Assembly: GCA_018057705.1 (NCBI GenBank)
Contig: JAGPDF010000050.1
Location: 1-34,435 of the forward strand
Source of the DNA: Thermoanaerobaculia bacterium
GTDB lineage: Bacteria; Acidobacteriota; Thermoanaerobaculia; Multivoradales; JAGPDF01
Direction: 5' to 3'
DNA: 34,435 nt
The notes beneath the pieces were generated by a model. It worked only from the letters and a program-made list of their open reading frames with translations, was not told the origin of the DNA and made no database searches. A program made the translations under genes and the position numbers. Position 1 is the first letter of the stretch. Each line of letters starts with the position of its first letter. This document shows, piece after piece, positions 1-34,435 of the stretch.

Positions 1-764
1 TAGCGGTCGCAGAGCTCGCGCGCCGCGGCGAGGTAGCCCGCGGGGGCGACGTTGATGCCGCCCTCACCCTGGATCGGCTCGAGCACCACCGCGGCGACCC
101 GGTCGCCGGTGAAGTCGAAGATCTTCATCATCTTCGCGAGCACGTCGATGTCTCCCCACGGAACGTGCGTCCAGTGGAGGAGGGGCAGGAACGGCTCGCG
201 GAAGACCGCCTTCGAGGTGCCGCCGAGCGAGCCCATGCTCTTGCCGTGAAAGGCTCCGGCGGCGCCGATGAAGTGATGCCTGCCGGTCGCGAGCGTCGCC
301 ATCTTGAGGCAGCCCTCGATCGACTCGGTGCCGGAGTTGGTGAAGAAGGCGTACTGCAGATCCCCCGGCGTGATCAGCGCGACGAGATTGGCGAGGTAGG
401 TGCGCAGCGGATCGATCAGCTCCTGCGAATGGATCGCCTGCCGGTCGAGCTGGTCGCGGACCGCCTTCATCACCCGCGGATGCCGGTGCCCGACGACGTA
501 GATACCGTAGCCGCCCAGGATGTCGATGAACTCCTTGCCGTGGATGTCGCGGAAGACCGCGCCCTCGTCCTCCCACTCGACCGCGGTGTAGTCGGTCGAA
601 ACCGACTTGCGGAACTGCAGGAACCCCTCGTTCACATGGTCCGTCCAATAGCGCACCGACTCCTCGATGACGCGCGCCCGCTCGTCGGGAGAGAGGCTCT
701 TCTTCGAGATCAGGTCGAGGACGTAAGCCGACTTCTGCTGCGCTTCCTCAAGATTCTGTCGCAT
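1..764 (-). CDS. patA: Putrescine aminotransferase (class III), 3' end missing
   Basis: PLP-dependent class III aminotransferase that would move the terminal amino group of putrescine (possibly cadaverine) to 2-oxoglutarate, giving 4-aminobutanal. The frame is open from an ATG at 764 down to the left edge, about 254 codons. A GGGAG ribosome-binding site lies about 9 bases upstream. Visible blocks match what I know of E. coli PatA/YgjG: FLQFRKSV, FIDILGGYGIY, HSQELIDPLR, PGDLQYAFF, TNSGTES, AFHGKSMGS, FREPFLPLL and LEPIQGEGG. The PLP-binding lysine region lies beyond the edge and cannot be checked. The gene follows the exported repeat protein at 814-2208 with a 49-bp gap, so it may be last in that minus-strand unit. 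It is clearly paralogous to the gene at 21458-22834. Family is confident; the exact diamine is inferred. Confidence 0.88.
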   Translation of the reverse strand, partial: MRQNLEEAQQKSAYVLDLISKKSLSPDERARVIEESVRYWTDHVNEGFLQFRKSVSTDYTAVEWEDEGAVFRDIHGKEFIDILGGYGIYVVGHRHPRVMKAVRDQLDRQAIHSQELIDPLRTYLANLVALITPGDLQYAFFTNSGTESIEGCLKMATLATGRHHFIGAAGAFHGKSMGSLGGTSKAVFREPFLPLLHWTHVPWGDIDVLAKMMKIFDFTGDRVAAVVLEPIQGEGGINVAPAGYLAAARELCDR

Positions 765-813
765 GGATCCGTGCTCCCAACCGCGGCCGTGGAGCTCGAA
801 GCCTATCGCGGCA

Positions 814-2208
814 TCAGGGAAAGGCGGCACTCCAGCGCGAGGTGTCGTCGGTCTCGAAGTCGTCGGCGAACAGGGCGTCGCGGAAGCCGCGGTAGAGGAC
901 GCCGTTGCCCTGCGAATCGGCGGCGTCCACGCCCTGCCAGGCGACCACGAAGTTCCCGCGCGGCTCGCTCGCCACCCAGGGGTCGATGAAATCGGTGCCC
1001 GAAGTGCTCACCAGGAACTCGCTGTCCAGGGGTGGAACCAGTGGGTCGTCCGCCTCGGCGAAGCCGCCGCCGCCGTTCTTCTTGCGGCCCTGGATGATGA
1101 TCGGACTGCCCTCGGGGGCGGCCTCGAAGGGTGGGTCGATCGCCGGCGCGGAGACCCAGACGGTGACGAAGCCGCCACGCTGGTCGATCGCCACGGAGGG
1201 CTCGCGCTCGTCCCTGGCGGTCGAGAGGTTGACCGGCTCCTCGCTGGAGGTGGGCACCCCGTCGACGATGCGGCGCGCGAAGATGTCGCGCCGCGTCTCG
1301 CCCGCGGTCTCCTCGGCCTCCCAGACGATGACCGCGTCGCCCTGGCCGTTCGCCGCCAGCGCGACGTGGGCGCGTTGAACGACGGTGTTCGAGGTGTTGG
1401 CCTCGAACTCGACCGTGCCGCTGCCGTTGGAGTCGAACCCGCGCGCCAGGATCACGGGAATCACCGGCGAGAGCTGCCGCGGGCCCTGCCAGCCGACGAG
1501 CCAGCCGCCGGGGATCGCCGCCACCGCCGGCTCCTCCTGGTCACCGTCCAGGCCGAGATTGAGAAAGAGCGGATCGGAGGCCGGCGAGGAGGGGAAGTTC
1601 GCCGGGTAGAACCGGCCGCGAATGTTGTCGCCGGTTCCCCCGAGCGCGAAATTGGGCGGTGTGTCGTCCTGCCAGGCGACGGCGAAGGCACCGCTCGGCT
1701 GCATGGCGACGGCGGGCCGGCGCTGCAGGCCGGCGTGGTCCTCGTTGACCGGGAAGTCGGGCGTGAGGGGGGTGCCGTCGGCGGCGAAGAGGCGCCCGAA
1801 GATTCCCGGCGTGATCGGCGGGTTGATGTTGTCCGGGCCCTCCCAGACGACCACGAAATGGCCGTCGTCGGCGACCGCGATCGCCGGGTTGCGCTGGTCG
1901 CCGGTGGCACTGAAATTGACCAGGAACTCCCCGGAGAGCGGCAGACCCGTGCGCGCATGGAAGCGGCGGCCGACGATGGCGGAGGCGTTGCCGTCCAGGA
2001 ACTCGTCGCGCCAAACCACAACGAAGTTGCCGTTGGGGTCGATCGCCACCGCCGACTCGTCCTGATTCCCGGTGGTGGTGAGGTTGGCGAGCGCCTGCGG
2101 ACCGACCGGCAGAGGGGTCTGGGCAGCGGCCGGCGACGCGGCGCCGCCGAACAGAGTGCAGAGCAAGGCGACGCCTGCGGACCACGCCAGCCGGGCTTCG
2201 GGCTTCAT
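814..2208 (-). CDS. Exported seven-repeat (predicted propeller) protein with conserved C-terminal tail
   Basis: Protein of 464 residues with no enzyme motif that I recognise. Residues 1-29 form a signal peptide (KPEAR, hydrophobic core, cleavage near PAAAQ). Seven repeats of the form xPAVAxxxxGxFVVVW start near residues 51, 107, 164, 226, 279, 336 and 409. This periodicity of about 55 residues suggests a seven-bladed beta-propeller; the fold is my inference. The last 18 residues, beginning FADDFETDDTSRWS, match the tails of three other exported proteins in the window (see findings). Its ATG overlaps the stop of the upstream Ser/Thr kinase by four bases (ATGA), so the two are probably translationally coupled, and the protein may be an output or partner of the kinase. 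Function unknown. Confidence 0.85.
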   Translation of the reverse strand: MKPEARLAWSAGVALLCTLFGGAASPAAAQTPLPVGPQALANLTTTGNQDESAVAIDPNGNFVVVWRDEFLDGNASAIVGRRFHARTGLPLSGEFLVNFSATGDQRNPAIAVADDGHFVVVWEGPDNINPPITPGIFGRLFAADGTPLTPDFPVNEDHAGLQRRPAVAMQPSGAFAVAWQDDTPPNFALGGTGDNIRGRFYPANFPSSPASDPLFLNLGLDGDQEEPAVAAIPGGWLVGWQGPRQLSPVIPVILARGFDSNGSGTVEFEANTSNTVVQRAHVALAANGQGDAVIVWEAEETAGETRRDIFARRIVDGVPTSSEEPVNLSTARDEREPSVAIDQRGGFVTVWVSAPAIDPPFEAAPEGSPIIIQGRKKNGGGGFAEADDPLVPPLDSEFLVSTSGTDFIDPWVASEPRGNFVVAWQGVDAADSQGNGVLYRGFRDALFADDFETDDTSRWSAAFP

Positions 2209-4574
2209 GTCGATCCTCCGATCGGCGCAGTGTCCTGCAGATCCGCCAGAGATGCAAGCTCGCGCTCGAGCGCCGCGACGTCCGGGTGGCCGGCCCCCAG
2301 CGTGGCCGCTCCGATCCGCAGCCCTTCACGCAGGGCCGCCGCGGCCTCTGCGGATCGGCCCTGGTCGCGGCGAAGTCTGCCGAGCGCCGTCCAGGCTTCG
2401 ACGAGCCGAGCATGCTCGGCGCCGAGGGCGGCGGTGAGCCTCTCCTTCCCGCTGGTCACGAGACGCTCGGCGCGCCCCTGGCGGCCCGCCTGGCGTTCGA
2501 AATCGCCCAGGCGGAGGAGGGTCGTGGCGGTCTCGGCGTGCGCGTCGCCGTAGGTGGCGCGACAGATTTCGAGCGCACGCTCGAGGAGCGCGATGCCCTC
2601 CTCGATGCGCCCCTGCCGGCCGTAGAGACGGGCGAGGCTGTTGAGAATCGACGCCACATCGGGATGCATCGGTCCCTGGGCCTTCTCGGCGATCGCCAGG
2701 GCCCGGCGGTGGAGCGCCTCGGCCTCGGCGAGGTTGCCGAGATCGCGCGCCAGGATCCCCATGTTGTTGAGCTGCGCCGCGAGATGCGGATGGTTCGCGC
2801 CGAGCAGCTCCTCGTTGAGCACCAGCGCCTCGCGGTAGCGCGCCGCGGCGGTCGCGAAGTCGGCCCGCCGCCAGGCGAGGATGGCGAGGTTGTTGAGCGC
2901 CAGCGCGACGTCTCGCGCCGGCGGCTCCGGAGTCTTGCGCAGCAGTTCGAGCGAGCGCGCGAAGCGCTCCTCCGAGGCCTCGAAGTCGCCCTGTTTGTAG
3001 GCCAGGGCGCCCATCGAATTGAGGGTGCGCGCCAGCTCGTCCACCGGCGGAGCGGCCTGTCTGCCGAAGATCGCCTCGGCGCGCGCCAGGACCCGGGCGG
3101 CCTCCGCGAAGCGTTCGAGGTCGACGTAGACCGCACCCAGGTGTGCGAGCACCTCGCCCACCGCGAGCTCGTCCGGTCCGCGCTCGCGCTCCTCCGTGGC
3201 GAGCGCCTGCTCGAGCAGGCTCGCCGCGCTGTCCAGGTCGCCCAGCCGCCAGGTGATCCCGCCGAGCGTGTCCTGCAGCCGCGACTGAATCAGCGGCTCG
3301 TTGGCGAGTTGGCGCGTGATCCTCTGGCCGCCGAGCTCGACGATCTCGCGCACCGTGACGTCTCGCCCCTGCGAACGCTCCGGATCGGCCTGCTCGAAGA
3401 GGTCGACGAGGAACTCGACGACGCGGTTCGCCGTGCGGGCTTCGCGATTCGCCCGGTTCGCAGCGCGCTCGAGATCCACGGCGAGGCTCTCGGCATGTGC
3501 GCGGGCGCGCTTCTCCCGCACCGCGAGGAAGGAGACGACCGCGAGGACGATCGTCAGCAGGGCGAACGAGATCGAGATCGCGACGACCTTGAGACGCCGC
3601 CGTCGCAGGCGCTGGGGCTTGTCGAGCAGCAGGCGCAGCCGCTCGAGACACTCCTTCGCCGTCGGGCGACGGGCCGGAATCGGGTGCTTGAGATCCTCCA
3701 CCAGGCGCGCCAGCTCGGGATCGATGCCGTCTTCCGCCCGGATCGGGAGGCTGCCGTTCTCGGCGACGCGCATCAGAAGCTGCGGCAGCGGTTCGTTCGG
3801 GTAGGGAGACCGCCCGGTCAGCAGCTCCTGCAGGAGGATGCCGAAGGAGAAGAGGTCGCTCGCTTCGGAGAGCTCCTCGCCCGAAGCCTGTTCCGGGCTC
3901 ATGTAGAGGATCGTCCCGACGATCGACCCCTGCTGGGTGAGCGCCGCCGAGAACGACGAGCTCCCGGCACCGCGCCGGTGGAGGGCGATCGTGCCCTCGG
4001 GGTCGAAAGCGGTCGCCGCGGGTGCGGCCTGGACGCGATCGGAGACCGGCGAGGCCGGCGCGATGTCCCGGCCCGGCTCGCCTTCGGTGGACTCGTCGGT
4101 GCTGGAGCGCGCGATGCCGAAGTCGAGCACCTTCACCGCGCCGGAGGGCAGCACCATGATGTTGGCCGGTTTCAGATCGCGATGGATGATGTGCTCGCGG
4201 TGCGCCACCGTCAGAGCGCAGGCGATCTTCGCGCCGACCTCGAGGATCTCGCGCTCGGCGAGCCTGCGGCCGGAAGAGAGCTGATCCAGGGTCTCGCCGT
4301 CGACGAACTCGAGCACCAGAAGATCGGCCTCCTCCGATTCGATGAGGTCATAGACCTGGCAGATGAGCGGGTCGGCGAGCCGCGAGAGGATCCGCGCTTC
4401 GCGCAGGAACCGTGCCCGGGCGGTACCCGACAGGCGGTGCTCCGCGCGGATCGTCTTCACCGCGACGACGCGCTCGAGCTTCTCGTCGAAGGCGCGGTAG
4501 ACCTCGCCCATGCCGCCCATGCCCAGGAGGCTCTCGAAGCGGATGTGGCCGATGTTCGTTCCGACCAGGCTCAA
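2205..4574 (-). CDS. Transmembrane Ser/Thr protein kinase with TPR C-terminal region
   Basis: Protein of 789 residues. The Pkn2/PknB-type kinase domain (about 10-318) has a Gly-rich loop GMGGMGEVY (18-26), lysine K40, catalytic IIHRDLKPAN (HRD 131-133) and DFG 151-153; GTILYMSPEQ holds the SPE motif near 226-228. All catalytic residues are present, so it should be active. About 75 residues separate DFG from SPE, much longer than usual, and this insert is rich in Ser, Thr and acidic residues. A single transmembrane helix lies near 329-352, followed by a coiled stretch and many TPR repeats (about 380-780, e.g. ALNNLAILAWRRADF). The start is TTG immediately after the TAG of the cupin gene, since no ATG occurs before the Gly-rich loop. 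Its 3' end overlaps the exported protein gene by four bases. With the N-terminal kinase cytoplasmic, the TPRs would face the periplasm. Substrate unknown. Confidence 0.93.
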   Translation of the reverse strand: MSLVGTNIGHIRFESLLGMGGMGEVYRAFDEKLERVVAVKTIRAEHRLSGTARARFLREARILSRLADPLICQVYDLIESEEADLLVLEFVDGETLDQLSSGRRLAEREILEVGAKIACALTVAHREHIIHRDLKPANIMVLPSGAVKVLDFGIARSSTDESTEGEPGRDIAPASPVSDRVQAAPAATAFDPEGTIALHRRGAGSSSFSAALTQQGSIVGTILYMSPEQASGEELSEASDLFSFGILLQELLTGRSPYPNEPLPQLLMRVAENGSLPIRAEDGIDPELARLVEDLKHPIPARRPTAKECLERLRLLLDKPQRLRRRRLKVVAISISFALLTIVLAVVSFLAVREKRARAHAESLAVDLERAANRANREARTANRVVEFLVDLFEQADPERSQGRDVTVREIVELGGQRITRQLANEPLIQSRLQDTLGGITWRLGDLDSAASLLEQALATEERERGPDELAVGEVLAHLGAVYVDLERFAEAARVLARAEAIFGRQAAPPVDELARTLNSMGALAYKQGDFEASEERFARSLELLRKTPEPPARDVALALNNLAILAWRRADFATAAARYREALVLNEELLGANHPHLAAQLNNMGILARDLGNLAEAEALHRRALAIAEKAQGPMHPDVASILNSLARLYGRQGRIEEGIALLERALEICRATYGDAHAETATTLLRLGDFERQAGRQGRAERLVTSGKERLTAALGAEHARLVEAWTALGRLRRDQGRSAEAAAALREGLRIGAATLGAGHPDVAALERELASLADLQDTAPIGGST

Positions 4575-5069
4575 CTAGAGGAGCCTCAGAAGATCCCGAT
4601 CGGTCCGCTCGAGCGCGGCTCGCGCCACGGGCTCGTCGGCGAGCATGCGGAAGTCGGCGAAGTCGAAGCCCGGCCCGACACAGGCGCCGGTGAGAGAGAA
4701 GTCGCCGAGTGGCTCGGCCGCCTGCCAGAGGCCCGCCGGAACGATGCGTTGCGGCGCGCTGCCCCTCTTCCCGCCGGCGAGCGGGCCGAGAATCGCCGCG
4801 GTGAGCGCGCCGGTCGCCGCGTCGAAGGTCCAGAGGCGGACGTCGGCCCCTTCGAAGTGCAGCCAGATCTCGTCGGAGTCGACGACGTGCCAGGCGCTCC
4901 TCTGGCCGGCGAGCATCAGGAACCAGATGCCGGTGAGGGCCGATCGTCGTCCGCGGCCGTCGAGCGGATCGACGGCGCGCGGCGAACGGAAGAGCTCGGC
5001 GAAGTAGCCCCCTTCCGGATGCGGGCGCATCTCGAGCTCGGAGATGAGTCGGGCGGCGCGCGAATCCAT
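4575..5069 (-). CDS. DUF985-type cupin protein
   Basis: Protein of 164 residues matching the Cupin_5/DUF985 family in length and motifs: ELEMRPHPEGGYFAELFRS at residues 11-29, GIWFLM with SAWHVVDSDEIWLHFEG, APQRIVPAGLWQAAEP, and a final GPGFDFADFRML. The family has a single cupin barrel; its reaction is not firmly established as far as I know. The His, Asp and Glu in the WHVVDSDEIW block are where a metal or sugar ligand would sit in cupins. The gene starts six bases after the hybrid histidine kinase stop and its TAG directly abuts the TTG start of the Ser/Thr kinase, so it sits inside the signalling operon. Whether it takes part in signalling is unknown. Confidence 0.88.
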   Translation of the reverse strand: MDSRAARLISELEMRPHPEGGYFAELFRSPRAVDPLDGRGRRSALTGIWFLMLAGQRSAWHVVDSDEIWLHFEGADVRLWTFDAATGALTAAILGPLAGGKRGSAPQRIVPAGLWQAAEPLGDFSLTGACVGPGFDFADFRMLADEPVARAALERTDRDLLRLL

Positions 5070-5075
5070 CGCGGT

Positions 5076-7562
5076 CTAGCCGGCCTCCGGCTGCTGCCGG
5101 GCGGCACGCAGCACCTCGGCGACCTTGGCGCCGAGCGCCCGCACCCGGAACGGCTTCTGGAGGAAGGCCGTCCCGCTGTCGAGGTCGCCGCCGACGTGGA
5201 AAGCGTCGTCGGGATAGCCCGACATGAACAACACCGGGAGCTCCGGCCGGCGTTCGCGGATGCGGCGCGCGAGCTCGGGGCCGCGCATGCCGTGCATGAC
5301 GACGTCGGTGATCAGCAGGTCGATCGCCCCGGCATGGATCCGGTCGAGCTCGAGTGCCTCTTCGGCATCGGCCGCGGTGAGGAGCGTGTAGCCGCGATCC
5401 TGGAGCGCCGTGGCGACGAGGTCGCGGACGGCGCCCTCGTCCTCGACCAGCAGGACCGTCTCGCCGCGACCCCCGGCCCCCGTCGGCTCGCTGGTCGTGG
5501 CGCTCACCGACACCCCGCTGGGCAGGCTGGGCAGGTAGACCCGGAAGGTCGAGCCCCTGCCGGCGGAGCTCTCGGCGGTGACCTGGCCGCCGCTCTGGGT
5601 GACGATGCCGTAGACGGTGGCGAGGCCGAGGCCGGTCCCCTTGCCCTTCTCCTTGGTGGTGAAGAAGGGCTCGAAGATGTGCGCGCGAGTCCAGTCGTCC
5701 ATGCCCACGCCGCTGTCTGCGACCGTGATCACCGAGTACCTTCCGGCTGGGATGTCGGCGCTCGGCGGGGGAACGGCGTCGGCATCCCCTTCCCGAGCAC
5801 CGCCCACTTCGACGCTCGCGGTCGCGATCCGGATGGTGCCGCCTTCCGGCATGGCGTCGCGGGCGTTGACCGCGAGATTGATCAACACCTGATGAATCTG
5901 ACCCTCGTCGGCGCGGACCGGCGCGAGGGCGGGATCGAAGGCGAGCTCCAGGCGGATCTCTTCGCCGAGCAGGCGCTCGAGCATCCGGGCGGTGTTTCGA
6001 GCGATCGTGTTCAGGTCGAGGGCGCGCGGCTCCACGACCTGACGGCGGCTGAACGCCAGCAGCTGCTGCGTCAGCGCTGCGGCGCGCTCGGCGGCCGCCT
6101 GGATCTCCTCGATCTCGGCGCGGAAAGGGGTCTCTCTGCCCGCGCCGCCGCCGACACCGGAATCGAGCCGGTCGAGGACGAGGCTGCTGCCGCCGAGGAT
6201 CGACGTCAGGAGATTGTTGAAGTCGTGCGCGATACCGCCGGCGAGCCGCCCGATCGCCTCCATTTTCTGGGATTGGCGCAGTTCCTCTTCGAGCGACTTG
6301 CGGTCGGAGATGTCGATCGCCACGCCGATGGTACCGATGATCGCGCCTGCCACGTCGCGCAGGGGCTCGACGTGGCAGGAGTAGGTGTGGTCGGCCCATT
6401 GCTGTTCGTAAGAGCCGGGGTGGCCGCTGACGGCGCGCAGGTGGGTAGCGATGGCGGGGAGGGACCGGTCGGTGGTCGCAAACATCTCGTAGAGGGTCGT
6501 TTCGACGCCGGCCCCCGGCTCGAGTCCCAGTGTCGCGAGGGCGCTGCCGTCGGTCGAGGTGTAGCGCAGCTCGAGATTGGTCGTCCAGAGCAGGGCCGGG
6601 AGTTGCGCGAGCAGCAAGCGCAGGCGCGTCTCGCGCTCGCGCAGCGCGTCAGCGGCGAGTCGCCGGCGCAGCACCAGGGCGATCTGCCCGGAGACGAAGA
6701 CGAGCAGCTCGAGGTCTTCGGCAGTGAGGCGCGGCTCACCGTCGTAGCTCTGAACGACGATCGCGCCGATCGTTCCGTCCTCGCCGGCGAGCGGAACACC
6801 CATCCAGTCGACCGACGGCGGACCGACCAGCTCGACCTCACCCCGGTCGGCGAGCTCCGTGACCAGATCGCCTGTGGCGAGCAACGGTCGGCCGGTGCGC
6901 AGGACGTACTCGGTGAAACCGCGCCCGAGTGGCGCGGGCTCGGGCGGTGGCTCCAGGGTATCGACGAAATAGGGGAAGCTCAGCAGTCCGCGCGAGCGAT
7001 CGTGCAGCGCGATGTAGAAGTTCTCGGCCGGCATCAGTCCGCGCACGACTTCGTGGATCGCGCCGCAGAGCTCCGGCAGCTCGCGGACTTTCTGTGCCGC
7101 CACGGCAATGCGGTACGCGGCGTCGCGGACGACCTCTCCACGGTAGCGGCGAGTGACGTCGCGGAAGCTCCAGATCCTCCCGGCCGGCACGCCGTGGAGC
7201 AACTGCGGCCGCGAAGTCCGCTCCAGGACGCGGCGGTCCTTGAAGTGCAGCAGATCCTCACTCACGGCGTCGGGCTGCGCGTAGAGCTCCTTCACCTTGG
7301 CGAGGAAGCCCTCGGGATCCGTCAGCTGATCGAGCACGTAAGCGAGGGCCCGGCCGTCGTCACCGCTGCGCAGAATCTCTCCTGGCACACGCCAGAGCTC
7401 GGCGAAGCGGCGGTTGAAGCGTACGATCGTGCCCGCGCCGTCGACGACCAGAAGGCCGTCTTCGGTCGAGTCGAGCACCGCCTGCAGGAGGGCGACCTCC
7501 TGGGTGAGCGCCGCCAGGCTGCGCTCTTCGCCCGCCTCGCCCTCTCCGGAGTTGCCGACCAT
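5076..7562 (-). CDS. Hybrid sensor histidine kinase (PAS-GAF-PAS-HisKA-HATPase-REC)
   Basis: Protein of 828 residues with no transmembrane segment, so probably cytoplasmic. Order of domains: PAS (about 22-135), GAF (about 150-300), second PAS (about 308-425), HisKA with phospho-acceptor H446 in GGIAHDFNN, HATPase with N box [15 protein letters not shown]1 box ADSGVGMDD and G2 box [15 protein letters not shown], then a receiver domain (about 701-825) with phospho-acceptor D753 in LLITDVV and K803 in LQKP. All phosphorelay residues are intact. An upstream ATG would add 29 residues; I chose the ATG at 7562 because AAGGGG lies eight bases before it and the PAS domain begins soon after. No output domain and no separate response regulator are nearby, so a phosphotransfer partner must lie elsewhere. 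It heads the minus-strand unit with the cupin and Ser/Thr kinase and is divergent from the barrel gene. Confidence 0.93.
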
Positions 7563-7782
7563 GCACGATCCCCTTGGAATGGCTCGCGGACGAAGTCCTT
7601 CCGCGCGGGCCTTTTCATCATGCCGAGCAGCGTTTTTCGATGCTACCACCGGCGGCGGAGGTATCCTGCTCGCGCTGGAGGGCGAAACCTCGGGTGGAGC
7701 GGTGGCATCCGACAGCAGGGTGCGCGCTCTCGCGCCCCGTCCAGGCGGCCGGGCGATGGTGGTCGCTACTGCGGAGGAGTGC

Positions 7783-9063
7783 TTGCCCTTGCCCGGAATC
7801 CGGACCCGACTCGCCGCCCTTCAGGTGCTCGTGGCGGGCGCCCTCGCCGCACCCGTTTCCGCGGTCGATCCGCCGGCGGTCGTCGGCTGGAGTCGTCTCT
7901 CCGGCGGCGCCATCGAGAGTACGCGTTCGTTTTTCGACGGCGGCTACGGCAAGCTCCTGGACGGCGAGCTGCCGGAGAGCGCGCGCGCCGAGGCGGCGAC
8001 CGGCGAGCTTCGCCTTGCGCTCGACTGGGAGCCGGCACCGGGCTGGCGCCTGTTCGTCCACGGCGCGGCGCGCGGCGACTCCGCCACGGGCTCCGCGGCC
8101 TCGGGTCTGATCGAGGGTTTCGTCGAACGGCGCTACGGCTTCGGCGCCGGCCACGAGATCGGACTGAAGCTCGGCCAGTTCTTCCTGCCGGCATCGCGCG
8201 AGAACGTCGAGGCGCTCTGGAGCTCGCCCTACACCCTGACACTCTCGGCGCTCAACTCCTGGATCGCCGAGGAGATCCGGCCGATCGGCCTCGATCTGGT
8301 CTGGAGCCGGACGGACTCGACCGACCAGCGCTGGTCGCTCGCCGGCACGCTGTTCGGCGGCAACGACACCGCCGGCACCCTCGTCGCCTGGCGCGGCTTC
8401 GCGCTCCATGACCGGCCGACGCCGACCGCCGAGTTCCTCCCGCTGCCGCCGCTCGCGGCTCTCGCGACCACCTTCTCCGAGCAGGACCGGCGTGGCACCC
8501 AGCCGTTCTCTCGCGACCTCGATCATCGGCCGGGCTACGCCGGCCGCGCACGCTGGGACGCGCCGCAGCGTCGCGCTGTGGTTCAGGCGACCGCTTTCCT
8601 CAACAATGGCGACCGCGCCCTGCATTCCGGTCAGTATGCCTGGCAGACCGACTTCCGCTGGCTGTCGACCGAGGTCGAGCTCCCCGCCGGCTTTCGGATC
8701 CTCGGCGAATGGGGGACCGGCACCAGCGAGATGGGCTTCGCACCGCCGGGGCGGCGCTCGCAGTCGCAGGTCGACATCGGCTTCGATGTCCTCTACGCGA
8801 TGCTCTCCTGGCAGCGCGGAGCGCTTCGCACTTCGCTGCGCTACGACGACTTCACCGTCGAGGACCGCGACTCGACGCCGGGGGACGACAACAGCGAGGC
8901 GGGCTCGGCCTGGACGCTGGCGATGATCGCAACCTTCGGGGAGCATCTGCGCGGCGCGGTCGAGCTGCTCCATCTCGAAGCCGAGCGCCCCGAAGCGCGA
9001 CGCAACGGCACCGACGATGTGAGCGGGCGCGCCTTCCGGGCCGAGTTGCGATACGCCTTCTGA
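7783..9063 (+). CDS. Porin-like outer-membrane beta-barrel protein
   Basis: Protein of about 426 residues. Residues 1-27 form a signal peptide (PLPGIRTRLAAL, hydrophobic core, APVSA cleavage). The mature protein is made of alternating polar/aromatic beta-strands (GELRLALDWEPAPGWRLFVHG, AMLSWQRGALRTSLRYDDF) and ends in a terminal aromatic strand AELRYAF, as in outer-membrane barrels. RYGFGAGHEIGLKLGQFFLPAS resembles carbohydrate/phosphate-selective porin families, but I cannot name the substrate. I chose a TTG start because GGAGGAG lies just before it and it gives a compact basic signal peptide; an in-frame ATG at 7756 would add nine residues, including two acidic ones. About 220 bp separate it from the divergent hybrid kinase; a shared control region is possible. 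Confidence 0.8.
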   Translation: MPLPGIRTRLAALQVLVAGALAAPVSAVDPPAVVGWSRLSGGAIESTRSFFDGGYGKLLDGELPESARAEAATGELRLALDWEPAPGWRLFVHGAARGDSATGSAASGLIEGFVERRYGFGAGHEIGLKLGQFFLPASRENVEALWSSPYTLTLSALNSWIAEEIRPIGLDLVWSRTDSTDQRWSLAGTLFGGNDTAGTLVAWRGFALHDRPTPTAEFLPLPPLAALATTFSEQDRRGTQPFSRDLDHRPGYAGRARWDAPQRRAVVQATAFLNNGDRALHSGQYAWQTDFRWLSTEVELPAGFRILGEWGTGTSEMGFAPPGRRSQSQVDIGFDVLYAMLSWQRGALRTSLRYDDFTVEDRDSTPGDDNSEAGSAWTLAMIATFGEHLRGAVELLHLEAERPEARRNGTDDVSGRAFRAELRYAF

Positions 9064-9067
9064 GTCC

Positions 9068-9091
9068 GCCGGCGGGCGTCAGGCCGCCGGC
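9068..9091. terminator. Hairpin at a convergent gene junction
   Basis: GCCGGCGG (9068-9075) and CCGCCGGC (9084-9091) are perfectly complementary with an 8-base loop that contains the stop codon of the MFS gene. The barrel gene ends at 9063 from the other side. There is no T-tract, so this is a possible bidirectional hairpin terminator only. Confidence 0.35.
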
Positions 9092-10356
9092 AGGGCGCGG
9101 CTCTCGCGGCGCGCGGCGAGGGCGAAGGGAACGACCGCGACGCCGGTGACGACGAGGCTCACGAGCAGGCCGGAGGTGAGACCGCGGGCGTCGCCGATCA
9201 TGCCGGTGACGAGCGGCCCCGGACCGACCCCGAGGAGGTTCAGGACCAGGAGGGCGAAGGCCACGAAGGTCGAGCGCGCCTGCACCGGCGCGAGCTCCTG
9301 GAAGGCCGAGAAGAGCGGTCCGAACCAGGCGGTCGTGCCGGCGCTGGTGAAGAACCAGCAGAGGTAGAACAGCGGCGTACCGGGAGCGACCGAGTAGAAG
9401 ACCCAGCCGACCGGGGTGAAGAAGGCGGTCATGGCGACCAGGCTCCAGATCCTGCCCCCCCGCCAGCGCCGGGCGCAGAAATCGCCGAAAGCACCGCCGG
9501 CGAGATTGCCGAGGAAGCCCGCCGCGACGGCGACGAGACCGGCGCGAAAGGCGGCGTCGGCGTAGGCGAAGCCGCGCTCCTGCACGAGCCAGGTCACGCT
9601 GTGGAGCGCGGCGCCGGAGCCGTAGCAGAGGAGCGATCCGCCGGCGAGCGCGAGCGCGAGCGCCGGACGCTGGACGAGTGCGCGCCCGAGATCGCGCAAC
9701 AGCTCGCCGACCGCCGGCCGGCGCTTCTGCTCGGCCGCCGAAGCGGCGGCGACCTTGCGGCGCTCTGGTTCGCGCAGGATCAGGAGAAGCGTGGTGGCGA
9801 GAATCCCGATGGCCCCGAGGACCCAGAACGAGACCCGCCAGCCGAAGCGCGGCGCGATGAGGCTCGAAGAGATGAGCGCGAGCGCCATGCCGAGCGGGAT
9901 GCCGGCGTAGTAGACGCCGATCGCGAGCCCCAGCCGGCGCACCGGGAAGGCGTCGCCGAGCATCGACAGCGCCGCCGGCGTCAGCGTCGCTTCGCCGATA
10001 CCGACGAAGATGCGCGGGATGGCGAGTTGGGCGAAGCTCCTCGCCCAACCGGAGAGCGCGGTCATCGCGCTCCACAGGACGACGCCGGCGGCGATCAGCG
10101 GGAAGCGGCGGTAGCGGTCGGCGGCGATGCCGAGGAAGAGTCCGACCAGGGTGTAGAAGAAGACGAAGCCGAAGCCGGCCAGCAGGCCGATCTGGGCGCG
10201 GGTCAAGCCGAGGTCGGCGATCAGCAGCGGCGCCAGGCTCGCGATCAGCATCCGGTCGACGAAGTTGAGGACGTTCAAGGCGGTGAGGAAGAGGAGCAGT
10301 CCCCAGGCGGCGCGGGAGACCTTGCCGGCGGGATCGTCGGGCTGGCGGGAGGACAT
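9079..10356 (-). CDS. MFS transporter (spinster-like)
   Basis: Inner-membrane protein of 425 residues, with hydrophobic segments consistent with 12 helices. The first is AAWGLLLFLTALNVLNFVDR, where NFVDR after helix 1 is characteristic of the spinster/anion-cation symporter branch. The MFS signature GIAADRYRRFP follows helix 2, and a conserved IFVGIGEATLTPAALS block follows. It should move a small organic acid or hydrophobic metabolite by proton-coupled symport or antiport; substrate unknown. GAGGAGT precedes the ATG, and only 14 bases separate it from the stop of the alpha/beta hydrolase upstream, so it is the last gene of the TetR-led unit. Its place next to hydrolases, ligase and thiolase suggests inner-membrane import of the released acid. 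Confidence 0.9.
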   Translation of the reverse strand: MSSRQPDDPAGKVSRAAWGLLLFLTALNVLNFVDRMLIASLAPLLIADLGLTRAQIGLLAGFGFVFFYTLVGLFLGIAADRYRRFPLIAAGVVLWSAMTALSGWARSFAQLAIPRIFVGIGEATLTPAALSMLGDAFPVRRLGLAIGVYYAGIPLGMALALISSSLIAPRFGWRVSFWVLGAIGILATTLLLILREPERRKVAAASAAEQKRRPAVGELLRDLGRALVQRPALALALAGGSLLCYGSGAALHSVTWLVQERGFAYADAAFRAGLVAVAAGFLGNLAGGAFGDFCARRWRGGRIWSLVAMTAFFTPVGWVFYSVAPGTPLFYLCWFFTSAGTTAWFGPLFSAFQELAPVQARSTFVAFALLVLNLLGVGPGPLVTGMIGDARGLTSGLLVSLVVTGVAVVPFALAARRESRALPAA

Positions 10357-10370
10357 CGGATCGGGACTCC

Positions 10371-11237
10371 TCAGGCGTTGGGGTCGCGCCCGGCGAGGAA
10401 GCGCCGCAGGCGGGGAAAGAAGAGCTCGCGGCGCTCGAGGTAGACGACGTGCCCGGCCTCGGGGAGGAGCTCGTAGCGGCTGTTGGGGAAGATCGTGGCG
10501 AGCTTCGCCTGGGCCCAGAGCGGGATGCAGCGGTCCTGTTCGCCGGCGAGGATGAGGGTCGGCGTGCGGACGGCGCGATATTCGTCGAGGCGCGCCTCGA
10601 GGCCAGCGAAGAACGGGTTCTGCGCCTCGGTGAGGCGCACCAGGCTGTGGATGCGCCCGATGTAGCGCTCTTCGAAGCGCTGGCGCATGCCTTCGAACTG
10701 CGCCGGATCGATGGTGCGGAGAAAGCGCTCGCCGAAGATCTTCTCGTACATGTACTGCGTGTAGAGCGGAAAGAGCTCCGGCCCGCCGGCGTAGAAGCGC
10801 AGCGAGATCGCCTGGTAGAGCTCGAACAGGCGTTCGTTCGAGAGCAGAATCCCCGAGACGGTGAGGGTGTGCAGGCGTTCCTGGTAGAGCCGGGCGAACT
10901 CGAGCGCCACGAAGCCGCCGTAGGAGACCCCCATCGCGTGCACGCGCTCGATGCCCACTTCGTCGAGGATGGCTCCGAGCTCGCCGGCAAGTTGCGGCAT
11001 CGTGACCGGTTCGTCGGGACAGGCGGAAGCGCCCTGCCCGATGTAGTCGAACAGCAGCACGTCGTAGCCCGCGAGGTCTTCGATGAACGGATACCAGGCG
11101 CGGGTGTGCATGGCGAGGCCGTTCAGCAGGCAGACCACTTCGCGGTCGCCGGTGCCGTGGAGCTCCCACCAGATCCGGTGCTGCGGACGCAGCGGGTCGG
11201 GAAGGTAGCCGCTGCGGTACGGAGTGACTTCGGCCAT
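10371..11237 (-). CDS. Alpha/beta hydrolase
   Basis: Protein of 288 residues with the alpha/beta hydrolase fold and no signal peptide, so cytoplasmic. The likely triad is S105 in GVSYGG, D235 in AGEQDR and H263 in EAGHVVYLE. The oxyanion region reads CLLNGLAMHTRAW, with Asn-Gly in place of the usual His-Gly; FDYIGQGASACP follows. That pattern recalls the RhlA-like branch that handles 3-hydroxyacyl groups, but I would not assign that function from motifs alone. Ester or thioester hydrolysis is the default expectation. The gene lies between thiolase and MFS genes in a co-directional unit, with a 39-bp gap to the thiolase stop. It is one of three hydrolases in this unit. Confidence 0.87.
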   Translation of the reverse strand: MAEVTPYRSGYLPDPLRPQHRIWWELHGTGDREVVCLLNGLAMHTRAWYPFIEDLAGYDVLLFDYIGQGASACPDEPVTMPQLAGELGAILDEVGIERVHAMGVSYGGFVALEFARLYQERLHTLTVSGILLSNERLFELYQAISLRFYAGGPELFPLYTQYMYEKIFGERFLRTIDPAQFEGMRQRFEERYIGRIHSLVRLTEAQNPFFAGLEARLDEYRAVRTPTLILAGEQDRCIPLWAQAKLATIFPNSRYELLPEAGHVVYLERRELFFPRLRRFLAGRDPNA

Positions 11238-11276
11238 CGGGCTCCTCGGTAGCTTCTCGCGCTCTGCGAGCGCCGG

Positions 11277-12479
11277 TCAGTCGCGCGTCAGGACGGTGCA
11301 GACCGTGGCACAGATCGGTCCGCCGATGTTGAACGTGGCGGCGACGCGTGCGTCGCGCCGCTGCAGGGGGGCCGGAGCGCGGCCGAGGAGCTGGCGGAAG
11401 CTCCAGCCGAGCATCGCGACGCCGGTGGCTCCGATCGGATGCCCCTTCGCGAGAAGCCCCCCGGAGGTGTTGATTGCGCAATCGCCGTCCACCGCGGCGC
11501 GGCCCTCGGCCCAGAAGCGGGCTCCGGCGCCGGGCTCCGCGAGGCCGAGCACCTCGACGCCGATGGCACCCATCACCGAAAAGCAGTCATGAACCTCGGC
11601 GACGTCGAGGTCGGCCGGGCCGACCTTCGCCATGGCGAGCGCCTGGCGCATCGCCGATCGCGCTCCCGCGGGACGCAGGACGTCGCGTCCGGCCTTGCGC
11701 AGCGGATCGGTAGCCTGCGCCCAGCCCGCGAGACGTACCGCGCCGGCGCGCGCCACGCCGAGCCGGGAGAGCCCCTCTTCGGTGGCCAGAATGAGCGCGG
11801 CATAGCCGTCGGTGATCTGCGAACAGTCGTAGGTCTTGAGCGGCAGGCCGGGGACGATGTAGCGGTTGGGGCCGGCGATCGTCATCGCCTGCTCGAGGGT
11901 GAGCTCCACGCCGCGCATCTGGGCATCCGGATTGTGTTGCGCATGGGCGTACTCGGCGACCGCAATTCGCGCCAGATCCTCTTCCGAGACGCCGAAGGTC
12001 AGCATGTACTCGGTCATGACTTCCGCGAAGAGGTGCGGAAAGACGTAGGTCTTGCCGGCCCGTTCGTCGGGATGGGAGAAGTAGCCCAGCACCTCGCCGA
12101 CCCGCGCGCCGTCGACTTTGCCGTCGTCGCCGCGCATCTTCTCGTAGCCGATGGCGATGCCGACCTCTCCCTCGCCGAGCGCGAGCTTCCGGGCGACCGC
12201 GAGCACTGCCTGGCCGCCGGAGGCACAGGCGTTCTCGACCGCCTCGATCGGCTTTCCGGCGAGGCCGGGAATTTCTGCGACCAGGCCGGCGAGCAGGCCC
12301 TGGCGGTTCAGCGTGAAGTTGCAGGCGGCAGCAACCGAGGCGACGTCGATCAGCGCGGCATCGGCGGCGATCTCGTCGCAAACGCCGAGGACGGCCGACT
12401 CGAGAATCTCCGGCACCGTGAGCGCTCCGAGCTTGCCGAAGCGGGACTGGTGATAGGCCGCGAGGTAGAGCGGTTTCAT
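11277..12479 (-). CDS. Thiolase-family acyl-CoA acetyltransferase
   Basis: Protein of 400 residues, the normal length for thiolases. The nucleophilic cysteine is C85 in ENACASGGQ, and the later motifs are VHDCFSVMGAIGVE (H297), NTSGGLLAKGHPIGATG (H347) and a C-terminal FNIGGPICATVC. The C-terminal motif is GGPIC rather than the classical CxG loop, which places it with SCP2-type or thiolase-like proteins used in side-chain and branched acyl degradation. The expected reaction is CoA-dependent cleavage of a 3-ketoacyl-CoA. I chose the ATG at 12479, whose ATGA overlaps the stop of the upstream hydrolase; an upstream in-frame ATG would add 18 basic residues of no thiolase character. The gene is translationally coupled within the TetR-led unit. 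Confidence 0.9.
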   Translation of the reverse strand: MKPLYLAAYHQSRFGKLGALTVPEILESAVLGVCDEIAADAALIDVASVAAACNFTLNRQGLLAGLVAEIPGLAGKPIEAVENACASGGQAVLAVARKLALGEGEVGIAIGYEKMRGDDGKVDGARVGEVLGYFSHPDERAGKTYVFPHLFAEVMTEYMLTFGVSEEDLARIAVAEYAHAQHNPDAQMRGVELTLEQAMTIAGPNRYIVPGLPLKTYDCSQITDGYAALILATEEGLSRLGVARAGAVRLAGWAQATDPLRKAGRDVLRPAGARSAMRQALAMAKVGPADLDVAEVHDCFSVMGAIGVEVLGLAEPGAGARFWAEGRAAVDGDCAINTSGGLLAKGHPIGATGVAMLGWSFRQLLGRAPAPLQRRDARVAATFNIGGPICATVCTVLTRD

Positions 12480-13291
12480 CTCTTTCGTCCTTCCGTTTCG
12501 TCGAGGAAATCGAGACAGGCGCTGGCGACCCAATCGGGGTCTTCGACCACCAGGGCGTGGCCCGAGGTTGGATGCACGGCGACCGCCGCGCCGATCGCCG
12601 CGGCGAGCGCACGCGCCCGGTCTTCGTCCATGATCCGGTCGTCGGCAGCGAGCAGCGCGAGGGCCCGGCCGCGGACCCTGTGCAGGCGCGCAGAGAGGTC
12701 GAACCCTTCGAGCGCCGCGAGCAGCCGGTCGACACCTTCGAACCAGGCCCGCGGCAGCTGATCGGTCTGGGCGCGGCGGGCGGCGAGCGTCGCCGCCTCG
12801 GCGCGACGGTAGCCGGCGGAGTAGACGCTCTCGACGAGCAGGTCGTAGAACAGCGCCTGGTCGCCGCCTTCGAGACGGCGCGCGAGCACAGCCCGCATTT
12901 CGTCGCTGCCGCGGCGGAACTCGGGCGTCTCGCGATCCATGGCGGTGATCACCACCAGGGAGCGCACTCTCTCCGGCCGGCTGGCGGTGAGCTCGAGCGC
13001 CACCTCGGCGCCGAACGAGGCGCCGATGAGATGCGCCGACTCCCAGCCCAGCCGGTCGAGCAACGCTTCGACGTCGGCGGCGTGCCCGGCAAGGTCGGAC
13101 GGCATGACATCGGCGGCGGACGGTGGCGACAGCAGTTGGCCGCGAAAATCGAAGCGCAGGAGGCGATAGCGCGCCCGCAGGGGCGCCGCGACCGCCTCCC
13201 AGGACGGAAAGGTCATCATTCCGCCGTTGAGCAGGACGACAGGCGGACCTTCGCCCTCGATGCGATGCGTCAGTACCTGGGATCCGGTCAT
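12476..13291 (-). CDS. Alpha/beta hydrolase
   Basis: Protein of 271 residues, cytoplasmic, alpha/beta hydrolase fold. The triad is probably S92 in IGASFGAE, D217 or D218 in LAADDR, and H245 in TSGHALVVEDP. The oxyanion segment is VVLLNGGMMTFPSW, again Asn-Gly instead of His-Gly, as in the hydrolase at 10371-11237, and FDFRGQLLSPP follows. An ester, lactone or C-C bond hydrolase is possible; substrate unknown. Both ends overlap neighbours by four bases (ATGA): its start with the stop of the acyl-CoA ligase, and its stop with the start of the thiolase. This points to tight co-translation and a shared pathway. Confidence 0.88.
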   Translation of the reverse strand: MTGSQVLTHRIEGEGPPVVLLNGGMMTFPSWEAVAAPLRARYRLLRFDFRGQLLSPPSAADVMPSDLAGHAADVEALLDRLGWESAHLIGASFGAEVALELTASRPERVRSLVVITAMDRETPEFRRGSDEMRAVLARRLEGGDQALFYDLLVESVYSAGYRRAEAATLAARRAQTDQLPRAWFEGVDRLLAALEGFDLSARLHRVRGRALALLAADDRIMDEDRARALAAAIGAAVAVHPTSGHALVVEDPDWVASACLDFLDETEGRKR

Positions 13292-14901
13292 TCGTGAATC
13301 TTGTCGCGATCGGCGGGTGAATGGCTCGCTTTGTCGGAGAGGTAGCGCGCCCGGAGCTTGCCTTTGATCACCTTGCCATAGGCGGTGCGCGGCAGTTCCG
13401 GGAGCTGGACGATCTCCTTCGGCAGTTTGAAGCGCGCCAGGCGCGCCCCGACGAATTCGAGGAGCGACGGGAGCAAAGCACTCCCGGAGCCATCGGAGCC
13501 ACCGGAGCCGGCGGCGCCGGCGGGAGCGAGCGGCACGACGAAGGCGACTCCGACCTCGCCCCAGGTCGGATCCTCGACGCCGACGACCGCGGCATCGCGC
13601 ACGCCCGGGTGCTGCAGCAGCACCGCTTCGATCTCGGCCGGGAAGATGTTGACGCCGCCGCTGATGATCATCTCCTTGGCGCGGCCGGCGATCGTGAAGA
13701 AGCCCTCGTCGTCGCGACGTGCGAGGTCGCCGGAGCGGAACCAGCCGTCGGCGCCATAGGCCGCCGCAGTCGCTTCGGGGTTCCTCCAGTAGCCGAGCGA
13801 CACGTGGGGACCGCGGAACCAGAGCTCGCCCACCTCGCCGGTCGGGACATCGTGGCCGTCCGGGCCGACCAGACGGACCTCGGTGTGCATCATCGCCTTG
13901 CCGATCGAACCCAGTTTGCGGACCGAGTCCGCGATCGTCATGGCGAAGCAGTTGACGCCGACCTCGGTCATTCCGAAACCCTGCTTGAAGGCGAGGCCCC
14001 GCCGCTGGTAGAGCTCGGCGATCCAGGTCGGGAGAGGCGCGCCGCCCGAGTAGAGGCAGCGCACCGAGGAGAGGTCGGCGGCGGCGAACTCCGGCGCCTC
14101 GGCCAGGAGCTTCCAGATCGTCGGCACGCCGAGGATCACCGTGCAGCGCTCCCGTTCGACCGTGCTCCAGATCTCGGCCGGGTCGAAGTCGCGATGCAGG
14201 ACGATCGTGCCGCCGATGGTCATGATCGGCACCAGGAAGGCGAACAGGCCGCCCGCGTGGTAGAGCGGGGTGAAGATCGGCGAGACGTCGGTGGCGGTGA
14301 GCTGCCACGAGGCAACGGTGTTGTAGCCGTTCCAGGCCACCTGCCGGTGCGGGATCATCACGCCCTTCGGGCGGCCCGTCGTTCCCGAGGTGTAGAGGAG
14401 ACAGTAGAGGTCCTCGGGCGTGCGCCGCGCCGGAAGGAAACCGGCTGGGTTCGCCGCGGCGGCGAGCTCGGCGAACGGCCGGTCTCCGGGGGCGAGCGGT
14501 GCATCGAGCGCGATCCAGGTCGCGACCGCCGCCGCTTCGGGCAGCGCACGCAGCGACTCGACGAGCGTCGCGAACTCGCCGCCGTAGACCACCATTCGTG
14601 CCCCGCTGTCGGCGAGGATCGGCGCGATCTCGTGCGCGGTGAGCCGCGTGCCGAGGGGCACGAGGACGCAGGCCCCCTTGCCGGCGGCGAAGAAGAGGTC
14701 GAGGAACTCGACCCGATTGTGGGCGAGGAGCGCTACGCGGTCGTCCGGAGCGGCACCGAGCTCCCGGAGGACGAGCGCGGCGCGCCGCGCCCGCTCCTCG
14801 AGCTCGCGATAGGACAGGCGCAGCGGTGGATCGACGACCACCAACGCCGGCGCGTCGGGGGTGAGCCGGGCGCGCTCGCCGAGCACATCGGCGGAGATCA
14901 T
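13288..14901 (-). CDS. AMP-dependent acyl-CoA ligase
   Basis: Protein of 537 residues in the ANL superfamily. It would activate a carboxylic acid with ATP to the acyl-adenylate, then to the acyl-CoA. Motifs in order: phosphate-binding loop YTSGTTGRPKG (170-180), PLYHAGG, QGFGMTE (307-313), GWFRSGDLARRD with hinge GRAKEMIISGG, and the C-terminal PRTAYGKVIKGKLR with catalytic K510. No ketoacyl synthase or carrier domain is attached, so this is a stand-alone ligase. Near residues 462-474 there is a short Gly/Ser-rich insert encoded by an imperfect GGAGCC-type repeat, probably a slippage-derived loop. The ATG overlaps the upstream hydrolase stop by four bases, and its own stop overlaps the next hydrolase by four. 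Substrate not predictable from sequence; medium-chain, hydroxylated or aromatic acids are all possible. Confidence 0.93.
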   Translation of the reverse strand: MISADVLGERARLTPDAPALVVVDPPLRLSYRELEERARRAALVLRELGAAPDDRVALLAHNRVEFLDLFFAAGKGACVLVPLGTRLTAHEIAPILADSGARMVVYGGEFATLVESLRALPEAAAVATWIALDAPLAPGDRPFAELAAAANPAGFLPARRTPEDLYCLLYTSGTTGRPKGVMIPHRQVAWNGYNTVASWQLTATDVSPIFTPLYHAGGLFAFLVPIMTIGGTIVLHRDFDPAEIWSTVERERCTVILGVPTIWKLLAEAPEFAAADLSSVRCLYSGGAPLPTWIAELYQRRGLAFKQGFGMTEVGVNCFAMTIADSVRKLGSIGKAMMHTEVRLVGPDGHDVPTGEVGELWFRGPHVSLGYWRNPEATAAAYGADGWFRSGDLARRDDEGFFTIAGRAKEMIISGGVNIFPAEIEAVLLQHPGVRDAAVVGVEDPTWGEVGVAFVVPLAPAGAAGSGGSDGSGSALLPSLLEFVGARLARFKLPKEIVQLPELPRTAYGKVIKGKLRARYLSDKASHSPADRDKIHE

Positions 14902-15896
14902 TCCCGCGGGCTCGTGGCGCCGCCTGGAGCGGGCGCGCCGATGGGTGCTACCGGAGCGGGGAGCGGCGCCGCGAGGAGCTTGTCGAGCGCAGCGACGAAA
15001 GCCGGCGCGCATTCGAGCGCCGGAATGTGCCCGCAGTGCTCGAGAAGGGTCAGGCGGGCGGCGGGAAACTGCGCCAGCAACTGCTCGGCGTAGGAGGTCT
15101 TCATCAACTGGTCAGAGGCGCCCCAGAGGAGGTCGGCCGGAGTCTTCACCTCGCCGAGGCGGCCGATCAACATGTGCGCGACGAGACCCGGGATGTCGCG
15201 CATCATCCGGGCCGTCGGACCGGTAGGAGCCCGACGGACGAGGTCATCGAGCAACCAGTCGGGGAGCGGCGGAGCCGCCGGGTCGCGCAGCATCGCCATC
15301 AGCTGCGCGGCCTGCTCGCGGTTCTGCGGCAGCAGGGAGGGTCCACCCGGTGCGCCCGGCAGTGGCCCGCCGTTGACCAGCACGATCCGCTCGACACGCT
15401 CCGGGTGGCGCAGGGCGAGGAGAGTCGCGATCCACGCCCCCATGGAGTTGCCGACGACGATGGCCGGTCGCTCCGTGGTCACCGCGAGGAGCAGGCGCTC
15501 GGCGCCGGCGACGACCGTCGCCATCGGCAGGTCGCCGGTCGCGGGGGCGCTCTCGCCGTGCCCGGGCAGGTCCGGCACGACGACGCGGTAGCGCGTGACG
15601 AAGGCCGGCGCCACCTCGAACCAGCTCCCCCCCTGATTGCCGACGCCGTGCAGGAAGAGGAGCGGCTGCCCCTTGCCGTGGACGAGCGAGACCTGGCGAT
15701 CGGTCTCGCCACCCAGTACCAGCGGAGCGAATCCGCCGGCGACAAGGGCGTCGCGACGGTACTTCTCGAGCTTCTCGAGCGACGGTCCTTCGGTTTGCGC
15801 GAGGAGGGTGCCGGCAAGGAGGGCGGTGGCTCCGGCAGCTCCGAAGACACCCGCGACTCGAGCGACACAGGCGCCCGCACTGCGGCGGTCAGGCAT
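14898..15896 (-). CDS. Exported alpha/beta hydrolase
   Basis: Protein of 332 residues. The N-terminus has a basic MPDRR, a hydrophobic stretch to about residue 33 and LLAQ, which looks like a signal peptide or membrane anchor, so the enzyme should act in the periplasm. The hydrolase core follows: oxyanion FLHGVGNQGGSW (82-92), PDLPGHGESAP, nucleophile S151 in VVGNSMGAW, D262 in GASDQL, and H290 in HCGHIPALE. The C-terminal tail is Pro/Ala-rich. It is the only one of the three hydrolases in this unit with an export signal and with a standard His-Gly oxyanion motif. It could perform the first ester cleavage after uptake by the TonB receptor encoded two genes upstream. There is an 18-bp gap from the SDR stop. 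Confidence 0.87.
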   Translation of the reverse strand: MPDRRSAGACVARVAGVFGAAGATALLAGTLLAQTEGPSLEKLEKYRRDALVAGGFAPLVLGGETDRQVSLVHGKGQPLLFLHGVGNQGGSWFEVAPAFVTRYRVVVPDLPGHGESAPATGDLPMATVVAGAERLLLAVTTERPAIVVGNSMGAWIATLLALRHPERVERIVLVNGGPLPGAPGGPSLLPQNREQAAQLMAMLRDPAAPPLPDWLLDDLVRRAPTGPTARMMRDIPGLVAHMLIGRLGEVKTPADLLWGASDQLMKTSYAEQLLAQFPAARLTLLEHCGHIPALECAPAFVAALDKLLAAPLPAPVAPIGAPAPGGATSPRE

Positions 15897-15914
15897 AGTC
15901 CAGTCCCCCTCGCA

Positions 15915-16703
15915 TCATGTTCCGGTAACCAGCCCGCCGTCGACCGAAAGGACCGCGCCGGTGATGTAGGAGGCGGCGTCCGAGGCGAGCCAGAGATAGG
16001 CCTCGGCGATCTCCTCGGGACGTCCCATCCTGCCGAGCGGGGTGTGCCCGACCATGCCGTCGAGAACTTTCGGTGGCATGGCGGCGAGGATCTCGGTGGC
16101 GATGAATCCCGGCGCGACCGCGTTCACCCGGATGCCGTAGCGTCCGAGCTCGCGCGACCAGGTGCGGGTCATCGTGATGACGGCGCTCTTCGTCGCGGCG
16201 TAGTTGGTCTGGCCGAAGTTGCCGTAGAGACCGACGACTGAGGAGGCGTTGAGGATTGCACCCGCCCCCGCCCGTATCATGTGCGGCGCCGCGGCGCGGG
16301 CGCAGAGAAAGACGCCCTTGAAGTTGACGGCAACGACGGCGTCGAAGGCGTCGTCCTCCATGAGCGAGGCGACCGCGCCGTCCTTCCACTTCACGAGCTG
16401 AGCGTCGCGCACGATGCCGGCGTTGTTGACGAGAACGTCGTAACGCCCCCAACGCGCGACGACGGCGGCCGTGGCGGCCTCCACCGCCGCGCGATCGGTG
16501 ACGTCGACGCGCGCGACCATGGCCTCGCCGGCGCCGGCAGGGGCCGCGCTTGCGAGCTCCTCTTCGAGGCCGGGGAGATGGGCGACATCCCACGCCGCGA
16601 CGCGCGCACCTTCACGCGCGAAGCGGCGGGCGACCGCCAGGCCGATACCGGCCGCGGCGCCGGTGACGACGACGACGCGGCCGGAGAGTCCGGTTTCGAT
16701 CAT
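15915..16703 (-). CDS. Short-chain dehydrogenase/reductase (FabG-like)
   Basis: Protein of 262 residues, a classical SDR. Features seen: cofactor motif TGAAAGIG (14-21), D68-V69 in VDVTD, NNAG (93-96), N127, S155 in NASSV, Y168 and K172 in the YAATK motif, and the SVDGG C-terminus. All catalytic residues are intact. AAWDVAHL after the second strand places an Asp near the adenosine ribose, which usually favours NAD(H) over NADP(H). In this operon, with acyl-CoA ligase and thiolase, oxidation of a 3-hydroxyacyl-CoA or of an alcohol group is plausible. The stop of the TonB receptor unit lies only 10 bases away, and the exported hydrolase follows after 18 bases. Confidence 0.92.
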   Translation of the reverse strand: MIETGLSGRVVVVTGAAAGIGLAVARRFAREGARVAAWDVAHLPGLEEELASAAPAGAGEAMVARVDVTDRAAVEAATAAVVARWGRYDVLVNNAGIVRDAQLVKWKDGAVASLMEDDAFDAVVAVNFKGVFLCARAAAPHMIRAGAGAILNASSVVGLYGNFGQTNYAATKSAVITMTRTWSRELGRYGIRVNAVAPGFIATEILAAMPPKVLDGMVGHTPLGRMGRPEEIAEAYLWLASDAASYITGAVLSVDGGLVTGT

Positions 16704-16713
16704 CGGCCCGGGC

Positions 16714-19068
16714 CTAGAAGAACCGGAACTCGACCGTGGCCATGAAGGTCCGCGGGGCGCCGTACGAGCCCGTCAGGATGCCGAGCGACGGGATGTTGTA
16801 GCCGTTGGTCAGGTACTCCTCGTCCGTCAGGTTCTTGCCGTTCAGTGCCAGGCGCCAGTTGGCGTTGGGCGAGAGCCAGGAGACCCAGGCGTCGTAGAGC
16901 TCGTAGGCCGGCTGGGAGATCGGCAGCAGCGGCTGGCCCGGACGCCCCGGATACGGTCCGCCCTCGTTGGTGAGAATGGCGTCGTCGCGGTAGGCGCCGC
17001 CGACGCTCGCGGTCAACAGGCCGCCGAACGCCGGGAAGTCGAAGTTCACGTGCAACCCGCCGGTGAACTCGGGGGCGTTGGTGATCACCTGGGTGTCGAC
17101 GAAGCCGTCGTTGTTCTCGTCGAGGAACTCGTCCGGGGTGAGGTCGAGGTAGCTCACGAAGCCGTTGAGGCCGAACCACTCGACGCTGTGACTCGAGAAG
17201 TCGAACTCGACCTCGACGCCCTTCATGGTGGCGTTGCCGGCGTTCAGGAAGTTGCCGAAGAAGGCGTCCTCGGTGCCATCGCCGTTCGAGTCGTAGGCGG
17301 TGAAGGTGGAGACCTGCACGTCCTCGTAGGTGCCGTAGAAGATGGCTGAGTTCATCACCAACTGGCCGCCCGCGAGGGTCGACTTCAGGCCGAGCTCGCC
17401 GACCGTCAGCACCTCGTCGTCGAACGGCTCGGCCGACTCGGGGAAGATGGTCGACTGCGCGCGGACGTTGAAGCCGCCGCTCTTGAAGCCGCGGCTCAAG
17501 GTGAAGTAGCCCATGGCAGAGTCGCTGAAGCGATAGTCGACACCGAGCTTCGGCGCGATCGAGTCGAAGGTCTCCTCCTTGTCGTAGTCGGCGGTGATCG
17601 CATTGACCACGGTGAACGTGTCGTTGGTGTAGCCGGCGTTGAACGCGATGCCGTTCTTCGTCTCGCGCGTCGCCCGCAGGCCGAGGTTGAAGGTCCACTG
17701 GTCGGAGAAGGCGTAGCTGCCCTCGCCGAAGAGCGCCAGCGAATCGGTGAGTGTCTTGCCGTCGGTGGTGCCGAAGATCCGGTTGAGGAAGATGTTCTTC
17801 ACCAGGCCGCCCGCCTCGCCGTCGAAGTAGTAGAGACCCAGGACGCCGGTGAGCTTCGAGCCGGCGTCGTAGATGAACTGGAACTCCTGCGAGACCTGGT
17901 TGTCGTAGTAGGTGGCCTGGACGTCGGTGATGCGCGCCGGAGTGGTATCGAAATCGATGTTGTTCTCCGAATCGGACTCGCGGTAGGCGGTGATCGACTT
18001 GAAGAGCCAGGCGTCGTTGACGTCCCACGAGATGACCATCGAGGCGCCCATCGAGTCGGTGCCGTTCACCGGCGCGAGGCCGCTCTGGGTGTCCCAGCGA
18101 TCGTCGAGCGGCGGGCAGGTCGCGCCCAGGAAAAGCGGACAGAGCGGGTTCGCCGCCAGGCGCTGGTAGCCCTTGGGCTCGGCGTCGTCGCGCGTGAAGT
18201 CGAGGCTCACGGCCACCTTGACGTCCTCGGAGACCAGCCAGTCGAGCCCGCCGCGCGCCGCCAGGGTCTTGCGATCGGAAACGTCGCGGCCGGTGTAGAG
18301 GTTGGTGCCGTAGCCTTCATGCTGGAGCGAGGCGATCGCCAGCTTGCCGCGCACCTTGCCCGGAATGAGTGCGCCGGCGAAGCTGGCGCGCAGGTCGAGA
18401 TTCGACTGCGTGCCGGGCGAGACCGAGATCATGGCGGAAGTATCGTCGGTGAGTGGACGGCTGACGTACTTGATCGCGCCGCCGATCGTGTTCTTGCCGT
18501 AGAGCGTGCCCTGGGGTCCGCGCAGCACCTCGATGCGCCCGACATCGTAGACGTCGAGCAGCGCTCCCTGCGGGCGCGCCAGGTAGACGTCGTCGATGTA
18601 GAGGCCGACGCCCGGGTCGACGCCCCAGAGCGGGTCGGCCTGGCCGATGCCGCGCATGAAGGCGGTGAGCGTCGACGACTGGTTGCGGCCCTGGTAGATC
18701 GCGAGGTTGGGGACCTGCCCCTGGAGCTCGGAGATGTCGGCCGCGGCGGTCTCCTCGAGCCGGTCGCCGGTGACCACGGTGACGGCGATCGGTACCTCCT
18801 GCAGATTCTCCTCGCGTCGGCGCGCCGTGACGACGATCTCCTCGCCGACCTGCTCCATGCCCTCCTCTTCGGCGGCCTTCGCTTCGGCCGCGACGTCCTC
18901 CTCCGGCGTCGCTGCAGGCGCGCCGGCGGGCGGGGGGGTATTCTCCTGCGCGTCGGCGGGCGGCAGGCCGAGGCCGAAAAGCGCCAGCACGGCCAGCGGG
19001 GCGACGAGGCGCCACCTTCGGGGAGGTGCTGCGGTCTCGATCGCCGTCACATCCGCGGGTTCTGTCAT
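16714..19068 (-). CDS. TonB-dependent outer-membrane receptor
   Basis: Protein of 784 residues. The signal peptide spans about residues 20-42 (core LVAPLAVLALFGLGL, cleavage near PADAQE). It is followed by a Pro/Ala/Glu-rich linker and the TonB box EEIVVTARRREE. The plug (about 78-195) includes VPIAVTVVTGDRLEE and VLRGPQGTLYGKNTIGG, then a 22-strand-type barrel with motifs such as LGLRATRETKN and GYFTLSRGFKSGGFN. It ends in the terminal aromatic strand TVEFRFF. It is of the type with catabolic rather than siderophore context: no iron genes are adjacent, while degradation genes follow directly. It should actively import a hydrophobic or bulky substrate. The ATG overlaps the TetR stop by one base (TGATG) with a GGGG-type RBS upstream, so receptor and regulator are translationally linked. 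Confidence 0.95.
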   Translation of the reverse strand: MTEPADVTAIETAAPPRRWRLVAPLAVLALFGLGLPPADAQENTPPPAGAPAATPEEDVAAEAKAAEEEGMEQVGEEIVVTARRREENLQEVPIAVTVVTGDRLEETAAADISELQGQVPNLAIYQGRNQSSTLTAFMRGIGQADPLWGVDPGVGLYIDDVYLARPQGALLDVYDVGRIEVLRGPQGTLYGKNTIGGAIKYVSRPLTDDTSAMISVSPGTQSNLDLRASFAGALIPGKVRGKLAIASLQHEGYGTNLYTGRDVSDRKTLAARGGLDWLVSEDVKVAVSLDFTRDDAEPKGYQRLAANPLCPLFLGATCPPLDDRWDTQSGLAPVNGTDSMGASMVISWDVNDAWLFKSITAYRESDSENNIDFDTTPARITDVQATYYDNQVSQEFQFIYDAGSKLTGVLGLYYFDGEAGGLVKNIFLNRIFGTTDGKTLTDSLALFGEGSYAFSDQWTFNLGLRATRETKNGIAFNAGYTNDTFTVVNAITADYDKEETFDSIAPKLGVDYRFSDSAMGYFTLSRGFKSGGFNVRAQSTIFPESAEPFDDEVLTVGELGLKSTLAGGQLVMNSAIFYGTYEDVQVSTFTAYDSNGDGTEDAFFGNFLNAGNATMKGVEVEFDFSSHSVEWFGLNGFVSYLDLTPDEFLDENNDGFVDTQVITNAPEFTGGLHVNFDFPAFGGLLTASVGGAYRDDAILTNEGGPYPGRPGQPLLPISQPAYELYDAWVSWLSPNANWRLALNGKNLTDEEYLTNGYNIPSLGILTGSYGAPRTFMATVEFRFF

Positions 19069-19793
19069 CACTTGCCCCTTTTCTTGGTTCTGGACCTGGT
19101 GGTCGTGGCTGTGGCCGCCGGACTCTTCCGGGCGGACGATTGGGTGGAAGGCGGCAGGCTCTCGGCGGTGGTTCGCGGCACGAGGCCGAAGCGCAGCAGA
19201 CGAATGAACTCTCCGACCGCCTGCTTCGGCGTCATGCCGAAGTGGAGCGGCGCGCCGAAGCACTTCTCGACGGTGAAGAAGTAGAAGAACCAGCGCGAGG
19301 CGAGCATCACCGCGACCATCGGATCGGCATCGCCGAAGTCGCCGGCCTGTTTGCGCTGCGCGAATCGCGGGCCGTACGCCGCCGAGAATCGCGCCGCCAT
19401 CCCCTCGTAGAAGGCGCGGATGTGCTCGCCCTGGAACTCGATGACGTCGAGATAGATGAGCAGGATGTGGGGACCGTTCTCGTCGACCACCTGCTCGATC
19501 GCGTCGGCGAGCTCTTCGAGGTCCTCGGGGAAGTTACCGCGGGCGAACACCTGGTTGAGCGCGAGGTTCGGGTCGACCAGGCGCTCCCAGTAGATTTCGA
19601 TCAGCCGCTGGTAGATCGCGTGCTTGTCCGGAAAGTGGTGGTAGATGTTGCCGACCGAGAGCCCGGCGCGCTCGGCGATCTGGCGCAGCGTCGTGGCGCG
19701 GTAGCCCTGGGTCGAGAAGAGGGCCAGCCCGGCGTCCAGTACCGCCGCGATGGAGGCCTCCGACTTCTCGAGCTGCCGCACTTTGGCTGTCAT
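19068..19793 (-). CDS. TetR-family transcriptional regulator
   Basis: Protein of 241 residues. The N-terminal HTH lies at residues 14-62 (VLDAGLALFSTQGYRATTL, then RQIAERAGLSVGNIYHHF), the standard TetR DNA-binding signature. The C-terminal ligand domain carries many aromatic residues (SRWFFYFFTVEKCF), consistent with a hydrophobic ligand. A 30-residue basic Ser/Thr/Lys/Arg tail (ending TRSRTKKRGK) is longer than usual for the family. It is the first gene of the nine-gene minus-strand unit, with a good RBS (AAGGAGA). A CCGA-N8-TCGG inverted repeat sits 25 bp upstream of the start. Autoregulation of the whole uptake/degradation unit by a substrate or CoA-ester ligand is likely but inferred. 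Confidence 0.93.
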   Translation of the reverse strand: MTAKVRQLEKSEASIAAVLDAGLALFSTQGYRATTLRQIAERAGLSVGNIYHHFPDKHAIYQRLIEIYWERLVDPNLALNQVFARGNFPEDLEELADAIEQVVDENGPHILLIYLDVIEFQGEHIRAFYEGMAARFSAAYGPRFAQRKQAGDFGDADPMVAVMLASRWFFYFFTVEKCFGAPLHFGMTPKQAVGEFIRLLRFGLVPRTTAESLPPSTQSSARKSPAATATTTRSRTKKRGK

Positions 19794-19817
19794 GAGCCCG
19801 TCTCCTTAAATAAAAAA

Positions 19818-19833
19818 CCGAACGCTTGGTCGG
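19818..19833. promoter_or_regulatory. Candidate TetR operator
   Basis: CCGAACGCTTGGTCGG is an imperfect inverted repeat, CCGA-N8-TCGG. It lies just upstream of an A/T-rich stretch and the RBS of the TetR gene, in the 230-bp divergent region shared with gabT. Its position would let it block the regulator promoter. Whether it also controls gabT is unknown. Confidence 0.4.
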
Positions 19834-20023
19834 CAAAGATCTCGCCGAACCGGGTGACGGTCAAGCCGCAGTGCGGCAACGATCGGGTGGCGCCGGCGGC
19901 GCGGGCCTGCGGGCTGCGCCCCGTTCCGGCCGGGCCGGGTCCAGGCCCGGTGTTACTATCGGCGAGCACAAACGAGCCGCTGCCTGCTGCTTCGCGACAT
20001 CTATTCGGGTGGGGCTCCCCGCG

Positions 20024-21361
20024 ATGAGAGCGATCGAGCTGAAAACGGAAGTCCCCGGACCGCGGTCGCGCGCCCTCATGGCGCGGCGCCAGGCGGCCAT
20101 TCCCGTGGGCATCGGGCACTCCGCTCCGGTCTTCGTCGAGCGCGCCGAAGGCGCCCTCCTTCACGACGTCGACGGCAACACCTTCATCGATTTCGCCGGT
20201 GGCATCGGGACGCTGAACGTCGGCCATGCCCATCCGGCGGTCGTCGAGGCGGCACGCGCCCAGCTCGGGAAGTTCACCCACAGCTGCTTCGCGGTGGCCC
20301 CCTACGCGAGCTACGTCGAGCTCGCCGAGCGTCTCAACGTCTCGATTCCAGGAGCGTTCGCGAAGAAGACGCTCTTTGCCAACAGCGGCGTCGAGGCGGT
20401 CGAGAACGCGGTCAAGATCGCGCGACGGGCGACCGGCCGCGAGGCGGTGCTGGTCTTCGAGCATGCCTTCCACGGCCGCACGCTCCTCGGCATGTCGATG
20501 ACCAGCAAGGTCAAGCCGTACAAGCTCGGCTTCGGCCCGTTCGCTCCCGAGATCTACCGTCTGCCCTACCCCTATCTCTACCGGCGGCCCGCCGCTCTCG
20601 CAGCGGACGAGGCGGCCTTCCGGCGCGAGCTCGAGGAGTTCTTCGCCACGCACGTCGCCGCCGAGAAGGTTGCCTGCGTGGTGATGGAGCTGGTCCTGGG
20701 CGAGGGCGGCTTCGTGGTCGCCCCGCCGGCCTATGTGAAGGTCCTCCTCGAGCTCTGCCGGAAGTACGGCATCCTTTTCGTCGCCGACGAGATCCAGACC
20801 GGCTTCGGACGCACCGGCCGGATGTGGGCGATGGAGCACTACGGGATCGAGCCCGACCTCACGACGATCGCCAAGTCGCTCGCCGGCGGCCTGCCGCTCT
20901 CGGCGGTGACCGGTCGAGCCGAGCTCATGGACGCCGCACAGGTCGGCGGCCTGGGCGGGACCTTCGTCGGCAACCCGGTCGCTTGTGCCGCGGCGCTGGC
21001 CGTGCTGGATCTCCTCGAGGACGGCACCTTCCTCGCCCGGGCCGCGGCGCTCGGCGCCCGGATCGAGACCCGTCTCGCCGGTCTCGCGGCGCGCCACGAG
21101 AGTATCGGCGAGGTGCGCGGGCTGGGGGCGATGCGCGCCCTCGAGCTGGTGCGGGATCGCGCGACGCGCGAGCCCGACAAGGAGCGCACCCAGACGATCG
21201 TCCGACGCGCCTGGGAGCGCGGCCTGCTGCTTCTCTCCGCGGGCACCCACGGCAACGTGATCCGCACGCTCATGCCTCTCGTCATCACCGACGCACAGCT
21301 CGAAGAAGGGTTCGATGTCCTCGCGCAGGCGCTGGAGACATCCGCCGGAGAAATCCGGTGA
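20024..21361 (+). CDS. gabT: 4-aminobutyrate aminotransferase
   Basis: Class III PLP aminotransferase of 445 residues, converting GABA plus 2-oxoglutarate to succinate semialdehyde plus glutamate. Seen: GHSAPVFVERAEGA, FIDFAGGIGTLNVGHAHP, FANSGVEAVENAVKIAR, HAFHGRT, the PLP-ring aspartate in ADEIQTGFGRTG, and the Schiff-base lysine K284 in IAKSLAGGLPLSAVTG. FAGGIGTLNVGHAHP and GFGRTGRMWAMEHYG are typical of GabT rather than ornithine aminotransferases. I chose the ATG at 20024 because the conserved region starts close behind it; the frame is open further upstream but has no family character there. The RBS is weak. It is followed after 96 bp by a PatA-like gene, so putrescine- and GABA-transaminating enzymes sit side by side. 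Confidence 0.93.
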   Translation: MRAIELKTEVPGPRSRALMARRQAAIPVGIGHSAPVFVERAEGALLHDVDGNTFIDFAGGIGTLNVGHAHPAVVEAARAQLGKFTHSCFAVAPYASYVELAERLNVSIPGAFAKKTLFANSGVEAVENAVKIARRATGREAVLVFEHAFHGRTLLGMSMTSKVKPYKLGFGPFAPEIYRLPYPYLYRRPAALAADEAAFRRELEEFFATHVAAEKVACVVMELVLGEGGFVVAPPAYVKVLLELCRKYGILFVADEIQTGFGRTGRMWAMEHYGIEPDLTTIAKSLAGGLPLSAVTGRAELMDAAQVGGLGGTFVGNPVACAAALAVLDLLEDGTFLARAAALGARIETRLAGLAARHESIGEVRGLGAMRALELVRDRATREPDKERTQTIVRRAWERGLLLLSAGTHGNVIRTLMPLVITDAQLEEGFDVLAQALETSAGEIR

Positions 21362-21457
21362 CCAGACGCTTCTCGCGGTACCTGTTCACCGATCCGTAGC
21401 GGGCCTTTGGCTGGGAGTTCGCCAACCTTCCAACTGGAGCCAAAGGAGCCTACTGTC

Positions 21458-22834
21458 ATGAACCGTACCGAAGTCCTTCGCGAGTCACAGCGCTGGCTCG
21501 ACATCATTTCGTCCACCCAGCTTTCCGAGGAAGAGAAGCGGCGGATCATCACCGAGACCGCCGAGAACTTCAACTCGTACTACAACCGCGGCTATCTCGA
21601 GTACCGGAAGTCGATGGTCGAGATGCGCGACGAACCGGCCCTCGAGTGGGAGGGCCAGGGGTCGCTGCTCTACGACCTGACCGGCCGCCGCTTCATCGAC
21701 TGCCTCGGCGGCTACGGGATCTACAGCGCCGGCATCCGTCACCCGAAGATCGTCAAGGCGGTCGCCGATCAGCTGCAGCGGATGCCGCTCTCCTCGCAGG
21801 AGCTCATCGATCCGCTGCGCGGTGCGCTCGCAGAGCTTCTCGGCGAGATCGCGCCGGGGGACCTGCAGTATTCGTTCTTCATCAACAACGGCACCGACGC
21901 GGTCGAAGGGGCCTACAAGCTCGCGCGGCTCTACACCGGGCGAGTGAACTTCATCTCGTCGATCCGCGGCTTCCACGGCAAGAGCTGCGGCTCGCTCTCG
22001 CTGATGGGCAAATGGGAGTACCGCGAGCCGTTCCTGCCGCTCCTTCCCGGCGTGCAGTTCGTCGAGTTCGGCGACGCCGAGGCGGTCGAGGACGAGCTCT
22101 ACAAGGCGGACGCCACCGGCAAGGGGGTTGCCGCGGTGATCATGGAGCCGATCCAGGGGGAGGCCGGGGCGATCGTGCCGCCGGACGACTTCTGGCCCCG
22201 CATCCGCAAGGCGTGCGACGAGTACGGGGCGCTGCTCATCGCCGACGAGGTCCAGACCGGCATGGGGCGAACCGGCAAGATGTTCGGCGTCGAGCACTGG
22301 AACACGGTGCCCGACATCCTCTGCCTCGGGAAGGCTTTGGGCGGCGGCGTGATGCCGCTCTCGGCCTTCGTCTCGACGCCCAAGATCTGGAGCGTGCTCG
22401 AGAAGAACCCGTTCATCCACACCTCGACCTTCGGCGGCAACCCCCTCGCCTGCGCCGCCGGCATCGCGGCGATCCACGTCACCCTCGAAGAGGACCTCGT
22501 CGGCCAGGCGCACAAGAAGGGCAGGTACCTTCTCGGCGAGCTCGTGGCGCTGCAGATGCGCTATGACCGCGTGCTGCGGAAGGCTCAAGGGAAGGGGCTG
22601 CTCCTCGGCCTCGAGTTCGAGAACACCGAGATCGGCTACAAGGTGGTCGCGAATCTCTTCAAGCGCGGCGTCCTCGTCGCCGGTACCCTCACCAACTCGC
22701 GCGTCGTGCGCATCGAACCGGCGCTCAACATCTCCGACGCGCTCATCGACGAGGTGCTCGACATCCTCGAGGAGACGCTGAAAGAGGTCGACCGCGACAC
22801 CGCCTACGTCCACCACGACGAGGACGACGAGTGA
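21458..22834 (+). CDS. patA: Putrescine/diamine aminotransferase (PatA-like)
   Basis: Class III PLP aminotransferase of 458 residues. Motifs closely follow E. coli PatA/YgjG from memory: YLEYRKSM, FIDCLGGYGIYSAG, SSQELIDPLR, PGDLQYSFFINNGTDAVEGAYKL split over adjacent blocks, FHGKSCGSLS, EPFLPLLPG, ADEVQTGMGRTGKMFG, K292 in LGKALGGGVMPLSAF, TFGGNPLACAAG, and VLVAGTLTNSRVVRIEP. AAAGGAG lies nine bases before the ATG. The enzyme should deaminate putrescine or cadaverine. The downstream gene overlaps it by four bases (GTGA) and encodes a lysine/saccharopine dehydrogenase-like protein, so a role in lysine or cadaverine breakdown is an alternative to putrescine. It is a paralog of the truncated gene at 1-764; in the part both share, the motif blocks align without large gaps. 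Confidence 0.9.
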   Translation: MNRTEVLRESQRWLDIISSTQLSEEEKRRIITETAENFNSYYNRGYLEYRKSMVEMRDEPALEWEGQGSLLYDLTGRRFIDCLGGYGIYSAGIRHPKIVKAVADQLQRMPLSSQELIDPLRGALAELLGEIAPGDLQYSFFINNGTDAVEGAYKLARLYTGRVNFISSIRGFHGKSCGSLSLMGKWEYREPFLPLLPGVQFVEFGDAEAVEDELYKADATGKGVAAVIMEPIQGEAGAIVPPDDFWPRIRKACDEYGALLIADEVQTGMGRTGKMFGVEHWNTVPDILCLGKALGGGVMPLSAFVSTPKIWSVLEKNPFIHTSTFGGNPLACAAGIAAIHVTLEEDLVGQAHKKGRYLLGELVALQMRYDRVLRKAQGKGLLLGLEFENTEIGYKVVANLFKRGVLVAGTLTNSRVVRIEPALNISDALIDEVLDILEETLKEVDRDTAYVHHDEDDE

Positions 22835-23964
22835 GGATCTGCGTCCTCGGCGCCGCCGGCGCCATGGCGGAGGTGGTGCTCAAGGATCTCGAGGTTTTCG
22901 CGCCGGAGGCCGAGATTACGGCGGCGGACTTCCGCGAGTTCGTGCCGAAGACGGCGAACGCGCGCTTCGCTCAGGTCGATGTGCGCGACGAGGCCGCGAC
23001 GGCGCGGCTCCTCGCCGGGCACGATGCGGTGCTCAACTGCGTTACCTACTACTGGAACGTGCCGGTGATGCGCGCCGCGCTCGCGGCGCGGGTGCCTTAT
23101 AGCGACCTGGGCGGGCTCTACCACGGGACGCAGAGGCAGTTCGAGCTCCACGAGGAGTTCGTCGCGGCCGGAGTGCCGGCGCTCCTCGGCATGGGTTCGA
23201 CGCCGGGGATCACCAACGCCATGGCCGGCTTTCTGGCGCGCGAGCTCGACGCGGTGCACGAGGCACACGTACGGGTCGGCTGCCTCGATCGAGGAGCAGC
23301 GGGTCCGTTGCCGATTCCCTACGCGCTCGACACGGTGCTCGACGAGTTCGCTCTCGAACCCTGGATCGTCGAGCAGGGACGGGCCCATCCGGTGCCGCCC
23401 AGGAGCGGCGAGGAGGAGATCGACTTCCCTCCGCCGGTGGGCAGGATGCGGGCCATCTACACCCTGCACTCCGAAGTGGCGATGTTCGCGCGTTCGTTTC
23501 CCGGCCTCACCGGCGCGAGTTTCAAGGTGGCGTTCGAGCCGGCGTTCATGGAGAAGGTGCGCTTCCTGGTCGAGCTCGGCTTCGCCAACCGCGAGCCGCG
23601 CGTCGGTGGCGTCTCGCCACGCCAGATGCTCCTGGCCCTGGGTGCCGCTCAGACGAGTCCCGGCGGGTTGCCTGACGACTGCGACTGCCTGCGCGTCGAC
23701 CTCACCGGCGAGATCGATGGCCGATCGGTGCGGCGCCGTGGCGAAGCGCTCATCGGCCCGCACCGCGAATGGGGTTTCGGCGCCGGCGCGCTCGACACCG
23801 GCGTGCCGCTCGCGATCGCCGGCGTCCTGCTGGCGGAGGGCACGGTCGCGACCCCGGGGGTCCTCTGCCCGGAGACCGCGCTGCCGTTCGAGCGCTTCTT
23901 CGCCGAGCTCGAGAAGCGCGGCATCCGGGCCTCATTCTCCGAGCAGGATCGGCTCGGGGAATGA
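22831..23964 (+). CDS. Lysine/saccharopine dehydrogenase-like oxidoreductase
   Basis: Protein of 377 residues with an N-terminal Rossmann fold (VLGAAGAMAE, residues 5-14) and the saccharopine dehydrogenase-type C-terminal domain. Blocks such as HDAVLNCVTYYWNVPVM, VPYSDLGGLYHGT, GMGSTPGITNAMAGF and a late FFAELEKRGI resemble bacterial lysine dehydrogenase and archaeal saccharopine dehydrogenases. It should be NAD(P)-dependent and act on an amino acid or imine, for example L-lysine to aminoadipate semialdehyde. Carboxynorspermidine dehydrogenase belongs to the same superfamily and would be an alternative given the polyamine context. The start is GTG overlapping the stop of the PatA-like gene (GTGA), so it is translationally coupled to it. 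The exact substrate cannot be decided from sequence. Confidence 0.85.
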   Translation: MRICVLGAAGAMAEVVLKDLEVFAPEAEITAADFREFVPKTANARFAQVDVRDEAATARLLAGHDAVLNCVTYYWNVPVMRAALAARVPYSDLGGLYHGTQRQFELHEEFVAAGVPALLGMGSTPGITNAMAGFLARELDAVHEAHVRVGCLDRGAAGPLPIPYALDTVLDEFALEPWIVEQGRAHPVPPRSGEEEIDFPPPVGRMRAIYTLHSEVAMFARSFPGLTGASFKVAFEPAFMEKVRFLVELGFANREPRVGGVSPRQMLLALGAAQTSPGGLPDDCDCLRVDLTGEIDGRSVRRRGEALIGPHREWGFGAGALDTGVPLAIAGVLLAEGTVATPGVLCPETALPFERFFAELEKRGIRASFSEQDRLGE

Positions 23965-24004
23965 CAGCAGGTGAGAACCAGACCGACACGTAGAGTCCTC
24001 TCCT

Positions 24005-24025
24005 TCGGCGATGTCCTATCGCCGA
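24005..24025. terminator. Hairpin between convergent genes
   Basis: TCGGCGAT (24005-24012) and ATCGCCGA (24018-24025) form a perfect 8-bp stem with a 5-base loop. It lies between the ends of the dehydrogenase (23964) and the FG-GAP protein gene (24038). No T-tract follows on either strand, so termination is inferred from position and structure only. Confidence 0.4.
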
Positions 24026-24037
24026 GTCAGCCGAGCT

Positions 24038-25624
24038 TCAGCCACTCGAGTCCGACCAGATCGCGAGGCCCGCTGATTCAAAGCCGTCGCCGAAGATCCA
24101 GTTCGGATTGAACTGCCGGGTGACGTAGACGATTCCTGAATCGTCGGCGCCGGAATTCTTGTCGGGAACGCCGATGCCGAGCTCGTCGGCGCCGTCGCCA
24201 TCGAGGTCGCCCATCGCGAGGACCGAGCCGAATCCGGCGTTCGCTTGGGCAGTTCCGCCAAGGGTGGGCTCGGAGAGAACGAAGTTGACGCCGGCGGAGA
24301 GACCCTCCGCCGAGCCGCGGAGGTAGAAAACGAACCCGCGATCGTCGCCGCCTCTCCCTGGCGATCCGAGGAACAGGTCGTCGAAGCCGTCGCCGTCGAA
24401 GTCGCCGGCGGCGAGGGCGGCTCCCAGCCGGTCGCCGTCGGCGGCCGTTGTGCCCGGGAAATCCCCGAGACTCAAGATGTCGAAGACCGCCGGGTCGACG
24501 CCGGCGCTCGAGCCGAACGCCACGTAGATTCTGCCCGAATCGGTCGCGCCGCCGTCGTTCTTGAACGGCGCAGCGCTCGCCAGATCGTCGAAACCGTCGC
24601 CGTCGAAGTCGCCCACCGCGAGCGCCGAGCCGAACGCGTCGCTCGCGCCGTTGCCCGCCGTCCCGAAGTCGTTCTGGAGGAGCTCTGCCAGGCCCGCGCC
24701 GTCCTCGTCGAGAACCGAGACGCGACCTGCGGCAGGCGAGCCTCCGGCCGTCGCCGACGGAGCGCCGGAGGCATAGCCGGGGGCGCCGTCCGGCCCGAGC
24801 CCGCCGAGGGCGACCGCGAAGCCCCACTGTGCCCCCTCCTCGAGGGCGGGGTCCGCGCCGGAGACGCCCGCTGGGACGAGGACCCCCGCCTCGGAGAGCG
24901 TGAGGATCGCGACTTTGCTGGTGTCGATCGTAAAGTCGCCCGCGGTCATCGACCCCGGCATGCCGACCACGAGCTCTTCATCCTCGTCGCCGTCGAAGTT
25001 CCCGATCGTGAGGCTGTGCCCGGTCCCCTGCCCTTCGAACGCGATGCTGTTTCGGAAGAAGGCGACGCGCGTCGTGTCGAGACCGGACGGCGAGCCGAAG
25101 ACCGCGTGGACCACCCCGGCGGCCTCGCAGTCAGAGAGGATGCCGCACACCCCGTCCTCGTCCGGAAGGTCCTCGAACGGCGAACCGATCGCGAGATCGT
25201 CGTAGCCGTCGCCGTCGATGTCGCCAGCGGCGAGCGCGAAGCCGAACTGGTCGTCGCTTTCGGTGCCGCCGTCGCCACCCGAAAGGTCATCCTGGTCGAA
25301 GACCTGCGTCCCGCCGAGGTGGAGGCCGAGGCTCGAAGAGTGGAAGGCCCAGACCGCGCCGGCGTTCCCGGCGAGGCCGTCGCTCTCGCCGGGGGCGCCC
25401 ACGGCGAGATCGGTCGCGCCGTCGCCGTCGAAGTCGCCGAAGGCCAGGGCGGCGCCGAAGCGGTCGCCGGCCTGCGCGACTCCCACGACGCCGGGGCTGT
25501 CCTGGCCGGCGCACCAGTTGCGCGCGTTGCCCACGCCGCACGAGCCCGTTTGCGCTGGAAGGGCGAGCGGCGCCGCGAGGGCCAGCAAGAGAAGCGAAAA
25601 GGCAGGGCGAGAGCGGGTAGGCAT
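24038..25624 (-). CDS. Exported FG-GAP (integrin-alpha-like) seven-blade propeller protein
   Basis: Protein of 528 residues. The signal peptide is residues 1-25 (PTRSRPAF, Leu/Ala core, ALPAQ). Seven FG-GAP repeats begin near residues 55, 126, 203, 267, 330, 399 and 463. Five carry the calcium loop DxDGDGxxD/E (e.g. DFDGDGATD, DIDGDGYDD); repeat 3 is altered (NFDGDEDEE) and repeat 4 has lost it (GLGPDGAPG). The protein is therefore a predicted calcium-stabilised seven-bladed propeller, likely a surface or secreted adhesion or binding protein. The last 18 residues, FGDGFESAGLAIWS plus four, match the shared C-terminal tail. GAGGAGG precedes the ATG. It is convergent with the gabT-patA unit and divergent from the Sad gene. 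No enzymatic motif seen. Confidence 0.92.
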   Translation of the reverse strand: MPTRSRPAFSLLLLALAAPLALPAQTGSCGVGNARNWCAGQDSPGVVGVAQAGDRFGAALAFGDFDGDGATDLAVGAPGESDGLAGNAGAVWAFHSSSLGLHLGGTQVFDQDDLSGGDGGTESDDQFGFALAAGDIDGDGYDDLAIGSPFEDLPDEDGVCGILSDCEAAGVVHAVFGSPSGLDTTRVAFFRNSIAFEGQGTGHSLTIGNFDGDEDEELVVGMPGSMTAGDFTIDTSKVAILTLSEAGVLVPAGVSGADPALEEGAQWGFAVALGGLGPDGAPGYASGAPSATAGGSPAAGRVSVLDEDGAGLAELLQNDFGTAGNGASDAFGSALAVGDFDGDGFDDLASAAPFKNDGGATDSGRIYVAFGSSAGVDPAVFDILSLGDFPGTTAADGDRLGAALAAGDFDGDGFDDLFLGSPGRGGDDRGFVFYLRGSAEGLSAGVNFVLSEPTLGGTAQANAGFGSVLAMGDLDGDGADELGIGVPDKNSGADDSGIVYVTRQFNPNWIFGDGFESAGLAIWSDSSG

Positions 25625-25978
25625 GAAAACCTCCTCGGGTTGGGTCGCGACGAGGGAGATCGTTGCCGAATCGCGAACGCTTATCTCCTGACATTCGTCA
25701 GTGGCAAACCCTCGCTTCGGTGAGCGGGCCAGGGCCGGCGCCGGTATCGCGCAGGAGGGACCCGCCTGGGCGTCGAGTCAGCTGGAGGACCGCACGCCGG
25801 GGAAGCTGCACGGAATCGGACTGTCCATGAAAAACGAATCAAAGAGTTCATAATTCATGGTGGTCGGACGGGTGGGAGGCGAAGCCCAGCATCGCGCTCG
25901 CGCAGCGGCGCGCCCCGCAGCTCGAGCTGAAATCCAGGCCAACGAACTAAGATCCGAAGGGAAGAACGGGAGCTCCCT
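25625..25978. other. Divergent intergenic region
   Basis: This 354-bp gap separates the divergent FG-GAP and Sad genes and should hold both promoters. Around 25827-25860 it becomes markedly A/T-rich. There CCATGAA (25825-25831) and TTCATGG (25854-25860) form a perfect inverted repeat with a 22-base spacer enclosing an 8-codon mini-ORF (25827-25853, MKNESKSS). I see no strong -35/-10 pair and no RNA gene. Confidence 0.4.
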
Positions 25979-27343
25979 ATGGCCATCGCGTCAGTCAATC
26001 CAGCCAACGGCAAGTTGCTGCACAGTTTCGATGAAGCGGGAGCGGCGGAGATCGAAATCGCGCTGGCTCTTGCCGAGAAGACCTTTCGGATCTGGCGCAG
26101 AGTCGGTTTCGCGGTGCGCGCCGCGAAGATGCGGCGCGCCGCGGAGATCCTCGAGGAGGACAGGCGCCGCTTCGGCGAGATCATGACGCTCGAGATGGGG
26201 AAGCCGATCGGCGCGGCGATTGCCGAGGTCGAGAAGTGCGCCTCGGTCTGCCGCTACTATGCCGAGCACGCCGAAGCGTTTCTCGCGCCGCAGGAGGTCG
26301 CGACCGACGCCGGCCGGAGCTACGTGCGCTACGACCCGCTGGGCTGCGTGCTGGCGGTGATGCCGTGGAACTTTCCGTTCTGGCAGGTGCTGCGCTTTGC
26401 CGCACCGACCCTCATGGCGGGCAACGTCGGCATTCTGAAGCACGCCTCGAACGTGCCGCAGTCGGCGCTCGCCATCGCCGAGGTCTTTTCGCGCGCCGGC
26501 TTCCCCGAGGGCTGCTTCCAGACGCTGCTCGTGGGCAGCGCGGCGGTCGCGAAGATGATCGACGACCCGCGCATCGCGGCGGTGACGCTCACCGGCAGCG
26601 AGGGGGCGGGGGTCGCTGTCGGCCGCGCCGCCGGCGCCCAGATCAAGAAGGCGGTGCTCGAGCTGGGCGGCAGCGACCCGTTCATCGTGCTGCCCTCCGC
26701 CGACCTCGCGAAGGCAGCGGCCACCGCGGTCAAGGCACGGACGATCAACAACGGCCAGTCGTGCATCGCGGCCAAACGCTTCATCGTCCACGAGGCGGTC
26801 TACGACCGCTTCGTCACGCTCTTCCTCGGCGGCATGGCGGCGCTGGTGGTGGGCGACCCGATGGATCCGGCGACCGAGATCGGCCCGCTCGCCACCGCAC
26901 CGATCCGCGCCGAGCTGGCGGAGCAGGTGGAGCGCTCGGTGGCGGCGGGGGCGAAGCTCCTGCTGGGGGGCCGGATCCCCGACGGGCCGGGAAACTTCTA
27001 CCCGCCGACCGTCCTCGCGGAGCCGGTACCCGGCTCGCCGGCCTGGGACGACGAGCTCTTCGGCCCGGTGGCGACGCTCTTCCGGGTGGCGGATCTCGAC
27101 GCGGCGATCGCGCTCGCCAACCACAAGGTCTTCGGCCTGGGAGCTTCGGCGTGGACGAACGAAGCCGCCGAGCAGGAGCGCCTCGCGGTCGAGATCGAAG
27201 CCGGTTCGGTCTTCCTGAACGGCATGGTGAAGAGCGACCCGCGCCTGCCGTTCGGCGGCATCAAGCGCTCCGGCTTCGGTCGCGAGCTCTCGCTCGCCGG
27301 GATCCGCGAGTTCGTCAACGTGAAGACGGTCTGGATCGCCTAG
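25979..27343 (+). CDS. sad: Succinate-semialdehyde dehydrogenase (Sad/YneI type)
   Basis: Aldehyde dehydrogenase of 454 residues that would oxidise succinate semialdehyde to succinate, the last step of GABA breakdown. Catalytic residues seen: N131 in MPWNFPFWQV, K154 in ILKHASN, general base E228 in LELGGSDPFIVL, nucleophile C262 in NNGQSCIAAKRFIV, and the FGGIKRSGFGREL end. ILKHASN, LGGSDPFIVL and the 454-residue length match E. coli Sad (YneI) better than the roughly 480-residue GabD. A GGGAG RBS is six bases upstream of the ATG. It stands alone between intergenic regions, separated from gabT by an oppositely oriented gene. Cofactor is probably NAD, by analogy to Sad. Confidence 0.9.
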   Translation: MAIASVNPANGKLLHSFDEAGAAEIEIALALAEKTFRIWRRVGFAVRAAKMRRAAEILEEDRRRFGEIMTLEMGKPIGAAIAEVEKCASVCRYYAEHAEAFLAPQEVATDAGRSYVRYDPLGCVLAVMPWNFPFWQVLRFAAPTLMAGNVGILKHASNVPQSALAIAEVFSRAGFPEGCFQTLLVGSAAVAKMIDDPRIAAVTLTGSEGAGVAVGRAAGAQIKKAVLELGGSDPFIVLPSADLAKAAATAVKARTINNGQSCIAAKRFIVHEAVYDRFVTLFLGGMAALVVGDPMDPATEIGPLATAPIRAELAEQVERSVAAGAKLLLGGRIPDGPGNFYPPTVLAEPVPGSPAWDDELFGPVATLFRVADLDAAIALANHKVFGLGASAWTNEAAEQERLAVEIEAGSVFLNGMVKSDPRLPFGGIKRSGFGRELSLAGIREFVNVKTVWIA

Positions 27344-27365
27344 CGCGACGAGCGTTGCCGCGGCC

Positions 27366-27455
27366 GCGGGGGCACTCCGGCACTCGGGAATCCAGGGCGG
27401 GCTCCTATTTGAAGCGTGGTCGCCCACCCTGGATTCCCGAGCGCCCGAGCGCCCC
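27366..27455. repeat. 90-bp palindromic repeat, copy A
   Basis: Imperfect palindrome with a perfect 15-bp stem: left arm 27383-27397 (CTCGGGAATCCAGGG), right arm 27427-27441. The central segment contains TCCTATTTGAAGCGTGG. A second copy lies at 31282-31371 with six differences in 90 positions; the central loop is identical in both. It sits 22 bp after the Sad stop codon. Confidence 0.85.
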
Positions 27456-27469
27456 AGGGAACCGAAAGC

Positions 27470-27503
27470 GGGGACTGTCCCTATGTTTCACCATGTTTCA
27501 TGG
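27470..27503. repeat. Short REP-like palindromes
   Basis: Contains GGGACTGTCCC (27471-27481, perfect palindrome about a central T), the direct repeat ATGTTTCA twice, and CCATG-TTT-CATGG (27491-27503). From memory, GGGGACTGTCCC-type motifs often occur beside REP-associated (Y1/RAYT) transposases; none is encoded here. Confidence 0.5.
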
Positions 27504-27504
27504 A

Positions 27505-27572
27505 AGTTCGCTGATTTCGCCTGGCGAATGGGCGGCTCTTCGTGACCTCTTTGTAGGCGAAATCAGTAAACT
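27505..27572. repeat. Long stem-loop upstream of the GGDEF gene
   Basis: CTGATTTCGCCT (27511-27522) and AGGCGAAATCAG (27555-27566) are perfect 12-bp complements. After a 2-by-2 internal mismatch, AGTT (27505-27508) and AACT (27569-27572) extend the pairing. The spacer is 32 bases. It ends 46 bases before the GGDEF start, so it could be a mobile palindrome, the 3' part of the repeat cluster, or a leader structure. Confidence 0.6.
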
Positions 27573-27618
27573 GTCACCAGTATTCCAGTCTCTATCGAAC
27601 GACTGATTGGAGCTCCGA

Positions 27619-29247
27619 TTGGTCAACGGCTGGCAGCTCACTCCGTACGCGATTCCGGCGCTGCTGGCCACGACTGCAGCGCTGGGACTGCTCGCGCTCA
27701 CCTGGCGGCGCCGGCGTGCGCCGGGCGCTCCGGCTTTCGCCCTCCTCGTCGCGTCGACGGCGGTCTGGTCGGTCTTCGAGGCGGCGATCCTCTGCGCCCC
27801 CGACCTGCCGATGAAGCTCCTGCTGACCAAGTTCGAGTACATCGGCATCGTCCTCGCGCCCGTCGCCTGGCTGTTGTTCGCGGTGCGCTACTGCGGGCAG
27901 GACAGGTGGATCCGCGGCTGGCGGGGGCCGGCGCTCACCGCCGTTCCCGCTCTGACTCTGATTCTCGCCGCGACGCTCGATCGCCACCGTTGGATCTACG
28001 ACAGCGTGCGCCTGGTCGAAAGAGACTCGACCCTGGTTCTCGCCGCCGACTACGGGACCTGGTTTCTGGTCTTCTCGATCTACAGCTACCTGATGATCGC
28101 GGCAGCGACTTTCCTGCTCCTCTGGACCCTGGGTCAGGCCAAAGAGACCTTCCGCGGGCAGATGGTGGCGGTGGTCGCGGCGCCGCTGCTCACTCTCGTG
28201 GGCAACGCCGCGTATCTTTCCAAGCTCGCCGTCATGCCGCCGATCGATCTCACCCCGATCGGCTTCACCCTGAGCATGATCCTCCTTTCGTTGGCGCTTT
28301 TCCGCTGGCAGTTCCTCGAGCTCGTGCCGCTCGCCCGGGATACCGTGATCGACGCCATGCCGGAGGGGGTCGTTCTGGCCGACGGCCGGGGTTGGGTGAT
28401 CGACGCCAACCGTGCCGCGCTGCAGATTCTCGGCGCCGCGCCGGAAGCACTGATCGGCAGACCCGCCGACGAGGCTCTGCCGGCGCGGCTCGCCGAGCTC
28501 ATCAGTGGCCCGCCGCGGCGAGAAGCCCGCGAGTGGGGTGCCTCCTTCGCGGGCGAGGAGCGCACCTACGACGCCATGGTCTCTCCTCTCGCGAGCCATG
28601 GGGGCACCGTTCGCGGCCGGCTGGTGGTGCTGCGCGACGTCACCGAGCGCAAGCGCAGCGAGCAGGCACTCGAGGCCGCCCAGGCGAAATTGCGATCCGC
28701 CAATCTGGAGCTCGAGCGGCTGGCCAGCACCGACCCGTTGACGCTGCTCGCCAACCGCCGGCAGTTCTTCGTGCGTCTGGAGGCGGAGCTCAAGCGGGCC
28801 CAGCGCCAGGGGGAGTCGCTGGCGCTCGTGATGCTCGACCTCGATCACTTCAAGGCGGTCAACGACGCCCACGGTCACGCGGTCGGCGACCTCGTGCTGA
28901 AGGAGGTCGGCGCCCTGCTCTCCTCCTGCGTCCGCGAGTGGGACATGGCGGCGCGCCTCGGTGGCGAGGAGTTCGCGCTCATCCTTCCGACCACCGACCG
29001 CGAAGGGGCGCGTGAGGTGGCGGAGCGGGTGCGGATGCGAATCCTCGACCTGCGCTGCCGGACCGCGGCCGGCGCAGTGGTGACGGTCTCGGCGAGCTGT
29101 GGCGGTGCGACCCTCAACGACTCCGTCACGACGAGCGACCAGCTCCTGGTCGCCGCCGACGAGGCCCTCTACCGCGCCAAGGCCCGCGGCCGCGACCGCG
29201 TCGCGATGGACGAGACCATGGTCTCCGGAGCGCCGTCGCCTACGTAG
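27619..29247 (+). CDS. Membrane diguanylate cyclase (7TM-PAS-GGDEF)
   Basis: Protein of 542 residues. The N-terminal seven-helix sensor (residues 1-230; starts WQLTPYAIPALL, contains FEYIGIVLAPVAWLLFAVRY) is the histidine kinase N-terminal 7TM type. It is followed by a PAS domain (about 240-345) and a GGDEF domain (about 365-530) with GGEEF at 448-452, which is a catalytically competent variant. The inhibitory site REWD (439-442) lies five residues upstream, so product inhibition by c-di-GMP is expected. LDLDHFKAVNDAHGH is intact. I chose a TTG start because GGAG lies six bases before it and family members begin right before WQxTPYA; an earlier TTG at 27607 would add four residues. The gene is bracketed by repeat clusters on both sides, together with the beta-helix protein gene. 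Confidence 0.92.
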   Translation: MVNGWQLTPYAIPALLATTAALGLLALTWRRRRAPGAPAFALLVASTAVWSVFEAAILCAPDLPMKLLLTKFEYIGIVLAPVAWLLFAVRYCGQDRWIRGWRGPALTAVPALTLILAATLDRHRWIYDSVRLVERDSTLVLAADYGTWFLVFSIYSYLMIAAATFLLLWTLGQAKETFRGQMVAVVAAPLLTLVGNAAYLSKLAVMPPIDLTPIGFTLSMILLSLALFRWQFLELVPLARDTVIDAMPEGVVLADGRGWVIDANRAALQILGAAPEALIGRPADEALPARLAELISGPPRREAREWGASFAGEERTYDAMVSPLASHGGTVRGRLVVLRDVTERKRSEQALEAAQAKLRSANLELERLASTDPLTLLANRRQFFVRLEAELKRAQRQGESLALVMLDLDHFKAVNDAHGHAVGDLVLKEVGALLSSCVREWDMAARLGGEEFALILPTTDREGAREVAERVRMRILDLRCRTAAGAVVTVSASCGGATLNDSVTTSDQLLVAADEALYRAKARGRDRVAMDETMVSGAPSPT

Positions 29248-29321
29248 GGGGCGACACAGGCCTCGCTGTCCTACGACAGGCGGACCAGCCCGCAGGATGC
29301 ACAGAGCGGAGCGCATCGCCT

Positions 29322-29350
29322 TTCGCAGAATCTCGACCGCGTCATACAAT
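29322..29350 (+). promoter_or_regulatory. Candidate sigma-70 promoter of the beta-helix protein gene
   Basis: TTCGCA (29322-29327) and TACAAT (29345-29350) with a 17-base spacer. This would give a leader of about 90 bases that carries a perfect CGCCCG-TGGA-CGGGCG hairpin (29385-29400) before the RBS at about 29434-29442. Prediction from consensus only. Confidence 0.4.
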
Positions 29351-29445
29351 CTCGCGCAAATCGGCCTTTTGACAATTCAACCGTCGCCCGTGGACGGGCG
29401 CTCGACCTGCCTGCCGACCGGACTCTCTTTTCGAGGAGAAGGACA

Positions 29446-31164
29446 ATGTCATCGACTCGCCGTCGTCGCATCCAGAAGCTGAGCGCTCTCGCGCTCCTCC
29501 TCTCCGCCAGCGGAGCGTCCCTGCTCCCCGCCGCGATCTTCACTGTCGGCTCCGACGGCGCGTGCACGCATGCGACGATCAACAACGCCCTGCTTGCCTC
29601 GCTCGCCGCCGGCGCCGATGAGATCCGCATCGCGCGGAACCAGGCCTACACCAACCTCTATATTCACCTCACCGACTGGAGCCCGGGAACGGTCGGCGCG
29701 GTGACGCTCGCCGGCGGATACGACACCTGCGCCGACACGACTGCGAGCGGAACTACGACCATCGATGGGCAGGCGACGAATCCCGTCGTCGAGGTCGACA
29801 CCGGTTCGCAGCCGACCTCGCAGGTCACCCTCCGCGGCCTCCAGCTCATCGGCTCGGGTGAGGAGGGGCTGCGGGTCGGCGCCGGGGGACAGGTGACGGC
29901 GAGCGAGATCCTGCTCCAGAACAACGGAACAGGCGGCGCCGCCGTCGTGGACGGCGGCGACCTCACGATCGACGTCCTGAGCGCGATCTCCGAAAACACG
30001 GGGCCCGGCATCACCTGCCTCACCGGTTCCCAGGTCGATACCTCGGCGATCATCCATGACAACGCCGCCACCGCGGGCGGTGGAATCGTCGCCGGTTCGG
30101 CCTGCGACATGAACATCCTGAACAACTCCGCGATCGCCTCCAACAGCGCGACCCTGGGCGGCGGCCTCTACGCCAGCAGCGGCGCCACGGTCCTCGTCGA
30201 CGGAGCCGTCGCGAGCGTCTACGCCACGGAGATCAGCAACAACACCGCGACGGATCAGGGCGGCGGCATCTATGCCACCGGAGCGACGACGACGGTGATG
30301 ATCCGAAACGCCGCGGTGACCGGCAACGAAGCCGGCCTCGAAGGGGGCGGGATCTGGGCCGGTCTCGGGGCGAAGGTCATCATGGATCGGGTCGACGGGC
30401 CCTGCTTCAATCCGACGCGCTGTTCGGACCTCTCCGGGAACGGCGTCACGCAGGTCGACATCTCCGTTCCGGGTGCCGCCGTCTTCGCGGAGAGCGGCGC
30501 CGACGTCGAGATCTACCAGACCATCGCGGAAGGCAACTACCTGACGCCGGGTTTGAACAATGGGAGCATCCTCTACGCGACTGGCGTCGGCTCGACGCTG
30601 ACTGTCGAAGGTATGCGTCTTTGGAACAATCAGGAGGCTGACGCTCTGTTTGAAGGGCGGGATAGCGCGCATCTCTCCATCGCCTTCGTCACCGCCTCCA
30701 GGAACGTTTGGAATGGCGGGTTCACTACGAGTCCGGTCGCGCTCATCGTCGGCGCCACCGCGACTCTGAACTCGAGCATCTTTCATCCGAATGACGCGAT
30801 GGTTCTGGATTCTGGCGGAGAGCTGACCGAAGCCGACTGCCTCATCCTCTCGAACACTACCGGTCTCCCCGTCGATGCCACTCTGATCAGCACCAGCGAT
30901 CCGATGTTTGCGAACGCCATCGCCGGCAACCTGCGTCCGCTCCCCTCATCGCCGGCGGTCGACTACTGCGACACGTTCGCCTATACGCCCCTGCATTTCG
31001 ACGGCGATCACGAGGCGCGAGGCTTCGACCTTGCTTCCAACCCGAACGGCACGCCGGGTGCCAGCGGCGGTCTCTACGACCTGGGTTTCGACGAGGTTCG
31101 CCCGCTGTTCGCCGACGGCTTCTTCTCGGGCAACACCAGTGCCTGGTCGTCCGTGGCCCCCTGA
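29446..31164 (+). CDS. Exported beta-helix (polymorphic-repeat) protein with conserved C-terminal tail
   Basis: Protein of 572 residues. Signal peptide 1-30 (SSTRRRRIQKL, core ALALLLSASGASLL). The body is parallel beta-helix-like with repeated GGGIxA/GGGLYA motifs and N-rich turns (NNTATDQGGGIYATG, GNEAGLEGGGIWAG). Near the C-terminus LRPLPSSPAVDYC and GLYDLGFDEVRP match what I know as the choice-of-anchor Q type of C-terminal domain. The final 18 residues, FADGFFSGNTSAWS plus four, share the tail of three other exported proteins in this window. GAGGAGAAGGA precedes the ATG. Likely surface-exposed and involved in adhesion or carbohydrate binding; no catalytic motif seen. Confidence 0.9.
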   Translation: MSSTRRRRIQKLSALALLLSASGASLLPAAIFTVGSDGACTHATINNALLASLAAGADEIRIARNQAYTNLYIHLTDWSPGTVGAVTLAGGYDTCADTTASGTTTIDGQATNPVVEVDTGSQPTSQVTLRGLQLIGSGEEGLRVGAGGQVTASEILLQNNGTGGAAVVDGGDLTIDVLSAISENTGPGITCLTGSQVDTSAIIHDNAATAGGGIVAGSACDMNILNNSAIASNSATLGGGLYASSGATVLVDGAVASVYATEISNNTATDQGGGIYATGATTTVMIRNAAVTGNEAGLEGGGIWAGLGAKVIMDRVDGPCFNPTRCSDLSGNGVTQVDISVPGAAVFAESGADVEIYQTIAEGNYLTPGLNNGSILYATGVGSTLTVEGMRLWNNQEADALFEGRDSAHLSIAFVTASRNVWNGGFTTSPVALIVGATATLNSSIFHPNDAMVLDSGGELTEADCLILSNTTGLPVDATLISTSDPMFANAIAGNLRPLPSSPAVDYCDTFAYTPLHFDGDHEARGFDLASNPNGTPGASGGLYDLGFDEVRPLFADGFFSGNTSAWSSVAP

Positions 31165-31198
31165 GCCGTCGCGAGAATTTCCTCCGGCCACACCTGAA

Positions 31199-31261
31199 GA
31201 CACATTGCGGCCACGCGCCCCTCGCGCCAACGAGCGGGCGTGCCAGCCGCTATGTGTCCCC
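31199..31261. repeat. REP-like palindrome, GTGTCCCC type, copy 1
   Basis: Left arm GACACATTGCGGC (31199-31211) pairs with GCCGCTATGTGTC (31246-31258) with one mismatch across a 34-base spacer. The right end continues as CCC. A second copy at 31428-31493 has the same arms and the same 34-base spacer length but a largely different spacer sequence. Confidence 0.75.
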
Positions 31262-31281
31262 TGCCACGCCCACCTGCCGTC

Positions 31282-31371
31282 GCGGGGGCGCTCCGGCACT
31301 CGAGAACCCAGGGCGGGCTCCTATTTGAAGCGTGGTCGCCCACCCTGGCGTCTCGAGCGCCCGAGCGCCCC
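31282..31371. repeat. 90-bp palindromic repeat, copy B
   Basis: Same element as 27366-27455. The main stem keeps CTCGAGA and CCAGGG pairing with a 2-base internal mismatch. The outer arms GGGGCGCTC and GAGCGCCCC pair perfectly over nine bases, where copy A has one mismatch. A base change in the left arm (G to A) is matched by a C to T change in the right arm relative to copy A. Confidence 0.85.
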
Positions 31372-31427
31372 TGTGGAACAGGAAGCTGCTCTCGCAACCC
31401 TGCCGACGAGGGGTGGCGGCAACAGTT

Positions 31428-31493
31428 GGGGACACATTGCGGCCACTTGGAGGTTTGAGCGTCTCCGCGTCGTGACAGCCGCTATGTGTCCCC
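31428..31493. repeat. REP-like palindrome, GTGTCCCC type, copy 2
   Basis: GGGGACACATTGCGGC (31428-31443) and GCCGCTATGTGTCCCC (31478-31493) pair over 16 positions with one mismatch, across a 34-base spacer. It is the more complete of the two copies, with the full GGGG/CCCC ends. Confidence 0.75.
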
Positions 31494-31616
31494 GGGAATG
31501 GCACCGTAAGTGCCGACGAACCCGCGAACGCTCGAGGGCGGATACGTGTCCCCGGCGTACCCAGGCGGGCCAGACGGGACGCCGAGCAAGTGCCCCGCAG
31601 GACGAGGGCGCTGCGC

Positions 31617-33047
31617 CTAGCCGAGCTTCGCCATCACATGCTTGACGACGGTGTAGTCCTCGAGGGCGTACATCGACATGTCCTTGCCGTAGCCGGACTG
31701 TTTGAAGCCGCCGTGCGGCATCTCGGAGACCAGCGGCAGGTGGTCGTTGATCCAGACGGTGCCGAAGCGGAGCTTGCGCGCCGCGGAGAGGGCGCGGCCG
31801 ACGTCCCGCGTCCAGACCGAGGCCGCCAGGCCGTAGTCGACGTCGTTGGCAAAGCGGATCGCCTCGTCGTCGCTCGCGAACGGCGTGACGGTCACCACCG
31901 GGCCGAAGACCTCGCGCTGCACGATCTCGTCCTGCTGGCGGGCGTCGGCGATGAGCGTCGGCTGGTAGTAGAAGCCCTTGCCGGCGACACGCTGGCCGCC
32001 GGTCACGACGCGGCTGTGCCCGGTCGCCACCGCCCGATCGACGAACCCGGCGACGCGGTCCTGCTGCTCCTTCGAGACCACCGGACCGATGAACGTGTTG
32101 TCGTCCGCGAGGTCGCCCCAGGTGACCGACTCGACGACGCCGGCCATCGTCTCGAGGAGCTTGTCGTAGATCTTCGGCCCGCCGTAGATGCGGGTCGCGG
32201 CGGTGCAGTCCTGGCCGCTGTTGGCGAAGCTCGCGAGCTTGAGGACGGCCGCCACCTGTTCGAGGTCGGCGTCGTCGAAGACCACCACCGGCGCCTTGCC
32301 GCCCAACTCGAGGTGGACGCGCTTCAGGCTTTCGGCTGCGGTCCGGGCGACGATCTTGCCCGTGCCGACGTCGCCGGTGATCGAGACCATGCCGACTTTC
32401 GGATGGCGCACGAGGCCGGCGCCAACCGGCTCGCCGTAGCCGGTGAGGACGTTGAAGACGCCGGCGGGGAAGATGTCCGCGGCGAGCTCGGCCAGGCGGA
32501 GCGAGCTGAGCGGCGTCTGCTCCGAGGGCTTGAGAATCACCGTGTTGCCGGCGGCGAGCGCCGGGCCGATCTTCCAGATCGCCATCATCAGCGGGTAGTT
32601 CCACGGTGCGATCGAGGCGACGACACCTACCGGTTCGCGGCGGGTGAACGAGGTGTAGCCGGCGAGGTACTCGCCCGCGGCCTTGCCCTCCATGCAGCGC
32701 GCCGCGCCGGCGAAGAAGCGGAGGTTGTCGACCAGGAAGGGGATCTCGCTCTTCGCCAGCCAATGGGGCTTGCCGACGTTGGCCGCCTCGAGGAGGGCGA
32801 GCTCGTCGGCGTGCGCCTCGATCCGGTCGGCGAGCTTCAGGAGCATGCTCGCGCGCTCGCCCGGGGTGCGATCGAACCAGCTCTCGAAAGCGTCGTGCGC
32901 GGCGGTGACGGCGCGCTCGACATCCTCGGTGCCGCCCACCGGCACCTCGGCCAGGACCTCTTCGGTCGCCGGGCTCACGATCTTCTCGGTCCTGCCGTCG
33001 GCTGCCGCCGTCGCTTCGCCGTTCACGAACAGCTCGAATTTCCGCAT
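31617..33047 (-). CDS. patD: Gamma-aminobutyraldehyde dehydrogenase (PatD/YdcW type)
   Basis: Aldehyde dehydrogenase of 476 residues that would oxidise 4-aminobutanal to 4-aminobutyrate with NAD, following PatA. Blocks nearly match E. coli PatD (YdcW) from memory: [36 protein letters not shown] (N150), K173 in [11 protein letters not shown]247 in [17 protein letters not shown], nucleophile C281 in [46 protein letters not shown] and the ending [13 protein letters not shown]. The ATG at 33047 has GAGGG about seven bases upstream and gives a family-typical [11 protein letters not shown] start; an upstream ATG would add 17 residues of no family character. It stands alone next to the repeat cluster, apart from the patA, gabT and sad genes. 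Confidence 0.93.
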
Positions 33048-33183
33048 CGCAAGCCCTCGCTCGTAGGGGCCGCTCGGGCCCGATTCACTGCCCCCCATTC
33101 TGCCGGAAAGCCGCGCGCCGGGAAATCCTCCGCCTCGTGTCCTGCGCCTCGCCGCCTCGCCCGGCGATCGTCGGCCGCCGGAT

Positions 33184-34435
33184 TCAGAAGACGCCGACGG
33201 ACCAGGCCGAGAGGTCGCCCGATCCGAAGCCGTCGAGAAAGATCGCGAAACCGGGAAGTCTCGCGGTGTAGAGCTCGATCTGGCTGTCGACGGTCTGGTC
33301 GGCCGGATAGACCACCACCCGGCCGTTCGCGGCGAGGTCGAAGAGCACGGTCTGAATGAACTTCAGGGAGACGTCGCCGCCCGCGACCAGGGGATCGTTC
33401 AAGTCCTCAACCGCTCCGCCTGCAATCGGAACGACGAGCAGTTCGTCGACCTCATCGGTATCCTGATCTGCGCCATAGACCACCCAGGCGCTATTCGAAC
33501 TGATCCGGAAGGCCTTCGCGTCGCCTGCGAAGACCAGCGTACGGTTGAGCTTCGTCACGGTGCCGCCGCCGATCGGGACGCTCCAGAGCTCGTGGAGGCC
33601 ATCGGCGGCCTGGTCGGCGAGATAGACGACGCGCGTGCCGTCGGCGCTGATCGCGTGCTCCAGCAGATCGCCACCGGGGGCGAGAGCGCTGTTCAGCCGT
33701 ATCCGCGCTCCGCCATCGATCGGCACGGTCCAGAGGTCGAAGATGTCATTCGCGTCCTCGTCGGAGCTGTAGACCACCCGGCTGCCGTTCGGGCTGATCG
33801 AGAACAGCGGTTCGACATCCTCGGTGCTCGCCAGGACGCCGTTCAGACGGACGACGGTGCCCCCCGCGACGGGCACGCTGAACAGGTGGAAAGTCTGGGC
33901 GGCGGCCGTAGCGGCGCGGAAGACGACGCGCGTGCTGTCGGAACGGACGAGAAAGCTCGACTCGACTGAGTGGCCGGCGGCCAGGCCGGTGGTGAGCAGC
34001 TCCGGCGCCGCGACGGCGATCGGCACACTGTAGAGATCGAAGGCGCCGTCGACCGTCGTATCGATGAGATAGAGCACGCGGTTGCCGTCCGGCGTGATGC
34101 GGAAGTAGGACTGGACGCCGGTGGGAGCCTGGGCATCCTGGAGGAGGAGGGGGTCCCCGCCGATCGCCGGGACGCTGTAAAGCCGGTAGACCCCGGTCGA
34201 GTTTCGGCCGGCCCTGTAGACCACGGTTTCGCCGTCCGGGCTCACCTCGAAGCCGTCGACGTCGCTTTCCTGGAACAGCGTCGGGTTCAGCCGCACGGAG
34301 GCCGCGCCAGGGCCGTCGATCGGGACGCTGTAGAGGTCGTACTGGGTCCACGCGTACCTGTCGCTGTAGTAGAAGACGCGGTCGCTGGTCGGGGAGATGC
34401 GAAAGCCGATGACGTCCCGGTCGGACGCCATGTTC
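33184..34435 (-). CDS. Exported PD40/TolB-like propeller protein, 5' end missing
   Basis: The frame is open to the right edge; about 417 codons are visible. An internal ATG occurs at 34431, but the repeat array is already running there and no signal peptide is present, so the true start lies outside. Repeats of about 48-60 residues carry a RVVYxADxxxDxxxELWSVPIxGG pattern in which each unit ends in xVPIxGG (e.g. [35 protein letters not shown]) and is followed by xxLNxxLxxGGDVxxFxISPDG. This resembles TolB/PD40 beta-propellers. Seven or more units are visible. The last 18 residues, [14 protein letters not shown] plus four, carry the shared C-terminal tail. Function unknown; probably secreted or surface-attached. 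It follows no gene closely on its strand. Confidence 0.85.

Follow-up and report, generated by a model that had tools for sequence, protein, structure and literature searches.

A genus-specific family of dispersed hairpins with a near-invariant apex and a covarying stem in two Thermoanaerobaculia genomes

The window, a stretch of 34,435 nt from a Thermoanaerobaculia MAG (G000; 5.08 Mb, 177 contigs), contains two 90-bp palindromes, at 27366-27455 and 31282-31371, which differ at six positions and flank genes encoding a 7TM-PAS-GGDEF protein and a beta-helix protein, as the initial annotation had described. We refer to this palindrome as H1 and to a second hairpin, which can follow it, as D2. 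The features of the locus are as follows.

27369-27455, minus strand: H1 hairpin copy 1, for which minus is the better-folding strand (covariance model R2: 102 bits minus, 53 bits plus)
27399-27425, minus strand: invariant apex of H1 copy 1, minus-strand sequence GGGCGACCACGCTTCAAATAGGAGCCC
31198-31261, plus strand: another H2-like hairpin, directly upstream of copy 2
31285-31371, minus strand: copy 2 of the H1 hairpin, flanked by convergent genes; the sister species also has H1 at this site (L080)
31315-31341, minus strand: invariant apex of H1 copy 2
31402-31417, plus strand: linker GCCGACGAGGGGTGGC, the 5' side of the D2 outer stem, a remnant here and also found 3' of H1 in most sister-species copies
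31428-31493, plus strand: second hairpin family H2 (GGGGACACATTGCGGCC..GCCGCTATGTGTCCCC), within the D2 apex
31536-31553, plus strand: right half (GGGCGGATACGTGTCCCC) of a hairpin of family H3
31567-31587, plus strand: composite tail T (GGGCCAGACGGGACGCCGAGC), the 3' side of the D2 outer stem

Compensation between the two window copies had been proposed from a G-to-A change on one arm matched by C-to-T on the other, and this exchange (CTCGGGA..TCCCGAG to CTCGAGA..TCTCGAG) is real. The matching does not extend along the whole stem: AATCC has become AACCC in copy 2 opposite an unmatched change of GGATT to GGCGT, and the stem is partly broken there. Compared with dinucleotide shuffles, the fold of copy 1 has z scores of -7.9 (plus) and -12.4 (minus) and that of copy 2 has -6.4 (plus) and -8.5 (minus), so that the plus strand, on which the palindromes were originally read, is the weaker folder. 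The single other genome of the genus is that of a sister species (G007), and both carriers are fragmented MAGs. G007 retains H1 at the site of the 31282 copy but has neither H1 nor the GGDEF gene where the 27366 copy would lie. We therefore rejected the possibility that the two copies are the ends of one mobile unit, and the suggestion that they bracket two genes as a functional unit is unsupported. Window positions 27344-29445 hold H1 copy 1 and the 7TM-PAS-GGDEF gene, neither of which the sister species has; in its genome the beta-helix gene comes immediately after that for the aldehyde dehydrogenase.

The window pair is not special. A BLAST search with copy 1, together with an apex pattern search, found 32 loop-bearing copies of H1 in G000 (backward control, 0), and there are 17 in G007, including one whose left arm has been replaced; the reservation that only two copies might exist is dispelled by these 32 + 17 copies across two genomes. 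A covariance model run over 149 genomes of the class detected no H1 in the 147 outside the genus, and a looser apex-variant pattern applied to the 149 genomes matched only within the same genus. A scan of GTDB contigs, from which records of the window's own genome were possibly left out, returned only the MAG JAGOCP01, which matches G007, and viral contigs gave no H1 match. No Rfam family scored above its gathering threshold; the sub-threshold matches were to microRNA precursors only, and were dismissed as chance because long hairpins generally resemble such precursors. No trans target of the apex was found in G000 at up to three mismatches apart from the 32 H1 copies themselves. H1 is thus a genus-specific dispersed hairpin family with two carrier genomes. 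Covariance model R2 added two divergent members in G007, L173 (C136) and L174 (C430), with the apex GGGCGACC-CGCCTGC-TARGAGCCC and stems that are different and still paired; these form a divergent subfamily with a shorter apex, GGGCGACCCGCCTGCTARGAGCCC.

H1 occurs either alone (~90 nt) or, often, at the head of a composite of ~230-290 nt with the order H1, linker, D2 hairpin, fixed tail. H1 is followed by the linker CCGACGAGGGGTGGCYGGACC, a hairpin with the loop TTCTTCA and the tail GGGCCRGACAGGACCCCGAGC in most copies of G007 and in several of G000, and linker pairs with tail as CTGG/CCAG in one group and as CCGG/CCGG in another. D2 is a second hairpin with a conserved TTCTTCA loop and its own compensated changes, one inner pair being G-C, T-A or C-G in different copies. 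Its apex is often occupied in G000 by the other hairpin families H2 and H3, and the H1 apex is itself replaced by an H5 hairpin (GTGACAGTTACC..GGTAACTGTCAC) in two copies (L123, G000 C58:5347-5504; L124, G000 C12:34602 onward), indicating that hairpin elements nest in the apices of others. The H5 hairpin belongs to a resident Y1-transposase element, and the motif CCTATTT is common to H5 and the H1 apex.

The 27-nt H1 apex, GGGCTCCTATTTGARGCGTGGTCGCCC, is nearly invariant. Among 47 aligned copies, 19 of the 27 positions are absolutely invariant; position 15 is A or G, position 1 is slightly variable and the others show single exceptions, giving a pairwise divergence of 0.03 compared with 0.19 in the adjacent stem. 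The stem, of ~30 bp, varies by compensated changes. Standard pairs make up 93.8% of cells when the copies are aligned on the minus strand, and 11 pairs show changes on both sides (e.g. A-U in 30 copies and G-C in 13, or A-U in 34 and G-C in 10). This number of both-sided changes was reached in 0 of 500 shuffles, which preserve column make-up but not relatedness and so do not by themselves yield a probability, and slid controls gave at most 5 such pairs. The covariation exceeds that in every slid control and thereby supports the original proposal of selection on structure rather than drift. A two-hairpin (clover) form of the apex with a GCGA tetraloop was rejected because the simple hairpin is more stable by 8-11 kcal/mol. 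Mispairs favour the window minus strand as the folding strand: the plus strand has 129 A.C against 10 G.U mispairs, each A.C being a G.U wobble on the minus strand, and minus is the better folder in 45 of 47 copies with RNA parameters and in all 47 with DNA parameters. Counted by sites, this skew falls to ~16 to 6, and to 9 to 6 for singletons; because a few ancestral pair sites carry much of it, the strand skew is old rather than continuous.

Eleven H1 copies have the same flanking genes in G000 and G007; in a further, twelfth pair the G007 member has had one arm replaced. Across the eleven shared sites the apex differs at 8 of 297 positions, always at positions 1 or 15 (25 of the 27 apex positions being unchanged), whereas the arms differ at 89 of 645. 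The invariance of the apex is therefore not due to recency: old copies common to the two species keep it even though the divergence of their arms roughly equals that of the neighbouring genes. In three of the shared pairs (L004/L096, L007/L094 and L008/L080) the entire subfamily signature has switched, with CAGGG, an extra base pair and A15 on one side against CAAAG and G15 on the other, a pattern that replacement or conversion would produce. In the eight pairs without such a switch, the apex differs at 3/216 positions and the arms at 63/479 (p = 4e-8), which indicates that the apex has either been constrained after insertion or been homogenised more tightly than the arms. Among stem pairs at loci common to both species, 15 have changed on both sides, 17 have changed on one side with pairing kept and 15 are broken. 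G007 is without H1 at five sites, one being the window 27366 site described above. H1 is also absent from G007 at the counterpart of C132:2044, the entire H1-D2-tail composite is missing at C8:66722 with flanks that can still be aligned, a 502-nt cluster is missing at C7:32827, and at C49:15382 the G007 site is filled by other hairpins with no H1.

All 32 G000 copies are intergenic or at gene edges. For the 42 copies with both neighbours resolved, with genes taken from a simple codon-bias caller and hence approximate, the neighbours are convergent for 17 copies, tandem for 23 and divergent for 2. The comparison set of sampled intergenic regions (120 nt or longer), a baseline that is not length-matched to regions which the repeats themselves lengthen, comprises 13 convergent, 42 tandem and 30 divergent contexts; against these, H1 is depleted from divergent promoter regions (p = 1.4e-4) and enriched in convergent ones (17/42 vs 13/85, p = 0.003). 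Tandem copies show no preferred orientation relative to neighbouring transcription (12 vs 11), which argues against a role as part of a read-through mRNA.

A search for a RAYT or other Y1 transposase had been suggested, and a link to such a gene was not borne out: Y1/RAYT-type genes are present (11 Y1_Tnp genes in G000 and 2 in G007), but H1 adjoins none of these 13 genes, their flanks carrying other repeats or none. Four in G000 and one in G007 (L061-L064, L177) have their own flanking repeats (GGGGACAGTCCCC, GTGCCTGTCCC, GGTAACTGTCAC or GTGTGTCCC), as fits TIRYT elements (PMC3733652). Several members of a second Y1 group (L065-L071, L178) have open frames of 320-355 aa and some look degraded; repeats of the GGTGCCACCCGATTT type lie near several of them, in some cases upstream. 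The tags of known repeat systems are not conserved at the H1 feet: GTAG occurs at 4/47 left feet (shuffled expectation, 2.4) and 5/47 right feet, CGTC near only 12/47 left feet, and GGGGWSAS near either foot in 0/47 copies.

H1 resembles the REPINs, or REP doublets, associated with RAYT genes (PMC3116915) in being an extragenic inverted repeat that forms a long single-strand hairpin, in having many clustered copies, in the compensatory changes of its arms and in being present or absent between relatives. REPINs have conserved ends (the REPs) and a less conserved apical spacer that covaries (PMC3116915), whereas H1 is inside-out, with an invariant apex and covarying arms, and has neither a conserved GTAG nor a RAYT gene flanked by it. 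The TIR repeats of TIRYT elements (TIRtrons, PMC3733652) are close in that G000 carries such elements and H1 clusters with such hairpins, but H1 is without GGGGWSAS near its feet and without a cognate gene. The CGTC-tagged REPs are likewise orphan palindromic repeats with no transposase link, but have stems of 8-9 bp and loops of 4-5 nt (PMC3733652) where H1 has a ~30 bp stem and a long apex. The repeats bcr1-bcr18 of Bacillus cereus are also lineage-specific dispersed repeats, of 100-400 bp, with features of mobile elements (bcr1 averages 39 copies per strain; PMC6542083); a TTTAT-linked mobility is reported for bcr repeats (PMC6542083), whereas no such motif was recognised in H1, and we claim no sequence relation. 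H1 is therefore like a REP/REPIN-type non-autonomous hairpin in its many extragenic hairpin copies, and unlike one in having no tag and no cognate gene.

Our best explanation, to which we assign a probability of about 0.5, is that H1 is a genus-specific, non-autonomous, orphan REP/REPIN-like extragenic palindrome whose folded single strand is recognised by a putative factor. H1 would function as a folded single strand, most probably ssDNA that replication or cruciform extrusion exposes, and a putative protein would bind the apex in trans, such recognition serving to spread new copies and to keep old ones homogeneous. This reading draws on a stem kept by compensated changes, a near-invariant apex, intergenic placement, neutrality of orientation, retention at shared sites and presence or absence elsewhere. 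Recognition of the folded strand at its apex is mechanistically plausible since TnpA-REP enzymes bind folded ssDNA strand-specifically and rely on features of the loop and of mismatches (PMC8266576); in H1 itself, the strand bias of the mispairs is no more than suggestive of strand-specific recognition and cleavage of this kind. Neither a cognate transposase nor a binding protein for H1 was found in the two genomes.

The main rival to the folded-ssDNA reading is an RNA function, in which H1 (and D2) would be dispersed structured RNAs, either independently transcribed small RNAs or mRNA tails, and an RNA-binding protein would bind the apex. Covariation, an invariant apex and a one-strand preference for G.U are its standard signature, D2 adds compensated changes under a conserved loop with three alternative pairs at one position, and copies are retained at the 11 shared sites. 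We nevertheless consider it unlikely, as in tandem contexts a read-through mRNA would contain the folding strand only half the time, no Rfam family is matched, the sequences read have no terminator T-run 3' of the hairpin and copies come and go between species. Less probable still is that H1 works as a static DNA element or a bidirectional 3'-end element: once extruded, the hairpin would bind gyrase or a nucleoid protein, or would stop read-through or exonucleases in the space between genes. Convergent enrichment, divergent depletion and neutral orientation fit such an element, as does constraint on the apex at resident sites; however, a simple barrier or terminator needs neither an invariant 25-nt apex nor a preferred strand, insertion followed by purifying selection also gives convergent enrichment, and the distribution is limited to the genus. 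A purely mutational origin of the covariation, with hairpin-templated (quasi-palindrome) correction copying arm to arm and gene conversion homogenising copies, could account for the three whole-signature switches but is very improbable, given that it leaves a fixed apex between diverging arms in the other eight pairs unexplained and that wobble mispairs persist uncorrected.

Returning to the orphan REP/REPIN-like reading, a purely mobile element should degenerate once inserted, which the apex at the shared sites has not done, and a mobile-only account needs a resident function or gene conversion in addition. A more tentative and rather doubtful proposal is that the apex is the binding site of a putative nucleic-acid-binding factor acting on resident copies genome-wide, H1 being a domesticated, functional element kept by compensatory evolution at conserved intergenic sites and not mobile debris; if so, the copies would constitute a hairpin regulon or chromosome-organising sites. 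The usual explanation for repeated extragenic palindromes is recognition of their ends by a transposase, whereas in H1 the ends vary and the apex is fixed. With this family one can test concretely whether such repeats do no more than move or are kept for the benefit of the host, and the defined 27-nt apex is a ready-made bait for the factor.

Finally, predicted secreted proteins encoded in the window at 814-2208, 24038-25624, 29446-31164 and 33184-34431 share a C-terminal tail like FADGFFSGNTSAWS / FGDGFESAGLAIWS, which, judged by its sequence, is a possible C-terminal sorting signal.
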